64,000 bases of DNA from Alphaproteobacteria bacterium (lineage in GTDB: Bacteria > Pseudomonadota > Alphaproteobacteria > Micropepsales > Micropepsaceae): the NCBI GenBank assembly GCA_021324545.1, contig JAJPIX010000020.1, forward strand, positions 1 to 64,000, in the 5' to 3' direction. A program made the translations under genes and the position numbers. Below the pieces are notes generated by a model. That model saw only the letters and a program-made list of their open reading frames with translations. It did not search any database and was not told the DNA's origin. Shown in pieces: positions 1-64,000 of the stretch; the first letter of the stretch is position 1, and the number at the start of each line of letters is the position of its first letter.

Positions 1-998
1 ACATTCGTGGCGCGCGCGAGCGCGAAATCCAGCGTGATCGTCGCATCGGGGCCGATGTAGCGCTCCACCGAGGAATGGGAGATGTCGCGTTCGTGCCACA
101 GCGCCACGTCTTCCAGCGCCGGAACCGCATAGGCCCGGACCATGCGCGCAAGGCCGGTGATGTTTTCGGTCAGCACGGGGTTGCGCTTGTGGGGCATGGC
201 GGAAGAGCCTTTCTGGCCTTCCGAGAAGAATTCCTCCGCCTCCAAAACCTCGGTGCGCTGCAGATGGCGAATTTCGGTTGCCAGCCGCTCAAGCGAGCTT
301 GCCGTGACGGCGAGGGCCGCAAAGAAGGCCGCGTGCCGGTCGCGCGGAATGACCTGGGTGGAGACGGGCTCAACCTTCAGCCCCATCGCCTTGGCCACAT
401 GTTCTTCCACCTTCGGGTCGATGTTGGCGAAAGTTCCGACTGCGCCGGAAATGGCGGCCACCGCGATCTCCTCGCGCGCTGCGATCAGCCGCTTCTTGGC
501 GCGCGCAAATTCCGCATAAAAGCCCGCGAGCTTCACGCCGAACGTCGTGGGCTCGGCATGAATGCCGTGGCTCCGGCCGATGGTGGGCGTGTCCTTGAAT
601 TCGTACGCACGCTTTTTCAGCGCCGCAAGCAGCCCGTCCACATCCGCGATCAGGATGTCGGATGCGCGCGCAAGCTGGACCGAAAGACAGGTGTCGAGCA
701 CGTCCGACGACGTCATGCCCTGATGCACGAAGCGCGCTTCCGGCCCCACGATCTCGGAGAGATGGGTCAGAAACGCGATAACATCGTGTTTCACCTCGCG
801 TTCGATGGCGTCGATCCGCGCGACATCGAACCTCGCCGTCCGCCCCCTGTCCCAGACCTTCTTCGCGGCCTCCCTCGGAATGACGCCAAGCTCGGCCAGC
901 GCGTCGGCTGCATGCGCCTCGATTTCGAACCAGATGCGGAATTTCGTGTCCGGCGACCAGATCGCCGTCATTTCCGGTCGGGCGTAGCGTGGAATCAT
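1..998 (-). CDS. purB: Adenylosuccinate lyase, 3' end cut by window edge
   Basis: Cleaves SAICAR to AICAR and adenylosuccinate to AMP in purine synthesis; cytosolic. About 332 N-terminal residues are visible. They begin MIPRYARPEM and include the lyase motifs GMTSSDV, SHGIHAEPTTFG and the superfamily signature SSAMPHKRNP, near coordinates 180-215 read on the minus strand. The ATG at 998 overlaps the gabD stop as ATGA, so the two are probably translationally coupled. The rest of the protein lies outside the window. Family assignment is firm from the signature motifs. Confidence 0.95.
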   Translation of the reverse strand, partial: MIPRYARPEMTAIWSPDTKFRIWFEIEAHAADALAELGVIPREAAKKVWDRGRTARFDVARIDAIEREVKHDVIAFLTHLSEIVGPEARFVHQGMTSSDVLDTCLSVQLARASDILIADVDGLLAALKKRAYEFKDTPTIGRSHGIHAEPTTFGVKLAGFYAEFARAKKRLIAAREEIAVAAISGAVGTFANIDPKVEEHVAKAMGLKVEPVSTQVIPRDRHAAFFAALAVTASSLERLATEIRHLQRTEVLEAEEFFSEGQKGSSAMPHKRNPVLTENITGLARMVRAYAVPALEDVALWHERDISHSSVERYIGPDATITLDFALARATN

Positions 999-2461
999 GC
1001 CGGGCCCAATCCGCCGAGCGCGAGGTATTTGATCTCCAGAAAATCCTCGATCCCGTATTTGGAGCCTTCGCGGCCGATGCCCGATTCCTTCATGCCGCCG
1101 AACGGCGCCACTTCGGTTGAGATGATGCCTTCATTGATGCCAAGAATTCCGTATTCCAGCGCTTCGGCCACGCGGATGATGCGGCCCATGTCGCGGGCAT
1201 AGAAATAGGCGGCAAGGCCGTATTCGGTGTCGTTGGCCATGCGGATGGCTTCCTCTTCCGTCCGGAAGCGGTAGATCGTGGCCACCGGCCCGAAAATTTC
1301 TTCCTTGGCCGCCGCCATGGCCGGCGTCATGTCGCGAATGATCGTGGGCTCGAAGAATGTGCCGCCCAGCGGCGACCGCTTGCCGCCGGTCACGATCTTC
1401 GCGCCCTTCTTTGCGGCATCGGCGATGAGGCGCTCCACCTTTTTCACCGCATCCTCGTTGATCAGCGGGCCCTGCGTCACGCCTTCGGCAAAGCCGTCGC
1501 CCACCTTCAGTTTCGCCACGCGTGCCGAGAGCTTGTCCAGAAACGCATCGTATATCGCATCCTGAACCAGGAAACGGTTGGCGCACACGCAGGTCTGGCC
1601 CATGTTGCGGTATTTGGAAAGCATCGCGCCATCGGCGGCGGCGTCGAGATCGGCATCGTCGAACACGATGAAGGGCGCGTTGCCGCCAAGTTCCAGCGAA
1701 ACCTTCTTCACGGTGGAGGCGCACTGGCGCATCAGCAGCTTGCCGATCTCGGTCGAGCCCGTGAACGAGAATTTCCGCACGAGAGGGTTCTGCGTCAGTT
1801 CGGCGCCCACGCGCGCCGCATGGGATGTCGTCACCACGTTGAAGACGCCCGCCGGTATCCCTGCGCGATGCGCGAGTTCGGCAATGGCAAGAGCGGAAAG
1901 CGGCGTTTCTTCCGCCGGCTTCACGACCACCGTGCATCCCGCGGCGAGCGCGGGGGCGCATTTGCGCGTGATCATGGCGTTGGGGAAATTCCAGGGCGTG
2001 ATGGCCGAAACGACGCCGATCGGCTCCTTGAACACGATGATCCTGCGATTGGGAAGATTGGTGGGGATCACGTCGCCGTAAACGCGCTTTCCTTCCTCGG
2101 CGAACCATTCGATGAAGCTTGCGCCATAGGCCACTTCGCCGCGCGTTTCGGCCAGCGGCTTTCCCTGTTCCGCCGTCATGATGACGGCCAGGTCTTCCTG
2201 ATGCGCCATCATCAGCTCGTACCATTTGCGCATCAGGCCGGCGCGCTCCTTCGCCGTCTTCCTGCGCCAGGCCGGAAGCGCGCGATATGCCGCCTCAATT
2301 GCCTTTTTTGTCTCGCCTTCCAGAAGATCGGCCACTTCGGCGATCACATCGCCGGTCGAAGGGTTCCTGACCGGGAAACGCGCGTCGCCTTCGGCCGCCA
2401 GCCATTGGCCGTCAAAATAGGCGTCCTGGCGGAGAAGGGATTCGTCTTTGAGCTTGAGCAT
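995..2461 (-). CDS. gabD: NAD(P)-dependent succinate-semialdehyde dehydrogenase
   Basis: Aldehyde dehydrogenase of 488 residues that oxidises succinate semialdehyde to succinate, linking GABA breakdown to the TCA cycle. Visible motifs are the cofactor-site ITPWNFP and FTGSTEIGKLL, the general-base glutamate in LELGGNAPF, and the nucleophile in GQTCVCANR, where a second Cys two residues later is typical of GabD-type enzymes. Length and the C-terminal substrate-side sequence (FGGMKESGIGREGSKYGIEDFLEIKYL) fit GabD better than other ALDHs. It overlaps purB by 4 bp. Substrate choice within the ALDH family is inference; the enzyme class is not in doubt. Confidence 0.9.
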   Translation of the reverse strand: MLKLKDESLLRQDAYFDGQWLAAEGDARFPVRNPSTGDVIAEVADLLEGETKKAIEAAYRALPAWRRKTAKERAGLMRKWYELMMAHQEDLAVIMTAEQGKPLAETRGEVAYGASFIEWFAEEGKRVYGDVIPTNLPNRRIIVFKEPIGVVSAITPWNFPNAMITRKCAPALAAGCTVVVKPAEETPLSALAIAELAHRAGIPAGVFNVVTTSHAARVGAELTQNPLVRKFSFTGSTEIGKLLMRQCASTVKKVSLELGGNAPFIVFDDADLDAAADGAMLSKYRNMGQTCVCANRFLVQDAIYDAFLDKLSARVAKLKVGDGFAEGVTQGPLINEDAVKKVERLIADAAKKGAKIVTGGKRSPLGGTFFEPTIIRDMTPAMAAAKEEIFGPVATIYRFRTEEEAIRMANDTEYGLAAYFYARDMGRIIRVAEALEYGILGINEGIISTEVAPFGGMKESGIGREGSKYGIEDFLEIKYLALGGLGPA

Positions 2462-2500
2462 GTCGGCCTCGGGCTTGAAGGGCGCCCCATGGAGGCGTTT

Positions 2501-4096
2501 CTAGCCCTGCAGGACGGCTTGCGAAAGTCCTTCCTCGGGCCGGGGGACCACCGCTTCGATCAGCCGCCGCGTATAGGCATCCTGCGGCGCCCGCACCAGC
2601 TCGGCCAGGCTTCCGCGCTCGACGACGTGCCGGTCCTTGAGCACCATCGCGTCGTCGGCAAGCGCCCGCGCAAGAGCGAAATTCGCCGTCAGGATCAGGA
2701 AAGCAGGCCCTTCCTGCGCGCGGAAATCCTTCAGGAGATCGATCATCACCGATTGTTCGAGCGGTCCAAGCCCCCGCTGCGGCTCTTCAATCACGGCAAG
2801 GCGCGGAACGCTCACGATGGCGCGCGCGATCTGAAGCCGCCGGCGGTCGAAGGAAGAAAGCATCGCAACCGTCCGTTCGCCGGGAATCGAATTCAGGCCC
2901 ACGCGCTTGAGGGCCGCCTCGCGATAGCCGGCCACATGCTCGCGCGAAAGGTTGAGATGGGCGCGCAAGGGTTCCTCGACCGTGTCGCGCACGGTCATGC
3001 GCGGATCGAGCACGTCGTCGTCGCCGGTGATGAAGGCAACCCGGCGGCGCAGGCGCGATACCATGCTCCTGGAGAGAATGCCGATGTCCACCGAATCGAA
3101 GATCGTGCGTCCGGCCGCAGGCTTGTCGAGGCCCAACATCGCGCGCATCAGTTCGCGCCGGCCGGACCCCGGCTCGCCCACGATGGCAAGAGAAGCGCCC
3201 CGCCGCAGATCCAGGGTAATGCCGTCTGCGGTGTTGCGTTCGCTTTTTTTCGCCGCAAACCTGAGGCCGCGCACCTGAAGAATGGGCTCGCCCCGGATCG
3301 TGTGCTTCTGCACGGGGGACTGCACCGTTGCGGATTTGTAGAGCATCTGCGTGTAGGCGTGCGCGTGCGAAGACGCGAGCCGCTCGGCAGGGCCTTCCTC
3401 CACGATTTTTCCCGCCCGCATCACGAGAACGCGTCCGCCGAGCCATGTGGTCGCAAGCGTGCCGCGCGCCGCATAGAGAAGCGCAAAGCCAAGCTGTTTC
3501 TGCGCGGCGATGATGGCGCCTGCAATATTGCGCGCCTGCATGGGCGAAAGCTGGGAAAGGGCATGGTCTGCCAGAACCAGGTCCGGCGACTGCGCCAGCG
3601 TCACCGCCAGAAAGCCCCAGGCAAGCACGCCGGGATCGAGCGACCCGGGCCGCCCGCGCAGCGCCGCAACCGGCGGCGCCCCTTCGATGCGGCCCAGCGC
3701 CAGCCGCAGCTCTTCGCGCGCCGAGGCGCGCGGCAATCCCAGTCTGCGCGCGAGTATGCGCACAAACTGCGACAGGACATCCGCCGACGGGCTCAACACG
3801 CCCTGATCGACACAGGGCAGATAGGCGACGCGCAGCCCGCTTCCCTGGCGGTCCTGGGGCAAGGCCGGCCCAAGGCTGCCGAAACGGATCGCGCCGCTGA
3901 TGCGCTCATCGGGCCGCGAGGCGCCGCAAAGCGCGCGAAACAGGGCTTCCTTTCCGCACCCCGTTTCGCCCAGGACAATCGCAGTTTGTCCCGGATTGAG
4001 CTGCAGCGAGAAGCGTTCGAGCTCGGGCAAGGGCGCGCCAGCGCGGATGATCGTGAGGTCGGCAATGCTCAGGACAGCGGCGTCTGCTTCGCTCAT
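2501..4096 (-). CDS. Fused double ABC ATPase, catalytic motifs degenerate in both halves
   Basis: Protein of 531 residues with two ABC domains in tandem (about 8-255 and 270-520), laid out like fused Dpp/Opp ATPases. It follows two DppB/DppC-type permeases with an ATGA overlap, so it should be their ATPase subunit at the inner membrane. Nearly every catalytic motif is altered. The first Walker A is GETGCGKE (43-50), lacking the S/T after Lys. The second is GEPGSGRR (307-314), lacking Lys and S/T. No LSGGQ exists in domain 1 and it is LSSFD in domain 2. The first Walker B reads LVLADH, so the catalytic Glu is His. Neither H-loop has a His. The start is ATG 4096 (MSEADAA), because upstream sequence belongs to the permease. 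No substrate-binding protein is adjacent. Family is clear; activity is doubtful. Confidence 0.8.
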   Translation of the reverse strand: MSEADAAVLSIADLTIIRAGAPLPELERFSLQLNPGQTAIVLGETGCGKEALFRALCGASRPDERISGAIRFGSLGPALPQDRQGSGLRVAYLPCVDQGVLSPSADVLSQFVRILARRLGLPRASAREELRLALGRIEGAPPVAALRGRPGSLDPGVLAWGFLAVTLAQSPDLVLADHALSQLSPMQARNIAGAIIAAQKQLGFALLYAARGTLATTWLGGRVLVMRAGKIVEEGPAERLASSHAHAYTQMLYKSATVQSPVQKHTIRGEPILQVRGLRFAAKKSERNTADGITLDLRRGASLAIVGEPGSGRRELMRAMLGLDKPAAGRTIFDSVDIGILSRSMVSRLRRRVAFITGDDDVLDPRMTVRDTVEEPLRAHLNLSREHVAGYREAALKRVGLNSIPGERTVAMLSSFDRRRLQIARAIVSVPRLAVIEEPQRGLGPLEQSVMIDLLKDFRAQEGPAFLILTANFALARALADDAMVLKDRHVVERGSLAELVRAPQDAYTRRLIEAVVPRPEEGLSQAVLQG

Positions 4097-4923
4097 GGCC
4101 GCTCTCCCTCGTCGAGGCCGGCCGCGAGCCGCGCGCAGAAAACGAACAGGATCAGGGCCAGCGCGGGAAATGCGGCCGTCCACCAGGCGTCGAAGTAGGT
4201 CGCGCGCGCTGCGCCGATCATCAGGCCAAGATCGCGCGCCGGCGGCACGGCGCCGAAGCCGAAGAAGCTCAGCGTCGAGAGCGTGATCGCAACGGCGGCC
4301 AGCGCGCGTGCGGCGGTGCTGATGCCGTCGTCGCGGATTTCGTAGGCCAGATCGCGTTTCAGGAGCGCCATCGCGCCGATGCCGCTTGCGCGCGCATATT
4401 CGGCATGGCGTGACCGCGAAAGTTCGCGCGCTTTCGCGAATGCGCGCAGGAATGCCGCCGGCGCCGCGGCCAGCCCGGCAGCAAGCGGCGCATATTCGCG
4501 GCTGCTCAGCCCCACGAACAGGATGGCGAGCAAAAGCGCAGGAGCGGCATTCAGCACGCCCATCAGCCACAGGCCAAGATCGCCGATCCGCCATGGCAGC
4601 CGCGCGGCCAGAAATCCGAAAAGGGAACCGGCCGCCAGGACCACGGTTGCGGCAATGGCCGCATCGGCGGCCGTCACCGTCAGCGCATGCAGGATTTCAC
4701 TGGCGACATCGCGCCCCAGCAGATCGGTGCCAAAAAGGAAGTCGAACGATGGCGGCCGCAGCGCCGGCCCGATGCCGGCAGCCCCTGCCGGCGCGCGCGC
4801 GATCACCCCGCTTGCGCCCGCCAGAACGGCAATCGCGCCAAGGCCCGCAAATCCTGCGATGCGGGCGAATTTCCGCAACGGAGGCGCAGCTCCTGGCGCA
4901 AGCTGTGCGGCGGCGCTGGTCAT
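4093..4923 (-). CDS. ABC transporter permease, DppC/OppC-type
   Basis: Membrane protein of 276 residues from the binding-protein-dependent transport permease family. It has an N-terminal helix (about 22-44), the DppC-type phrase FLFGTDLLGRDVASEILHA, about five further membrane segments, and the cytoplasmic coupling (EAA) loop at EYARASGIGAMALLKRDL. It overlaps the upstream permease (ATGA at 4920-4923) and the downstream ATPase gene (ATGA at 4093-4096), so the three form one tightly coupled operon. Substrate cannot be read from the sequence; oligopeptides are the family default. Confidence 0.8.
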   Translation of the reverse strand: MTSAAAQLAPGAAPPLRKFARIAGFAGLGAIAVLAGASGVIARAPAGAAGIGPALRPPSFDFLFGTDLLGRDVASEILHALTVTAADAAIAATVVLAAGSLFGFLAARLPWRIGDLGLWLMGVLNAAPALLLAILFVGLSSREYAPLAAGLAAAPAAFLRAFAKARELSRSRHAEYARASGIGAMALLKRDLAYEIRDDGISTAARALAAVAITLSTLSFFGFGAVPPARDLGLMIGAARATYFDAWWTAAFPALALILFVFCARLAAGLDEGERP

Positions 4924-5819
4924 GTCCGGAATTCCTCAAGCGCGCGCGCCGCAATGGCGCCGGCGAAATCGGCCGAGAATTTCAGCGCCGCAAAAACAAG
5001 AAGGACGGGCGCGGCCACGCTCCAGTCGTTCAGCGCGACCGACTTGACGAACAGCACCGCATCGCCCGGCCAGTTGAACACCCACTCCGCAACGGCCGCC
5101 GCCGAAATCAGCGTCAACACGATCTCTCCGCTGGCCGAAAGCAGCCCCGCGAAAATCTGCGGCCAGACATAGACTCGTTCGATTTCCAGCGTCCCGAGCC
5201 CCATGAGCTTCAGGCCCTGGCGGTAAGATTCGCTGTCAGCCGCAACCGCAGCCCGCCGCATGGCCAGATGCACACTGGCCGCCCCCGCCGCGCCCACCGT
5301 CAGCGCCGGCAGGGCCAGTTGATGAAGCCCTGCAAGGGCTGCGGCTGCATCCCCGCGCAAGAGGGCCGCCGAAAATTCCAGCGCCAGCCGGTTGCTGCCA
5401 TGCGCGGCGGTCTGCCAGTGGAAGAGGTGGAACGCGGCCCATGCAAGCGCAAGCCCGCCGCAAAAAACCGGCGCAGACCCCACAAACTGGATGATCGGAA
5501 CGGTCGCCCGGCGGACCGTGCCGCGGCCAAAAGCAATGGCAAGCGGGACGCCGACGGCAAGCGCGATCACCGCCCCGTAAAGAAGAAGCTCAAGCGTAGC
5601 CGGCAGGCCGTCAAGCGCCATCTGCATCGCGGGCAGGCCCTCGATGCTGCTCTTGCCGAATTCCCAATGAAGATAGGCGCCGACGCGCGCAGGAAATGCC
5701 GACAGGAAGTCCCATCCGCCGCGCGGCGCGGAAAGGGAGGCCAGCGCCGCAGCGCCCAGCCCGGCCCCGGCAAGCCACAAGACAAGCTTGCCAAGCTGCA
5801 GCAGCACAAATCGCCACAT
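4920..5819 (-). CDS. ABC transporter permease, DppB/OppB-type
   Basis: First gene of the three-gene transporter operon; 299 residues. It has an N-terminal membrane helix followed by a periplasmic stretch, then about five helices ending in the LKFSADFAGAIAARALEEF tail. The coupling loop is YRQGLKLMGLGTLEIERVYVWP, recognisable by position and by the Gly, but more divergent than usual for DppB. Such divergence fits the eroded ATPase partner. No periplasmic binding protein gene lies upstream; the next gene is radC in the same orientation, 64 bp away. Confidence 0.75.
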   Translation of the reverse strand: MWRFVLLQLGKLVLWLAGAGLGAAALASLSAPRGGWDFLSAFPARVGAYLHWEFGKSSIEGLPAMQMALDGLPATLELLLYGAVIALAVGVPLAIAFGRGTVRRATVPIIQFVGSAPVFCGGLALAWAAFHLFHWQTAAHGSNRLALEFSAALLRGDAAAALAGLHQLALPALTVGAAGAASVHLAMRRAAVAADSESYRQGLKLMGLGTLEIERVYVWPQIFAGLLSASGEIVLTLISAAAVAEWVFNWPGDAVLFVKSVALNDWSVAAPVLLVFAALKFSADFAGAIAARALEEFRT

Positions 5820-5883
5820 GAAGCCAACCCCACCGGACGCTTTGCCTCTTATAAAGCATCGCGCGGGAGAGCGGACGCAGAAA

Positions 5884-6636
5884 TCAGAGCAGCCCTAACG
5901 CCTTGAAGCTGGCATGTCCGCCGCGGCCGACCACGATATGATCGTGGACGGAAACGCCCAGCGCCCTGGCCGCGGCCGCGATTTCACGCGTCATTTCGAT
6001 GTCGGCGCGGCTCGGCTCGGGATCGCCGCTCGGATGGTTGTGCACCAGGATCAACGCGGAGGCGCCCAGCTCCAGCGCGCGCGCCAGGATTTCGCGCGGA
6101 TAGACGGGCGTGTGGTCTATCGTGCCGCGATTCTGCACCTCGTCGGCGATCAGCACGTTCTTGCGGTCCAGGAACAGCACCCGGAACTCCTCTTTCGGGT
6201 TGCGCGCCATGGCCGCGGCGCAATAGTCGAGCAGGGCAGACCAGCTCGACAGGGCGGGCCTGTTGAGCAGCTTCGTTCGCAAAAGACGAAGCGCCGCGGC
6301 CTCGACAATCTTCAGTTGCGCCACCACCGTCTCGCCGGCGCCTTCAACTTCCATCAGCCGCTCGCGCGGCGCGGCGATGACCTCTGCGAAACATCCGAAC
6401 CTGTCGAGCAGCGCCTTGGCAAGCGGCTTCACATCGCGGCGGCGAATGGCCGCGTAGAGCACAAGCTCGATCAGCTCGTAATCGGGAATGGCGTCGGCGC
6501 CGCCGTCCATGAAGCGCGCGCGCAGCCTTTCGCGATGCCCGAAATAATGCGGATCGCCATCGAAACTGCGCGCGGCGTCAGAAATATGGGGGCTTGTCGT
6601 AGCCCTTTGGCGACTTTGTGAAGATCTCGACGCCAT
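5884..6636 (-). CDS. radC: RadC-family JAB/MPN domain protein
   Basis: Protein of 250 residues with an N-terminal helix-hairpin-helix-like region (about 60-110, [15 protein letters not shown] and [10 protein letters not shown]) and a C-terminal JAB1/MPN metal-binding domain. The metalloprotease-like motif [14 protein letters not shown] supplies the two His and the Asp, and the upstream Glu lies in the usual place. Despite the historic name, a role in DNA repair is not established for the family. The start at 6636 overlaps the end of map by 59 bp; no in-frame Met nearer the map stop would leave the HhH region intact. Confidence 0.85.
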
Positions 6637-7411
6637 TTTCGGTCACCCCCACCGAATGCTCGAACTGGGCCGACAGCGAGCGGTCGCGCGTCACTGCCGT
6701 CCAGCCGTCGCTCAGGATTTTCACGCCGTAACCGCCCAGATTGATCATGGGCTCGACGGTAAAGAACATGCCGGGCTTGAGCGTAATGCCATGCCCCGCG
6801 CGGCCATAATGCACGATGTTGGGCAGCGCATGGAACACCCTGCCCACGCCATGTCCGCAGAAATCGCGCACGACCGAACAGCGCTCCTCGCCTTCGGCAT
6901 AGGATTGAATCGCATGCCCGATGTCGCCGGTCGTGGCTCCCGGCCTTATGGCCGCAATGCCGCGCATCATCGATTCGTAGGTGATGTCCACAAGGCGCGT
7001 GGCTTTGCGCTTCACATCGCCCACCAGATACATGCGGCTCGTATCGCCGTGCCATCCGTCAAGGATGACGGTGACATCGATGTTCACGATATCGCCATCC
7101 TTCAGCGGCCGCTCCTCCGGGATGCCGTGGCAGACCACATGGTTGAGCGAAGTGCACAGGGTGTGGCGATAGCCGCGGTAGCCGAGACAGGCCGGTATGG
7201 CGCCGCTGTCGACCGTGTATTCATAGGCCAGCCTGTCGAGGGCGGCGGTCGTCACCCCGGGCTTCACTTCCGGCACCAGCAGATCGAGCACCTCGGCGGC
7301 AAGCCGGCCGGCGCGGCGCATGCCCTCGAAATCGGCCGGCTTGTGCAGCGCCACGGCAAAGTTGGCCCGCCGCGCGGCTTCCAGGGTCTCCATTTCGGGC
7401 ATGTAGGACAT
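6578..7411 (-). CDS. map: Type I methionine aminopeptidase
   Basis: Removes the initiator Met from nascent proteins; 277 residues from ATG 7411 ([15 protein letters not shown]). The five metal ligands of the family are recognisable: two Asp in [19 protein letters not shown], His in [13 protein letters not shown], Glu in FFTVEPMIN and Glu in [15 protein letters not shown] longer reading frame exists upstream to 7597 but would cross the divergent CinA-like gene and its sequence is unlike the family, so I reject it. The 97 bp to the divergent gene at 7509 must hold both promoters. Confidence 0.95.
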
Positions 7412-7508
7412 GGCCTGATATATAAGTGCGGTCCTGGCCGGTCGCCGGACGTCTTTTTCCGATCCTCGGCCGCTTATTACACCCTGCAGGGAGCCTGCGC
7501 CACAAGTC

Positions 7509-8300
7509 ATGAACGAAACGGAAAAAGTCGTTACGGCCGCGGTTCTGGTGATCGGCGATGAAATCCTCTCGGGCCGCACGCAGGACACCAACACCAACTA
7601 TATCGCCCGCTTTCTCGCCGCGCTCGGCATCGATCTGCGCGAGGCGCGCGTGGTGCCGGATGTGGAGGAAGAGATCGTTGCGGCCGTCAATGCTCTTCGT
7701 GCCCGCTACGATTATGTCTTCACGACCGGCGGCATCGGGCCCACGCATGACGACATCACCGCCGACGCCATCGCGAGGGCGTTCGGCGTGGGCATCGATT
7801 ACCATCCGGAGGCGATGGCGCTGCTGGCCGCGCGCTACAGCAATCCGGCCGACTTCAACGAAATGCGCCGGCGCATGGCGCGCATCCCGCTCGGCGGGGA
7901 ATTGATCCGCAACAGCGTATCGGCCGCACCGGGATTCCGCATCGGCAACGTGTTCGTAATGGCCGGCGTGCCGATGATCATGCGCGCGATGCTCGAAGAC
8001 GTGGCGCCGCGATTGAAGCGCGGCAGGGTCGTAACATCGGTCGTGATCGAGACGCGGCTGCCCGAAGGCCGGATCGCTGCGGCGCTCGCGCAGATTCAAT
8101 CGCAGCACCGCGGGGTGGCGATCGGCAGCTATCCGTTCTATCGCGAGGATGGCTTTGGCGTTCAGCTTGTGGTTCGCGGGCGCGAGGAAGCCGCCGTTGC
8201 CGCCGCGGCCGCAGCGATCGAACAGGCCATTCGCTCCCTGGGCGCCGCTCCCATGCGCGTCGCGCGGAATGGTTCCCGCGCAAGCGAAGAAAGTTCGTGA
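7509..8300 (+). CDS. CinA N-terminal-like / molybdopterin-binding (MoCF) domain protein
   Basis: Protein of 263 residues made almost entirely of the MoCF_biosynth domain found in MoaB/MogA and the N-terminal half of CinA. Diagnostic parts are VLVIGDEILSGRTQDTNTNYIAR at the N-terminus and FTTGGIGPTHDDITADAIA around residues 70-90. It lacks the CinA C-terminal deamidase domain, so it is the short alphaproteobacterial form usually annotated as competence/damage-inducible protein A. The exact reaction is unknown. It is divergent from map. Confidence 0.85.
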   Translation: MNETEKVVTAAVLVIGDEILSGRTQDTNTNYIARFLAALGIDLREARVVPDVEEEIVAAVNALRARYDYVFTTGGIGPTHDDITADAIARAFGVGIDYHPEAMALLAARYSNPADFNEMRRRMARIPLGGELIRNSVSAAPGFRIGNVFVMAGVPMIMRAMLEDVAPRLKRGRVVTSVVIETRLPEGRIAAALAQIQSQHRGVAIGSYPFYREDGFGVQLVVRGREEAAVAAAAAAIEQAIRSLGAAPMRVARNGSRASEESS

Positions 8301-8462
8301 TTTTTTCATCGGGCTGTGTATTTTATGCCGCTATCTTGAGAAGGACGGTCGGAAAAGGCCGCCAAACTGGGGGGCATGCCGCCGTTTGACGCAAGTCCGG
8401 CGGTCCGGATCGGGGCGGGTAACCGGACGCAACGAATTCTGGTGTCCAAGGGAGCGTAACAA

Positions 8463-8735
8463 ATGACAAGAAACCGCATTCTCGGCGCTATCGTGGCCGG
8501 ACTGATCGTGGCGGTCGCGGGCGTGGCCGTGGCATCAAGCATGAGCTCCGGCGGACAGAGCGATTTCTTCACGGCCGGAAAGCATCAGTTCTATGTCTGG
8601 TGCGCGGGCGGAAAGGATTACACCGCAACCGTGAGCGGCGCGAACGCCGAAGATGCGCAGATGAAACTGTACAATGCCGCAAAGGCGCACGGCCATACCA
8701 GCTGTTGGCCCGTGTGGCAGGGCCGCGTGAGCTGA
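8463..8735 (+). CDS. Small exported or membrane-anchored protein of unknown function
   Basis: A 90-residue protein that I do not recognise. Residues 7-25 form a hydrophobic helix ending at AVASS, either an uncleaved anchor or a signal peptide. The mature part has two Cys (WCAGG and TSCWP) that could form one disulfide in the periplasm, and aromatic residues clustered around them. A good ribosome site (AAGGGAG) lies 8-9 bases before the ATG, and a strong intrinsic terminator follows 22 bp after the stop, so it looks like a monocistronic, well-expressed gene. The 162-bp leader before it has no gene. Confidence 0.65.
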   Translation: MTRNRILGAIVAGLIVAVAGVAVASSMSSGGQSDFFTAGKHQFYVWCAGGKDYTATVSGANAEDAQMKLYNAAKAHGHTSCWPVWQGRVS

Positions 8736-8757
8736 TCATTCTTCACGCGTCGGGCGA

Positions 8758-8782
8758 AACGGCGGCGCAAGCCGCCGTTTTT
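8758..8782 (+). terminator. Intrinsic terminator of the small secreted protein gene
   Basis: Perfect 9-bp stem AACGGCGGC / GCCGCCGTT closed by a GCAA tetraloop and followed by TTT. Its 3' end meets the stop codon of the convergent ccmI-like gene, and the AAA before the stem gives a short T run on the other strand, so it may act in both directions. Confidence 0.85.
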
Positions 8783-9666
8783 CATTTTGCCAGGCCGAGC
8801 GATTTTGCTTCCGCATCGAGCGCCGCCAGAGCGCGGGCGTTTTTTCCGAGCGCAGCGCGCGCCTGCGCCAGCGCATCCGCCGCCTTGTCTTTCTCTCCCA
8901 GCACCGCATAGGCGCGCACCAGCCTTTGCCAGCCCTGCGCATCGGACGGATCTGCCTTCAACCTTTGCGCAAGGCTTTCCACCATGGCCGCAACATCCGG
9001 CGCCTGTCCCGAAGCCGCCTTCAGCGCGGCTATTCTGTCGACAAGCGCGCCGCGCCAGGGCGCGTTCGCCGGCGCATCGGCAAGCAGGCCCTGCAGGATG
9101 GAAAGCGCCTTCGCGTTTTGCCCGCGCATCGCATAGGCCTGTCCGAGGTAATAGCGCGCCGCCTGATCTTTCGGATCGATGGCGAGGCTTTTGCGGAATG
9201 CCGCTTCGGCTTGGCTTCCCACCGTTCCCTGCGCCGCATAAGTGAGCGCTTCGCCATAGGCCGAATAGAGGCCGGCGTCGGGCCTGTGCGCCGCGTCCGC
9301 GATTGCGATGGCCTGGGAAAATGCTTTTGCCGCGTCGTCGGCATCGCCAAGCGTCAGATATCCGCGCCCGAGAAGTGTCCAGCCGCGGATGTCGCCGGGC
9401 CGTTCCCGCACGCGCACCGACAGCGTGGCCACGAGCGATCTCAGATCGTTTGCCTGCGGCCCTTCCAGGCTTCTCAGGGCAAGCTGGGGCTGGCCGGACC
9501 AGATGTAGAAGCCGCCGCCGATGCCGAGCACGAACGCGGCAATCGCGCCGGCCAGAAGCGCGCGGCCGGCCATGGGCGCGGATGTCCTGCGCAGCACGGG
9601 CCAGGCGGCAAAGCCGGCCGCCGCAAGCGCGATGGACGCGAAGACAAGAAGCAGAACCGCGTTCAT
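8782..9666 (-). CDS. ccmI: CcmI-like TPR protein for cytochrome c maturation
   Basis: Protein of 294 residues from ATG 9666 (MNAVLLLVFASIALAAAGF). It has two N-terminal membrane helices (about 2-20 and 36-56) followed by tetratricopeptide repeats, e.g. GWTLLGRGYLTLGDADDAAKAFSQAI, AARYYLGQAYAMRGQNAKAL and GWQRLVRAYAVLGEKDKAADAL. This matches CcmI/CcmH-TPR subunits, which hold apocytochrome c for haem ligation on the periplasmic side of the inner membrane. It is shorter than typical CcmI. No other ccm gene adjoins it; ccmA starts at 63475. A reading frame up to 9750 would run almost to the tRNA and is rejected. Confidence 0.7.
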   Translation of the reverse strand: MNAVLLLVFASIALAAAGFAAWPVLRRTSAPMAGRALLAGAIAAFVLGIGGGFYIWSGQPQLALRSLEGPQANDLRSLVATLSVRVRERPGDIRGWTLLGRGYLTLGDADDAAKAFSQAIAIADAAHRPDAGLYSAYGEALTYAAQGTVGSQAEAAFRKSLAIDPKDQAARYYLGQAYAMRGQNAKALSILQGLLADAPANAPWRGALVDRIAALKAASGQAPDVAAMVESLAQRLKADPSDAQGWQRLVRAYAVLGEKDKAADALAQARAALGKNARALAALDAEAKSLGLAK

Positions 9667-9751
9667 GGGCGCTGGCCCTAGCATGGCGCGCGGGTCCGCG
9701 CGACCTGCCGCTTGACGCGGCCGGTGAACCCCTTTCCTGTTCCGCGCCATG

Positions 9752-9839
9752 GGCCCCGTGGCGGAATGGCAGACGCAACGGACTTAAAATCCGTAGGTCC
9801 GAAAGGGCTGTGCTGGTTCAAGTCCAGCCGGGGCCACCA
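9752..9839 (+). tRNA. tRNA-Leu (anticodon UAA)
   Basis: An 88-nt class II tRNA with encoded CCA. The acceptor stem is GGCCCCG (9752-9758) paired with CGGGGCC (9829-9835), discriminator A, then CCA. The anticodon arm is ACGGA-CTTAAAA-TCCGT with UAA in the loop. It has a long variable arm and a T-arm GCTGG-TTCAAGT-CCAGC. A long variable arm plus UAA identifies leucine. Confidence 0.97.
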
Positions 9840-9880
9840 GGGTTTGCCGGTTCCAGATTCGTCGCGTGGCGAATGGTGGC

Positions 9881-11011
9881 TCAGGCCGGGGCTTTTGCCG
9901 CCTGCGCCGCCACATGCCCCGCCGTGCGCTGATGATGCCAGCGCCACAGGCCGTAAACCGACGCCGCGGCCAGAACGAGCAGGCCCCCGCCGATCAGCGG
10001 CCGGTAGAACAGCCACGCCAGCGCGATCACCGTGAGCGCCAGCGGAACGCTGATGACGAAGGAAATTCCCGCCGCCGCGCCGCGCACAATGCCGCCCAGA
10101 ATCGGAACGAAGGATGCCATGGCCGAAAGCGGCGAAAGGAACGCGGTGAAGCCCATGAAGATCAGAAGCCAGCCCACGGCGCGCAGCACCCAGGTGAGAA
10201 TCGCTTCGGCCTTGCGCTGGCGTTCGATCAGCTCGGCGGCGGTGTGGTTGCCCGCGGCCGCAAGCTCGAGCGTATAGCCGTTCTTCGCGGTGAAGGCCGC
10301 AAAGCCGTTGCCGCTCTGCTGCGCCAGCACCGAAATCGTCGTGCCGGAAGCAAGGCCCCGGTAGGAAACGCGCATGTCGCCCACTTTCGGCGACGCGGGA
10401 TTGCCGCGATAGAGATAGTTGCCGTCGCGCGACCAGCCTTCGGGCGCCGGCGGATTGAGGCTCTGCTCAAGATCGATGCGATTGAGCGTGCCGTCGTCCA
10501 GCGCCCAGCCGCCGAGCTTGGCATCGGACGCAGAGGTCTGCGTGCTCGCAAACGGCATCGCCGGATTTTCGTGGCCGTCCGCGTAATGGAAATGCGAAGA
10601 ATCGATGGGGTCTTCGGACCAGGCGCGCGTGTATTCATAGGTCGTGGTATTGTTGTTGTTGTCCTCGTGGCTGCTTTCCTTCCACTGATACATCTCGGCC
10701 GTGCGCGCCACCGTCACCTGGCCGGTGAACGTGGTGCCCACGGCGGAATCGCTGATGGGGCTCGACGCAGTGGCAGCCCCCACCACATGCACAAGCTTGC
10801 CCGCATTGGCGGGCGAAGGCCCGGAAGCATTCGCTTCCACCACCTGGCCGGCGGCATCGTTGAGGCCCACGATGGCCGCAACCGCCCGCCCCTCATTCCA
10901 CCAGAGAAGGCCGATCGCGACCAGAATCAGAATGGGGCCGATGATGAGCCCCAGGAAGGAATTCGAGAGGCGCTGGCCGAAGCTGCGCTGTTCGGTGATG
11001 ACGTCCGGCAT
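9881..11011 (-). CDS. TMEM43-family membrane protein
   Basis: Protein of 376 residues. It has one N-terminal membrane helix (about 20-40, LIIGPILILVAIGLLWWNEGRA), a large extracytoplasmic domain (about 45-270), and a cluster of three or four C-terminal helices (about 280-360). The N-terminal WWNEGRAV and the layout match the TMEM43/LUMA family, first known from the animal inner nuclear membrane and scattered in bacteria. Bacterial function is unknown. The poly-Asn/Thr stretch EDNNNNTTTYEYT in the soluble domain is unusual. Gene end is 41 bp from the tRNA. Confidence 0.75.
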   Translation of the reverse strand: MPDVITEQRSFGQRLSNSFLGLIIGPILILVAIGLLWWNEGRAVAAIVGLNDAAGQVVEANASGPSPANAGKLVHVVGAATASSPISDSAVGTTFTGQVTVARTAEMYQWKESSHEDNNNNTTTYEYTRAWSEDPIDSSHFHYADGHENPAMPFASTQTSASDAKLGGWALDDGTLNRIDLEQSLNPPAPEGWSRDGNYLYRGNPASPKVGDMRVSYRGLASGTTISVLAQQSGNGFAAFTAKNGYTLELAAAGNHTAAELIERQRKAEAILTWVLRAVGWLLIFMGFTAFLSPLSAMASFVPILGGIVRGAAAGISFVISVPLALTVIALAWLFYRPLIGGGLLVLAAASVYGLWRWHHQRTAGHVAAQAAKAPA

Positions 11012-11229
11012 GAATCAGGCCCCCGCTTTTTGCCCGCCGCATGACCCTATCGGCCGGGGGATTGGCGGCCAACTGAAATCGGCGGGACGCCCCGGCGCCC
11101 GACCGGCCCTGCTCAAGACGCAATTCCAGAGATGAGGAATATGTACTATTCAATGGGTCCCCTGTCAAGAGCGATTCGGCCAGATCGCAGAGAACTGATT
11201 GCACCTGCGAAACATTTTCTTGTGGACCA

Positions 11230-11253
11230 ATCAATAACCCTATAGCTATTGAT
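11230..11253. promoter_or_regulatory. Likely ArsR operator, inverted repeat before the arsR start
   Basis: Perfect 7-bp inverted repeat ATCAATA (11230-11236) and TATTGAT (11247-11253) around a 10-bp spacer containing TATAGC, ending 5 bp before the regulator's ATG. ArsR-family repressors commonly bind such AT-rich dyads over their own promoter. The spacer TATAGC could be the -10 box. Inference from position and symmetry. Confidence 0.6.
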
Positions 11254-11258
11254 CTGGG

Positions 11259-11594
11259 ATGCTGAGCTTTCCAGACACCGTCCTCAAGGCCTTGGCCGAT
11301 CCGACGCGCCGCATGCTGTTCGAGCGGCTGGCCCGGGGCGGGGAGCAGACCGTCTGGATGCTGACCGAGCGGTCGGGCGTCTCGCAGCCGGCGGTCTCCA
11401 AGCACCTGCGCCAGCTGAAAAAGGCGGGGCTCGTGGAAAGCCGCAAGCGCGGCCGGGAAGCCCGCTACAGCATCGCCCCGCGCGGCCTTGACCCGCTGGT
11501 GGACTGGATCGGCCATTACAGCAGCTTCTGGCGCGAGAAATTCGAAGCACTCGAAGATCTTCACGTCGCAGGCGCGAGCGATGGAAACAGCTGA
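11259..11594 (+). CDS. ArsR-family HTH transcriptional regulator
   Basis: Winged-helix regulator of 111 residues. ADPTRRMLFERLARGGEQTVWMLTERSGVSQPAVSKHLRQLKKAGLV carries the helix-turn-helix, with recognition helix QPAVSKHLRQL; the wing follows (ESRKRGREARYSIAPRGLDPL). No cysteine or histidine metal site is visible, so this is the metal-free subgroup that usually sits with small enzyme or SRPBCC partners. It is followed after 45 bp by a carboxymuconolactone-decarboxylase-like gene, probably in the same operon, and carries a dyad over its own start. Confidence 0.9.
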   Translation: MLSFPDTVLKALADPTRRMLFERLARGGEQTVWMLTERSGVSQPAVSKHLRQLKKAGLVESRKRGREARYSIAPRGLDPLVDWIGHYSSFWREKFEALEDLHVAGASDGNS

Positions 11595-11639
11595 GGCCCG
11601 CGCCGTTTTGAGAAAGCGGGAACCAAAAGGAGAAAGACG

Positions 11640-12098
11640 ATGACCGCGCGGATAAAGAACCCGGCCCATATGTATCCGGAAGCCATGCAGGCGATGATTG
11701 CGCTGGGCAAATCCACCGAAACCAGCGGATTGCCGGAAAAACTGCTCACCATGATCCATTTGCGCGCGAGCCAGATCAACGGCTGCGCCTTCTGCACCGA
11801 CATGCACTCACGCGAGCTGAAGAACGCGGGCGAGCCGGACGAGCGTATCTGGGCCGTCGGCGCCTGGCATGATTCCACCCTGTTCGATGAGGCCGAGCGG
11901 GCGGTCCTCGCGCTCACGGAACACGCCACGCGCATTGCAGACCGCACCGATCCGGTGCCCGACCATGTGTGGAACGCGGCGGCGAAACATTACGACGAGA
12001 GGCAGCTTGCGGCCATCGTGCTGCACATCGCGATCATCAACGCCTGGAACCGCATCAACGTCGCGATCCGCCAGCCGCAGATGCCGCCGCGCGGCTGA
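11640..12098 (+). CDS. Carboxymuconolactone decarboxylase / AhpD-like protein
   Basis: All-helical protein of 152 residues from the CMD/AhpD superfamily. The redox motif is in INGCAFCTDMHSRELKNAG: a CxxC pair followed by His, as in AhpD alkylhydroperoxidases, so a thiol peroxidase-type activity is likely, not decarboxylation. The ribosome site AAAGGAGAAAG precedes the ATG. Pairing with the ArsR gene suggests induction by a small electrophile or oxidant, which is inference. Confidence 0.85.
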   Translation: MTARIKNPAHMYPEAMQAMIALGKSTETSGLPEKLLTMIHLRASQINGCAFCTDMHSRELKNAGEPDERIWAVGAWHDSTLFDEAERAVLALTEHATRIADRTDPVPDHVWNAAAKHYDERQLAAIVLHIAIINAWNRINVAIRQPQMPPRG

Positions 12099-12103
12099 GG
12101 CGC

Positions 12104-13444
12104 TTAGGCCATTACAATCTTCTCGCGGCCCTTGCGCACATTCTTCGTGGCGTTGCGCGTATCCACGACGAGCTTGGACCATTTGACGAGGTCTGTGTAA
12201 CTGACGGCATCGTGATCCGTCGCGATGAAGGCCGCGTCGAAGGATGAAACCGTGGCCTCATCGAACGGAATACTCTGCATGCCGGCAAGCGCCGCATGCT
12301 CGCGCGTGGGCGGAATCGCGGGGAAATAGGGATCGCAATAGGATACCTCCGCGCCGGCGGTCTTGAGCATCTCCATGATGCGCAACGCAGGGCTTTCGCG
12401 CAGGTCGTCCACGTTTTTCTTGTAGGCCACGCCCATGACGAGAATCTTCGCACCTTTCAGCGCCTTGCCGAAACGCTCGCTCAAGGCCTCCGCCAGCGCG
12501 CCGACCACATGGCGCGGCATGGCGCGGTTCACTTCGCCCGCAAGCTCGATGAATTTGGTGTCCACTTCGAAAGCGCGCGCGCGCCAGGACAGATAGAACG
12601 GATCGATCGGGATGCAATGGCCGCCAAGGCCCGGCCCCGGATAGAAGGGCATGAACCCGAACGGCTTTGTCTTGGCCGCCTCGATCACGTCCCACACGTT
12701 GATGCCCATGCGCGAATAGGCAAGCTTCAGTTCGTTCACCAGCGCAATGTTGACCGAGCGGAAGATGTTTTCGGTGATCTTTACCGCTTCGGCCGTTTGC
12801 GCATCGCGCACCTTGTGAACATGGGCGAACGCAAGCGCATAGACGCTGCGCGCAACTTCGCCGGAATAATCGTCGATGCCGCCCACAAGTTTCGGGATGC
12901 TGCGCGTTTCGATGCCGCTGCCGGGATCCTCGCGTTCCGGCGAGAAGGCGAGCTGAAAATCGCGCGCCGCCTTCAGGCCGCTTTTTTCCAGGATGGGCAG
13001 CACCACCTCGTCCGTCGTGCCCGGATAGGTTGTGGATTCCAGCACCACAAGCTGGCCGGGCCTCAGATGGCATGCGATGGTCTCGCAGGTGTTCGTCACG
13101 AATTGCAGGTCGGGTTCGCGCGTCGGCGTCAGCGGCGTGGGCACGCAGATCAGGATCGCGTCCATGTTGGCGAGTTCGCCGAACGCGCTGGTGGCCGCAA
13201 AGCGGCCCGATTCATTCATCGCCGGAGCGGCGGTGAAATGGCGGATATAGCTTTCGCCGCGCGAGAGCATGTCGATCTTGGCCCGGTCGATGTCGAAACC
13301 GGTCACCTTCAGGCCCGCCTGCCAGAAGGCATGGGCGAGCGGAAGGCCGACATAGCCAAGCCCGATCACGCCGATGCGCAAGGTGCGGGCGGCGATCTTC
13401 TGTTCCAATTCGGGATTGGAGCCCAGGGCGACACGAACGTTCAT
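12104..13444 (-). CDS. UDP-N-acetylglucosamine 6-dehydrogenase (WbpA/TviB type)
   Basis: Nucleotide-sugar dehydrogenase of about 446 residues that oxidises a UDP-hexosamine to its uronic acid for polysaccharide synthesis. It has the N-terminal NAD-binding fold IGVIGLGYVGLPLAHAFWQAG, then ICVPTPLT, ESTTYPGTT, and the catalytic cysteine in PGPGLGGHCIPIDPFYLSW. The C-terminal domain contains GVAYKKNVDDLRESPAL. I chose ATG 13444, which gives the usual N-terminal length. A GTG at 13483 with GGAAG just upstream is an alternative. It is divergent from the polysaccharide deacetylase and supplies a likely precursor for the cluster that follows. UDP-GlcNAc versus UDP-GalNAc cannot be decided here. Confidence 0.88.
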   Translation of the reverse strand: MNVRVALGSNPELEQKIAARTLRIGVIGLGYVGLPLAHAFWQAGLKVTGFDIDRAKIDMLSRGESYIRHFTAAPAMNESGRFAATSAFGELANMDAILICVPTPLTPTREPDLQFVTNTCETIACHLRPGQLVVLESTTYPGTTDEVVLPILEKSGLKAARDFQLAFSPEREDPGSGIETRSIPKLVGGIDDYSGEVARSVYALAFAHVHKVRDAQTAEAVKITENIFRSVNIALVNELKLAYSRMGINVWDVIEAAKTKPFGFMPFYPGPGLGGHCIPIDPFYLSWRARAFEVDTKFIELAGEVNRAMPRHVVGALAEALSERFGKALKGAKILVMGVAYKKNVDDLRESPALRIMEMLKTAGAEVSYCDPYFPAIPPTREHAALAGMQSIPFDEATVSSFDAAFIATDHDAVSYTDLVKWSKLVVDTRNATKNVRKGREKIVMA

Positions 13445-13581
13445 GGGGCGTGAACCGTTTCGGGAATTCCGGAAAGCTGTCACGCAACTTCCGTTCCGGT
13501 TGCGAAAGCAGGGTTAACCGCCCTGAAGGCGCAAAACCGCGCGGACGCGATATCTGGCCGAAAACCTGCAAAGCCTCCGGC

Positions 13582-14598
13582 ATGACCAGCCTTTCGGGAC
13601 GCCTGTTCCGCGCAACCGCGCCGCACATCCCAACGCCCATCGCGCGCGCGTTCTCCGCGCCGGCGGCGGTGTTTTTCCACGGCGTGGAATCGGCGGCGCC
13701 CGATGCGCCGGTCGCGCAAAATCATCATGAGAAGGATGAATTTGCGAAGATCGCCCGCGCCCTGAAGGCGAATTTCAACGTGCTGCCGCTGGGCGCCATT
13801 GACGAGGTGCTTCGCAACCCCGGCCGGCATCCGCGCGCGCTGTTTCTGATGTCCGACGATGGTTACGCCAACACACTTGGCGTGGCCGCGGATATTCTGG
13901 ACGATCTCAGGCTTCCCTGGACGCTTTTCGTCTCGACCGATCACATCGACACGGGAACGCCCAATCCCATGCTGATCCTGCGGCTCTTCTTTGCCGAAGC
14001 CGCGGACGGCGTGTACCGGATTCCCCATATTTACCCGCCGGTTGCGCTGGCCGGCGTGGCCCAGCGCGCATCGGAAGAATCCCGCGTCATGCGCCAGATC
14101 GCAGAGCTCGATGCGCGCCGCGCACGCGTGGCGATTTCCGCCATGGCAAAAACCGTGGGCGATGCCGTTGCGCGGTATCCGGCCGAACGCTTTCTGCTGT
14201 GGGACGAGGTGCGGGCGCTGGCGCGCCGCGGTGTCGAAATCGGCGCCCACGCCCACTGGCATTGGCCGATGAACGGCGCCCAATCGCTCAGGACGCTGCG
14301 CGGGCAGGCCGCCTGGTCGAAGGCGCGGGTTGAAACGGAAGTGGGTCCCTGTCGCTTCTTCGCCTATCCCTTCGGCCAGCCCGCCGACGTGTCGGCGCAA
14401 GCCTGGCGGGCGGTGCGCGAGGCGGGCTTCAGCCATGCCTTCACCACCGTTTCCGGAACGCTCGATGCAAGCAGCAACCGCTGGCTGCTGCCGCGATACG
14501 GGCTTCCCATGCGGGCGGGCAATGTCGCCTCGCTTGTTGCGATGCTGCGCGCGGGCAATCCCCGGCTCAGGCGCTGGCAGGAGGAAATGGCGGCTTGA
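13582..14598 (+). CDS. NodB-type polysaccharide deacetylase (HfsH-like)
   Basis: Protein of 338 residues from ATG 13582 (MTSLSGRLFRATAPH). It carries the NodB homology domain: LFLMSDDGYANTLGVAADIL supplies the DD motif, GAHAHWHWP the HxxxH metal site, and FFAYPFGQP the third motif. It likely removes N-acetyl groups from a polymer or precursor, as HfsH does for holdfast polysaccharide. No signal peptide is evident, so a cytoplasmic or inner-membrane-associated site is suggested. First gene of the rightward polysaccharide cluster. The HfsH link rests on family and context. Confidence 0.8.
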   Translation: MTSLSGRLFRATAPHIPTPIARAFSAPAAVFFHGVESAAPDAPVAQNHHEKDEFAKIARALKANFNVLPLGAIDEVLRNPGRHPRALFLMSDDGYANTLGVAADILDDLRLPWTLFVSTDHIDTGTPNPMLILRLFFAEAADGVYRIPHIYPPVALAGVAQRASEESRVMRQIAELDARRARVAISAMAKTVGDAVARYPAERFLLWDEVRALARRGVEIGAHAHWHWPMNGAQSLRTLRGQAAWSKARVETEVGPCRFFAYPFGQPADVSAQAWRAVREAGFSHAFTTVSGTLDASSNRWLLPRYGLPMRAGNVASLVAMLRAGNPRLRRWQEEMAA

Positions 14599-14773
14599 CG
14601 CCGCTTTCCGAACCGTCCCACGGGCTTCCCGCGCATTGTTCCAATTCGGAACGAATTGTCTGCAGCCGTTAATGCGGGCCGCCCCGTTGCCGGCCCGAAT
14701 CCCGATTTGAACCGCGGAAACTGGCGCGTCTTCTGCAGCGGAGGCGTTCGCGAAGATTAACGCGAGCCCCCGC

Positions 14774-15445
14774 GTGACGGTTTACGAACAGATCGCTGAA
14801 TGCAGCGCAAGGCCGGTTCTGGACGCAGGCTTTGCCCAGCCGCGTTGGCGGGCGCGCAGCGCATGGGCCAAGCGCGCGCTCGATCTCTGCATCGCGGTGC
14901 CGGTGCTGATTCTCGGCGCTCCGGTGCTTCTTCTCATCGCGCTCTGGATCAAGCTTGACTCGAAAGGACCGGTCTTTTTCCGCCAGACGCGGCATGGGCT
15001 GAACGGCCGCACATTCGAAATCCTCAAATTCCGCTCCATGCATGTGCTTGAGAACGGCAGCGAGATCCGGCAGGCGCAGGCCAACGATCCGCGCGTGACG
15101 CGCGCGGGCCGGCTGATGCGCACCACAAGCCTCGATGAACTTCCGCAGCTCATCAATGTCATCCGGGGCGAGATGTCGCTTGTCGGGCCGCGCCCGCATG
15201 CCGTGGCGCATGACCGGCTCTATGGCGCGGTCATTCCCGACTATCTCGTCCGCCAGTCCGTGAAGCCCGGCATCACCGGCTGGGCCCAGGTGCATGGGCT
15301 GAGAGGCGCAACCCCCACCGTAAACGACATGCGCGCGCGCGTGGAGCACGACATCTGGTACGCGCGGCACTGGAGCATGATGCTGGACCTCGAAATCCTT
15401 CTTCGCACCTTCGGCGAAGTGCTGCGCGCCAGGAACGCCCACTGA
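14774..15445 (+). CDS. Undecaprenyl-phosphate sugar transferase (initiating enzyme)
   Basis: Bacterial sugar transferase family (PF02397), 223 residues from GTG 14774. A single membrane or re-entrant helix (about 36-60) precedes the catalytic domain with GPVFFRQTRHGLNGRTFEILKFRSM, the RTTSLDELPQLINVIRGEMSLVGPRPH core and PGITGWAQVHG. It transfers a sugar phosphate to undecaprenyl phosphate, starting repeat-unit assembly on the inner membrane. It is short, lacking the long N-terminal membrane domain of WbaP/ExoY-long forms. Its stop overlaps the next start (TGATG). Confidence 0.92.
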   Translation: MTVYEQIAECSARPVLDAGFAQPRWRARSAWAKRALDLCIAVPVLILGAPVLLLIALWIKLDSKGPVFFRQTRHGLNGRTFEILKFRSMHVLENGSEIRQAQANDPRVTRAGRLMRTTSLDELPQLINVIRGEMSLVGPRPHAVAHDRLYGAVIPDYLVRQSVKPGITGWAQVHGLRGATPTVNDMRARVEHDIWYARHWSMMLDLEILLRTFGEVLRARNAH

Positions 15446-16290
15446 TGCGCGCCGAATCCCATGCCGTCGCGGTCGCGGCGCAGCCGCTTCGCTACGACGA
15501 AGTCGTGGTCGGGGGGCTGAAGACAGCCTGCCTGTCGCGCGGCGGCCTGGTGCGCGTCATGGTGGAAGACTGCCTGGCGGCGCGCGGCAACGCGCGGCGC
15601 CTGCCCAGGCTGGTCTTCACGACCAACGGTCATTCGATTGCGATGGCGGCAACCGATCCCGATTTCCGCCGCCATCTCGATGCCGCCGACCTGCTGCATG
15701 CCGATGGCCAGCCGGCCGTTTTCGCCTCGCGCTTCACCCGCACGCCGATTCCTGAACGCACGGCCACCACAGATTTCATCCATGATGCCGCAAAAGCCGC
15801 GCAGGGCGCGAGCCTGCGGTTCTATCTGCTGGGCGCAACCGAGGAAATCAACGCCCGCGCGTCATGGGAACTGATGCGGCTTTATCCCGATCTGCAGATC
15901 GTGGGCCGCCGCAACGGCTATTTCGCGCCGTCCGATGAATCGGCGATCTGCGACAGGATCAATGCGTCGGGCGCGGATGTCGTCTGGGTGGGCCTGGGCG
16001 TGCCGAAGGAGATGGCGTTTTCCGTCCGCAACAAGCACCGCCTCAACGCGGGCTGGATCGTGACCTGCGGCGGCTGTTTCAATTTTCTGGCGGGCGATTA
16101 TGCGCGCGCGCCGCAATGGATGCAGGCCGCGGGGGTGGAGTGGCTTCATCGCCTGCTGCGCGAGCCGAAGCGTCTCTTCCTGCGTTACGCCGTCACCAAC
16201 CCGATGGCGCTGTTTCTTCTGCTCACGCGCACCCATTCCCTGCCGCGCGGGCGTGCGCCAGAGGCCGTGCTCGCGCCAGAAGTGCCATGA
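15445..16290 (+). CDS. WecG/TagA/CpsF-family glycosyltransferase (HfsJ-like)
   Basis: Glycosyltransferase family 26 protein of 281 residues. Typical parts are LVFTTNGHSIAMAATDPDF, LLHADGQPAVFASR, FYLLGATEEINARA, VVWVGLGVPKEMAF and CGGCFNFLAGDYARAPQWMQAAGVEWLHRLLREP. It adds the second sugar (ManNAc- or hexosamine-type) to the lipid-linked intermediate made by the preceding transferase. It starts 1 bp inside the previous stop and ends in an ATGA overlap with the flippase gene. Confidence 0.9.
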   Translation: MRAESHAVAVAAQPLRYDEVVVGGLKTACLSRGGLVRVMVEDCLAARGNARRLPRLVFTTNGHSIAMAATDPDFRRHLDAADLLHADGQPAVFASRFTRTPIPERTATTDFIHDAAKAAQGASLRFYLLGATEEINARASWELMRLYPDLQIVGRRNGYFAPSDESAICDRINASGADVVWVGLGVPKEMAFSVRNKHRLNAGWIVTCGGCFNFLAGDYARAPQWMQAAGVEWLHRLLREPKRLFLRYAVTNPMALFLLLTRTHSLPRGRAPEAVLAPEVP

Positions 16291-17576
16291 GCAGGGTTGC
16301 CGCGCTGATTGCCGGGTTCCAGTCGGGCGAGCGCTGGCCCCAGGCGCGCCGCTTCGGCGGCGTGATGATGCGCTATGCGCTGTCAACGCTCGGGCCCATG
16401 AGCATTGCGACCGCGCATTTCCTTGCGGCGCTGATATTCCTGCATGCGCTGTCGGCGGCGGCCTTTGGCCTTTTCTCGTTTGTGCTGGTCATCGTGCCTT
16501 TCGCGCTTTCGGCGACGGGGGCGTTGCTGAACGCGCCGCTGGCGCGCGCCGCCCATGCGGGCAAGGGCGATCTGTCGGTCTATTTCAAGACCAGTCTGGT
16601 GTTTGCGGTGCTTGCGGCGCTCATCGGCGGCGCGCTCATGTTCGCAAGCGGCGCCGATGTGCGGCTTTCGGCCATTCTTGCCGTCTATTGCGGCGCGATG
16701 ACCTTGCGCTGGTTCGGCCGCTGTCATGCCTACACGCGCCATCGTCCCGCGCGCGCGGTGGCGTCCGACATCGCCTATGCCCTTTTCCTGCTTTGCGCCC
16801 TTTGCGCGCTTTATCTGCTCAAAAGCTTCAGCGAAAATCACGCGGCGGCCGCCATGGTCGGCGCCAGCCTTGCGGGCCTGTGTGTGTGCGGCGGCAGTTT
16901 CGTGCGCGCGCAGCTTCTTGCGTTGCGGAACGGTTCGCTTCTGGCCTATCGCGCCGAATGGCGCGATCTCACGCGCTGGTCGCTTCTGGGCGTGGTGTCC
17001 ACCGAACTCACGATGAATGCCCATGCCTATCTGGTCACCTTCATTTCCGGCCCCAAGGCCTTTGCGCTGATCGCGGTGGGCTCGCTGTTCATGCGGCCGG
17101 CTTCGCTTGCCATGGCGGCGCTTCCCGACCTCGAGCGTCCGGCCATGGCGCGCGATCTGGCGGGCGGAAAAGTGGCCGCAGCGCTCCGCACCGTTAAGGA
17201 ATTCCGAACCGCCATGGGGGCAGTGTGGATCGCCACCCTGGGTCTTGCCGCCGTGATCCTGATCTGGTTTCCGCACCTTCTGATCCGCAGCGAATATGAT
17301 ACGCGACAGGTGATCGCGGTGATCGTTCTCTATGCGGCGATCATGGCGGTCAGAATCTCGCGCGTTCCGGAATCGGTGCTGTTCCAGGCGGCGGGGGAAT
17401 TCCGTGCGCTGGCCTGGCCCAGTGTCTGGTCGAGCGCGGTGTCGGTGGCGGCGACGTTTGCGCTGCTTCTCGCTTTCGGGCCGGTGGCGTCGCTTGGCGG
17501 CATCCTTGCCGGCGACGTGGTGATGACGGCGAACATCTTCGGTCTGGCGCGGCGCTGGAAGGCCGCTCATGCCTGA
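16287..17576 (+). CDS. Wzx-type polysaccharide flippase
   Basis: Polytopic membrane protein of 429 residues with about twelve hydrophobic segments, from ATG 16287 (MSRVAALIAGF). Layout and context (LGPMSIATAHFLAALIFLHALSAAAFGLFSFVLV at the N-terminus) match the oligosaccharide flippase superfamily, which moves lipid-linked repeat units across the inner membrane. ATGA overlap with the WecG-type gene and 8-bp overlap with the next GT2 show a single operon. A longer upstream frame overlaps the WecG gene and is rejected. Confidence 0.82.
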   Translation: MSRVAALIAGFQSGERWPQARRFGGVMMRYALSTLGPMSIATAHFLAALIFLHALSAAAFGLFSFVLVIVPFALSATGALLNAPLARAAHAGKGDLSVYFKTSLVFAVLAALIGGALMFASGADVRLSAILAVYCGAMTLRWFGRCHAYTRHRPARAVASDIAYALFLLCALCALYLLKSFSENHAAAAMVGASLAGLCVCGGSFVRAQLLALRNGSLLAYRAEWRDLTRWSLLGVVSTELTMNAHAYLVTFISGPKAFALIAVGSLFMRPASLAMAALPDLERPAMARDLAGGKVAAALRTVKEFRTAMGAVWIATLGLAAVILIWFPHLLIRSEYDTRQVIAVIVLYAAIMAVRISRVPESVLFQAAGEFRALAWPSVWSSAVSVAATFALLLAFGPVASLGGILAGDVVMTANIFGLARRWKAAHA

Positions 17577-18495
17577 AATCACGGTCGCCATTCCCACTTT
17601 TCGCAGGCCGAAAAGCCTTGAACGGCTTCTGGCGAAACTTGAGCAGCTTGAAACCGACGCCCGGGTGACGGTGCTGGTGGCCGACAACGATTGCGAAGGC
17701 CGCGAAGGACTTGCCGTCTGCGCCCGGTTGATGGCGGGCAACTACCGCTGGCCGCTCTTCGCCGTGATCGCGCCCGAGCGCGGCATTGCGCATGCGCGCA
17801 ACAGGCTTGTGGAAGAGGCGCTGAAGCTGCCGGGCGCCTTCATTGCCATGCTGGACGACGACGAATGGCCCGAGCGGCGCTGGATTTCCGAATTTCTGCG
17901 CGTGCAGTCGGAGACCGGGGCCGATGCGCTGCATGGCGCGGTCCTGCGCGATTTCGAGGGGCCTGCGGGACGATGGGTGGAAAGCTGCGAAGGCCTGGCG
18001 CCCTGGCGCGGCAAGACCGGGCCGGTGGAGACGATCGGGAGCACGTCGAATGTTTTCATTCACCGCCGCTGTTTCGAGGAGATGGCCAAACCCTGGTTCG
18101 ATCCGGCCTTTGCGCTGGGCGGCGGCGAGGATTGCGATTATTTCCTGCGGCTCAAGATGGCGGGTCGCCGCTTTGCCTGGGCCGATGGGGCCGTCGTTCA
18201 CGCTTATGTGCCGCAAAGCCGCGCCAATCTCGGCTGGGCGCTGAAGCGTGCCTATAGCGTCGGCAATTCCGATTTCCGCATCTTCCTGAAACATGTGCCG
18301 GGCTTCGGCAGCAGGTTGCGCGAAATCGCCAAGATCGCGCTTGCGCTCTTGTTGTTCCCCTTTGGCCTCGCCATCCTCGCCTTTGTTCCGAATCGCCGCG
18401 CGGTTGCGTTGTGCAAGCTCGCGCGCGCGGCGGGCAAAGTCACGGCGCTACTGGGACGGCGTTATGACGAATATGCAACGACACACGGCGCCTGA
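17569..18495 (+). CDS. Family 2 glycosyltransferase
   Basis: GT-A fold enzyme of 308 residues starting MPEITVAIPTFRRPKSLERLL. The nucleotide/metal site is AMLDDDEWPERRWI (DDDE replaces DxD), and the acceptor side contains FALGGGEDCDYFLRLKMAGRRFAW. One or two hydrophobic segments near 262-290 suggest membrane association. It probably extends the lipid-linked repeat unit. Overlaps the flippase gene by 8 bp and the next gene by up to 32 bp. Confidence 0.88.
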   Translation: MPEITVAIPTFRRPKSLERLLAKLEQLETDARVTVLVADNDCEGREGLAVCARLMAGNYRWPLFAVIAPERGIAHARNRLVEEALKLPGAFIAMLDDDEWPERRWISEFLRVQSETGADALHGAVLRDFEGPAGRWVESCEGLAPWRGKTGPVETIGSTSNVFIHRRCFEEMAKPWFDPAFALGGGEDCDYFLRLKMAGRRFAWADGAVVHAYVPQSRANLGWALKRAYSVGNSDFRIFLKHVPGFGSRLREIAKIALALLLFPFGLAILAFVPNRRAVALCKLARAAGKVTALLGRRYDEYATTHGA

Positions 18496-19777
18496 AATGC
18501 TTGCTGCGCCCTCGCGGCGCCTCATTGCGCCATGGGCCACGGAAGCGGCGTTCGTGGGCTTTCTGCTTCTTGTTTTTGTCAGCCTTCAGCCGTTCCAGGC
18601 GCGCGATCCCGCGGTGCTGGCGCTGGGCGAAAGCGGGTTCTCGGGCGCGGGCGATATCTGGCGGCAGATCTGTTACCTCACGGTCTTCGCCGTCATCTTC
18701 ATTTCCGCCTTCGAGCGGCGCGGCTTTGCCATCGTGGAAACGGTGCCCGCGATCCTGCTTGTGTTGCTGGCGTGGTGCGCGGCTTCGGCGGCCTGGGCGT
18801 CGGAGCCCGGCGTCGCCATCCGGCGCGCAGGCCTGGAAGTGGTGATCGTGCTGTCGGCCATGCTTGCGGTGGATACGATCGGCGTCGGGCGCAGCCTGCG
18901 GCTTCTCTACTGGGTGCTTGCAGGGATTCTGGCGGTGAACTGGATCTCGGTGGCGCTGGGCATTCCGCAGGCCGTTCATCTGTCCAATGAAGGCGACCCC
19001 TCGATCATCGGCGACTGGCGCGGCCTTTACTTCCACAAGAACATCGCCGGTGCGGTGACCGCGATGTCGGCCATGATATTCCTCCATTACGCCGTCGAAC
19101 GGAAAAGCTGGCGCGATGCGGGCCTGTTCCTCGCGGCCGTGGGCTTTCTGATCGGCACGCACTCCAAATCCTCCATGGGATTTCTGCCGGTGGCGGTCCT
19201 GTTCGGCGCGGTTTACCGCGTGGCCTGGCGGCGGGGGATCGACAAGGTGATTGTTTCGGTCGCGCTGGCCCTGATTGCCGTGCTGATTGCGGCGGCATTG
19301 ATCGCCGATTCAACCACCATCACCCAGTTCCTTGCCGATCCCAGCGAGCTTACCGGCCGCACCGCAATCTGGCAGGCGGAAATCGCCTTCATCCGCGATC
19401 ATCCCCTGTTCGGCTCCGGCTTCGGCACCTTCGCCGACACCGGTAATCTTTCGCCGCTGCACAACTATGTCTCCGGCAGCTGGATCGAGATGGAGGCGCA
19501 CGGCCACAACGCCTATCTGCAGCTGTGCGTGACGACGGGCCTCGTCGGCTTTGCGCTCGCCATGATTTCGTTCGTGTTCCTGCCCGGCCTTCAGTTCTGG
19601 CGCAGCGGCGGCGAAGAACTCGCGCTCAAGAGCCTGTTCTTCGCGATCTTCGCTTTCATGCTGCTGCACAACATCCTGGAGTCGGATTTTCTGGAAGGCG
19701 ACGGGCCGGCCTGGGTGGTGTTTCTTCTCATGCTCGCCATGATGCGCCGGCTCGATGCGGAGGAAGTGGACGCATGA
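18464..19777 (+). CDS. O-antigen ligase / Wzy-type polymerase
   Basis: Membrane protein of about 437 residues with about eleven helices and the large periplasmic loop of the Wzy_C (PF04932) family. The conserved loop residues are in LTGRTAIWQAEIAFIRDHPLFGSGFGTF and, after it, MEAHGHNAYLQLCVTTGLVG with the catalytic-type His. It likely polymerises repeat units. ATG 18464 is used; ATG 18473 or ATG 18497 (just after the upstream stop) are possible alternatives. Ends with ATGA overlap to the next GT2. Confidence 0.85.
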   Translation: MTNMQRHTAPEMLAAPSRRLIAPWATEAAFVGFLLLVFVSLQPFQARDPAVLALGESGFSGAGDIWRQICYLTVFAVIFISAFERRGFAIVETVPAILLVLLAWCAASAAWASEPGVAIRRAGLEVVIVLSAMLAVDTIGVGRSLRLLYWVLAGILAVNWISVALGIPQAVHLSNEGDPSIIGDWRGLYFHKNIAGAVTAMSAMIFLHYAVERKSWRDAGLFLAAVGFLIGTHSKSSMGFLPVAVLFGAVYRVAWRRGIDKVIVSVALALIAVLIAAALIADSTTITQFLADPSELTGRTAIWQAEIAFIRDHPLFGSGFGTFADTGNLSPLHNYVSGSWIEMEAHGHNAYLQLCVTTGLVGFALAMISFVFLPGLQFWRSGGEELALKSLFFAIFAFMLLHNILESDFLEGDGPAWVVFLLMLAMMRRLDAEEVDA

Positions 19778-20694
19778 GTCAGCCGTTCTTTTCCGTGATC
19801 GTTCCCGTTTACAACCGCGCGCATGTGCTGGGCGAGGCGGTGGCTTCCGTGCTCGCGCAAACCTGCCAGGATTTCGAAATCATCGTCGTGGACGACGGTT
19901 CGAAGGACGACCCGGCCGCTGCCCTCATGAAATTTTCCGATCCGCGCATTCGCTTCATCCGTCAGCCCAACCGGGGCGGCGGCGCCGCGCGCAACGCGGG
20001 CATCGATGCGGCGCGCGGGCGCTTTGTCGCCCCGCTCGATTCCGACGATCGCTTCCTTCCCGGGCACCTGGAGCGGATGAAAGGGCTGCTGGAAGGAACG
20101 CAGGACACGGTCGGCTATGCGCGCATGGTCGTCGATCGCGGCGGCGGGCGCACGCTGTTGAAGCCGCCCCGCGCCATCCGGCCGGACGAACACATGGCGA
20201 CATATCTCTTGTGCGATCGCGGATTTGTGCCGACCATTACGGTGGCCGTGCCGGCGGCGCGTGCGCGCGCCGTGCGCTATCATGAACAGCTGCGCTTCGC
20301 AGAAGACACCGATTTCGCCATCCGGCTTTATCTTGCCGGCTGCAGTTTCGTAATGGCGGAAGAGCCCGGCGCGGTGTGGAAAGACCTGCCCGATCCCGGC
20401 CGCTCGTCGGCCGGGCGCAAGGGCGCGCGCCTTATCCCGTGGCTCGAGCAGCTGAAGTCCCAGATCCCGCCGCGCGCCTATCACGGTGGCCGCGGGTGGG
20501 TCATTGCCAAGGGCGTTGCCGCTACCAGCAAATGGCAGGCGCTGAAGCTCTACGTCACGGCGCTGCTGCATGGCTGCTATCGGCCAAGGCTCGCCGCCAT
20601 TGTTTTCCTGCAGATTTTCCTTCCCGACAGGGCCTATCGCGCCTTTGCGGACCTGGCCGTGGCCATCATGCGCCCGAATGTGCGGCCCGCCTGA
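19774..20694 (+). CDS. Family 2 glycosyltransferase
   Basis: Protein of 306 residues starting MSQPFFSVIVPVYNRAHVLGEAVASVL. It contains IIVVDDGSKDD, NRGGGAARNAGIDAARGRFVAPLDSDDRFLPGHL with the DSDD metal site, and a receptor-side ED motif in LRFAEDTDFAIRLYLAG. The tail has a hydrophobic segment around 265-285. It is the second GT2 of the cluster and coupled to the Wzy-type gene by ATGA. Sugar specificity is not readable. Confidence 0.9.
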   Translation: MSQPFFSVIVPVYNRAHVLGEAVASVLAQTCQDFEIIVVDDGSKDDPAAALMKFSDPRIRFIRQPNRGGGAARNAGIDAARGRFVAPLDSDDRFLPGHLERMKGLLEGTQDTVGYARMVVDRGGGRTLLKPPRAIRPDEHMATYLLCDRGFVPTITVAVPAARARAVRYHEQLRFAEDTDFAIRLYLAGCSFVMAEEPGAVWKDLPDPGRSSAGRKGARLIPWLEQLKSQIPPRAYHGGRGWVIAKGVAATSKWQALKLYVTALLHGCYRPRLAAIVFLQIFLPDRAYRAFADLAVAIMRPNVRPA

Positions 20695-20838
20695 ACCGGC
20701 CGTTTTCTTGCAGGTTTGACAGGCGATTGTGCCGCTTCGCGCCGTCTGTTGCTTCCCATTCATTAACCATTCCGCAGCACGTGGCGCGGTAAACGGAATC
20801 CAAAGGCGGCACCGGCCGGAAGGACGGCGTTCAGGTTC

Positions 20839-22884
20839 ATGGCGTTCGACAGAACTTTCAATTCCGGCGCTGCTGCGTCCCCCGGGCCTGCGGAAACGGC
20901 GCGCTTTGGCCTGGCCGATTTCATCGGCGTATTGCGCCGGCGCCGGGGCCTGATCCTCAGGATTGCGGCAGGGGCCGTGGCGCTGACGGCGCTGGTGACA
21001 TTCCTGCTGCCGACGCTCTATGGCTCCGCCGCCGTGGTGATGCTCGAGCAGCGGCGCAACAATTTCGCCGACCAGTCTTCGGTGCTCTCGGCGCTGCCCA
21101 CCGATCCCGCGTCCGTGCAGGATCAGATCCAGATCCTGACATCGCGCGACATTGCCGAACGGGTGATCGCAAAGCTGAAGCTTTACGACGATCCGGAGTT
21201 TGCAGGCGGTTCGGGGCTGATGAGCGCCTTTTTCGGCGAACCGGATGCGTCCACGCAGCTCGATGCCATCATCGACAACTTCCTCAATCATCTGTGGGTG
21301 ACATCCGAAGGCCTTTCCACGACCATCTCCATCACTTTCTTTTCCAGGGATCCCCACAAGGCCGCGCGCATCGCCAACGCCATCGCCGATGCCTATATCG
21401 CCGACCAGATCGACACCAAGGCCGATGCGGCGCGTGTGACCACGCAATGGCTGGAAGACCGGATCGATCGGCTTGCGCGCCAGGTTCAGGCTGCCGATGC
21501 CGCCGCCGAACAGTACAAGGCCGAGCATGACCTGAACGAAACCGCCAACGGCACGTCGCTGGTCGAGCAGCAGCTGGCCGCGATCAACACGCAGCTTGTC
21601 CAGGCCCGCGCAGACCTCGCGCAGAAACAGGCGACCTATGCGCGCGTGCAGCAGCTTGTGCGCTCCGGCCATGAAGGCGATGTCTCGCAGGTCGTTGCCT
21701 CGCCCCTGATTGTGCAGTTGCGCACGCAGGAAGCCGACCTGATCGCGCAACAGGCGCAGCTCGCCACCAAATACGGTCCGCGCCACCCGAAAATGATCGC
21801 CATCGAATCGCAGAAGCGCGATCTTGAGGCCAAGGTGCGCGAAGAAGTCACGCGCATCGCCGGCTCCATCGCCAACGATGTGGCGGTCGCCCAGGCCAAC
21901 GTGAAGTCGCTGGAAGCCAGCCTTCAGCAGACCGAAGCCGAAGCGCGCGACCAGAACATGGCGATGGTGAAACTCAAGGCGCTTCAGGCAAGCGCAACCT
22001 CCACCCGCAGCATGTACGAGGCGTTCGTCACGCGGCTGCGGCAGGCGCAGGATCAGGACGCAATCGCCCTTCCCGACGCGCGGATCATTTCCCGCGCGCC
22101 CGTGCCCGACAGGCCGAGCTCGCCCAAGCGCATGCTGATCATCGGGGCGTCCGTTCCGGCGGGGCTGTTGCTCGGGTTGCTGGTTGCGCTTCTGACGGAA
22201 CGGCTGTCCGGCAGCCTGCCCGTGCAGCGGGTGATCGATTTCTTCCGCGGGCGGCCGGTCGTCGGCGAAATCCCCGGCGCCGCGGACTTGCGGCTGGCCG
22301 ATGCGCAAAGCGCCGATCCCTGGTCGCCTTTCGCGCAGGACATGGATGCGCTTCTGCGCCGGATCGGGCGATCGAAGGTCGTGGCGGTCACCTCGGCGCA
22401 GGACGGCGAAGGTGCAACCGGCGTGGCAATTGCGCTGGCGCGCGCCGCTTCCAGGGCGGGAATGAAGGTCGCCGTCATCGACGGCCATCTGCAGAACCAG
22501 GACACCGCGCGCGCGATGGGCTTCTGGGCCGGTCAGGGCGGGCTTGTGGATCTGCTGACCGGCAAGACGCGCCTCAGCCAGGCGTTTCAGCGCGATCCGC
22601 GGTCCAATGCGCTTGTGCTTTCCGGGTCGCGCACGCCGGTCAATCCGCAGGCCGTTTTCGCCTCGCGGCCGATGGCGCAATTGCTGCAGCACCTGCGCAA
22701 GAATTGCGATCTGGTGATTGTGGATGCGCCCGCCGTATTCGCCGGCGCCGAAACGCGCGCCATTGCGCCGTCTTGCGACGCCACGCTGATGGTGGTGGCC
22801 GAACCGCGGCCTGCCGTATCGGATGCGATCGACAGCCTGATGCAGGCGCGCTCCGCGCCCATCGGCATCGTTCTGGCCGGCTGA
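20839..22884 (+). CDS. Wzz/BY-kinase-type polysaccharide co-polymerase, kinase site degenerate
   Basis: Protein of 681 residues. It has an N-terminal Wzz domain with a membrane helix (about 45-62), a long periplasmic coiled-coil (about 205-400), a second helix (about 432-452) with the PDRPSSPKRMLIIG Pro-rich lead-in, and a cytoplasmic ATPase-like domain (about 500-681). It controls chain length and export of the polymer. The Walker A reads DGEGATG (523-528 GEGATG) where active kinases have GEGKST, so the essential Lys is Ala. Walker A' is IDGHLQ instead of IDADLR. Walker B (DLVIVDAP) is kept. The C-terminus stops at IGIVLAG with no tyrosine cluster. A tyrosine kinase activity is therefore unlikely. 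Confidence 0.88.
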   Translation: MAFDRTFNSGAAASPGPAETARFGLADFIGVLRRRRGLILRIAAGAVALTALVTFLLPTLYGSAAVVMLEQRRNNFADQSSVLSALPTDPASVQDQIQILTSRDIAERVIAKLKLYDDPEFAGGSGLMSAFFGEPDASTQLDAIIDNFLNHLWVTSEGLSTTISITFFSRDPHKAARIANAIADAYIADQIDTKADAARVTTQWLEDRIDRLARQVQAADAAAEQYKAEHDLNETANGTSLVEQQLAAINTQLVQARADLAQKQATYARVQQLVRSGHEGDVSQVVASPLIVQLRTQEADLIAQQAQLATKYGPRHPKMIAIESQKRDLEAKVREEVTRIAGSIANDVAVAQANVKSLEASLQQTEAEARDQNMAMVKLKALQASATSTRSMYEAFVTRLRQAQDQDAIALPDARIISRAPVPDRPSSPKRMLIIGASVPAGLLLGLLVALLTERLSGSLPVQRVIDFFRGRPVVGEIPGAADLRLADAQSADPWSPFAQDMDALLRRIGRSKVVAVTSAQDGEGATGVAIALARAASRAGMKVAVIDGHLQNQDTARAMGFWAGQGGLVDLLTGKTRLSQAFQRDPRSNALVLSGSRTPVNPQAVFASRPMAQLLQHLRKNCDLVIVDAPAVFAGAETRAIAPSCDATLMVVAEPRPAVSDAIDSLMQARSAPIGIVLAG

Positions 22885-22926
22885 ACATTCCGCTATAGTT
22901 GTCAGCGTTGGAGCGGGGATGTCCCG

Positions 22927-24363
22927 ATGCGGATCTTTGCGGCCGCCGTCGCCGCGGCGCTGGCGTTTTCGGGTGCGGTGCAGGCGCAATTCATGAAGCC
23001 GGGGCCCTCGCCTGAATCCGGCCTTGCCGGCATCTGGCGCGTAACGGCCGCGCGCCCGGCGCCCTGGGTCAAACCGCGCAAACTGACGAAAGCCGACGCG
23101 CCGCTTCTGGAATATGCGGTTGAGTTTCGCGATGGCGCGGTCAAGGGGCCCGCGTCGCTTTCCTGCGCCGGCGCGAAGTTTTCATCCGGCGTCAGCTATG
23201 CGGACGATCTTTTCGGCGGAAAGCTGAAGAACGACCGGAACGGCGCCATGGCGAAAGCGCTGAATCTGACCAATGCGGGCATCACCACCTTTCGGGTGAT
23301 TTGCGGCCGCGATATTCGCGATTACTACATGGATGACAATGCCGCGATCGCGATGGCCGTGGGCGATGTCGTCTACACGCTGCAGCGCCCGGACGGGATG
23401 GACAGCAGCCAGATGACAGCGGGCTATACGGGGCCGAGTTTCGATTGTACCGGGGCCGGCACGCAGATCGAGAAGGCGATTTGTGTTGATGCCGCCCTTG
23501 CAAAAGCCGACCGCAGGCTGGATGCGGCCTATCGGCGGCTCAAAGCGGCCGAAACGCCCGAAAGCTTTGCGACGGTCAGGGCATCGCAACGCGGCTGGCT
23601 CGACTATGTGCGCAGAAGTTGCAGCACCGCCGGTGCGGACGAAAGCAGCGGTCTGGAGCAATGTCTGGAAGACAATTATCCGGATCGCGCGGAAAGGCTC
23701 GAAGGCGTGCATGTGCTGAAGGCGGGCGCGCTGGTTCTTGAACCGCGCATGCGCTTTTTCTCCAGGCCCAGGCCCGAAACCGAAGACAGCGACATTTATC
23801 CCTGGATGTCGGGCGGCCCGCAGGCCGGCGCGTTCAATGCGTTCATCTTCAGGGCGCTCCGGCTCGACAGGCGCCGCATGGACGACAAAAACCTGTTTCC
23901 CTTCGGCGAAGACGTGAACGATCTGAAGCTTTTTGCGCGCCGCACCTATTCGGTTGCCCGCTTCGATGCGCGCATCGTGAGCCTGGAAATCTGGACCTAC
24001 GATTACACCGGTGGCGCGCACGAGGTTCTGGGAGAATACGCGCTCAACTGGGACATGGCGCGCGCCAGGCCCATCCTGCTCGATGACGTGTTTGACAGGG
24101 CAAAACCGTGGAAGCGCTTCGCGGTCGGTTTCTGCCTGAAAGACCTGCATGGCCAGTTCGCCGCGCAGGACGCGCCCGATCCCGATCGTCAGGCGGTGGA
24201 AAGCGTCGTGGCCGACGGCGCCAACTGGCTTTGGGGCAAGAACAAGGCAACCGTGCACTTCACCGTTTACACCATCGCGAGCTTTTCCGGCGGTGAATTC
24301 GATGTGGACATTCCTTACGCGGTGCTGAAACCCTATCTGAAGCCGGGTTCGCCGGTGCCGTGA
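22927..24363 (+). CDS. Secreted protein with LprI-like and DUF3298/RsiV-like domains
   Basis: Exported protein of 478 residues with a signal peptide (about 1-20, ending VQAQ). The middle (about 175-250) has an LprI/DUF1311 domain: FDCTGAGTQIEKAICVDAALAKADRRLDAAYRRL and paired Cys later (SCSTAG, EQCLED). The C-terminal third (about 285-475) resembles DUF3298, with WTYDYTGGAHE and GEFDVDIPYAVLKPYL. LprI-type domains occur in lysozyme inhibitors. It follows the Wzz gene by 42 bp, with GGAGCGGGG as ribosome site. Function in the polysaccharide cluster is unknown. Confidence 0.7.
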   Translation: MRIFAAAVAAALAFSGAVQAQFMKPGPSPESGLAGIWRVTAARPAPWVKPRKLTKADAPLLEYAVEFRDGAVKGPASLSCAGAKFSSGVSYADDLFGGKLKNDRNGAMAKALNLTNAGITTFRVICGRDIRDYYMDDNAAIAMAVGDVVYTLQRPDGMDSSQMTAGYTGPSFDCTGAGTQIEKAICVDAALAKADRRLDAAYRRLKAAETPESFATVRASQRGWLDYVRRSCSTAGADESSGLEQCLEDNYPDRAERLEGVHVLKAGALVLEPRMRFFSRPRPETEDSDIYPWMSGGPQAGAFNAFIFRALRLDRRRMDDKNLFPFGEDVNDLKLFARRTYSVARFDARIVSLEIWTYDYTGGAHEVLGEYALNWDMARARPILLDDVFDRAKPWKRFAVGFCLKDLHGQFAAQDAPDPDRQAVESVVADGANWLWGKNKATVHFTVYTIASFSGGEFDVDIPYAVLKPYLKPGSPVP

Positions 24364-24434
24364 GATGATTGCATGATGGTTGCGCGCGTCAACGCCTGGG
24401 TTGGCGCCCACAGACGGTAGCCGCCGGTTTTCGC

Positions 24435-24482
24435 AAAAAAGGAAGGACGCGCGCGCCGGAGGGGCTTGGAGCGCGCGCGTCC
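24435..24482 (-). terminator. Intrinsic terminator of the secreted helical protein gene
   Basis: Perfect 12-bp stem GGACGCGCGCGC (24445-24456) / GCGCGCGCGTCC (24471-24482) with a 14-nt loop. Read on the minus strand the stem is followed by TTCCTTTTTT, a clear T run. It lies 13 bp after the minus-strand stop. Confidence 0.8.
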
Positions 24483-24495
24483 CTTCAGGAATCGA

Positions 24496-25152
24496 TCAGA
24501 CCTTGTTCGGGAATTGCTTGGCGATGGCGTCCGTCAGCGCGTCGGCAAGCGCGATGATATGCGTCTTCATGGCGGCCGCGGTTTTTGATTCTGCCGCGCT
24601 GTTCTTGGCCGCCAGTTCCTGGATCTGCTCGATATGCTGCGAGCCATGGACCAGCAGCATCTGCGAAAGCGTGGCCTTGGGCAGATAGGGATTGGCCGAG
24701 CTCAGGAAGGTTGCAATCGCATCGGCGTTGGATGTGAGGTCGGACGTTGCCTTGCTCTCGCCCGCGGTGTTCTTCGCAACCGTTGCATCGAGATAGGCCT
24801 TGATCGCCCCGTAATGGCCGGCAAGCAGCGTGAAAAGCTTGTCGCCCGCGGCCTTGCCGTAAAAGCCCGCGACCGCATCGGCGATGGCATGGGCGTTGGC
24901 CACAACTTCGGCTTCGGCGGATTTCGTGCCGGCGGCATCGCCCGCAATCTCCGCCACATCCACCTTGCGCACCGCATCGATGTGGCCGACCCAGAGGCCT
25001 TCCAGCGCCGTTCGCAGCGCTGCCACCTTGGCGGGATCCGCCGGCGTTGCGGCAGCAGCCACCATGGTGCCGTTCATGTCATGGGCCGGCGCCGGCGCAA
25101 ATGGCGCCAGGGCCAGGAGCGAGGCGGAAAGAAAAATAATGGTCCTGTTCAT
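24496..25152 (-). CDS. Secreted Ala-rich helical protein, unknown function
   Basis: Exported protein of 218 residues that I do not recognise. The signal peptide is MNRTIIFLSASLLALAPFAPAPAHD. The rest is predicted almost all helical and Ala-rich, probably a helical bundle. His residues recur at similar helix positions (LWVGHIDAVRKV, LLAGHYGAIKAYLD, MLLVHGSQHIEQIQEL), which would suit metal or haem binding, though that is inference. No Cys. It is divergent from the four-cysteine regulator at 25281 and ends at a strong terminator, so it may be that regulator's target. Confidence 0.7.
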   Translation of the reverse strand: MNRTIIFLSASLLALAPFAPAPAHDMNGTMVAAAATPADPAKVAALRTALEGLWVGHIDAVRKVDVAEIAGDAAGTKSAEAEVVANAHAIADAVAGFYGKAAGDKLFTLLAGHYGAIKAYLDATVAKNTAGESKATSDLTSNADAIATFLSSANPYLPKATLSQMLLVHGSQHIEQIQELAAKNSAAESKTAAAMKTHIIALADALTDAIAKQFPNKV

Positions 25153-25233
25153 ATGTGTTCCCCTTGAAGCTTCGAGAGGGGCGGAGAATAGGCACGGCCG
25201 GGGGGCTTTGTATAGTTCTTTATGTCAAAAGTG

Positions 25234-25241
25234 TTATAACC
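25234..25241. promoter_or_regulatory. GTTATAAC palindrome in the divergent promoter region
   Basis: The 128-bp space between the secreted protein and the regulator is AT-rich relative to the genome and contains the perfect palindrome GTTATAAC, 40 bp before the regulator's ATG. It is a candidate operator or -10 region; no firmer evidence. Confidence 0.3.
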
Positions 25242-25280
25242 ATTGCGGACAAAGGGATAAGGCGCTAAAGGCAGGGCGGC

Positions 25281-25925
25281 ATGGGACAGGAACTGGGCGC
25301 GACCCAGCAGGCGCTGTTGCGCCTGCTTCTTCACAACAAGGACGGGCTGACCATCGAGGCGCTGACCCGCGGCTTGAAGGTCAGCCGCAATGCTGTCCGC
25401 CAGCATCTGGCGGTGCTGGAACGCGACGGCAAGGTCGCGCGCGGGCCCACCCAGCCCACCGGCGGCCGGCCCGAGCAGACCTACCGCCTGACGCCCATGG
25501 GGCAGGAGCTTTTCCCGCGGCAATATTCCTGGTTTGCGGAAATGCTGGTGGATGGCCTGCGCGACCGGCTGGGCGCAGGCGAGGTGGCCCGCCAGTTCGA
25601 AGCTCTGGGCAAACAGGCCGGGCGGAAAATCCGCGAGGGCTTTTCGGGTGAAGACAGCGCGCAGAACCGCATCGCCGATCTCGCCGGCAAAATGACGAGG
25701 CTCGGCTACGAGGCGCGTGCCGCAAAAGGCGAACCGGAGATCGAGGCGCAGAACTGCGTCTTCCACAAGCTCGCGCTCAGGAATCCCGACGTGTGCCGTT
25801 TCGATCTGGCGCTGCTGTCCGCCGCCACGGGGCAGGATGTCGAGCACAAAACCTGCATGGCGCGCGGCGACGGCAAATGCCGTTTCCGCTTCGTGGATGC
25901 GAAGAAGCCCCGCAGGCGGGGCTGA
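25281..25925 (+). CDS. HTH regulator with four-cysteine C-terminal domain (SufR-like)
   Basis: Protein of 214 residues. The N-terminal winged helix (about 5-75) reads TIEALTRGLKVSRNAVRQHLAVLERDGKVARG and then GRPEQTYRLTPMGQELFP, as in SufR/DeoR-like regulators. The C-terminal domain holds Cys159, Cys172, Cys192 and Cys200 (spacing C-x12-C-x19-C-x7-C), with the ending CMARGDGKCRFRF. In SufR relatives such cysteines bind an Fe-S cluster. No suf genes are nearby; the divergent gene encodes a secreted helical protein. The Fe-S role is inference. Confidence 0.75.
   Translation: MGQELGATQQALLRLLLHNKDGLTIEALTRGLKVSRNAVRQHLAVLERDGKVARGPTQPTGGRPEQTYRLTPMGQELFPRQYSWFAEMLVDGLRDRLGAGEVARQFEALGKQAGRKIREGFSGEDSAQNRIADLAGKMTRLGYEARAAKGEPEIEAQNCVFHKLALRNPDVCRFDLALLSAATGQDVEHKTCMARGDGKCRFRFVDAKKPRRRG
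25901..25923 (-). terminator. Possible terminator at the end of the lpdA operon
   Basis: Perfect 8-bp stem AGCCCCGC / GCGGGGCT with a 2-nt apex, lying between the convergent regulator and lpdA ends. On the minus strand it is followed by TTCTTC, a weak T-rich tail, so termination is plausible but not certain. Confidence 0.4.
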
Positions 25926-27326
25926 TCACATCTGCATCGTCCAGCCTTCCACGCCCATCGCCGCCTGGCGCACCGCTTCGGTCAGCGTGGGGTGGGCGTG
26001 GCTCGTGCGCGCGATGTCTTCGGACGAGGCGGAAAATTCGATGGCAAGCGCGGCTTCCGCGATCATGTTGCCGGCTTCCGCGCCCAGAATATGCACGCCA
26101 TACACCTGATCGGTCCGGGCATCGGCCAGCACTTTCACGAAGCCGTCGGTTGCAGCGATCGTCTTGGCGCGCGCATTGGCCGTGAAGGGAAACTTGCCGG
26201 TCTTGTAGGGAATGCCGGCGGCCTTCAGGTCTTCTTCCGTCTTGCCCACGCTTGCGACTTCGGGGCTGGTATAAACCACCGCCGGGATGGCGTCGTAGTT
26301 CACATGTCCCGCCTTGCCCACGATCCGTTCGATGCAGGCGACCGCTTCGTCTTCCGCCTTGTGCGCCAGCATCGCGCCCTCGCGGCAGTCGCCGATGGCG
26401 TAGATGCCTTCCACATTGGTCCGGAAATGCTCGTCGGTGATCACGCGCCCGCGCTTGTCCATCGCCACGCCGATCCTGTCGAGGCCGAGCCCGCCGGTGA
26501 ACGGCGCCCGCCCGATGGCGACAAGCACGAGATCGGTCTCGATGGCCTGCTGCGCGCCGCCGGCCGCCGGCTCGATCAGCACCGACATCGCGCCCGCTTT
26601 CTGTTCGATGCCGACCACCTTGCTCGACAGGTGAAACTTCATGCCCTGCCGCGTGAGGATGCGCTGGAACTGCTTGCCGACTTCGCCGTCCAGCCCGGGC
26701 GTGATCCGGTCGAGGAATTCCACCACCGTCACCTCGCTGCCCAGCCGCCGCCAGACCGATCCGAGCTCAAGCCCGATGTAGCCTGCGCCCACAACGAGCA
26801 GGCGCCTGGGAACCGCTTTCAGCGACAGCGCGCCGGTGGATGAAACAACGCGCTCTTCATCGATCCGGATTCCGGGCAGCTGCGCCACATCCGATCCCGT
26901 GGCGATGACGATATGGCGCGCGGAAAGCTCGCGGACGCCGTCCCTGGTCCTGACCTCCACCTTGCCGGGCGCGGCGATGCGGGCTTCGCCCGCAATGGCT
27001 TCGGCCCTGTTTTTCTTCAGCAGGAATTCGACACCCTTGGTGAGCTCACCCACCACTTTCGTCTTGTGCGCCATCATGGAAGCAAGGTCGAGCTCGGGTG
27101 CGCCCCTGATGCCGAGCTTCGGAAATTCTTCCGCCGCCTTCTCGAACATCTCGCTGGTGTAGAGCAGCGCCTTCGAGGGAATGCAGCCGATGTTGAGGCA
27201 GGTGCCGCCAAACGTGCCGCGCTTGTCGATGCAGGCCGCCGAAAGGCCGAGCTGGCCCGCGCGGATGGCGGCGTTATAGCCCCCCGGTCCGCCGCCTATG
27301 ACGATCACGTCGAACGAGTCGGCCAT
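25926..27326 (-). CDS. lpdA: Dihydrolipoyl dehydrogenase (E3)
   Basis: Flavoprotein of 466 residues that reoxidises the lipoyl groups of the 2-oxoglutarate dehydrogenase complex. FAD site VIVIGGGPGGYNAAIRAGQLG, redox-active disulfide GGTCLNIGCIPSKALL, NAD site LLVVGAGYIGLELGSVWRRLG, second FAD motif GIYAIGDC, and the C-terminal His-Glu pair in SHAHPTLTEA. It is last of the sucCD-sucA-odhB operon, separated from odhB by a small membrane protein gene. Confidence 0.96.
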   Translation of the reverse strand: MADSFDVIVIGGGPGGYNAAIRAGQLGLSAACIDKRGTFGGTCLNIGCIPSKALLYTSEMFEKAAEEFPKLGIRGAPELDLASMMAHKTKVVGELTKGVEFLLKKNRAEAIAGEARIAAPGKVEVRTRDGVRELSARHIVIATGSDVAQLPGIRIDEERVVSSTGALSLKAVPRRLLVVGAGYIGLELGSVWRRLGSEVTVVEFLDRITPGLDGEVGKQFQRILTRQGMKFHLSSKVVGIEQKAGAMSVLIEPAAGGAQQAIETDLVLVAIGRAPFTGGLGLDRIGVAMDKRGRVITDEHFRTNVEGIYAIGDCREGAMLAHKAEDEAVACIERIVGKAGHVNYDAIPAVVYTSPEVASVGKTEEDLKAAGIPYKTGKFPFTANARAKTIAATDGFVKVLADARTDQVYGVHILGAEAGNMIAEAALAIEFSASSEDIARTSHAHPTLTEAVRQAAMGVEGWTMQM

Positions 27327-27335
27327 GCGAATATC

Positions 27336-27719
27336 CTATCCATAGACTTTTGCGATGAATTCTTCCGGGTCCTTCGGCGAGATCAGGATCTTGCGGCAGA
27401 AGCCGTGCCGCCGCCGAATATACACGAAGCGGGCAAAAGGGCGGTTCACGAACCAGGCCGGCCAGTTCCAGATGGACGCATCGCCCATGCGCGCAAGCCT
27501 TATCGTTTCGATGTCGTCGAACATCACCCGCGCCACGCGAAGAAATCCGAAGGCGAAAATGTCGAGCCGGTCCCTGGTCAGGCGATAACGATAGAGAATG
27601 ACGGGGCCCGCGACCTGCGCCACGGAAAAGAAAACAAGAACGGCAAGCGGAACCGTGATGTAGGCGTGCCGGAAAATCTCGAACAACGAAGCCTCTCCCA
27701 GCCCCTCCCCGTCGGTCAC
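27336..27719 (-). CDS. Small membrane protein with PH-like fold, unknown
   Basis: Protein of 127 residues from GTG 27719, coupled to odhB by a GTGA overlap and ending 9 bp before lpdA. One membrane helix (about 20-42) is followed by a beta-rich stretch, [37 protein letters not shown] and [29 protein letters not shown], which looks like a bacterial PH-like domain. Its position inside the 2-oxoglutarate dehydrogenase operon is odd; a role in the complex is not known. A later start is possible. Confidence 0.6.
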
Positions 27720-28969
27720 ACGTCAAGCAGCAGGCGTTGCGGGTCTTCCAGGTTTTCCTTCACGCGGACCAGGAAGGTGACCGCTTCGCGCCCGTCCACC
27801 AGTCTGTGGTCATAGGATAATGCCAGATACATCATGGGCCGGATCACAACCTGGTCATCGATGGCAACCGGCCGCGGCTGGATCTTGTGCATGCCCAGAA
27901 TGCCCGATTGCGGCGAATTCAGGATCGGCGTTGACATCAGCGATCCGAACACCCCGCCGTTGGAGATGGTGAAGGTTCCCCCCTGAAGTTCTTCCAGCTT
28001 CAGTTTGCCCTCGCGCGCGCGCGCGCCGAAATCCGCGATGGCCGCCTCGATTTCGGCAAGGCTTTTGGCATCCGCGTCGCGCACCACGGGCACCACAAGC
28101 CCCTTCTCGGTCGAAACCGCGACGCCGATGTCGTAATAATTCTTGTAGATGATGTCGTCGCCTTCGATCTCGGCGTTGACGCTGGGCAGTTCCTTCAGCG
28201 CGGCGATGGAAGCCTTCACGAAAAAGCCCATGAAACCCAGCCGCACGCCGTGCCGTTTCTCGAATTCGTCCTTGTATTCGCTTCTCAGCTTCATCACATG
28301 GCTCATGTCCACCTCGTTGAAGGTGGTGAGCTGGGCGGCCGTGTTCTGCGATTCTTTCAGGCGCAGCGCGATCGTCTTGCGCAGGCGGCTCATGGGCACG
28401 CGCTCTTCGCGGTCTTCGCGCGGGCGGGGCCCCGCCGGAATTTCCACCGGCTTGACCGCCTGACGATCCAGCGCCCGCGCTTCCAGCGCCGCCAGCATGT
28501 CGCCTTTGGTCACGCGGCCGCCGCGGCCGGAGCCGGCGATGCGCGAAGGATCGGTGCCGGTTTCCTCCGCGATGCGCTGCGCGGCCGGCATCGCCGGTTT
28601 GGCGGCCGGTTGCGGTTGGGGTGCGGGCTTTGGCCGGGACGCCGCTGTTTGCGGCGCAGGTCTTGGCGCCGCCGCTTGCGGCTTTGCGGCGTCGGCTTTG
28701 GATGCAGGCGTCGCCGGTTTCGCGCCCGCCTTGCCCTCGGCAATCGCGCCCAGAACGGCGCCCACCTGCACCGTATCGCCCGCCTTGACGGCGATGGATT
28801 CGATGGCGCCGTCGGCGGGCGCGGGCACCTCCACCGTCACCTTGTCGGTTTCCAGTTCCAGGATCGGCTCATCGCGCGCAACCTGATCGCCTTCCTTCTT
28901 GAACCAGCGGGCGACGGTGGCTTCGGTGACCGATTCGCCCATCGCGGGCACTTTGATCTGTATGCTCAT
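27716..28969 (-). CDS. odhB: Dihydrolipoyllysine succinyltransferase, E2 of 2-oxoglutarate dehydrogenase
   Basis: Protein of 417 residues from ATG 28969 ([17 protein letters not shown]), with GGAACAG nine bases upstream. Lipoyl domain (about 1-77) with the lipoylated Lys in [12 protein letters not shown]; an Ala/Pro-rich linker (about 80-125); a peripheral subunit-binding domain (about 128-165, [29 protein letters not shown]); and the trimeric catalytic domain ending [17 protein letters not shown] with the His-Asp active site. Transfers succinyl to CoA. Follows sucA in the operon. Confidence 0.95.
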
Positions 28970-29123
28970 CGGCTGCTGTTCCGGCAATGATAACGCCCGC
29001 GGAGGCGCGGGGGCCGCGGAGCGCGCATATTGGGGCGCAGCTGGAAAACTGACAACGACGAAATCGGATCATTCGCAAAACCGGTCCAATGCACCGCGTC
29101 TCCGCGCCTGCGCGTGAAATTCC

Positions 29124-32039
29124 TCATGCCGTCAGCGCCTCGTTCAGGAAGGCCTTCAGTTCGGCCACATGCTGGCTCATCAGCCCGGCGGCGGTTGAGG
29201 CATATTCGGGCCGCCCGATATAGGGCAGGCGCTCCTTGCGGCCGGCCTTGGCCATCGTCTCTTCGATGCGCGGGGCGATGAAGGTCCAGGCGCCCTGGTT
29301 CTTCGGCTCTTCCTGCACCCACACGAATTGGGCCTTCGGATAGCGCAGAATTTCCTTGGCGAGCGCATTGTCCGGGAAGGGATAAAGCTGCTCCAGCCGG
29401 ATGAGCTGGATGTTCTTCACCCCGCGCTTTTCGCGTTCTTCCAGAAGGTCGTAATAGACCTTGCCGGTGCAGAGCACCACGCGCCTGATCTGATCGTCGG
29501 GCGCAAGCCCTTCGCGCCCGTCATCCCACAGCACGCGATGGAATTCCGAACCGGGCCCGAAATCGGCAAGCCTCGACACGGCGCGCTTGTGGCGCAGAAG
29601 CGACTTGGGCGTCATCAGGATGAGCGGCTTGCGGAACGGGCGATGTATCTGCCGCCGCAGAACGTGGAAATAGTTGGCGGGCGTCGTGGGATAGCAAACC
29701 TGCAGATTGTCCTGCGCGCAGAGCTGCAGATAGCGTTCAAGCCGCGCGGAAGAATGTTCCGGCCCCTGGCCCTCATAGCCGTGCGGCAGAAGCATGACGA
29801 GGCCGTTCATGCGCAGCCACTTCATCTCGCCGGACGCAATGAACTGGTCGATCACCACCTGCGCGCCGTTGGCGAAATCGCCGAACTGCGCCTCCCAAAG
29901 AACAAGCGCCTTGGGTTCGGCGGAGGAATAGCCGTATTCGAAGCCGAGCACCGCTTCTTCCGACAGAAGCGAATCCACCACCTCGAATTCCGCCTGGCCA
30001 TCGCGGATGTGGTTGAGCGGCACATAGCGGCTTTCGCTTTCCTGATCGATCAGCACGGCATGGCGCTGGCTGAAGGTGCCGCGCGCGGAATCCTGCCCCG
30101 ACAGCCGCACCGGGCAGCCTTCGGCAAGCAGCGTGCCGAAGGCAAGCGCTTCGCCCGTCGCCCAATCGAAGCCCTCTCCGGCCTCGAACATCTTCGCTTT
30201 GGCCTGAAGCTGGCGCGCGATCGTCTTGTGCAGATGGAAATCGGCCGGCGCCGTTGAAATCGCCTTGCCGACGGCCTTGAGCGCATCCAGCGATACGGCG
30301 GTTTCGCCGCGCCGGTCGCCCGCGCCCGCCATCTCGAAGCCGGACCAGCGGCCGTCCAGCCAGTCGGCGCGGTTGGGCCGGTGCGATTTGGCGGCCTCGA
30401 ATTCCTCGTCGAGCTTCTTGTTGAACGCGGCGATCATCGCCCCGGCGTCGGCTTCGGTGAGCGTGCCTTCGGCGACCAGCTTTTTCCGATAAATTTCCAG
30501 CGTCGTCGGATGATCCTTGATGGCGCGATACATCAACGGCTGCGTGAACGCCGGCTCGTCGGTTTCGTTGTGCCCGAACCGGCGGTAGCAGAACATGTCG
30601 ATCACGACATCCTTGTGGAAGAGCTGGCGGAACTCGGTGGCGATGCGCGCACAATGCACCACCGCTTCGGGATCGTCGCCGTTCACATGAAAGATCGGCG
30701 CCTGCACCATCAGCGCGACATCGGACGGATAGGGAGACGAGCGCGCATAGGCTGGCGCGGTCGTAAACCCGATCTGGTTGTTGATGATGAAATGGATCGT
30801 GCCGCCGGTGCGGAAGCCTTTTGTCCCGCTCATGGCGAAACATTCCGCCACCACGCCCTGGCCTGCGAAGGCCGCATCGCCGTGCAGGAGCAGCGGCAGC
30901 ACGCTTGTGCGCTCCACCGTGTCGTGAAGCTGCTGCTGCTTGGCGCGCGCCTTGCCGAGAACAACCGCGTCTTCCGCCTCAAGGTGCGAAGGATTGGCGG
31001 TCAGCGACAGATGCACCCTGTTGTTGTCGAATTCCCGGTCGGACGATGCGCCCAGGTGGTATTTCACGTCGCCCGATCCTTCCACGTCTTCGGGGTGCGC
31101 CGCGCCGCCCTGGAATTCGTGAAAGATCTGCCGGTAGGGCTTGCCCATCACATTGGCGAGCACGTTCAGGCGCCCGCGATGGGCCATGCCCAGAACGATC
31201 TCCTTTACGCCAAGCTGGCCGCCGCGCTTGATGATCTGTTCGAGCGCCGGAATCGTGGCTTCCCCGCCGTCGATGCCGAAGCGCTTGGTGCCCAGGAAGC
31301 GCAGGCCGCAGAACTTCTCGAAGCCTTCGGCTTCCACAAGCTTGTTCAGGATGGAGCGCTTGCCCTCCGGCGTGAACGAAATCTCCTTGTCGGGCCCTTC
31401 GATGCGCCGTTGCAGCCAGTCCTTCTGCTCGGGATCGTTGATGTGCATGAACTCATAGCCGATGCGCCCGCAATAGGTGCGTTTGAGGATGTCAACGATC
31501 TGGCGGGGCGTGGCGGTGGCAAGGCCCATCACGCCGTCCATGAAGATGGGCGCGTCCATGTCTTCGTCATGGAAGCCGTAGAAGGCCGGGTCGAGCTGGG
31601 GAAGCGGCGGCTTGGGGTTGAGATGAAGCGGATCGAGATCGGCGGCCAGATGTCCGATCACGCGATAGGCGCGCACCAGCTGGATCGCGCGGATGGATTT
31701 GTGCGCGGCCTCATGCAGGCTTTCGTCGCTGGCGGGAGCGCCCTTGCGCGCGGGCCATTCGCCTGTCAGCGCGCCGATCAGCTCGCCGTCTTCCAGATGC
31801 GGCCTGCCGGTCCTTTTTTTCCATTCCGGCCCGCGGCCGAGCTCGGCTGCGGAGAGGCCGCTTTGGCCCAGGCTTGCGAAATACTGCCGCCAGCTTTCGT
31901 CCACGCTTGCGGGATTTTCCTGCCAGCGCGCGTAAAGCTCTTCCACGAATTTTGCGTTCGCGCCGAACAGAAACGAGGTCTGCTCCAGAATGTCGTTGGA
32001 GGCGCGGTTCAGCCGGTCTGAGGGGGACTGGGTGTTCAT
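29124..32039 (-). CDS. sucA: 2-oxoglutarate dehydrogenase E1
   Basis: Thiamine diphosphate enzyme of about 971 residues from ATG 32039 (MNTQSPSDRLNRASND). It decarboxylates 2-oxoglutarate and passes succinyl to OdhB. Recognisable parts are FLFGANAKFVEELYARWQENP at the N-terminus, MAHRGRLNVLANVMGKPYRQIFHEF, the TPP site HGDAAFAGQGVVAE with NNQIGFTT, FGHNETDEP, and the transketolase-like domain with FEYGYSSAEPKALVLWEAQFGDF and LLPHGYEGQGPEHSSARLERYLQLCA. Separated from sucD by 196 bp in which I see no gene. Confidence 0.96.
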   Translation of the reverse strand: MNTQSPSDRLNRASNDILEQTSFLFGANAKFVEELYARWQENPASVDESWRQYFASLGQSGLSAAELGRGPEWKKRTGRPHLEDGELIGALTGEWPARKGAPASDESLHEAAHKSIRAIQLVRAYRVIGHLAADLDPLHLNPKPPLPQLDPAFYGFHDEDMDAPIFMDGVMGLATATPRQIVDILKRTYCGRIGYEFMHINDPEQKDWLQRRIEGPDKEISFTPEGKRSILNKLVEAEGFEKFCGLRFLGTKRFGIDGGEATIPALEQIIKRGGQLGVKEIVLGMAHRGRLNVLANVMGKPYRQIFHEFQGGAAHPEDVEGSGDVKYHLGASSDREFDNNRVHLSLTANPSHLEAEDAVVLGKARAKQQQLHDTVERTSVLPLLLHGDAAFAGQGVVAECFAMSGTKGFRTGGTIHFIINNQIGFTTAPAYARSSPYPSDVALMVQAPIFHVNGDDPEAVVHCARIATEFRQLFHKDVVIDMFCYRRFGHNETDEPAFTQPLMYRAIKDHPTTLEIYRKKLVAEGTLTEADAGAMIAAFNKKLDEEFEAAKSHRPNRADWLDGRWSGFEMAGAGDRRGETAVSLDALKAVGKAISTAPADFHLHKTIARQLQAKAKMFEAGEGFDWATGEALAFGTLLAEGCPVRLSGQDSARGTFSQRHAVLIDQESESRYVPLNHIRDGQAEFEVVDSLLSEEAVLGFEYGYSSAEPKALVLWEAQFGDFANGAQVVIDQFIASGEMKWLRMNGLVMLLPHGYEGQGPEHSSARLERYLQLCAQDNLQVCYPTTPANYFHVLRRQIHRPFRKPLILMTPKSLLRHKRAVSRLADFGPGSEFHRVLWDDGREGLAPDDQIRRVVLCTGKVYYDLLEEREKRGVKNIQLIRLEQLYPFPDNALAKEILRYPKAQFVWVQEEPKNQGAWTFIAPRIEETMAKAGRKERLPYIGRPEYASTAAGLMSQHVAELKAFLNEALTA

Positions 32040-32235
32040 TTCAAGGAGGCCTTTTGGCCCGTGCGAAAAGGGAGGCTCGTTTAGCGCATTCGCCCCGTCA
32101 TTGCACGGGCTTTTCCTCAAGAAATATGGGCTCTTTGAGGGTTAATATGGTGTTTACCGATGGCATTTTCGAGACGCCGGGCGATGACGGCCGGGATCGT
32201 CTCTGCGTCCTCCGCGGCGCCGCGCGGAACCCCCG

Positions 32236-33114
32236 CTATTTCCCGTTCAGCAGATCCTTGAGCGTGGTGCCCAGCGCCGCCGGATTGGGCGACACGCGAA
32301 TGCCCGCGGCTTTCATCGCCTCGATCTTGGACTGCGCGCCGCCCTTGCCGCCGGAAATGATGGCGCCGGCATGGCCCATGCGCCGGCCGGGTGGAGCGGT
32401 GACGCCGGCGATGAATCCCACCATCGGCTTCTTCACTTTGGAATGGCGGATGAAATCGGCCGCATCTTCTTCGGCGCTGCCGCCGATCTCGCCGATCATG
32501 ACGAGCGCTTTCGTTTCGGGATCGGCCAGGAACATCTCCAGCACGTCGATGAATTCGGTACCCTTCACCGGATCGCCGCCGATGCCCACGCAGGTTGTCT
32601 GGCCAAGCCCCACCGCGGTTGTCTGCGCCACCGCTTCATAGGTCAGCGTGCCCGAACGCGAAACGATGCCTACGATGCCACGCTTGTGGATGTGGCCCGG
32701 CATGATGCCGATCTTGCATTCGCCGGGCGTGATGACGCCGGGGCAGTTGGGCCCGATCAGGCGCGATCCGGAACCCGACAGCGCGCGCTTCACCCGCACC
32801 ATGTCGAGCACGGGAATCCCTTCGGTGATGCAGACGATGAGCGGAATTTCCGCATCGATCGCTTCCAGGATCGCGTCCGCCGCGAACGGCGGCGGCACAT
32901 AGATCACGCTCGCATCGCAATCTGTTTTCGCTTTCGCTTCGCGCACCGTGTCGAAGACGGGCAGTCCGAGATGTGTCGTGCCGCCTTTGCCGGGCGACGT
33001 GCCGCCGACCATTTTCGTGCCGTAAGCGATGGCCTGTTCGGAATGAAACGTGCCCTGGTTGCCGGTGAAGCCCTGGCAGATGACGCGCGTGTTCTTGTCG
33101 ACGAGGATGGACAT
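32236..33114 (-). CDS. sucD: Succinyl-CoA synthetase, alpha subunit
   Basis: Protein of 292 residues from ATG 33114 ([21 protein letters not shown]). CoA-binding N-terminal domain with [18 protein letters not shown]; phosphohistidine loop in [24 protein letters not shown]/CoA ligase parts [20 protein letters not shown] and [10 protein letters not shown]. It forms succinate and nucleotide triphosphate with SucC. Its first ten codons are repeated at 33740-33769 next to sucC, showing that an insertion split the original sucC-sucD junction; the reading frame is intact. No clear Shine-Dalgarno precedes the ATG; the DUF559 stop codon is 10 nt upstream, so reinitiation is likely. Confidence 0.95.
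33085..33114 (-). repeat. 30-bp direct repeat, copy in sucD (codons 1-10)
   Basis: Encodes [10 protein letters not shown] of functional sucD. Matches 33740-33769 at 29 of 30 bases; the one difference (33100 versus 33755) is a synonymous third-base change in Val5. The match stops exactly at the ATG on one side and after codon 10 on the other. Confidence 0.95.
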
Positions 33115-33124
33115 GGCGGTGAGG

Positions 33125-33553
33125 TTATCGCATTGCGTTTTCATTTCCTCCCCCTGAAAGGGGGAGGGCGCGAGCCGAAGGCGAGCGGGTGGGGGTCTCG
33201 TGCAAGGCGCGGGAAATCCCGTCCAGAACGCTCTCCAGGCTCTGCTTCATCTGGTAATTCGAAAAACGCAACACGCGGATGTCTTTGCGCTTCAGAAATT
33301 CGTCGCGCGCGCGATCATGGGCAAGGCCTTTTGCAAACCCGTGCTGTTCGCCATCCAGTTCGACAGCAAGCTTTGCCACCGGGCAATAGAAATCGAGAAT
33401 ATATGGCCCGACCGGATGCTGGCGGCGAAACGAATAGCCGTTCATTTTCGACCCGCAGAGATGGAACCAGAGTCTCTGCTCCGGCCGCGTCGCATTCTTG
33501 CGCAAGGTCCGCGCGCGGGCGGTTTTGAGCTTGGTGCGGTCAAAGCGCGTCAC
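33125..33553 (-). CDS. DUF559 (Vsr/PD-(D/E)xK-like) endonuclease-domain protein
   Basis: Protein of 142 residues if started at GTG 33553, which has AGGGAGGG eight bases upstream, provided by a palindromic repeat. The DUF559 core is clear: [51 protein letters not shown], with acidic and Gln residues in the Vsr-like PD-(D/E)xK pattern, then [17 protein letters not shown]. The frame is open further upstream through the repeats to the duplicated sucD ATG at 33769, so a 214-residue product starting [10 protein letters not shown] could also be made. Family role is unproven; relatives are seen next to palindromic repeats. It separates sucC from sucD. Confidence 0.8.
33144..33167 (+). repeat. 24-bp terminal inverted repeat, left
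   Basis: Starts TTTCCTCCCCC, then TGAAA, then GGGGGAGG, so it is itself a hairpin. It is the exact reverse complement of 33711-33734. The similarity continues more weakly inward as a G-rich tract ending GCGGGTGGGGGTC. Confidence 0.9.
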
Positions 33554-33560
33554 CGGAATT

Positions 33561-33602
33561 CCCTCCCTTGAAAAGGGAAGGCCGGATCGCCGCTGGGAAT
33601 TT
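33561..33602 (+). repeat. Palindromic repeat unit, copy 1 (imperfect)
   Basis: Begins CCCTCCCTTGAAAAGGGAAGG followed by CCGGATCGCC, matching the first half of the next unit, but the second hairpin is lost. Read on the minus strand, its GGGAGGG serves as ribosome site for the DUF559 GTG start. Confidence 0.8.
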
Positions 33603-33654
33603 CCCTCCCTTGAAAAGGGAGGGTCGGATCGCCAAAGGGCGATCCGGGGAGGGA
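33603..33654 (+). repeat. Palindromic repeat unit, copy 2 (complete)
   Basis: Two-hairpin unit: CCCTCCC TTGAAAA GGGAGGG, spacer TC, then GGATCGCC-AAAG-GGCGATCC, then GGGGAGGG. The same architecture with a different second hairpin appears at 45594-45645, so this is a dispersed family. Confidence 0.85.
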
Positions 33655-33710
33655 TCAAATCGCTCGTTCTGACCCCCACCCGCGCCCCCGCGGCAAGCGC
33701 GGGGCCGCGT

Positions 33711-33734
33711 CCTCCCCCTTTCAGGGGGAGGAAA
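33711..33734 (-). repeat. 24-bp terminal inverted repeat, right
   Basis: Exact reverse complement of 33144-33167. It lies 5 bp from the duplicated sucD segment, while the left copy is 29 bp from sucD, so the element ends are asymmetric relative to the duplication. Confidence 0.9.
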
Positions 33735-33739
33735 AGTGA

Positions 33740-33769
33740 GCGCGTGTTCTTGTCAACGAGGATGGACAT
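33740..33769 (-). repeat. 30-bp direct repeat, relic of the sucD start next to sucC
   Basis: Encodes [10 protein letters not shown] in the frame that continues into the DUF559 element. Its ATG overlaps the sucC stop (TAATG at 33771-33767). Presumed to be the original sucD start left behind by the insertion, or a copy made during it. Confidence 0.95.
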
Positions 33770-34938
33770 TATTTGCCAACTCGCACCGCTTTCACGATCT
33801 TCTGTGCGGCGTCGTTCAAATCGTTGGCGGAGATGATGGCAAGGCCCGACTTCGCCAATATCTCCTTGCCCTTTTCCACATTCGTGCCTTCCAGCCGCAC
33901 CACCAGCGGCACCTTCAGCGACAATTCATGCGCCGCCGCCACAATGCCTTCGGCGATGATGTCGCATTTCATGATGCCGCCGAAGATGTTGACCAGAATC
34001 CCCTTCACGTTGGGGTCCGACACGATGATCTTGAACGCGGCGGTCACCTTCTCGCGGCTCGCGCCGCCGCCGACATCGAGAAAGTTGGCCGGCTCTTCGC
34101 CATAGAGCTTGATGATGTCCATGGTGGCCATGGCCAGACCCGCGCCGTTCACCATGCAGCCGATGGAACCGTCGAGCTTCACGTAATTCAGGTCGTATTC
34201 GGCCGCTTCGCGTTCCTTGGGGTCCTCCTCGCCGGGATCGCGCAGCTCCATCACGTCGGGATGGCGGAAGAGCGCGTTGTCGTCGAAATTGATCTTGGCG
34301 TCGAGGCAGATGAGGGCGCCGTCCTTCGTCACCACCAGCGGATTGATTTCCAGCAGGCTCATGTCCTTGGCGATGAAGGCGTCATAGAGCGATTTGATCA
34401 GCCTGCCGCATTGCTTGGCCTGATCGCCCTTCAGCTTCAGTGCGGTTGCGATGTCGAGTCCCACATAGGGCGAATAGCCGGCGGCCGGATCCACCGTAAA
34501 GGTCTGAATCTTCTCCGGCGCCGTTTTCGCAACCTCTTCGATATCCATGCCCCCTTCGGTGGACGCGATGAAAGCGATGCGCGAACGGCCGCGGTCCACC
34601 AGCGCGGAAAGATAAAGCTCGCGCGCAATGCTTGAGCCATCTTCTATATAGAGCCGCTTCACCACGCGGCCATGCGGCCCGGTCTGGTGTGTGACAAGCG
34701 TCATGCCCAGCATGCGTCCGGCTTCCCGCTTCACCTCTTCGACGGATTTCACCACCTTCACGCCGCCGCCCTTGCCGCGTCCGCCGGCGTGGATCTGCGC
34801 CTTCACAACCCAGATGGGTCCGCCCAGCACTTCAGCCGCCTTGACGGCTTCATCGATCGTGAATGCGGGCATCCCTTTGGGAACAGGCGCGCCGAACTGG
34901 CGCAGAATCGCTTTTGCCTGATATTCGTGAATGTTCAT
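33769..34938 (-). CDS. sucC: Succinyl-CoA synthetase, beta subunit
   Basis: ATP-grasp protein of 389 residues starting [26 protein letters not shown]. Visible motifs include [18 protein letters not shown] for nucleotide binding, [30 protein letters not shown] for metal and nucleotide, and the C-terminal [19 protein letters not shown] and [17 protein letters not shown] that contact SucD. First gene of the leftward TCA operon. Its TAA overlaps a copy of the sucD ATG. Confidence 0.96.
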
Positions 34939-34979
34939 AAAGGCTTATCCGAGGGGCAGGGACGCAATGGAAGTTTGTC

Positions 34980-35007
34980 ACAATATCAGCCGAACCCTCT
35001 CGCGCAA
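34980..35007 (-). promoter_or_regulatory. Possible promoter of the sucC operon
   Basis: On the minus strand, TTGCGC (35007-35002), a 16-bp spacer, and TATTGT (34985-34980) resemble sigma-70 boxes about 40 bp before the sucC ATG. The boxes are imperfect. Confidence 0.3.
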
Positions 35008-35119
35008 GACGCCATGCGCCGCACATCTTGACAGGAATCGCGTGTCAGTCCGGAATCTGCATCGTGAGTGGATGACTTTGTCTTTGTCTTTGTTTCAACA
35101 GGTCTTGAAGGAGCGTGGG

Positions 35120-35464
35120 ATGAGAATAATTGCGAAACTGGCGGCAAGCGCTGCCTTTTGTGCGATCGCGGCTGCCCCTGCCGTGACCGTAAGCACCCCC
35201 GCCGATGCGCGCGTTGTGGTCGGTGTGGGAATCAATCTGGGACCGACTGTCGCTCCGCCGCCGGTGCGCGTGGAACGCTATGGGCCCCCGCCGCGGCGCG
35301 GCTGGGTCTGGCGCCCGGGCCGCTGGGATTGGCGCGGCGGGCGGTGGGTATGGGTCGGTGGCGTATGGGTTGCCCCGCCCCGCTTCGGCGCGGTCTGGAT
35401 TCCGGGTCATTGGCGCGTCGGTCCGCGCGGACGCTGGGTCTGGGTGGAAGGCCACTGGCGCTGA
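35120..35464 (+). CDS. Secreted WXXGXW-repeat protein
   Basis: Exported protein of 114 residues from ATG 35120, preceded by GAAGGAGCG. A signal peptide (about 1-30, ending ADARV) is followed by a Pro/Arg/Trp-rich region with repeated aromatic motifs: RRGWVWRPGRWDWRGGRWVWVGGVWV and WIPGHWRVGPRGRWVWVEGHW, typical of the YXWGXW/WXXGXW beta-strand repeat family found in envelope proteins. Exact function unknown. Terminator follows 23 bp after the stop. Confidence 0.8.
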   Translation: MRIIAKLAASAAFCAIAAAPAVTVSTPADARVVVGVGINLGPTVAPPPVRVERYGPPPRRGWVWRPGRWDWRGGRWVWVGGVWVAPPRFGAVWIPGHWRVGPRGRWVWVEGHWR

Positions 35465-35487
35465 GCCGCATATCCGGCTGAAGGAAG

Positions 35488-35517
35488 CGCCTCGTCCCGT
35501 CCGGGACGGGGCGTTTT
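35488..35517 (+). terminator. Intrinsic terminator after the WXXGXW-repeat gene
   Basis: Stem CGCCTCGTCCCG / CGGGACGGGGCG (12 bp, one T-G pair) with a 2-nt apex, followed by TTTT. Confidence 0.85.
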
Positions 35518-35523
35518 CCGTTT

Positions 35524-36714
35524 TCAGGAGCGCGATGGCTCGGCCGCAATCAGTCCGTTGGGCTCCCTGACGAGAAACAGGAAGGCGGCAAGCATGATGG
35601 GCATTCCGACCGGCACGCCGGCGTCTGCGAAGGGCCGCGCCAGAAGCGGCGCCAGCCAAAGCGCAGATGCCGCAAGTTTCCCGTAAGGCGCAAAGCCGCG
35701 CGCAAAGCCGTCCGCCGCCATCAGCGCAATCGCCGGCGCAAGCGCCATCATGTCGTAATCGAAGCAATATGGCGTGGCGAGCAGGGTGGCGATGCACAAG
35801 GCCGCTCCCTTGCGCTCGTAAGACGCGGCGCTGCGCCAGAAGAAAAACAGCAGGGCCCCCACAAAGACGGTGAGGAGCGCCTGGACCGCATAGGCCAGCA
35901 CAACCGGCCCGTTCCACAACCGCACGAGCGCAAATGCGCTCTGGATCTTGAAAAAGCCCGCGCCGCCGTCTTCCAGAACGGCCATGCGCGTAAAGGAAAG
36001 CGAATGCAGGAACGCGGGCCAAACCTGAAGTCCGAATGCCGATGTCGTGATCAGGGCCAGAAGAAGGATCGCCAAAACGCCGGATGCGATCGTGCGCCAG
36101 CGTCCTTCCGCGATAAGGGCCACCGGAATCATCAGGCCGAATTGCGGCTTGTAGGCCATCAGCCCGAACAGGAGACCGGCCAGCAGCGGCCGGCGGTCGA
36201 GAAAAAGAAGGGCGCCCGAAAGAAGGGCCGCGGTCAACAATCCGTTCTGGCCGTGTGTGAGGTTGACGAACACCGCCGGAAACGCGAGCGCCGCCAATAG
36301 CCAGTCGCGCCGGCGCAGCAACCCGGCGGCAGGCCCGCTGCGCAACAGCGCGAAGATCGCCGCAAGATAGGCCGCAAGCCCCGCGAGCTGCCACGCCACA
36401 AGCGCCGGAATATAGGGCAGCGCCGCCAGCGGTGCCGCGACAAGAAGAAAGAATGGCGGATAATGCCAGCCATAGAACGGCGTGGTGTTGCCGAAGAGCG
36501 CCTGCTCATGGGCAAATTGGCGCGCCGGATCGAATGGCGATGACGGATCGCCATGCAGGGCCGAAAGCCCCGCGGCATAGATGTCCGAAAAATCGCTGCC
36601 GAGCGGCCGGCCCTGGTAATCGGCAAGCCCGTGCGCGGTCGCGAAAAGCCATCCGATCGCCGCCGCATAGGCCAAAAGAAGCGCCGCGCACCACAACCGC
36701 GCGCGCTCCCGGGT
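35524..36714 (-). CDS. GT87 (DUF2029) mannosyltransferase-like membrane protein
   Basis: Polytopic protein of 396 residues with about ten helices. The start is GTG 36714 (MTRERARLWCAALLLAY), which has GAGGG seven bases before it; the frame extends to a TTG at 36756. The first loop holds LGSDFSDIYAAGLSALHGDPSSPFDPARQ, the Asp-containing motif of GT-C glycosyltransferases that use polyprenyl-phosphate sugars, followed by GWHYPPFFLL and GLMAYKPQFGLMIPVAL, both typical of DUF2029. It probably adds a sugar to an envelope glycolipid or polymer on the periplasmic face. Confidence 0.8.
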   Translation of the reverse strand, partial: TRERARLWCAALLLAYAAAIGWLFATAHGLADYQGRPLGSDFSDIYAAGLSALHGDPSSPFDPARQFAHEQALFGNTTPFYGWHYPPFFLLVAAPLAALPYIPALVAWQLAGLAAYLAAIFALLRSGPAAGLLRRRDWLLAALAFPAVFVNLTHGQNGLLTAALLSGALLFLDRRPLLAGLLFGLMAYKPQFGLMIPVALIAEGRWRTIASGVLAILLLALITTSAFGLQVWPAFLHSLSFTRMAVLEDGGAGFFKIQSAFALVRLWNGPVVLAYAVQALLTVFVGALLFFFWRSAASYERKGAALCIATLLATPYCFDYDMMALAPAIALMAADGFARGFAPYGKLAASALWLAPLLARPFADAGVPVGMPIMLAAFLFLVREPNGLIAAEPSRS

Positions 36715-36816
36715 CACGAATGTGCCCTCGCGAAGGGATGGAAGGATTCGGGACAACGGACCGTCCGGCCGAAAACCGGCCGACGATAGGTCAAATCCGC
36801 TTAAGGGATTGTTGCC

Positions 36817-37869
36817 TCAGTAGCTGGAGCCGCCGACGCCGCCATCCAGCGTCATGCCGCTCAGATCGGCATCGGCATTGCCCGTCGCCGCGCCGGCCGA
36901 AGCGGTCTGGGCGGGGGCGGCGCACACCATGCCGCGATAGGAAAAGAACATGTCGCCTGTGCCGTATTTGCGCAGATTCGTGCGCTCGGTGCAGTCGGGA
37001 ACGGGCCGCGCGCGCGTGCATTTCAGCATGCCGTCCTTGTAGTGGCTCACGGCCTCGCCGGGGCCGCAGCGCAGCATTTCGCCGTTCTCATAGGTTCCGG
37101 CCATCCCCTGGTCGGATTGCACTACATCGCCGATGACGACCTTCAGCACCGCGCCGGGAAGGCAGCGGGCGATCTCGCCTTCATAGGACGCGCTGATGAA
37201 GGTGTCGGCATACATGTGCGAAGCGGGAAATTCCTCGCCGTTCGCGGCCACGCAAACGGCGTGAATGGATTTCACGATGGTGGCTTCCTGCTGCACGCAG
37301 GCTTGCGCCGCCGCCACCGCAATGGCGCCGCCGCCGCCGCCATTGACGTTTTCGGCTTCCGAAATGCTCGTGCTGCCGGAAGAGGATATCGCCGTTGCGC
37401 CCGCCGAGGCCGCGGCGGCCGCAACCGCAATGGCCGCGGCTTCGGCAGAGCCGCTGCCCTTGTTGATGATGATGTTCTTGTTGACGTTCACATTCTTGTT
37501 GATGTTGACGTTCTTGTTGATGTTGATGTTTTTCGAGTCGTTGATGTTCTTCACGATATCGATGTTCTTGATGATCGTGACCGGCTTGAAGATGTTCACC
37601 GGCTTGAAGATGTTGATGTTCTTGGTGATGGTGACCGGTTTGAAGATGTTGATCGGCTTGTAGATGTTCACCGGCTTGTAGATCGTGATGTGCCCGCCAA
37701 AGCCCGGCTTGCAGGATGGCCCGTGGGAAACGCCGCCAAACCCGGCGATGCCATGAATGTTCCCCTGAAAGCCGACGATGCCGCCGGCCGATGCCGGGGC
37801 AAGAGGGGCGGTCAGCGCGGCCGCGCTCGCAATCCAGGCGGCGATGAACAGGGTCGGCTTCAACATCAT
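36817..37869 (-). CDS. Secreted protein with 13 tandem hexapeptide repeats, unknown
   Basis: Exported protein of 350 residues from ATG 37869, which has GAGGAG eight bases upstream. Order: signal peptide (1-28, ending APASA); a Gly/His-rich stretch (29-60); thirteen tandem six-residue repeats of the form [IV]-[NT]-I-x-K-[PN] at 61-138; an Ala/Ser-rich low-complexity linker (about 140-195); and a C-terminal domain (about 197-325) with seven cysteines (e.g. ARCLPGAVLKVVIGDVVQ, LRCGPGEAVSHYKDGMLKCTRARPVPDC). The alternating hydrophobic pattern of the hexads suits a beta-solenoid or amyloid-like strand stack with a Lys ladder. I do not recognise the function; a surface fibre or adhesin is a guess. 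Confidence 0.75.
   Translation of the reverse strand: MMLKPTLFIAAWIASAAALTAPLAPASAGGIVGFQGNIHGIAGFGGVSHGPSCKPGFGGHITIYKPVNIYKPINIFKPVTITKNINIFKPVNIFKPVTIIKNIDIVKNINDSKNININKNVNINKNVNVNKNIIINKGSGSAEAAAIAVAAAAASAGATAISSSGSTSISEAENVNGGGGGAIAVAAAQACVQQEATIVKSIHAVCVAANGEEFPASHMYADTFISASYEGEIARCLPGAVLKVVIGDVVQSDQGMAGTYENGEMLRCGPGEAVSHYKDGMLKCTRARPVPDCTERTNLRKYGTGDMFFSYRGMVCAAPAQTASAGAATGNADADLSGMTLDGGVGGSSY
37456..37689 (-). repeat. Hexad-coding tandem repeat (13 x 18 bp)
   Basis: Encodes residues 61-138 of the secreted protein. The first seven hexads are mostly of KP type (VNIYKP, INIFKP), the later ones KN type (ININKN, VNINKN, VNVNKN), so the array seems to have grown from two subtypes. Base composition is much more AT-rich than the surroundings because of the Asn, Ile and Lys codons. 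Confidence 0.9.
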
Positions 37870-38053
37870 GGCCAGCGCTCCTCGGAGCCTCATATTATCC
37901 GCCGGGCGCCGCCCGGTGCGGGAATCGTATACAAAACCTTAATGCCGGGTCCGCACGTTTCACGTTCCATGCCACCGGGCGGAGCCGAGAGATTGCAAAC
38001 CTGCGCCAAAACGGCACAAACGCCGCCGCTAACATGATGAACGCCGCTCAACC

Positions 38054-38758
38054 ATGATCCCGATCTCGGACGACAATCCCGTCCGCATCTATCCTTACGT
38101 GAACTGGGGACTGATCGGCCTGTGCGTGGCGATGTTCCTTTGGGAACTCACGCTGGGCAGCCACGGAATGGACCGCGCGGGCGTCTATCTGGGGTTCACG
38201 CCGTCGGATTTGCGCTACCCCAAATCGGCCGCCTCGCATGCGATCGGCCTGCCGCCGGCCGCCACCATCCTCACCTCGATGTTCCTGCACGGCGGCTTCC
38301 TGCATATCGCGGGCAACATGCTTTATCTCTGGATCTTCGGGAACAACATCGAAGAGGCGATGGGGCACATCAAATATCTGCTGTTTTACCTGCTCAGCGG
38401 AATAGGCGCCGCCATCGGCTTTTTTCTCATGGAGCCCGCGTCCGACATGCCCATGATCGGCGCCTCCGGCGCGATTTCAGGCGTGCTCGCCGCATATGTG
38501 CTGCTTTATCCGCGCGCGAAAGTGACGGTGATCATACCGCTCGGAATCATCTTCTATCCGTTGGCGATCAGCGCCATCTGGGTGGTCGGCGCATGGTTCA
38601 TCATGCAGCTGGCCAGCGCGGCGCTCAGCGATCCCACCCAGCCCGGCGTGGCGTGGTGGGCCCATGTCGGCGGATTTCTCACCGGGCTTGTGCTCACGCC
38701 GGTTTTCAAGTCGCGCGATGTGCCGCTGTTCGGCCGTCCGCGCGGGCCCTGGAGTTAA
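38054..38758 (+). CDS. Rhomboid-family intramembrane serine protease
   Basis: Membrane protein of 234 residues with six predicted helices. The catalytic Ser is in MIGASGAISGVLAAYVLL and the catalytic His in WWAHVGGFLTGL; the L1-side motif and HIAGNMLYLWIFG are also typical. It cleaves single-pass membrane proteins within or near the bilayer. It lies divergent from the hexad-repeat protein, with about 185 bp between the starts. Confidence 0.93.
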   Translation: MIPISDDNPVRIYPYVNWGLIGLCVAMFLWELTLGSHGMDRAGVYLGFTPSDLRYPKSAASHAIGLPPAATILTSMFLHGGFLHIAGNMLYLWIFGNNIEEAMGHIKYLLFYLLSGIGAAIGFFLMEPASDMPMIGASGAISGVLAAYVLLYPRAKVTVIIPLGIIFYPLAISAIWVVGAWFIMQLASAALSDPTQPGVAWWAHVGGFLTGLVLTPVFKSRDVPLFGRPRGPWS

Positions 38759-38860
38759 CCCTTTCGCGCCGCTGGCACGGCTTCTGCTCCACGAATGGCA
38801 GGGAAAGCCGCCGCGTCCCGAACTGAAGCAGGCGGCACGGGATCGATAGTGGGGCCGCCG

Positions 38861-39553
38861 ATGAAGCACAAGAACAGCCATCTTCTGGTGGGGTACTGGA
38901 GCCGCCTGCGCAAGGGCCGCGATGTGCCCGATCAGTGCGACATCGATCCCCGCGCCATCAAGCGCATGCTGTCGCAAATCTTCATCCTGGATGCCACCGA
39001 TACCGAGCGCCCCGTCTATCGCCTTGCCGGAACCACGCTCTGCCAGCGCTTCGGAATGGAATTGAAGGCGGCCAATTTCCTGACCCACTGGGAATCCAAA
39101 AGCCGCAGCGCGCTGACGCTGCTTCTGCGCCAGTCGCTGCGCATGCGTCAGCCGGTCTGTCTTTCGGCCACGGCCACCACCGCCGATTGCGGCATGGTGG
39201 AGATTGAAACCGTGCTTGCGCCGATCACCTTCGGGCCGGGCGAACCGGTGCGCTTCATGGGCATGATGCAGATTCTGAGCGATCCGTTCGTGCTCGGGGG
39301 GCGGCCCATCGCATTCCAGCGCCTCATCGCCTCATCGCTGGTGCGCGAAGACGAACCCCTTACGAATTTCGAGCTTCCGCCGCCCACGCCCCCGCTCGAT
39401 GCCATTCGCGTCCATCCGAAGGCGCCGCACCTGCGCCTGGTCGTCAGCCGCGAGAAGCCCGCGACGGTTCATCGCGAGGCGGCCGACGGGATGGATGAAG
39501 CGCTGGCGCGAATCTTCAGCCTTCTGGGCGCCAGCCCCGCCACGGCGGGCTGA
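38861..39553 (+). CDS. PAS_5 (DUF1457) domain protein
   Basis: Protein of 230 residues from ATG 38861 (MKHKNSHLLVGYWSRLRKGRDVPDQCDIDP). It is the alphaproteobacterial PAS_5 type: a PAS-like fold with FILDATDTERPVYRLAGTTLCQRFG and then a beta sheet (VEIETVLAPITFGPGEPVRFMGMMQIL). No output domain follows, so it may act by protein contact. Ligand unknown. Confidence 0.8.
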   Translation: MKHKNSHLLVGYWSRLRKGRDVPDQCDIDPRAIKRMLSQIFILDATDTERPVYRLAGTTLCQRFGMELKAANFLTHWESKSRSALTLLLRQSLRMRQPVCLSATATTADCGMVEIETVLAPITFGPGEPVRFMGMMQILSDPFVLGGRPIAFQRLIASSLVREDEPLTNFELPPPTPPLDAIRVHPKAPHLRLVVSREKPATVHREAADGMDEALARIFSLLGASPATAG

Positions 39554-39557
39554 AACG

Positions 39558-39917
39558 CTATTGGCCGCCCGGCGGGGCGCCCGGCTGCGCGGGAACCGGA
39601 TGCGGTTCGGTCGGCCGGGCGTTGTCGATCGGGTCGTAGTGGATGATTCCCTGATTGAGCTGCCGGTCGCGCTCCCGCTGCTGGAGATAGGGAATCTCGT
39701 ACTGCTGGATCTTGTTCACATAGGCCTGGTAGGCCGCGTCGTCTTCCGGCAGCCGCTTGTCGCAGCGTGACGGCGGCAGGTGCTGCTGCTCCTGGCACCA
39801 CATGTCGAAATTGATTTCGCGGACGTTGTAATAGGGCTGCTCGGGCGTTTGCGCCGTGGCGCCGGCGGCGCAGAGCGTAAGCGCAGCCGCAGGCAGAAGC
39901 ATCAGCCGCTTGTTCAT
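39558..39917 (-). CDS. Small secreted protein, unknown
   Basis: Protein of 119 residues with a signal peptide (about 1-22, ending GATA). The mature part has two Cys (DMWCQEQQ and PSRCDKRLPEDD) and a helical stretch AAYQAYVNKIQQYEIPYLQQRERDRQ, ending in a Pro-rich tail. Not recognised. Its stop is 4 bp from the stop of the convergent PAS_5 gene. Confidence 0.65.
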   Translation of the reverse strand: MNKRLMLLPAAALTLCAAGATAQTPEQPYYNVREINFDMWCQEQQHLPPSRCDKRLPEDDAAYQAYVNKIQQYEIPYLQQRERDRQLNQGIIHYDPIDNARPTEPHPVPAQPGAPPGGQ

Positions 39918-39964
39918 GCTGCAACCTTACCGTGTTTACGAACGCGCCGGAAGCACAGAAAGTT

Positions 39965-41617
39965 TCATTGTGCCGCCATCGCCGCTTTTTCATCTTCGGC
40001 GACGCGAACATGCAACGGTGGAAGCGGGGATTTGCCTAAAATCATGTCGGATGCCTTTTCGGCGATCATGATCGTCGGCGCGTTGGTATTGCCGGAAACG
40101 AGCGCGGGCATCACCGAGGCATCGACAACCCTGAGCCCCTCGATGCCAAGGACCTTCAGTTGCGGATCCACGACGGCATCCGCGCCTTTGCCCATCTTTG
40201 CCGTGCCCACCGGGTGATAGATCGTCTCGGCGGTCTTGCGGATGAAGCTGTCGATCTGGTCGTCGCGGCGCACATGCGCGCCGGGCATGATCTCGGGCCC
40301 GCGATAGGGATCGAAAGCCTCCTGCGCGAAAACCTCGCGCACAAGCTTCACGCCTTCGCGAAGCGCGCGCCTGTCTTCCTCCGCTTCCAGATAATTGGGC
40401 TGGATCAGCGGCGGCGCCAGCGGATCGGCCGACTTCAGCGAAACGTAACCGCGGCTTTGCGGCCGCAGCTGGCAGACATGCGACATGAAGCCGTGACGGT
40501 CGGCCTGTTTGCGCGCATGGTCGAACATCATCGCCGCGATGAAGTGAAGCTGCAGGTCCGGCGTTTCCAGATCGGGGCGGCTCTTCAGGAACGCACCCGA
40601 TTCAAGCCCCTGGCTCGTCGCAAGCCCTTTTCCCGTCGTCATGTACTGCAGCGCGGTCTTCAGCGCCCGCAATTTGTTGGCCTGGCTGTAAAGCGTGATC
40701 GGCTGTGTGCACTCGTAATTGACGGAGCAGTCCAGATGATCCTGCAGATTCTGCCCCACGCCCTTCAGGTCAAGCACGACCGGAATGTCGAAACGCCTGA
40801 GCGTCGCCGGATCGCCGATTCCGGACAGAAGAAGCACCTGCGGGGTGTTCACCGCGCCGCCCGAAAGGATCACCTCCCGCGCCGCGCGCACGCTGGCCGG
40901 CTGCCTGTTCTGGACATATTCCACGGCCACCGCCCGCCGGTTCTCGAACACGATGCGGGAAACATGCGCATGGCTTTCGATGGTGAGATTCTTTCGCGAA
41001 AGAACCGGCGTCAGATAGGCGGCGGCGGCGCTCCAGCGCTTTCCGTTGTGGATCGTGTGCTGATAGGGCCCGAAGCCTTCCTGCTGGTATCCGTTGAAAT
41101 CCCGCGTGGCGGGAAATCCCGCTTCGATCCCGGCCTGGATGAAGGCGCGGAACAGCGGATTGGGCGAACGCCCGTTCGAGACATGCAACGGGCCGCCCAG
41201 CCCGTGGAATTCGCTTTCGCCGTTTTCGTTGCATTCGGCGCGCTTGAAATAGGGCAGCACGTCGGCGAACGACCAGCCTTCGCATCCCATCTGCCGCCAG
41301 CGGTCGTAATCGCGGGCATGCCCGCGGATATAGATCATGCCGTTGATGGAGGATGAGCCGCCCCAGCCGCGGCCGCGCGGCCAGTAAAGCTTGCGGTTGT
41401 TGAGGTGAAGCTGCCCCTCGGTCTCGTAATACCAGTTGAAGGGCCCCGGCTTCTTCAGAAGCTCCGCAACGCCGGCCGGCATGTGGATCAGCATGGATTT
41501 GTCGCGGCCGCCGGCTTCGATCAGAAGCACCTGCACGGACGGGTCGGCGGACAGCCGGTTGGCCAGCACGCAGCCGGCGCTGCCGGCGCCGACGATGATG
41601 TAATCGTAAGCTCTCAT
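39965..41617 (-). CDS. GMC-family oxidoreductase (choline dehydrogenase-like)
   Basis: FAD enzyme of 550 residues from ATG 41617 (MRAYDYIIVGAGSAGCVLANRL). The FAD motif is followed by GGSSSINGMIYIRGHARDYDRW and the second GMC signature SGGAVNTPQVLLLSGIG. The catalytic His is in ETIYHPVGTAKMG near the end. It resembles BetA-like alcohol dehydrogenases, but no betaine genes are nearby, so substrate is open. Confidence 0.88.
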   Translation of the reverse strand: MRAYDYIIVGAGSAGCVLANRLSADPSVQVLLIEAGGRDKSMLIHMPAGVAELLKKPGPFNWYYETEGQLHLNNRKLYWPRGRGWGGSSSINGMIYIRGHARDYDRWRQMGCEGWSFADVLPYFKRAECNENGESEFHGLGGPLHVSNGRSPNPLFRAFIQAGIEAGFPATRDFNGYQQEGFGPYQHTIHNGKRWSAAAAYLTPVLSRKNLTIESHAHVSRIVFENRRAVAVEYVQNRQPASVRAAREVILSGGAVNTPQVLLLSGIGDPATLRRFDIPVVLDLKGVGQNLQDHLDCSVNYECTQPITLYSQANKLRALKTALQYMTTGKGLATSQGLESGAFLKSRPDLETPDLQLHFIAAMMFDHARKQADRHGFMSHVCQLRPQSRGYVSLKSADPLAPPLIQPNYLEAEEDRRALREGVKLVREVFAQEAFDPYRGPEIMPGAHVRRDDQIDSFIRKTAETIYHPVGTAKMGKGADAVVDPQLKVLGIEGLRVVDASVMPALVSGNTNAPTIMIAEKASDMILGKSPLPPLHVRVAEDEKAAMAAQ

Positions 41618-41681
41618 TGGCCTGCCGTTCGGATTGCGATCGGCCAAACGGTATCAGGAACGGTAAGCCGCGGCAAAACCG

Positions 41682-42581
41682 CTAGGGCACAAGGGTGATC
41701 ACGGCCCTGCGGTTCTTCGGCTCGCGCACGCCGTCGGCCGTCTGCACGGCCAGGTCGGTTTCGCCGACGCCGGACGTCTGGATGGCTTCGGCCCGCGCGC
41801 CCATCTGCACCATCACATCCTTCACCACCTCGGCCCGCTTTTCGGAGAGCCGCTGGTTGTAGGCGGGCGAGCCGGAGGTGTCGGTATGCCCCACGATGGT
41901 GATGCGCGATTGTCCGCCGGCGCGCGCGTTGTTCACGGCCTGCGTGATGACCTGCAGGTCTTCCGCCGTCAGCGACCAGGAATCCCAGTCGAAATACACG
42001 GTGTAATCCGCCTGTGCCGGCGCGGGCGGCGGCGCCGGCGGCCGCACGTCATGCTCGAGCTGCGCAAGCGAGCGGTTGAGCGAGGCAAGGCAGGAGGCCG
42101 CCGCGCTTTCCTGGCCTTCGACGCGGCCGTTCATCACCCAGCAGTCGTAATCGGCCTGCGCGCGCGCGGCATCGTCGGGCGCCTTGTCGCGGCCCTGATC
42201 GAGCGCCGCCACCAACCGCGTCAGATAGCTCTGCGCCTGCTCATTGGGTGCGGCTTCCGGCATCACGGTGATGCCCTTGGCGGCGTCAAGCGCTTTGGCG
42301 GCAAATGCATTGGCAAGGTCGGCCACCGAAGCGGATTCGCCGGAAAGCGAGATCGCGCCGGATGCGTCGAACGCTTCGCTGGTGGGCCCGCCCACGTCGC
42401 CGAAGGATCGCGCAAGATAGGCATAGTTGCGGAACAGGGCCTGGGTAAACGGGCTTCCCGTGGGCGTGGCGTTGTCCAGTTCGTCCAGAAGGCCGCCCCC
42501 GGCGCAGGCCGAAAGGGCAAGGGCCAGCACAAGGCCGGCCAGCAAATGCGGCAGGAAGCGGGATGTGACGCCGTTCGCCAT
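41682..42581 (-). CDS. OmpA-family outer-membrane lipoprotein
   Basis: Protein of 299 residues from ATG 42581. The lipobox LALALSAC marks lipidation. A helical domain (about 30-190) follows, then the peptidoglycan-binding OmpA domain (about 195-299): TVYFDWDSWSLTAEDLQVI, GHTDTSGSPAYNQRLSEKRAEVVKDVM and NRRAVITL with the residues that hold diaminopimelate. It anchors the outer membrane to peptidoglycan. Divergent from the PilZ gene. Confidence 0.85.
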   Translation of the reverse strand: MANGVTSRFLPHLLAGLVLALALSACAGGGLLDELDNATPTGSPFTQALFRNYAYLARSFGDVGGPTSEAFDASGAISLSGESASVADLANAFAAKALDAAKGITVMPEAAPNEQAQSYLTRLVAALDQGRDKAPDDAARAQADYDCWVMNGRVEGQESAAASCLASLNRSLAQLEHDVRPPAPPPAPAQADYTVYFDWDSWSLTAEDLQVITQAVNNARAGGQSRITIVGHTDTSGSPAYNQRLSEKRAEVVKDVMVQMGARAEAIQTSGVGETDLAVQTADGVREPKNRRAVITLVP

Positions 42582-42757
42582 ATTCAGCTCTTTCTCAGGG
42601 AATCGGGCGCTTCGCCCCGGCGAATCCGCCCCCTCGCAGGTTTCGCCGGGCTCTATAGCGCGGGCGGCGATGAAGGTTAAGGCCCGGTTGCCGGCCCGGC
42701 CCCAGCCGGGCGCCTGCCCGAGCATAAACGAACCATTGACCATCGCGGGCTTACAAA

Positions 42758-43411
42758 ATGGCCATGACGCCGGATGATGAAGACAGGTCCATGCAGACGG
42801 CCGACACGCCCGTGGCGCGCGCCAGAGCCGATCGCCGCCGCTACAAGCGCGTGCGCGTGGATCTCGCGGGGCGGCTGTTTGTGCCTGCCGGCGGAAGCGA
42901 AGCGCGCTGCGAGATCGTGGACATGTCGCCGGGCGGGGCGGCGGTTCGCTGCGAGCTCAATCCCGCCGCCGAAACGCCGGTGGTGGTTTACGTGGATGGC
43001 TTCGGCCGTTTCGAAGGCGTGGTGGTGCGCAATTTCGAAGATTGCTTTGCGGTGCGCTTCATCTGTTCCGCCCTCAAGCGCGAACGCATCGCCGAACAGC
43101 TGATCATGCACCTCAATCGGGCGCTCGTGGGCGATGCCGATTTCCGGCGGCACGACCGCGCGCCCGCGCAGGCGCTTGCCCGTTTCACGCGCGCCGACGG
43201 CTCGATCGTGGCCTGCCAGGTGCTCGACCTTTCGCTGAGCGGCGTTTCGCTCAAATCCGACGTGAAGCCGCCGATCGGCGAATTCGTGCTGATCGGCCAG
43301 ATGGCGGGCCGCGTTGCGCGCCATCACGACACGGGCATCGGCATCGAATTCGTGGGCGTTCCGCAGGATCGCACCGACCGCCCGCCGCTCAGGCTCGCCG
43401 CCACCCGCTAG
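42758..43411 (+). CDS. Protein with two PilZ domains (c-di-GMP receptor)
   Basis: Protein of 217 residues with two PilZ domains. The first (about 26-115) has RRYKRVRVDLAGRLFV and DMSPGG; the second (about 128-215) has RRHDRAPAQA and DLSLSG. Both keep the RxxxR and D/NxSxxG signatures of c-di-GMP binding, so both may bind. It has no output domain and may work through partner proteins. Its stop shares CTAG with the convergent YjbR gene stop. Confidence 0.88.
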   Translation: MAMTPDDEDRSMQTADTPVARARADRRRYKRVRVDLAGRLFVPAGGSEARCEIVDMSPGGAAVRCELNPAAETPVVVYVDGFGRFEGVVVRNFEDCFAVRFICSALKRERIAEQLIMHLNRALVGDADFRRHDRAPAQALARFTRADGSIVACQVLDLSLSGVSLKSDVKPPIGEFVLIGQMAGRVARHHDTGIGIEFVGVPQDRTDRPPLRLAATR

Positions 43412-43800
43412 GCCGGAAATTCCGCCCCGTCCGGATCGGCTTGCTGCGGGGAAAGCCCCAGCATCGCCTGCTTCTTTTTCGAAAGCCCGCCCGCCACGAT
43501 GGCGTGGGCGCGCGCGAGATAGGCTTTCAGCTCCGCCGCCTTGAGCACATTCAGCCGTTCCAGATGGACCCATTGCGCGCGGGCCAGATAGGGCGCGGGC
43601 TGGATCCCCTCGCAGCGCGTGAGGATGTGGAAGCTTTCGCTGCTGGCCTTGAAGGAGATGGCGCAGGGCCGCATGTCTTGCGGGCTCATCGCCGCAAACA
43701 TTTTTCCGCCGACCTTGAACACGCGCTCTTCGCCCCATTGGATGCTGCGCGTGGCGCCGGGAAGGCCAAGCAGGAAGCGTTCGAGCGCTGCGGGCGTCAT
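43408..43800 (-). CDS. MmcQ/YjbR family protein
   Basis: Protein of 130 residues of the YjbR fold. Typical parts are ALERFLLGLPGATRSIQWGEERVFKVGGKMFAAM and a later ARAQWVHLERLNVLKAAELKAYLARAHAIVA. Function in the family is unclear (a DNA-binding-like fold has been described). It is coupled to the upstream YkvA gene by ATGA. Confidence 0.88.
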   Translation of the reverse strand: MTPAALERFLLGLPGATRSIQWGEERVFKVGGKMFAAMSPQDMRPCAISFKASSESFHILTRCEGIQPAPYLARAQWVHLERLNVLKAAELKAYLARAHAIVAGGLSKKKQAMLGLSPQQADPDGAEFPA

Positions 43801-44183
43801 TCGTCCCGCGGTTCGGCAATGCCGAGCGCCTTGCGCGCGCGTTCGCGGTGGCGCGGCTTCACGTGAGCGCCCACAAGCCCGATGGCGGTGGCCAGCACCG
43901 CCGCATCGTCGGTGAAGCCAAGCCCTGCGATGAAATCCGGAATGGCATCGGCGGGAATCACGAAATAGGCCAGCGCCGCCACCAGCACGCCTTTCACGCG
44001 CGCGGGCGTTCCGGGGTCAACGGCGCAGAAATACGCCGCCGCCAGTTCCTCGGCGAAAGGAATGTGGCCCGCCACGCGCAACAGCTTCGCCCAGAAGCCC
44101 TGTTCGACCGTGCGCCCGTTTTTCGCGATCAGGGCGGGAAGCTGGACGCCGGCGGGATTGGGCATGTCCATTTTGCTCTCCAT
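43797..44183 (-). CDS. YkvA family membrane protein (DUF1232)
   Basis: Protein of 128 residues from ATG 44183. The DUF1232 core is PARVKGVLVAALAYFVIPADAIPDFIAGLGFTDDAAVLATAIGLV, with one or two membrane segments and the conserved P-D-IPDFIAG phrase. Function unknown. A TTG at 44213 gives a longer frame, but the ATG is more likely. Confidence 0.85.
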   Translation of the reverse strand: MESKMDMPNPAGVQLPALIAKNGRTVEQGFWAKLLRVAGHIPFAEELAAAYFCAVDPGTPARVKGVLVAALAYFVIPADAIPDFIAGLGFTDDAAVLATAIGLVGAHVKPRHRERARKALGIAEPRDE

Positions 44184-44230
44184 GTCCGCTAATATCGCGC
44201 CGCGATGGTGCAAGGAAAAGAGGCGAGACC

Positions 44231-44626
44231 GTGGCGGAAAATTCCGAAATCCTTTCAGGCCAGCCCTTCCCCAGGCTGATGGGCGTGGAAATCGTGGAGG
44301 CGACGCGGTCGCGCGTTCGCGCCCGGCTGAATGTCAGGCCCGATCTCTGCACGGCGTCCAACATCCTTCATGGCGGCGCCATCATGGCGTTTGCCGACAC
44401 GCTGGGTGCCATCGGCGCCTGGCTCAATCTGCCCGAAGGGGCGCTCACCACGACCATCGAAAGCAAGACCAACTTCATCGGCGCGGCGAAGGAAGGAAGC
44501 ACCGTCACCGGCGAATCCACGCCCTTTCATGTGGGCAGGCGCAGTTCGGTGTGGCAGACGAAGATCAGCCGCGAAGACGGCAAGCTCGTCGCCGTGGTCA
44601 CCCAGACGCAAATGGTGCTGATGTAA
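44231..44626 (+). CDS. PaaI-family hotdog thioesterase
   Basis: Protein of 131 residues from GTG 44231. Hotdog fold with NILHGGAIMAFADTLGAIGAW, the His-Gly-Gly and helix of the PaaI family, followed by the TIESKTNFIGAAKEGSTVTGES strand region. It hydrolyses acyl- or aryl-CoA thioesters. It lies 47 bp from the divergent YkvA gene and is followed after 115 bp by a short-chain dehydrogenase, so both may act on acyl-CoA. Confidence 0.88.
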   Translation: MAENSEILSGQPFPRLMGVEIVEATRSRVRARLNVRPDLCTASNILHGGAIMAFADTLGAIGAWLNLPEGALTTTIESKTNFIGAAKEGSTVTGESTPFHVGRRSSVWQTKISREDGKLVAVVTQTQMVLM

Positions 44627-44741
44627 GTCCTGATGGGCCGGCGTTGTCCCGAATCCGTCCCGCCGCCCAGGGCGCGGGCCGATGTTTGTCCGCAGGCATT
44701 TCCGGACTAAAACAGGGCCGGCAAACATCAGGGGGCTTTCC

Positions 44742-45524
44742 ATGGAACTCAACTCCTCCGTCGCCGCCGTGGTCACCGGCGGCGCTTCGGGCCTGGGCGA
44801 AGCGACCGCGCGCGCGCTGGCGAAGAAGGGCGTGAAGGTTGCGATCTTCGACATGCAGAAAGAGAAAGGCGAAAAGGTTGCCTCCGAAATCGGCGGCGTC
44901 TTCTGCGAGGTCAACGTCACCAGCGAAGACAGCGTGGTCGAAGGATTCCGGAAAGCGCGCGCCGCCAACGGGCAGGAGCGCATCCTTGTGAACTGCGCGG
45001 GCACCGGCAACGCCATCAAGACGGCCAGCCGCAACAGGAAGACGGGCGAGATCAGGCATTTCCCGCTCAAGGATTTCGACAGGATCATCCAGATCAATCT
45101 GGTGGGCACCTTCCGCTGCATCGCCCATTCGGCGGCCGGCATGCTCACGCTTGAGCCGCTGGCCGGCGGCGAACGCGGCGCCATCGTCAACACCGCGTCG
45201 GTCGCCGCGCAGGATGGCCAGATCGGGCAGGCGGCCTATTCGGCGTCGAAGGGCGGCGTGCTGGGGCTCACGCTTCCGGTGGCGCGCGATCTGGCGCAGG
45301 AAGGAATCCGGGTGAACACGATCATGCCGGGGCTTTTCAACACGCCGCTTTTGCAGGGCGCGCCCGAGCAGGTGAAGCAGGCGCTGGCCGCGCAGGTGCC
45401 GTTTCCGCCCAGGCTCGGCAACCCGCCGGAATATGCAAGCCTTGCGCTGCAGATGATCGAGAACGGCTATTTCAACGGCGAATGCGTGCGGCTGGATGGC
45501 GCCATTCGCATGGCGCCTCGCTGA
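44742..45524 (+). CDS. SDR, 3-hydroxyacyl-CoA dehydrogenase type II-like
   Basis: Protein of 260 residues from ATG 44742, with CAGGGGG upstream. Rossmann motif VVTGGASGLGEATARALAKKG, NNAG-equivalent VNCAGTGNAI, catalytic Ser in NTASVAAQDG and YSASK (Tyr-x-x-x-Lys), ending ECVRLDGAIRMAPR. The insertion around ASRNRKTGEIRHFPLKDFDRI and the tail resemble HSD17B10-type 3-hydroxyacyl-CoA dehydrogenases. A weak hairpin with five T follows the stop. Confidence 0.88.
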   Translation: MELNSSVAAVVTGGASGLGEATARALAKKGVKVAIFDMQKEKGEKVASEIGGVFCEVNVTSEDSVVEGFRKARAANGQERILVNCAGTGNAIKTASRNRKTGEIRHFPLKDFDRIIQINLVGTFRCIAHSAAGMLTLEPLAGGERGAIVNTASVAAQDGQIGQAAYSASKGGVLGLTLPVARDLAQEGIRVNTIMPGLFNTPLLQGAPEQVKQALAAQVPFPPRLGNPPEYASLALQMIENGYFNGECVRLDGAIRMAPR

Positions 45525-45593
45525 GGCGTGTCGCTGCGTTAAGCGAATTACGCATTTTTATCGGCGGCGGAGCGGGGCCGAATCCTCTGTCCA

Positions 45594-45645
45594 CCCTCCC
45601 CTTGGGGGAGGGTCGAAATTTGCTTCGGCAAATTTCGGGGAGGGG
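45594..45645 (+). repeat. Two-hairpin palindromic repeat, dispersed copy
   Basis: CCCTCCCC TT GGGGGAGGG, spacer T, then CGAAATTTGC-TTCG-GCAAATTTCG (10-bp stem, UUCG loop), then GGGAGGGG. Same layout as 33603-33654 in the DUF559 element, with a different second hairpin. Confidence 0.85.
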
Positions 45646-45858
45646 CAACGCTTGGCGCTCAATCCCGACAGATCGCACAAGCGCGCGTTCGATTCGCGTG
45701 CGCGCCACCGCGCATGACCGGATGTGCCGCATCCTGGCATAAGTTCATATCCGCACCTTGCGCTTTCGGCGGCCACGCTGCGGCGTTTTTAGTTCATGTG
45801 CCTGAACGAAACGCTATCTGGCTGAAATCGCTATGGAAAATAAATCCTATCATTCCTC

Positions 45859-45887
45859 TTGACATCAAGATAGCTGTTCCTTATATG
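45859..45887 (+). promoter_or_regulatory. Sigma-70-like promoter in the gap
   Basis: TTGACA (45859-45864), 17-bp spacer, TATATG (45882-45887). This is the closest match to consensus I noticed in the window, yet no recognisable gene begins within the next 450 bp. Confidence 0.5.
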
Positions 45888-46360
45888 TTCCAGCCTGATC
45901 CTGGAGATGATTCTGGAGAATTGAAAGCCCATGTTGCGAAGATAGCGTGAGAACATACAGGTCTCGGGTGCAAGCTCACGTGCATCCCTGCGGCCGGCCT
46001 TATTCCTCTGGAGCGCAACGCTTTGGACGAAGGCCCCGGCGGTTCGCGAGCCGCCGGTTCGGACCTTCTCCCCACGAATATGGCCGGTGCGCAAAGACCG
46101 GGGCGGTAGAAAGCGAAGGTGCTCGTGGGCGGCATGAAACAGGGCCGCGGTCCCGCGCCCGCCAGGCGCTTCAACCTGAGGCGGACATGTGCAGGCCGTT
46201 CTTATCGGCCTGTCTTGCGCAGCCTGGGGCGAAAACCGGTGTGCCGGAGGCCGTCAATGGCGAAACCGGCGTGCCGCAAAAAGCCGAAGGCAAGGCGCGG
46301 TCCGCCTTGATTTGTATGAATCGCGCGGCCGGCGGCATAATTGGCGATCGGGGGCAGGCA

Positions 46361-46885
46361 ATGAGCGCGAACGACATTCCGGCATGGCATGACTGGTTTC
46401 TCACGGTTGCCCCGGTCAGCGCCACGCTGGCGGGTCTTCTGTTTGTGGGGCTGACCATCAGCCTTGAGCATGTGCTCTCCGCATCCGGCTATCTCAACCG
46501 GGCCTTCACCGCGCTTTATCTGCAGTTCGAGGCGCTGGTGATCGGATTGTTCGGGCTTGTGCCCGGCCAGTCCGCAACGGTTCTGGGCGTGGAATTCGTC
46601 GTCACGGGTCTTGCGTTTCTCACGGGCATCCTGGCGTTTGCCTACAATTTCCGCGAGGACGAGCAATCGCATGTGCTGGGCTCCAAATGGCCGCGGCGCG
46701 TGCGCCGCACGATCGCGCTGTCGGCCATTCTGCTTCCCGTCGTGGCGGGCTTGAGCATGATCCTGCAATGGGGCGGCGGGCTTTACTGGCTGATGCCGGC
46801 AGAGATCGCCTGCCTTTATCTGTCCATCGGCAATGCCTGGGTCTTCGCCATCGAAATCCCGCGGCGGAAAAAGGCCGGAATTTAG
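46361..46885 (+). CDS. Four-helix membrane protein of unknown function
   Basis: Protein of 174 residues from ATG 46361, with GGGGGCAGG just upstream. It starts AWHDWFLTVAPVSATLAGLLFVGLTISLEHVL, resembling a family of bacterial membrane proteins that begin with a W-H-D-F/W motif and a TGL-LFV helix. About four helices, with a cationic end (RRKKAGI). Function unknown. Ends 3 bp from the convergent DUF4926 gene. Confidence 0.7.
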   Translation: MSANDIPAWHDWFLTVAPVSATLAGLLFVGLTISLEHVLSASGYLNRAFTALYLQFEALVIGLFGLVPGQSATVLGVEFVVTGLAFLTGILAFAYNFREDEQSHVLGSKWPRRVRRTIALSAILLPVVAGLSMILQWGGGLYWLMPAEIACLYLSIGNAWVFAIEIPRRKKAGI

Positions 46886-46888
46886 AAG

Positions 46889-47113
46889 CTAAGCCGCCTG
46901 CGGCAGATAGTGCAGCACGATAAGGTCGGAAGCGGCGCAAGGAACGATGGCATAGGCTTTGCCATTGTCGTCGCTGAATTCGACGAGCACCGTGTCGCTT
47001 TTCAACAGCTCGACGACAGTGCCGACCTGTCCCCGCGCAAGACGGTCCTTCGGACGATCGGCAAGAAGTGCAACGACATCCAGAACCGAGGGAAGATGAT
47101 TTTTCCGAGTCAT
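46889..47113 (-). CDS. DUF4926 protein, antitoxin-like partner
   Basis: Protein of 74 residues from ATG 47113, which overlaps the stop of the preceding gene (TGATG). LPSVLDVVALLADRPKDRLARGQVGTVVELLKSDTVLVEFSDDNGKAYAIVP is the DUF4926 pattern, a small SH3-like barrel. Members often adjoin a DUF6883 gene, as here, and the pair is suspected to be toxin-antitoxin. The assignment of roles is inference. Confidence 0.75.
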   Translation of the reverse strand: MTRKNHLPSVLDVVALLADRPKDRLARGQVGTVVELLKSDTVLVEFSDDNGKAYAIVPCAASDLIVLHYLPQAA

Positions 47114-47448
47114 CAAAGCACCCAACAGGTGACAAAGCGAACGGTGGTCTCGCCGGATCGCAATATCCAGACAGTTCTGATTGTAGCAGACTTGGCCCGA
47201 TGTTTCACTGGCAGGTCAACGCGCCATCGCCGGCCGAATTCGTCGAATGACAACGCAAAAGCCTCACTTTGGGCGGCGCCAGCCAATATCTGATCGCGCA
47301 ACCAGGCAGCGTCGCCTTGTCCGATCCCCAAGGCATCGCGGAAAACGCGCGCCTTGTGCTTTCCGCGCGGATGGGCCGGGTCGAGGCAGTAATCGGCCAA
47401 TTTGTGCAGGTCGACCGACAGGTTGTCTGCGTAGGGCAGCTTTCCCAT
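47113..47448 (-). CDS. DUF6883 protein, toxin-like partner
   Basis: Protein of 111 residues from ATG 47448 (MGKLPYADNLSVDLHKLADYCLDPAHPRGKHKARVF). The DUF6883 pattern is DPAHPRGKHKARVFRDALGI with a later RTVWILRSGETTVRFVTCWVL. It starts 8 bp after the NAD-GDH stop, so it is probably co-transcribed with it, and overlaps the DUF4926 start. Toxin function is not established. A longer frame upstream runs antisense-like through GDH in another frame and is not used. Confidence 0.75.
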   Translation of the reverse strand: MGKLPYADNLSVDLHKLADYCLDPAHPRGKHKARVFRDALGIGQGDAAWLRDQILAGAAQSEAFALSFDEFGRRWRVDLPVKHRAKSATIRTVWILRSGETTVRFVTCWVL

Positions 47449-47456
47449 TGTGGCAG

Positions 47457-50400
47457 TCAGTGCGCGGCCAGTTCGTGGATCTGGCTGTTGGCGAGCGTGA
47501 GCTTGGCGATGGAAAGATCGCCCGTGCGTTCCAGTTCGGCGAGAAAGCTCTTGGTGCGGGCAAGCGCGTCGGCGTGTTTTTCCGCCCACGCCTGCACGAT
47601 GGCCGCGCCCTCGGCGCGCTTTCCCCTTGGCGTTGCGACCGATGACAGCGCCTGCGCGGTCAGCGCGCGCTGGCCCGCAAACAGGTCGTCGGTCAGCCGC
47701 CGGATGGCAAGCCTGTCCCAGTGCTCGCTGGCGCTGATGCGGGAAGCGAGGCCCCGCAGGCGGTCGAGCCCAACGGTATTGCCCACCGCGAAATAGGCCC
47801 CTGCCACCAGGTCGATATCGAGCTTGCGCGCATGGGCAAGCTGCGCAATCTCGGGCGCCGTGACCCACAGGGGAAGCGCCCCCACGTCGTCGGCGATGTC
47901 GTGCGGCACGCCGGCATCTTCCATGTCCTTGATGCGCGCCAGCGTGGCTTCCAGCTCATATTGCGACACAAGCGTCGAAAACGTGCCGCGCAGGGCCGTC
48001 ACGCCCTTGCGATAGAGCGCAACCGTGTCGGCCAGGTCCGCATTGGCCGGCACATTGGTGATGAACCACAGGCCCAGCCGGCGCAGGAATTCGGCAATCT
48101 CCGCATACATCCGGGTCTGCAGCGCGGCCGGCACCTTCAGGTCGAGCCCGTCCACGCGCATTTTCAGCGTCGCAAGTTCGAAGGCGCCGTCGGCCACCAC
48201 AAAGGCGCGCGCCACGCGGGCTGCGCTCGCGCTGGAAACTTCCTTCAGCCGGTGCACGAAGACCGGGCCGCCCAGATTGACGATCTTGTTGCACAGCACC
48301 GTTGCGATGATCTCGCGGCGCAGCCGGTGGTGCATCAGCTCTGCGGGAAACCGCGTCACGGCCGCCTCCGGGAAATAGCCGGTCAGCTCGGACGCGAAAT
48401 AGGCTTCGTCCGGAAGGTTGCTTTGCGCCAGCTCCGCATCGAGATCGAGCTTGGCGTAGGCCAGAAGCACGGCAAGTTCCGGCCGCGTAAGCCCCTTGCC
48501 GGCCTGGGCGCGCTGCCGCAGGCCTTCGTCATCGGGCAGGAATTCCACCGCGCGGTCCAGTTTTCCGCGCCGTTCCAGATCGCGGATGAAGCGGGCATGC
48601 GCGTCAAGATCGTTCGGCGCGCGCGATTCGGCAACCGACAGCGCCAGCGTCTGGTTGTAATTGTCCTGCAGCACATGGCGGGCCACGTCGTCGGTCATGT
48701 CCGCCAGAAGCCGGTCGCGTTCTTCCGGCGTGATCTCGCCCCGGCGCATGGGGCCGCTGAACATGATCTTGATGTTCACCTCGTGGTCGGAGGTGTCCAC
48801 GCCGGCCGAATTGTCGATGGCGTCGGTGTTGATGCGGCCGCCTTTCAGCGCATATTCCACGCGCCCCAACTGCGTGCAGCCCAGGTTTGCGCCTTCGCCG
48901 ATCACTTTGGCGCGCACATCCCGTCCGTCCACGCGGATCGCGTCGTTGGCGCGGTCGCCGACTTCCAGATTGTTCTGCGTGTGCGATTTGACGAATGTGC
49001 CGATGCCGCCAAACCACAACAGGTCCACCTCGGCCTTGAGCAGCGCCTTCATCAGCTCGGCCGGCGAAGCCTTGTCGCGGGCAAGCCCGGTCAGCTTCTT
49101 CACTTCGGCGGAAAGGGGAATTTCCTTCAGCGTGCGCGCGTAAATCCCGCCGCCTCTGGAGATCAGCGTCTTGTCGTAATCGGCCCAGCTGGAGCGCGGC
49201 AGATCGAACATGCGCTTGCGCTCGCTCCAGGATTTTTCCGGATCGGGATCGGGATCAAGGAAGATGTGCCGGTGGTCGAACGCGGCCAGAAGCTTCGTCG
49301 TCTTCGAAAGCAGCATGCCGTTGCCGAATACGTCGCCCGACATGTCGCCCACGCCGATGCAGGTGAAAGGCTCGCTCTGGATGTCGCGGCCCATTTCGCG
49401 GAAATGCCGCTTCACCGCCTCCCAGGCGCCCTTGGCGGTGATGCCCATCTTCTTGTGGTCGTAGCCGTGGCTTCCGCCGGATGCGAACGCATCGCCCAGC
49501 CAGAAGCCCTTGGCTTCGGCAATGCCGTTGGCGATGTCGGAAAAGCTCGCGGTTCCCTTGTCGGCGGCGACCACGAGATAGGGATCGTCGCCATCGTGCC
49601 GGATCACGTCTTTTGGCGGCACGATGCTGCCGTCGGTATGGATGTTGTCCGTCAGGTTCAAAAGCGCGTTGATCAGAACCTTGTAGGCGGAAATCCCGGC
49701 GGCCTGTCCTTCCTCGCGCGTGGCGTTGGGCGGAATCCGCTTGGGATAAAATCCGCCTTTGGCGCCCACCGGCACGATGACGGCGTTCTTCACCTGCTGG
49801 GCCTTCACAAGGCCCAGAATCTCGGTGCGGAAATCCTCGCGGCGGTCGCTCCAGCGGATGCCGCCGCGCGCCACCTTGCCGAAGCGCAGATGGACGCCTT
49901 CCATTTCCGGCGAATAGACGAATATCTCCACAAGCGGCCGCGGCGCGGGCAGTTCGTCAAGCCTGTGGCTGTCGAGTTTGACGGCGAGATAGGGGAAGGG
50001 GTTTCCTTGTTCGTCGCGCTGCCAGAAATTCGTGCGCAGCACGCAGTCGATGACATTGCGCATGCGCCGGATGATCCGGTCGTCGTCCAGGCTCTGCACG
50101 TCGTTGAGCGCCGCGTCGATCTTCCTGCGCAGGTCCTCGACGCGCGCATCGCGGTTCTTTCCGGCGGCGGGATCATTGCGCGCATAGAACAGCTCCACCA
50201 GCAGTCCCGCGATGTCGGGATTGCGGAACAGCGCCTGCTCCATGTACTCCTGGCTGAAGGCGATGCCGGCCTGCCGCAGATACTTCGCGCAGGTGCGCAG
50301 GATCGTGATGTCGCGCCAGGAAAGTTCGGCGCCGATGACAAGCCGGTTGAAGCCGTCGCTTTCCGCCCAGCCAGAAACGATGGCGTGGAAGGCGTCTTCG

Positions 50401-52346
50401 AGCGGCTGCCGGATTTCCTCCAGCTCCGCGACGCGCCCGTCGCTGCGCTCCATCAGGAAATCGAGCACGGCGGCTTCGCCCGCCCAGCCGCCGCCCGACT
50501 TCAGCGAAACCGGATAGCTGTCCTCGGCGATGACGCGCAGGCCCAGATTCTCGAACACCGGCAGCGAAGCCGAAAGCGGCAACATGTTGCCGAGCACGTA
50601 AAGCTTCAGGCGAAGGGCGCCCGCGGCGTCGTCCCTGTGGCGATAGGCGCGCGCCTTGATGGCGAGCCCTTCCGTCCTGCTCGCCAGCGCCTGCAATTCG
50701 CCAAGGTCGCGCACGGCTTCTTCGGGCGCAAAGGCATCGCGATAGCGCGCGCCGAACGCCGCGTTCTGGGTCTGGAAAATGCGCCGGCCCTCGGCCTCGC
50801 CATGCGCCGCGATCAGGGCGGAGACGAATCCGTCGTCCCAGGTGCGGATGGCGTTGCGGATTTCCTCTTCCAGCGCGTGCACATGCACCACCGGGCGCGG
50901 GCCTTCGTGCCGGCCCACGATGTAGTGCACGCGGGCAAGCGTCGATTCATCGAGCATCGGCTGGGCGGCCGACATCCGGCCGTCGAAGGCGCGGGCGAGA
51001 ATGGCGTGGATTTTCTCCCGCGCGGCGGTGTCATAACGGTCGCGCGGCACGAAAACGAGCGCGGAGACGAAGCGGTCGAAGCGGTCGATGCGCAGGAACA
51101 CGCGCACCTTCGGCCTCTCGCCCAGCTTGAGGATCCCCATCGCCATCGCGAAGAGTTCGTCTTCGTTGATCTGGAAAAGCTCGTCGCGCGGGAAGGTGTC
51201 GAGGATGTGGGCCAGCGCCTTGCCGTCATGGCTGTCGGGGGCGAAGCCCGCGCGCGCGATCACGTTGCCGACCTTCAGCTGAAGAAGCGGAATGTCCGAC
51301 GGCCGCCTGCTGTAGGCGCTGGAGGTGAACAGGCCCACGAAGCGGCGCTCGCCGGTAAGCTTGCCGTTCCTGTCGAACAGCTTGACGCCGATGTAATCCA
51401 TATGTGCGCGGCGGTGCACGACGCTGCGCTCGTTCGACTTGGTGATGATGAGCGGCGTCGGCAGCTTCAGGAACTCGCGCGCCTCGGCGGAAAGAAGGCC
51501 GCGGTCCTCGCCGCGCTGGACAACGCGCGCCGACGCATCGGCCAGCACGCCCAAGCCGGATTCGAAAACCGGATCGAGCCTGCCGATATCGGTGTCGCTG
51601 TAGTGATAGTCGCGGCAGCCGAGAAACGTGAAATGGTTGTCGCACAGCCATTGCAGGAACGCCGTGCTCTCGTTCAGCTCCTTGGCGGAAATCTTCGGCG
51701 GGTGCTGCTGAAGGCCGGCAATCGTCTCCTTCATGCGCGCGACCATCTTGTGCCAGTCGCGCACGGCCACCCGCACCTGCGCGAACATGTTGCGCGCGCC
51801 CGCAACCAGCGCAGCTTTGCGGGCCTCGTCCGCCATCGGATCCAGCAGCATCACGATCACGCTCTCGCGAAGCGAGGCGGGCCTGTCGCAGCGGCGGCCG
51901 TTTTCGTCGCGTGCGGCCGGAATGACGGGATGGAACATCGCGCGGGCGCGCGCTCCGTGGGCCGTCATCTCGCCGACAAGCGAATCGAACAGGAACGGCA
52001 TGTCGTCGTTGACGGCAATCAGCACCAGATCGTTCTGGCCATAAGCCCTGCTTTCGCTCTGCGGCGAGAACAGATCGATCAGCGTTTCGCCGGGTTTGCG
52101 CACCGCCGTGCGCGCGAACACCGCCTGCGCAAGAAACGCCAGCGCCTCCGGCGAATAGGGAAGAATGTCGTCGGGCGCAGCATTGCGATAGAGCGCGTCG
52201 AAGAACGCTGCGACTGCGGGCTCGCCTTTCTTCAGCAGGGCCGACGCCGATATCAGCAGGCTGGCGGCTTTCTTTTCGTCTTCCTCCGCCTGAACGGCGG
52301 CATCGGCCGGGTCCGGCTGTGCGGCAACGGCTCTATCGGGTCTCAT
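47457..52346 (-). CDS. gdhB: NAD-specific glutamate dehydrogenase, 180-kDa class
   Basis: Protein of 1629 residues that oxidises glutamate to 2-oxoglutarate and ammonia with NAD, feeding the TCA genes in this window. The large-class GDH layout is visible: N-terminal ACT-like regulatory segments (about 1-600, e.g. NDDMPFLFDSLVGEMTAHG and HRRAHMDYIGVKLFD), a catalytic core (about 770-1200) with RFGKVARGGIRWSDRREDFRTEILGLVKAQQVKNAVIVPVGAKGGF and GGSHGYDHKKMGITAKGAWE plus the NAD-site phrase GVGDMSGDVFGNGMLLS, and a helical C-terminal region. Known as GdhZ in Caulobacter. Confidence 0.96.
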   Translation of the reverse strand: MRPDRAVAAQPDPADAAVQAEEDEKKAASLLISASALLKKGEPAVAAFFDALYRNAAPDDILPYSPEALAFLAQAVFARTAVRKPGETLIDLFSPQSESRAYGQNDLVLIAVNDDMPFLFDSLVGEMTAHGARARAMFHPVIPAARDENGRRCDRPASLRESVIVMLLDPMADEARKAALVAGARNMFAQVRVAVRDWHKMVARMKETIAGLQQHPPKISAKELNESTAFLQWLCDNHFTFLGCRDYHYSDTDIGRLDPVFESGLGVLADASARVVQRGEDRGLLSAEAREFLKLPTPLIITKSNERSVVHRRAHMDYIGVKLFDRNGKLTGERRFVGLFTSSAYSRRPSDIPLLQLKVGNVIARAGFAPDSHDGKALAHILDTFPRDELFQINEDELFAMAMGILKLGERPKVRVFLRIDRFDRFVSALVFVPRDRYDTAAREKIHAILARAFDGRMSAAQPMLDESTLARVHYIVGRHEGPRPVVHVHALEEEIRNAIRTWDDGFVSALIAAHGEAEGRRIFQTQNAAFGARYRDAFAPEEAVRDLGELQALASRTEGLAIKARAYRHRDDAAGALRLKLYVLGNMLPLSASLPVFENLGLRVIAEDSYPVSLKSGGGWAGEAAVLDFLMERSDGRVAELEEIRQPLEDAFHAIVSGWAESDGFNRLVIGAELSWRDITILRTCAKYLRQAGIAFSQEYMEQALFRNPDIAGLLVELFYARNDPAAGKNRDARVEDLRRKIDAALNDVQSLDDDRIIRRMRNVIDCVLRTNFWQRDEQGNPFPYLAVKLDSHRLDELPAPRPLVEIFVYSPEMEGVHLRFGKVARGGIRWSDRREDFRTEILGLVKAQQVKNAVIVPVGAKGGFYPKRIPPNATREEGQAAGISAYKVLINALLNLTDNIHTDGSIVPPKDVIRHDGDDPYLVVAADKGTASFSDIANGIAEAKGFWLGDAFASGGSHGYDHKKMGITAKGAWEAVKRHFREMGRDIQSEPFTCIGVGDMSGDVFGNGMLLSKTTKLLAAFDHRHIFLDPDPDPEKSWSERKRMFDLPRSSWADYDKTLISRGGGIYARTLKEIPLSAEVKKLTGLARDKASPAELMKALLKAEVDLLWFGGIGTFVKSHTQNNLEVGDRANDAIRVDGRDVRAKVIGEGANLGCTQLGRVEYALKGGRINTDAIDNSAGVDTSDHEVNIKIMFSGPMRRGEITPEERDRLLADMTDDVARHVLQDNYNQTLALSVAESRAPNDLDAHARFIRDLERRGKLDRAVEFLPDDEGLRQRAQAGKGLTRPELAVLLAYAKLDLDAELAQSNLPDEAYFASELTGYFPEAAVTRFPAELMHHRLRREIIATVLCNKIVNLGGPVFVHRLKEVSSASAARVARAFVVADGAFELATLKMRVDGLDLKVPAALQTRMYAEIAEFLRRLGLWFITNVPANADLADTVALYRKGVTALRGTFSTLVSQYELEATLARIKDMEDAGVPHDIADDVGALPLWVTAPEIAQLAHARKLDIDLVAGAYFAVGNTVGLDRLRGLASRISASEHWDRLAIRRLTDDLFAGQRALTAQALSSVATPRGKRAEGAAIVQAWAEKHADALARTKSFLAELERTGDLSIAKLTLANSQIHELAAH

Positions 52347-52457
52347 GGCGGTCCACTGAAGCAGGCAAGACGGCGGAAGTGCCGTTTGAAATGCGGGCGG
52401 AAACTACCCCCCGGACGGCCCGACCGGAAGGTGGGAAATGGGGAATTTTCCGGGCAT

Positions 52458-53138
52458 TCAGTTAAGCGGCAGGTCGGCCAGTCTGGGAACACCGCGCGAA
52501 CGCCGCGCCAGCAGGATGGCGACATGAGCCGCAACCAGCACCGCAAAACCGGTCGCGAGCGCAAGGCCAAGCCCCGCGGCGCCTGCCGCAAGCGGCCGCA
52601 AGATTGAGGCGGCCGCCGGCAGTGCGGTGGCCGGCAGGCCAAAGGCGATCGCAAGCGCGCGATCGCGAGTCAGAAGCGCCATGACGGCCACGATGCCGCC
52701 GGCGAATACTGCAAGCATGATCGGAGACGTTGCGACAGGAAGCGACAGAAAGGCGCCCGCGCCCCAGGCAAAGCCCGCATACAGCATGACCGACTTCGTA
52801 TCTTCGTGAAAGTTTCTGAGCGCGGCGCGCTCGAACGGCGTGCGAATGGCATTGGCATAAACCCGCATCAGCGCCGCAACCGCGCCGGCCGCGAAGAGAA
52901 GCCATACGACGGTCTCGGCAAGAGACGCGCCGACTCCGGCGACAAGAACCGTAATGACCGTGAATGTTCCCAGCGTCGCCGCCGCATAAGGAATCCGGCC
53001 CAGCAGATTGGCAAGCACCGCCGTTTCTTCGGCTTCGTCGTGCAGGGCGGCAAGGCGCGCCAGACTGTCCTGCGGCGACATCCGTTCCGGCCGCGCTTCT
53101 GGCAAAGTTGCGATATTTCTGGCTTGCTGCCCCGTCAT
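52458..53138 (-). CDS. Membrane protein, six or so helices, unknown
   Basis: Protein of 226 residues from ATG 53138 (MTGQQARNIATLPEARPERM). A cytoplasmic N-terminus (about 1-45) is followed by paired helices, e.g. TLGTFTVITVLVAGVGASLAETVVWLLFAAGAVAALM and SVMLYAGFAWGAGAFLSLPVATSPIMLAVFAGGIVAVM, ending ILLARRSRGVPRLADLPLN. Layout resembles the input half of alphaproteobacterial histidine kinases or cyclases but no output domain follows. Function not recognised. Confidence 0.65.
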   Translation of the reverse strand: MTGQQARNIATLPEARPERMSPQDSLARLAALHDEAEETAVLANLLGRIPYAAATLGTFTVITVLVAGVGASLAETVVWLLFAAGAVAALMRVYANAIRTPFERAALRNFHEDTKSVMLYAGFAWGAGAFLSLPVATSPIMLAVFAGGIVAVMALLTRDRALAIAFGLPATALPAAASILRPLAAGAAGLGLALATGFAVLVAAHVAILLARRSRGVPRLADLPLN

Positions 53139-53180
53139 GTGGACGATCCTTCTGCCCCCGCGCACGCTCGGCGCGGAATG

Positions 53181-53195
53181 TTAAGAAAGTCTTAA
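53181..53195. promoter_or_regulatory. Perfect dyad TTAAGA-AAG-TCTTAA
   Basis: Six-base inverted repeat with a 3-bp spacer in the 88-bp divergent promoter space between the membrane protein (start 53138) and the exonuclease (start 53227). A candidate regulator site; no regulator is identified. Confidence 0.45.
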
Positions 53196-53226
53196 TAGCG
53201 TGAGCCCGGCCGATTCGTTTTCAGAA

Positions 53227-53823
53227 ATGTCAAGAATTCCACAGATTCCCCACGCCGTTGTTTTCGATCTCGAATTCACAAGCTGGGAAGGTTCGCTCCA
53301 GCGCCGGTGGCTCGGCCCCGGCGAATTCAAGGAGCTGGTGCAGATCGGCGCAGTGCGCCTCAACGCGGCAACGCTTGAGGAGGAAGCATCTCTCGACGTG
53401 CTTGTGAAGCCCCGGCTCAATGCAACGCTGTCGGATTACTTCCAGACGCTCACCGGCATCACCAATTCCGAGGTCGCCGCGCGCGGCGTGGATTTCCTCG
53501 CCGCGTACGGGCGCTTCGTCGAATTCGCGGGGGAAGCGCCCGTGTTCGCGTTTGGCCGCGACGATCTCGTGTTCACCGAAAATATGCGGCTCTACGGCAT
53601 CGGGGATGCGCCGCCCCTGCCGCCTTATCGCAACATCGTTCCCTGGCTTGCGGACCACGGCATGAACACGGCCCGGATGCATGCCTGCGATGTGGGTCCG
53701 CGCGCGGGCGTTGCGTTCGCCGGCCGGCGGCACAACGCGCTCGACGATGCCCGCTCTGTCGCGTCGGGCATCCGCGCCCTGGTGATGAAGGGCGCCTCCA
53801 ATCCGTTTGCCTTGTCGCCCTAG
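53227..53823 (+). CDS. DEDDh-type 3'-5' exonuclease domain protein
   Basis: Protein of 198 residues from ATG 53227 (MSRIPQIPHAVVFDLEFTSW). It carries Exo I (FDLEFTS), an Exo II-type Asp in the middle, and Exo III HNALDDARSVA (His and Asp), as in ERI1/KapD-like exonucleases. It probably trims RNA or DNA 3' ends. A GTG at 53200 is an alternative start. Its stop shares CTAG with the convergent gene. Confidence 0.82.
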   Translation: MSRIPQIPHAVVFDLEFTSWEGSLQRRWLGPGEFKELVQIGAVRLNAATLEEEASLDVLVKPRLNATLSDYFQTLTGITNSEVAARGVDFLAAYGRFVEFAGEAPVFAFGRDDLVFTENMRLYGIGDAPPLPPYRNIVPWLADHGMNTARMHACDVGPRAGVAFAGRRHNALDDARSVASGIRALVMKGASNPFALSP

Positions 53824-54578
53824 CTGTTCTTCTCGGGAACCTTCAGCAGCTTGGCCAGCGCGCGGGAAATCGCGCGCGAAGACGCCCGGCCCTCATAGCC
53901 GTTCGACGGGCTGAAGGTAACGATCAGCCGCTTTCCATTCAGCGAGAGCGTGGGGTGGGAGCCTTGCGCCATTTCCACGGTGGCGACATGCGATGCAATG
54001 GCCTGCCGCGCCGTCTTGCTGGCGGCCAGCCGCGCAAGGCCGCGCACGGTATTTTCCATCGCATCGAAAGCCCAGGCGCGCGCATTCGCATCGGCCGCGA
54101 GCATGTTCCAGTCGGCCGCGAAGTTGATGCTGATCTGGCGCGTATAGGCAAGTCCGTCGGCCTCGTCGGATGCCGCGCTCTGCATCAGATGCAGCGAAAC
54201 CTGCTGCGGGGCGATCGGCGGAGCATCGCCGTTGCGCACGGCGGGCAGGCCGTTCGGCGCCGCATCGGTATAGAGCGTGATTCCGCCCCAGCCGCTCACC
54301 TGCATGGCAGTCGCGCCGGAATCATATTTCAGGACGCGCCCGCCGAACGATGCGCGCACCGGATAGAGCACGAAAACTTCCGGATCGTTGTCGAAGCGCA
54401 GGAGAAAATCGCTGTTGTGTGCGACGAGCGTGAACTTCACGCTGTCGCCGGCGATGTAGGTGCCGGATTCGATGTCGGCAATGCGGTCGAGCGCAAGCCC
54501 GCCGGCGGCATCCTGGGCAAGCGCCGGCGCGCCCATCAGCATCAGACCTGCCGCGAACGCTAGAACAGGCTTTCGCAT
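53820..54578 (-). CDS. Secreted protein, DUF4908-like
   Basis: Protein of 252 residues from ATG 54578 (MRKPVLAFAAGLMLMGAPALAQD), a signal peptide. The mature part is mixed alpha/beta: VLYPVRASFGGRVLKYDSGATAMQVSGWGGITLYTDAAPNGLPAVR and RQISINFAADWNMLAADANARAWAFDAMENTVRGLARL. The size and motifs resemble a family of alphaproteobacterial secreted proteins (DUF4908), function unknown. Family name is tentative. Confidence 0.65.
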   Translation of the reverse strand: MRKPVLAFAAGLMLMGAPALAQDAAGGLALDRIADIESGTYIAGDSVKFTLVAHNSDFLLRFDNDPEVFVLYPVRASFGGRVLKYDSGATAMQVSGWGGITLYTDAAPNGLPAVRNGDAPPIAPQQVSLHLMQSAASDEADGLAYTRQISINFAADWNMLAADANARAWAFDAMENTVRGLARLAASKTARQAIASHVATVEMAQGSHPTLSLNGKRLIVTFSPSNGYEGRASSRAISRALAKLLKVPEKNS

Positions 54579-54685
54579 CGCCGTCTTTTCTCGTTTTGCA
54601 ATCTCGTTCGCGCGCAAGGCTTTTGGCCTGCACGGCCCCCACAGGCATGTGCCTTATCGCTGGCGAATAGGGCAATATTATGGAG

Positions 54686-55486
54686 TCAGATGTCGTCGAA
54701 ACGCCCGCCGCGGCCATGACCTTTTGCGAATTGTGCCGCGCCCCTCTGCGATTCCCCGCTTTGCAGCGTTTTCATTCCGTGCGCGAATTCGTTGGCCATG
54801 GCTTTCGGAAAATCCAGATCGAATTGTTCGTATGAAGACAACCGGTCGCCCCGCAGGCAGGTTTGGGGAAAGCGCGCGATCTCATGCGCCAGCTTTTCGG
54901 CAGCCATCCGGCCTTCGCCATCGGGCACCACGCGGTTTGCAAGTCCCATGGCAAGGGCTTCCGCCGCGCCGACGCCGCGGCCCGTCAGAATCATGTCGAG
55001 AGCGCGCGATTGCCCGATAAGGCGCGGCAGGCGCACCGTGCCGCCGTCAATCAGCGGCACGCCCCATCGGCGGCAGAACACACCGAAGACGGCGCTTTGC
55101 TCGGCCACGCGCAGATCGCACCACAACGCCAGTTCCAGTCCGCCTGCCACGGCATGGCCGCAGACCGCTGCAATGACGGGCTTGGAAAGGCGAAGGCGCG
55201 TCGGCCCCATCGGCGCGCCGACGTCGAGCCAATCAGGCGGATCGGCGGGCGGAACTGTGAGGTTCCCGCGGCCGGCAGCAACGGCTTTCAGGTCGGCGCC
55301 CGAGCAGAATGTGCCGCCCGCGCCCCACAGTACGGCGACGTTTGCGCCCTGGTCGTTTTCGAATTGCAGGAACGCCTCGGCCAGCGCTTTCGCCGTGGGG
55401 CGGTCCACGGCGTTGCGCACATCCGGGCGGTTCAGAATCACGGTTGTCACCGGTCCGTCGCGCTCGATCAGCACGCTTGCGCGCAT
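54686..55486 (-). CDS. Enoyl-CoA hydratase/isomerase (crotonase) family
   Basis: Protein of 266 residues from ATG 55486, with GGGAGATGC upstream. Crotonase fold with FCSGADLKAVAAG for the first oxyanion loop and KPVIAAVCGHAVAGGLELALWCDLRVAEQSAVFGVF for the second. The usual Glu of the hydratase pair is not obvious at the canonical AEA..G site (VFGVFCRRWGVPLIDGGT has Arg and Asp), so isomerase or other crotonase chemistry is possible. It is divergent from the aconitase gene. Confidence 0.82.
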   Translation of the reverse strand: MRASVLIERDGPVTTVILNRPDVRNAVDRPTAKALAEAFLQFENDQGANVAVLWGAGGTFCSGADLKAVAAGRGNLTVPPADPPDWLDVGAPMGPTRLRLSKPVIAAVCGHAVAGGLELALWCDLRVAEQSAVFGVFCRRWGVPLIDGGTVRLPRLIGQSRALDMILTGRGVGAAEALAMGLANRVVPDGEGRMAAEKLAHEIARFPQTCLRGDRLSSYEQFDLDFPKAMANEFAHGMKTLQSGESQRGAAQFAKGHGRGGRFDDI

Positions 55487-55558
55487 AGCCGCATCTCCCT
55501 TCACTTTGCCAGCCGAACAGGACTAAAACGGCGCCACTTTACGCGCGAGGCAATCCCC

Positions 55559-58267
55559 GTGGCCAACCCCGACACCTTCAAATCCCGCAAAACGCTGACC
55601 GTAAACGGCAAATCCTATGTCTATTTCAGCCTCGCGGCCGCCGAGAAGAACGGACTGAAGGGTATTTCCCGTCTTCCCTATTCCCTGAAGATCCTGTTGG
55701 AAAATCTCCTCCGCTACGAGAACGGCGTATCGGTCACCGCAAGCGACATCCGCGCCGTGGCCGCCTGGCTGGATAAACGGTCCTCTGAACGCGAGATCGC
55801 GTTTCGCCCCGCGCGGGTGCTGATGCAGGATCTCACCGGCGTTCCGGCCGTCGTGGATCTCGCCGCCATGCGCGATGCAATGAAAAACCTCGGCGGCGAT
55901 CCGGAAAAAATCAATCCGCTCGCCGAAGTAGATCTGGTGATCGACCATTCGGTGATGGTGGATGTGTTCGGCCGCCCCGATTCCTTCAAGCGCAATGTGC
56001 AGATTGAGTATCAGCGCAACGGAGAGCGTTACGCCTTCCTGCGCTGGGGCCAGCAGGCGTTCGCCAATTTCAGCGTGGTGCCGCCCGGCACCGGCATCTG
56101 CCACCAGGTCAATCTCGAATATCTCGGCCAGACGGTGTGGACACGCAAGATCAGGGAAGGAAAGAAGACGGTAGAATACGCCTTTCCCGATACGCTCGTG
56201 GGCACCGACAGCCACACCACCATGATCAACGGGCTTGCCGTGCTGGGATGGGGCGTGGGCGGAATCGAAGCGGAAGCGGCCATGCTCGGCCAGCCGATTT
56301 CGATGCTCATACCCGAAGTGATCGGGTTCCGGTTGAGCGGCAGATTGCGCGAAGGCGTCACCGCCACCGACCTTGTGCTCACCGTCACCGAAATGCTGCG
56401 CAAGAAAGGCGTGGTGGGAAAATTCGTGGAGTTCACCGGGCCCGGCCTCGATGAGCTTGCGCTCGAAGATCGCGCCACGATCGCCAATATGGCGCCGGAA
56501 TATGGCGCCACCTGCGGGTTTTTCCCCATCGATGCGGAAACCATCCGCTATCTCAAGGCCACCGGGCGAAAAGCCCAGCGCGTGGCGCTGGTTGAAAAAT
56601 ATGCCAAGGCGCAAGGGCTGTTCCGCAGCTCCAGGGCCGAAGAGCCGGTGTTCACCGACACCCTGTCGCTTGATCTTTCGACCGTGGAGCCGAGCCTGGC
56701 GGGCCCAAAGCGTCCGCAGGATCGCGTGCCGCTGGCCAGGGCCGCGGAAGAATTCTCCAAAGCGCTCGTCACCACCTTCGCCAAGCAGGGCGATGAATCC
56801 AGGCGCGTGAAGCTCGAGGGCATGGACGCCGATATCGGTCATGGGGACGTTGTCATCGCGGCCATTACAAGCTGCACGAACACGTCCAATCCCTCCGTGA
56901 TGATCGGCGCGGGACTGCTCGCGAAGAAGGCTGTCGAGCGCGGACTGAAGCCCAAGCCTTGGGTCAAGACATCGCTGGCGCCGGGCAGCCAGGTTGTCAC
57001 CGAGTATTATGCGAAATCGGGCCTGGGCAGATATCTCGACAAGCTCGGCTTCGAGCTGGTGGGCTATGGCTGCACGACCTGCATCGGCAATTCGGGGCCC
57101 TTGCCGGATCCCGTGGCGAAGGCGGTCACCGATGGCGATCTGGTCGCCGCCGCGGTCCTTTCGGGCAACCGTAATTTCGAAGGGCGCGTGCATCCGCAGG
57201 TGCGCGCCAATTATCTGGCCTCGCCCATGCTCGTGGTGGCCTATGCGCTTGCCGGTTCCATGACGAAAAACCTGACGCAGGAGCCGCTGGGCACCGACAA
57301 AAAAGGCCGGCCCGTCTATCTGAAAGACATCTGGCCGAGCCCGAAGGAAATCGCCGAGACGATTCGCAAGTCGCTCAAGCCTTCGGCGTTCCGCGCGCGC
57401 TATTCCAACGTGTTTGAAGGCACACCAAACTGGCGGAAGATCAAGGTCGGCAAGGGCAAGACCTATGCCTGGGACAAGCGCTCGACCTATGTGAAAAACC
57501 CGCCCTATTTCGACGGCATGGCGCGCCAGGTCACGCCTCCCTCCGATATCAGGGGCGCGCGCATCCTGGCGCTTTTCGGCGATTCCATCACCACCGACCA
57601 CATCAGCCCTGCCGGTTCCATCAAGAAGGACAGTCCGGCCGGCAAATATCTGATGGAACGCGGCGTGGCCTATGCCGATTTCAATTCCTATGGCTCGCGC
57701 CGCGGCAACGACGAAGTGATGGTGCGCGGCACATTCGCCAACATCCGCATCAAGAACGAGATGATGGGCGGCAGGGAAGGCGGCAACACGATCTACTATG
57801 CCGGCGCCCAGGCGCCTGGCGAAGAGATGTCCATTTTCGATGCGGCCATGCGCTACCAGAAGGATGGCGTCCCGCTGGTGGTGATTGCGGGCAAGGAATA
57901 TGGCACCGGCTCTTCACGCGATTGGGCGGCAAAGGGTCCCAAGCTTCAGGGCGTTCGCGCGGTAATTGCCGAAAGTTTCGAGCGCATCCATCGCTCCAAT
58001 CTTGTCGGCATGGGCATCGCGCCGCTGGTCTTCGAACATGGCAAGACACGGCGCGATTATGCCCTGACCGGCCGCGAAACGATCGATATTCCCGGTCTGT
58101 CGGGCAAACTTTCGCCGCGCGCGAAGATCATCGCCACAATCCACTATCCCGATGGGGCCGATGCCGAGCTTCCGCTGCATCTGATGATCCTCACCGCCGA
58201 TGAAATCAGCTATTTCGAGAACGGCGGCATCCTGCCCTTCATGGTCCGCAATCTTCTCGCGGCATAA
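55559..58267 (+). CDS. acnA: Aconitate hydratase A
   Basis: Iron-sulfur enzyme of 902 residues that isomerises citrate to isocitrate. Starts at GTG 55559 with GCGAGG eight bases upstream. Parts visible: VLMQDLTGVPAVVDLAAMRDAM, GTDSHTTMINGLAVLGWGVGGIEAEA, the cluster cysteines in AITSCTNTSNPSV and GYGCTTCIGNSGPL, and the swivel domain with GKEYGTGSSRDWAAKGPKLQGVRAVIAESFERIHRSNLVGMGI. The same frame is open far upstream but only antisense to the crotonase gene. Confidence 0.97.
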   Translation: MANPDTFKSRKTLTVNGKSYVYFSLAAAEKNGLKGISRLPYSLKILLENLLRYENGVSVTASDIRAVAAWLDKRSSEREIAFRPARVLMQDLTGVPAVVDLAAMRDAMKNLGGDPEKINPLAEVDLVIDHSVMVDVFGRPDSFKRNVQIEYQRNGERYAFLRWGQQAFANFSVVPPGTGICHQVNLEYLGQTVWTRKIREGKKTVEYAFPDTLVGTDSHTTMINGLAVLGWGVGGIEAEAAMLGQPISMLIPEVIGFRLSGRLREGVTATDLVLTVTEMLRKKGVVGKFVEFTGPGLDELALEDRATIANMAPEYGATCGFFPIDAETIRYLKATGRKAQRVALVEKYAKAQGLFRSSRAEEPVFTDTLSLDLSTVEPSLAGPKRPQDRVPLARAAEEFSKALVTTFAKQGDESRRVKLEGMDADIGHGDVVIAAITSCTNTSNPSVMIGAGLLAKKAVERGLKPKPWVKTSLAPGSQVVTEYYAKSGLGRYLDKLGFELVGYGCTTCIGNSGPLPDPVAKAVTDGDLVAAAVLSGNRNFEGRVHPQVRANYLASPMLVVAYALAGSMTKNLTQEPLGTDKKGRPVYLKDIWPSPKEIAETIRKSLKPSAFRARYSNVFEGTPNWRKIKVGKGKTYAWDKRSTYVKNPPYFDGMARQVTPPSDIRGARILALFGDSITTDHISPAGSIKKDSPAGKYLMERGVAYADFNSYGSRRGNDEVMVRGTFANIRIKNEMMGGREGGNTIYYAGAQAPGEEMSIFDAAMRYQKDGVPLVVIAGKEYGTGSSRDWAAKGPKLQGVRAVIAESFERIHRSNLVGMGIAPLVFEHGKTRRDYALTGRETIDIPGLSGKLSPRAKIIATIHYPDGADAELPLHLMILTADEISYFENGGILPFMVRNLLAA

Positions 58268-58354
58268 TTCCCTCGCGCGCCGAAGCAGCGCATAATGGCG
58301 GGGTTCAAGGCGAAGTGAGTGGAGGACAGGGGCACCAGGCCCTATGTTCGGGGG

Positions 58355-59095
58355 ATGAAATTTCACGGGATTTTCGCAGCCGCTGTGGCAGTTTCTGCCA
58401 TCGCCGCGGCACAGGCCGGCGCCGGCGCGAGCCCGCCGCGGCCTGTGGTCGTGGAGCTTTACACAAGCCAGGGCTGCAACTCCTGTCCGCCGGCCGATGC
58501 GCTGTTGGCGCAGCTTGCGAGCCGCAAGGATGTCCTGGCGCTCACGCTTCCCGTGACCTACTGGGACATGCTGGGCTGGAAGGATACCTACGGCACCGAA
58601 AGCAACACGCACCGCCAGGAATCCTATGCGAATGTGATGGGCCGCGGCGGCGTCTATACGCCACAGATGATCATCGACGGCGTTGACGACGTGGTGGGCA
58701 GCCGCCAGGCCAAGGTCATGTGGGCCATCGAGACGCGCGAGGCCGACATGACAAACGTTCCGGTCGATGTGAGCGAGACGCCGGATTATCTTCGCGTGGT
58801 CATCGGCGCTTCGCCAAAAATCAGGACCGATGCAACGATCTGGATGTTCCATATCCTGTCGCACGGCACGGCCGATATCGGCGCGGGCGAAAATCAGGGG
58901 CGCAAGCTGACATACCGCAACATCGTGCGCGACGTGCGTACGCTTGGGCCCTGGAAGGGCGACTCGGTTTCCATTGCCATGCCTCGACATGAATTTCCCG
59001 GGCCTTATGACGATGTTGCCGTGGTGCTGCAGCAGGGCGGCTATGGGCGCGTGATCGGCGCCGCGGAACTGAAACGTTCGGCTTCCGGCCGCTGA
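58355..59095 (+). CDS. DUF1223 protein, secreted thioredoxin-like
   Basis: Protein of 246 residues from ATG 58355 (MKFHGIFAAAVAVSAIAAAQAGAGA), with a signal peptide. The mature start VVVELYTSQGCNSCPPADALLAQLA carries a CxxC pair of the thioredoxin fold, typical of DUF1223. A later YTPQMIIDGVDDVVGSR with a cis-Pro-like TP fits that fold. It probably performs a periplasmic thiol reaction, possibly with c-type cytochromes or metal; not proven. Confidence 0.85.
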   Translation: MKFHGIFAAAVAVSAIAAAQAGAGASPPRPVVVELYTSQGCNSCPPADALLAQLASRKDVLALTLPVTYWDMLGWKDTYGTESNTHRQESYANVMGRGGVYTPQMIIDGVDDVVGSRQAKVMWAIETREADMTNVPVDVSETPDYLRVVIGASPKIRTDATIWMFHILSHGTADIGAGENQGRKLTYRNIVRDVRTLGPWKGDSVSIAMPRHEFPGPYDDVAVVLQQGGYGRVIGAAELKRSASGR

Positions 59096-59123
59096 TCCTT
59101 TAGGCTGCGCGCCGAAGGCCCGG

Positions 59124-59765
59124 ATGTTCATGACTGGTACCCCCTACTCGGACGCAGCCTTCGCGCTGGTGCTGTTCTGTGCCGCCCTTGTGCTGATGCT
59201 GGCGGCGGCGCGCGCAAACGGCGATGCGCGCGGTTATGCGCGCCTTGCAGCTGCGCTGTATCTGGCTCTTGCCGTGGCGCAGGCCGTTTCGTTTGCGGAT
59301 ACGCAAGCATCCATGCGTTCCTTTGCCGGAATGGTTGCGCTTCTGGCCAGCGCGATGGCGCCGCCGGCATTGGTCCTGACGCTGGCAGAAACCTTCGCGC
59401 GGCCCGCGCGGCCCTGGCTTGCCGCCTGCGTGCTGCTTGCCGGATTCTTCTGCGCCATGGCGGCCGTCATGATGAATGCGGTGCCGTTCGCGCTCATTCC
59501 CCTCGCGCTGTCGTCGGCAACGATTCTTTTCATGGGGTTTGCAGGCGCAAAGGCGGCAGCGCTCGATGCAGCCTATCTTTGTGTGGCCGCGCTTGCCCTT
59601 CTTGCCGGCGCCGGCGCCTGGCTTGCGTCGAGCCCGGGCGGCCTGGCGCTGTTCACGGCCGTGTCGCTTCTGGGATTTTCGTTTCTGCTCTTGCGGTCAG
59701 GCCAACTGATCGAAAAGTCGGGCAAGCGGAGCGCGAAGGACACCGGCATATTGCGCAAGCCCTGA
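59124..59765 (+). CDS. Membrane protein, about six to seven helices, unknown
   Basis: Protein of 213 residues with hydrophobic segments about 12-28, 40-57, 66-88, 95-115, 119-135, 145-163 and 170-190, so probably six to seven helices, ending in a short cytoplasmic tail (SGKRSAKDTGILRKP). I do not recognise a family. ATG 59124 and ATG 59130 are both possible starts. It follows the DUF1223 gene by 28 bp. Confidence 0.6.
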   Translation: MFMTGTPYSDAAFALVLFCAALVLMLAAARANGDARGYARLAAALYLALAVAQAVSFADTQASMRSFAGMVALLASAMAPPALVLTLAETFARPARPWLAACVLLAGFFCAMAAVMMNAVPFALIPLALSSATILFMGFAGAKAAALDAAYLCVAALALLAGAGAWLASSPGGLALFTAVSLLGFSFLLLRSGQLIEKSGKRSAKDTGILRKP

Positions 59766-60160
59766 GGCGTCCCGCCCCTTGAGCTCAAGCCCTTGCGCCA
59801 GCACCTGGGCCGCAAAGGCCGATGGTTGCTCAAGCCCGTTCCAAACCGGCGCGTCGGTGCGTGCTTCAAAACGGCACAGTCCGGCACAAGCGCGCGAAGG
59901 GCCGGCCGTTGCGACTGCCGGTTGGCGAGCGTCGCGTTCACCATGGAAATTGGCGGTCCTGGCGCTTTTTTCCGCGGGCCGCAACGCAAAACGCGCCACC
60001 GGCGCCAGACTGCGCCCGGAAATCGGATAATGGCCGCGACCCATCATAACCGTGTCTTAACGCAAAGGGCGCGCCGCCCCCTGTCTTGGCGGCCAACTGC
60101 CTCATCAGTTTCGACTTTTTTAATTCGCGCCCGGCATGATCGTTCCCAAGGCCCAGAAAA
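59766..60160. other. 395-bp gap, no convincing gene
   Basis: Overlapping open frames exist on both strands, including one of 116 codons on the minus strand (59697-60047) that overlaps the membrane protein gene. None shows a recognisable motif or a ribosome site. The last 120 bp before 60160 are slightly richer in A/T and probably hold the promoter of the GGDEF-EAL gene. Confidence 0.4.
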
Positions 60161-61891
60161 ATGCGGCCGGGGAAATGGTGGATTGTGGGAAGCCAGACGC
60201 TTCAGAAGAAGCCTGTCCGTGGCCTCGAGTCGTTGTCGGCTGTCCAGGAAGCTGAACGTCTCAGGCTTGCGCTGGCTGGCGCGCGCCAGGCCATTTTCGA
60301 CTGGACGCTGTCCGACGACCGCATCGTGTGGGACGGCGCCTCCGAAATCCTCTCGCTTCATTCTTCGCCCGAGCGGCTGAAGCAGGGCGAATGTTTTCGG
60401 GCGTGGCTTTGCGTGGAAGGCCGCGAAAAACTCGATGCGATCATCAACCGGCCGCTGCGCGGAGAAACCGGCTTCGAGCTGGATTTCGAAGTAACTTCGG
60501 CGCTGGGAGCAACCTGGTTCGAAATGTGCGGCGTGCGCATGGCCAATGCCGGCGGGCAGGCCGAACGCATCACCGGAATGTTGCGCATCGTTACCGAAAA
60601 AAAGCGCGAGATGCAGCGGCTGACCTATCTGGCCACGCGCGACGAACTGACGGGCCATCTCAACCGCACCTCGCTGCGCGGCGAGCTTGCGAAGGCCATC
60701 GAAGCCGCCGCCGCCGAGGAGCGGAATTGCGCCTATCTCGTGGCCTCGATCGACCGGCTCGCGATGATCAACGAAACCTACGGCTTTGATGCCGCCGACG
60801 AGGTGATCGTGGCGGTGGGCGAAAGGTTGGCGCGTTCGCTTCGCATGCGCGATGTCGTCGGCCGCACCGCGGGCAACAAGCTTGGCCTCATCCTGGTCGA
60901 TTGCAAGGAAAGCGAACTGCCGCGCGTGGCCGAGCGCTTGCGCGCCGCGGTGCGCCGCGAGGTGATCGACACGCGCTCCGGCATGGTGTCGGCCACCATA
61001 TCGGTCGGCGCGGTGCTGCTGCCGTCGGGCGCCTCGTCGAGCCAGGAAGCCATGCTGCGCGCCGAAGAAGCGCTCGATCGCGCGCGCGCCACCGGCCGCG
61101 ACGGATTCCAGATCTATGTGAAGTCGCCCCAGCGCGAAACCGCGCGGCTCAGGCTCATGGCCATCGCCGATCAGGTGGTGGAAGCGCTGAACGACAACCG
61201 GCTTGTCTTCGCCTATCAGCCGATCGTGTCCGCCGCAAGCGGAAAACCTGTGCATTACGAATGTCTGCTCAGGATGGTGCGCCCCGGCGGCGAAATCGTG
61301 TCCGCCAACAACTTCATCCCGGCCGCCGAGCAGCTGGGCCTGGTGCGCCTGGTGGACCGCCGCGCGCTGGAAATGACGGTGGCGGAGCTTTACGACCATC
61401 GCGACATCTCCCTCGCGGTCAACGTGTCCGGCACGACCGCCGGCGATCCGTCATGGCTGCAATCCTTCGTCAATTACATTCGCGCCAATCACGAGGTGGC
61501 CCCCCGCATGATCGTGGAGCTCACCGAAACGGCGGCGCTGCACGATTTCGAGGAGAACGCCCGCTTCATCTCACGTCTGCGCGAAATGGGCTGCAAGGTC
61601 GCGATCGACGATTTCGGCGCGGGCTATACCTCGTTCCGCAATCTGCAGATGTTGCGGGTGGACATGGTCAAGATCGACGGCGCCTATGTGAAAGGTCTGG
61701 AAGCCTCTCCCGACAACCAGATCTTCGTCCGCACGCTTGTGGATCTGGCCAAGAATTTCAACCTGAGGACTGTCGCCGAATGGGTCGGTTCGCAGGCCGA
61801 AGCCGAGCTTCTGAAAAAGCTCGGGGTGGATTACTTCCAGGGTTATCACTTCGGCGAGCCGCGGCTCGATCCGGAATGGTCGAGGCAATAG
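60161..61891 (+). CDS. GGDEF-EAL protein, cyclase half inactive, phosphodiesterase likely active
   Basis: Cytoplasmic protein of 576 residues. A PAS-like N-terminal region (about 30-145) precedes a GGDEF domain (about 150-320) and an EAL domain (about 335-575). The GGDEF signature is VGRTAGNKLGLIL, with AGNKL (237-241) where active cyclases have GGDEF, so c-di-GMP synthesis is not expected. The EAL side keeps Glu367 in YECLLRM, NVSG, ELTET, DDFGAGYTSF, VKIDG and AEWVG, the residues for metal binding and catalysis. It likely degrades c-di-GMP. The double-PilZ protein at 42758 is a possible effector of the same signal. Confidence 0.9.
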   Translation: MRPGKWWIVGSQTLQKKPVRGLESLSAVQEAERLRLALAGARQAIFDWTLSDDRIVWDGASEILSLHSSPERLKQGECFRAWLCVEGREKLDAIINRPLRGETGFELDFEVTSALGATWFEMCGVRMANAGGQAERITGMLRIVTEKKREMQRLTYLATRDELTGHLNRTSLRGELAKAIEAAAAEERNCAYLVASIDRLAMINETYGFDAADEVIVAVGERLARSLRMRDVVGRTAGNKLGLILVDCKESELPRVAERLRAAVRREVIDTRSGMVSATISVGAVLLPSGASSSQEAMLRAEEALDRARATGRDGFQIYVKSPQRETARLRLMAIADQVVEALNDNRLVFAYQPIVSAASGKPVHYECLLRMVRPGGEIVSANNFIPAAEQLGLVRLVDRRALEMTVAELYDHRDISLAVNVSGTTAGDPSWLQSFVNYIRANHEVAPRMIVELTETAALHDFEENARFISRLREMGCKVAIDDFGAGYTSFRNLQMLRVDMVKIDGAYVKGLEASPDNQIFVRTLVDLAKNFNLRTVAEWVGSQAEAELLKKLGVDYFQGYHFGEPRLDPEWSRQ

Positions 61892-61894
61892 CCG

Positions 61895-62497
61895 CTATTT
61901 TCGTTGCGCCAGTTCCGCCAGTTGCCGGCGCATCGCCTCGATTTCGCTTTTCAGCTCGTTGATCTCTTCGGTCTGGGGCTGCGCCGGCTTGGTCTGGGCG
62001 CCGTTGGTGGACTTGGCCTGTTCGCCTTCGCCGCCCTTGCCCGGGGCAAAGGGCGAAAACATTTTCATGGCGCGCTCGAACATGGCGAGGTTCTGGCGGG
62101 TGAGGTTCTCCAGCGCCTGCGTGCCCCCGCCGAAGGCTTCCGCGAGCCGGTTGCGCATGGCTTCCTGGTTCTTCGCAAAGCTTTCCATGCTCATGTCCAG
62201 ATAGCCGGGCACGAAGGCCTGCATGGAGTCGCCGTAAAAACGGATCAGCCGGCGCAGGAACTGGATCGGAAGAAGGTTCTGTCCCTTGGCCTCTTCCTCG
62301 AAGATGATCTGGGTCAGCACCTGCTTGGTGATGTCTTCGCCGGTCCGCGCATCATGCACCTCGAAGTCCACCCCGTCCTTGACCATCTGCGCCAGATGGT
62401 CGAGCGTGACATAGGACGAGGTCTCGGTGTTGTAGAGGCGCCGGTTCGCGTATTTCTTGATGACAACCGGTTCCGCTTTTGGGCGTTCTTCCGTCAC
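61895..62497 (-). CDS. phaR: Polyhydroxyalkanoate synthesis repressor
   Basis: Protein of 200 residues from GTG 62497. The N-terminal DNA- and PHA-binding domain is unmistakable: VVIKKYANRRLYNTETSSYVTLDHLAQMVKDGVDFEVHDARTGEDITKQVLTQIIFEEE. A C-terminal coiled coil (EEINELKSEIEAMRRQLAELAQ) follows. PhaR represses phasin and its own gene and is released when it binds PHA. It is divergent from phaB, so the 248 bp between them probably carries its operator, though I see no clear TGC-type dyad. A GTG at 62536 would add 13 residues. Confidence 0.94.
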   Translation of the reverse strand: MTEERPKAEPVVIKKYANRRLYNTETSSYVTLDHLAQMVKDGVDFEVHDARTGEDITKQVLTQIIFEEEAKGQNLLPIQFLRRLIRFYGDSMQAFVPGYLDMSMESFAKNQEAMRNRLAEAFGGGTQALENLTRQNLAMFERAMKMFSPFAPGKGGEGEQAKSTNGAQTKPAQPQTEEINELKSEIEAMRRQLAELAQRK

Positions 62498-62745
62498 GAT
62501 CGACCGTTTTGTTAGACGTTTCCCCCACGCCGGCACCTCTTCGGGGGCGCCTGGAATGGGCTACACCTCACACCGCAAACGAAGCCCTGTCCAGCCTTGT
62601 CTTGCGGGTTTTCGCTGCGCTGCGCCACAGGGTTCTCCAGGCAAACTATTGTAGTTGAACTGAAAATTCCAACAGTTTACCCCTCCTCGCATTCGCGGCA
62701 TTTTCATTATCCATAACAAGACAAGGCCTTGAAGGGAGCAAATGC

Positions 62746-63468
62746 ATGGCGCGGGTTGCGGTGGTTACGGGCGGAACGCGGGGCATCGGCGAAGCGATTT
62801 CCGTCGCGCTGAAGAATGCGGGCATCAAGGTGGCCGCCAATTATTGCGGCAATGACGACCGCGCCAGGGCCTTCAGCGAAAAGACGGGCATCCCCGTCTT
62901 CAAATGGGATGTGTCCGATTTCGACCAGTGCGCGTCCGGCATCGCCGCGGTCACGGCCCAATTGGGGCCGGTGGACATCCTGGTGAACAACGCCGGCATC
63001 ACCCGCGATGCCACCATGCGCAAGATGGCGCGCAAGGGCTGGGACGAAGTGCTCGACACCAATCTGGGCGGCTGCTTCAACATGGCCAAGGCGGTATGGG
63101 ACGGCATGCTGGAACGCGGCTTCGGCCGCGTGGTGAACATCGGTTCGATCAACGGACAGGCCGGCCAGTACGGGCAGGTGAACTATGCCGCCGCCAAATC
63201 CGGCATCCATGGCTTCACCAAGGCGCTGGCGCAGGAAGGCGCGGCCAAGGGCGTCACCGTCAATGCGATTGCGCCGGGCTATATTGATACCGACATGGTG
63301 GCGGCCGTTCCGCCAAACGTCCTGGAGAAAATCGTGGCGCGAATCCCGGTAGGCCGTCTGGGGCATGCCAGCGAAATCGCCCGCGGTGTGCTGTTCCTGG
63401 TGGCGGACGATGCAGGCTTCATCACCGGCTCGACGCTCTCCATCAACGGCGGCCAGCACATGTATTGA
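62746..63468 (+). CDS. phaB: Acetoacetyl-CoA reductase
   Basis: SDR enzyme of 240 residues that makes (R)-3-hydroxybutyryl-CoA for PHA synthesis with NADPH. Starts MARVAVVTGGTRGIGEAISVALKNAG, has NNAGITRDATMRKM typical of PhaB, catalytic Ser in NIGSINGQAGQ, YAAAK, and ends GSTLSINGGQHMY. Ribosome site GAAGGGAGC upstream. Next to phaR, as in many alphaproteobacteria. Confidence 0.95.
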   Translation: MARVAVVTGGTRGIGEAISVALKNAGIKVAANYCGNDDRARAFSEKTGIPVFKWDVSDFDQCASGIAAVTAQLGPVDILVNNAGITRDATMRKMARKGWDEVLDTNLGGCFNMAKAVWDGMLERGFGRVVNIGSINGQAGQYGQVNYAAAKSGIHGFTKALAQEGAAKGVTVNAIAPGYIDTDMVAAVPPNVLEKIVARIPVGRLGHASEIARGVLFLVADDAGFITGSTLSINGGQHMY

Positions 63469-63474
63469 GGCCCG

Positions 63475-64000
63475 GTGGCACTTTCTTCCATTCAGGCAGA
63501 CGGACTGACCTGCGTGCGCGGGGGGCGGATGGTGTTCCGTGGGCTCGGCTTCCGGCTGCGGGCGGGACAAGCGCTCACGGTCGAGGGGCCGAACGGTTCG
63601 GGCAAGACAAGCCTCCTGCGCGTGATCGCGGGGTTTCTGCGGCCGGAAGAAGGGGCAATCCGGCTGGAGATGAAAGACGGCCAACCGGTTGCCGCGCGCG
63701 AGGAGCGCAGCGCCTTTATCGGCTGGCTCGGCCATCAGGATGGCGTCAAGGCGCAGATGACGCCGCGCGAAATCCTTCGCTTCCATGCGCAGCTTTACGG
63801 GGTGCGGCAGCCCGATGTGGGGGCCGCGCTGAACCTTGTCGCATTGGCGCGGGTGGCCGATCTGCCGGTGCAATATCTGTCGGCCGGGCAGAAGAAAAGG
63901 CTGGCGCTCGCGCGTCTGAAACTTTCCGATCGTCCGCTCTGGCTTCTGGATGAGCCGCTTTCGGCGCTGGACGCTGCCGGGCGCGCGCTTGCCGCCGGGC
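63475..64000 (+). CDS. ccmA: Haem exporter ABC ATPase, 3' end cut by window edge
   Basis: About 175 residues from GTG 63475 (reading VALSSIQADGLTCVRGGRMVFRGLGF) are visible. Walker A GPNGSGKTSLLRVIAG, signature LSAGQKKRLALARL with the CcmA-type KKR, and Walker B LWLLDEPLSALD. FIGWLGHQDGVKAQMTPREIL is typical of CcmA. It energises haem delivery to apocytochrome c via CcmB/C/E. Coupled 6 bp after phaB, probably fortuitous. The rest lies beyond the window. Confidence 0.93.
   Translation, partial: MALSSIQADGLTCVRGGRMVFRGLGFRLRAGQALTVEGPNGSGKTSLLRVIAGFLRPEEGAIRLEMKDGQPVAAREERSAFIGWLGHQDGVKAQMTPREILRFHAQLYGVRQPDVGAALNLVALARVADLPVQYLSAGQKKRLALARLKLSDRPLWLLDEPLSALDAAGRALAAG

Follow-up and report, generated by a model that had tools for sequence, protein, structure and literature searches.

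The element at 33144-33734 raises the question of whether the small nuclease gene that it holds and the palindromes that enclose this gene form one system, and whether the encoded protein is the agent that spreads the palindromes, as the initial annotation had proposed by analogy with REP palindromes. The window, by which we mean the whole 64,000-nucleotide stretch of DNA analysed, is one of the contigs of a 2.7-Mb draft genome that is 97% complete. The element lies between sucC and sucD, and its ORF on the minus strand matches DUF559 (PF04480, E = 9.6e-30), the family to which it had initially been assigned. The features are as follows.

32236-33114, minus strand: sucD, the host gene downstream of the insertion
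33085-33114, minus strand: beginning of sucD, which forms the right-hand copy of a direct repeat of 30 nt
33125-33553, minus strand: DUF559 (PF04480) nuclease gene, about 142 amino acids (Pfam E = 9.6e-30; domain at 33203-33526)
33144-33198, plus strand: outer unit on the 3' side of the gene, with hairpin 1 (33147-33167), variable hairpin 2 and inner G-box GCGGGTGGGGGTC
about 33559-33581, no strand: additional imperfect hairpin CCCTCCCTTGAAAAGGGAAGG
about 33603-33653, plus strand: second complete unit, with CCCTCCC..GGGAGGG hairpin 1, TC, hairpin 2 and GGGGAGGG
33671-33734, minus strand: outer unit on the 5' side of the gene, with inner box GACCCCCACCCGC, hairpin 2 and hairpin 1 (33711-33731)
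33740-33769, minus strand: left-hand copy of this direct repeat (30 nt), a duplicated sucD start in in-frame fusion to the DUF559 ORF
33769-34938, minus strand: sucC, the host gene upstream of the insertion
45594-45645, plus strand: solitary complete unit with a layout like that of the element's units

In the window, hairpin 1 reads CCTCCCCCTGAAAGGGGGAGG and the inner G-box GCGGGTGGGGGTC. The perfect 24-bp inverted repeat of the initial annotation is in place (TTTCCTCCCCCTGAAAGGGGGAGG at 33144-33167, its reverse complement at 33711-33734), as are the two palindromic units described inside it (the imperfect hairpin and the complete unit, both upstream of the DUF559 gene) and the lone unit at 45594-45645. 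Absent from that description were the location between sucC and sucD with its 30-nt duplication (33085-33114 and 33740-33769), and the construction of each element end from two parts, with the outer hairpin followed inward by the variable hairpin 2 and the inner G-box, the two outer units being mutually inverted. It also lacked the likeness of the region 33603-33740, which comprises the units at 33603-33653 and 33671-33734, to gene-less unit pairs elsewhere in the genome, such as L006. The DUF559 gene probably starts at the GTG at 33553, with a purine-rich palindrome arm just upstream.

The pattern CCTCCCN{2,20}GGGAGG occurs at 42 sites in the 2.7-Mb genome, versus 4 for the reversed control pattern, and palindromic units accompany every one of the genome's four PF04480 loci; the palindromes of the window therefore exceed chance. 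One of these four loci (L002) carries another unit type, CCCTCTCCC..GGGAGAGGG followed by GGGTGAGGG. The commonest hairpin of the source genome (CCTCCCCCGTTTACGGGGGAGG; L013, L012, L005) is found around none of its four DUF559 genes; this hairpin type was seen flanking DUF559 genes only in sister species (L040, L071).

The AlphaFold model of the window's DUF559 protein (pLDDT 87) shows a nuclease fold. Its matches, given as VIA Z scores, were the gonococcal DUF559 structure 3hrl (16.2), I-Bth0305I (3r3p, 13.1) and Vsr (1cw0, 10.5), and hmmsearch gave a match to 3r3p at 6.7e-5. The protein thus models as a Vsr/I-Bth0305I-type PD-(D/E)XK fold of the EDxHD homing-endonuclease type. Among the residues invariant in 40 DUF559 sequences are R18, E25, W29, D54, E65, D67, H71, D80, R83 and R96, and of these E25, D54, H71 and D80 are candidates for metal-dependent DNA cleavage. 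An identification as DpdF by PADLOC was set aside, the weak match being judged to reflect the shared nuclease fold. An in-frame start lies 0-10 nt after a G-box at 40 of 54 loci, a generous count in which GTG and TTG were allowed, suggesting that the unit doubles as a ribosome-binding site.

Insertions between host genes and gene-less unit pairs

We compared the sucC-sucD junction in 41 genomes of the genus. In many relatives the two genes overlap as TAATG or are separated by a 2-3 nt gap, with no palindrome; others carry an unrelated ORF there, and in the genome with the closest SucD (G016, 92%) the junction is empty. Because relatives have an empty junction, the window element is an insertion. 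Of the 41 genomes, G022 alone also has a DUF559 element, just upstream of sucD (L109); the encoded protein is more closely related to the window's DUF559 protein than any other, at 58% identity.

The 30-nt duplication of the sucD start that flanks the window element matches at 29 of 30 positions (97%). Direct repeats of about 30 nt flank two of 51 elements (L003, 29/30; L056, 26/29), with scores of 56 and 43 versus a background maximum of 42, and the repeat at L056, like that at L003, is the start of the downstream gene. A constant short target duplication was found neither by inspection of the ends of about 50 elements nor in the direct-repeat scan of the 51. The ~30-nt duplications may point to breaks with a wide stagger or to synthesis during repair.

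Units also occur as pairs that lack the gene. In G049 we read 16 palindrome sites. In most of them, a long end with hairpin 2 and a short end with a 3-nt linker form an inverted pair, separated by roughly 10-40 nt of spacer. Both ends match those of the DUF559 element of the same genome (L021): the long end typically at about 90% over 60-70 nt, and the short end, in the better copies, at 41-46 of 42-48 nt. The gene-less pairs of G045 (L193-L196) have their hairpins inside and their G-boxes outside, around a conserved ~68-nt spacer; since this orientation is opposite to that in G049, the pair layout is not universal. Similar pairs are present in the source genome (L006, L013, L017). When the flanks of L017, the pair between acd and ech, were joined, they matched 11 relatives with a clean empty site, where the two host genes lie directly against each other or overlap, free of palindromes. 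G372 carries a pair of a different type at this junction, an independent insertion. From the 11 empty sites and the G372 pair, it follows that gene-less pairs are mobile, or at least repeatedly gained.

On plasmids of two Azospirillum species, a DUF559 element lies at one common site beside prfA (L120 and L170); the flanks are about 95% identical, yet the two elements between them differ strongly, as though one version had been exchanged for another. This fits an alternative in which the repeats pre-exist and spread by other means. DUF559 would then cut the units, and repair would copy its gene into them with the units acting as homology arms, so that the gene follows the repeats. The diverged elements between nearly identical flanks are as expected from gene replacement, and the closest characterised relative of the protein, I-Bth0305I, is a homing endonuclease. 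However, homing offers no account of how the repeats spread, and the odds ratio of 92 reported below would need a separate cause. Furthermore, the insertion between sucC and sucD broke an ancestral junction that is palindrome-free in many relatives. We regard homing into palindromes as unlikely.

Linkage of DUF559 genes with palindromes

For the linkage analysis we used 61 genomes from the genus and its class, with 53 canonical DUF559 loci that have complete flanks. Long inverted palindromes (score at least 36) flank 49 of the 53, with a median inverted-repeat score of 55, whereas of 360 control positions within these loci none reached 36 (maximum 31). As an internal control we used a divergent DUF559 clade resident in the genus, with weak E-values and without palindromic flanks: long inverted flanks were present at 0 of its 17 genes. 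Two more weak matches with long flanks (L004, L080) are truncated canonical copies. The divergent clade of the genus (L043-L048, L078-L079, L081-L088), which is without palindromes, is apparently vertically inherited. All of the evidence is comparative, taken from a single representative genome per species, with several loci on short contigs.

Among the top matches across the phylum, a pyrimidine/purine hairpin lies within 260 bp of all 29 DUF559 genes, compared with 1 of 27 sucD controls. Hairpins stand on both sides at 12 of the 29, and many loci outside the class are one-sided; the hairpin density is 4.7 per kb near these genes versus 0.22 per kb farther off. The DUF559 loci of Deinococcus and of Picosynechococcus plasmids look similar by eye. 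The related cyanobacterial plasmids of Picosynechococcus PCC 7002 and PCC 7003 (L127 and L171) do not carry equally many palindromic units around DUF559, as would result if single units had been gained or lost.

The type of unit follows the protein. Across 50 loci, the more two proteins differ, the more their units tend to differ as well (Mantel r = 0.33, p = 0.0005; r = 0.31 when only loci of different genomes are compared). In 81 of 99 mutually non-independent comparisons, a unit was nearer to that of the best foreign relative of its protein than to that of a more distant paralog at home. This co-variation bears on the possibility that DUF559 is a caretaker, which would resolve hairpins or triplexes formed by the repeats and so maintain rather than spread them, palindrome-rich genomes simply needing it. 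The repair fold resembles that of Vsr, triplex motifs have been linked to instability in E. coli (PMC4666352), and VsrA of Caulobacter, a DUF559 protein, triggers SOS (PMC12907096). Nevertheless, a caretaker would need neither repeats at its flanks, nor co-variation paralog by paralog within one genome, nor the up to ten copies of DUF559 that a genome may carry, and we consider this explanation quite improbable.

We next turn to the association at the level of genomes, using 299 genomes of the window's own phylum (to judge by gene content, probably Pseudomonadota, with the window in class Alphaproteobacteria) that are at least 90% complete and defining a strong DUF559 match as E < 1e-20. Sites of the pattern CCTCNCCCN{2,12}GGGNGAGG were counted over control, and genomes with at least 10 were called palindrome-rich; one pattern was used per search, so that other unit types escape these counts. 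The median number of sites over control was 39 in genomes with a strong match (n = 83), 1 in those with a weak match (n = 29) and 0 in those with none (n = 187). The initial annotation had named, as the outcome that would speak against its idea, palindromes equally common in genomes without DUF559. This was not seen: 69 of 83 strong-DUF559 genomes are palindrome-rich versus 11 of 216 others (odds ratio 92, Fisher p = 1.8e-41). The association also holds within families, where shuffling of DUF559 status gave 53 on average and never more than 61, compared with the 69 observed (p = 5e-5). Since the gene nearly always lies between two copies of the repeat, and since genomes rich in the repeat are with few exceptions those that carry the gene, the two are probably one mobile element.

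In seven strong-DUF559 genomes the pattern is rare or absent. Conversely, of 17 palindrome-bearing genomes without a strong match, three contain decayed DUF559 pieces beside palindromes: G153 (a stop and a frameshift), and G040 and G308 (C-terminal ends), G040 belonging to the set of relatives and not to the phylum set. In most of the 17 genomes examined, no clear DUF559 remnant was found. Palindrome-rich genomes without an intact gene thus look, in part, like cases of gene loss.

DUF559 could also be a passenger, a cargo or addiction-type gene between palindromes that are moved by RAYT or by host repair, and a RAYT-like Y1_Tnp is indeed present in some of these genomes. Its distribution runs opposite to that of the palindromes: Y1_Tnp occurs in 33 of 80 palindrome-rich versus 122 of 219 palindrome-poor genomes (odds ratio 0.56). 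PF01797 (Y1_Tnp) has no match in the source genome, and Y1_Tnp was not found in G013, G022, G027, G033, G034, G045 and G049, despite their many palindromes. On these counts RAYT was rejected as the moving agent, and the passenger explanation is very unlikely. Finally, an artefact of chance palindromes in GC-rich DNA or of shared ancestry is refuted by the controls already given: the reversed pattern has matches in some GC-rich genomes but is near zero in most, the within-family test still gives p = 5e-5, and 0 of 360 control flanks reached the threshold.

A putative mobile-element system

We propose that DUF559 and the two-part palindromes constitute one mobile-element system, REP-like in layout and unrelated to RAYT, with DUF559 as its dedicated nuclease; we put the probability of this reading at roughly 70%. 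The initial suggestion, in which DUF559 proteins are what spreads these palindromes, is supported by the genome-level association, by the linkage, by the co-variation and by gene-less derivatives that share the ends of the elements; that the protein itself does the cutting and moving is an inference from them.

Recognition, cleavage, the chemistry of copying and self-regulation might then proceed as follows. The autonomous form would be a unit, the DUF559 gene and an inverted unit, about 400-600 bp in all. The nuclease would recognise units of its own type and cut or nick in or beside them. Through repair or as an excised intermediate, single units, unit pairs or complete elements would then reach new sites, mostly where neighbouring genes overlap or leave a short gap. 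Gene-less pairs would depend on the autonomous form in the way that REPINs depend on RAYT genes. The inner G-box may serve as the ribosome-binding site of the DUF559 gene, and locking it in a hairpin or triplex could make the element self-limiting.

The same repeats have been named BoxC, PIT elements and intrastrand triplex motifs (TM), known from E. coli and from more than 260 further genomes (PMC4666352). The 2015 survey reported no mobility gene near them and counted 23 in MG1655 (PMC4666352). The DUF559 units share their order, CCCTCTCCC - loop - GGGAGAGGG - 3 nt - GGGTGAGGG, that is, a pyrimidine block, a purine block and a second purine block. Units of the CTCTCCC type (L020, L002, the G049 pairs) match the published TMECO pattern, and the CCTCCCC types are variants of it. 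The difference is that BoxC has been described as a structural motif only, whereas the present units are tied to DUF559 and include forms in which a hairpin replaces the 3-nt linker.

In E. coli K-12, the DUF559 gene is ycjD (L128:1908-2261), and BoxC number 9 of MG1655 (1,351,204-1,351,239) lies about 170 bp downstream of it. The gene is polymorphic, missing from about 2,000 of 5,426 E. coli genomes, and the whole sapF-ycjD-fabI region is present in about 3,333 of the 5,426. DSM 30083 and UTI89 have a tetR/RND efflux block upstream of fabI in place of ycjD, so that in both strains examined the site is not cleanly empty. The BoxC site between tauD and hemB varies in length in E. coli, with no clean insertion footprint. 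As neither site has a clean empty state, E. coli was rejected as a source of clean insertions.

We think it slightly better than an even bet that DUF559 proteins, YcjD included, are the mobility nucleases of BoxC/PIT/triplex repeats throughout bacteria, and thus define a second, RAYT-independent class of REP-like selfish elements, with a Vsr-type nuclease working on two-part ends that form hairpins or triplexes, and with paralogs tuned to their units. A search of open-access PMC papers gave nothing that ties DUF559 or YcjD to these repeats, and to judge by that literature the system seems to be undescribed. Short C-rich/G-rich palindromes of this type are among the commonest small repeats of bacteria, E. 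coli included. If DUF559 moves them, a widespread protein of unknown function and an equally widespread repeat family of unknown origin would explain each other, and a second class of enzyme, unrelated to RAYT, would be building REP-like repeat populations. The idea would be testable in E. coli K-12 through ycjD and BoxC.

Comparison with known systems

With DDE insertion sequences and MITEs, the DUF559 elements share terminal inverted repeats and short non-autonomous copies. They differ in that their sole gene is not a DDE transposase, and in place of a constant short target-site duplication, only L003 and L056 have repeats, of about 30 nt.

The likeness to Vsr and I-Bth0305I lies in the protein: the model has the Vsr-type PD-(D/E)XK fold (Z 10.5 and 13.1), with the conserved acidic and histidine residues E25, D54, H71 and D80. 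The difference lies in the setting, since DUF559 is a free-standing gene of about 110-150 amino acids, flanked by palindromes at many unrelated sites. The diverged elements at the one Azospirillum site fit replacement, as in homing; the other elements occupy many non-allelic sites.

The closest likeness in organisation is to REP/REPIN-RAYT systems. One small gene lies between inverted palindromes, gene-less inverted pairs are scattered between genes, the unit sequence is matched to the gene, and repeats persist where the gene has been lost. The REP tag GTAG/GTRG was sought by eye: GTAG is absent from the hairpin feet, and GTGG, which fits GTRG, occurs inside some G-boxes. The gene next to the repeats encodes PF04480 and not PF01797, and because of this enzyme class the DUF559 elements are, by their parts, not members of the REP-RAYT-REPIN group. 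RAYT is a Y1 HUH tyrosine transposase, whereas the DUF559 enzyme is Vsr-like and of the PD-(D/E)XK type, and its repeats are pyrimidine/purine units of C-box and G-box, which the abundance of Y1_Tnp does not follow.
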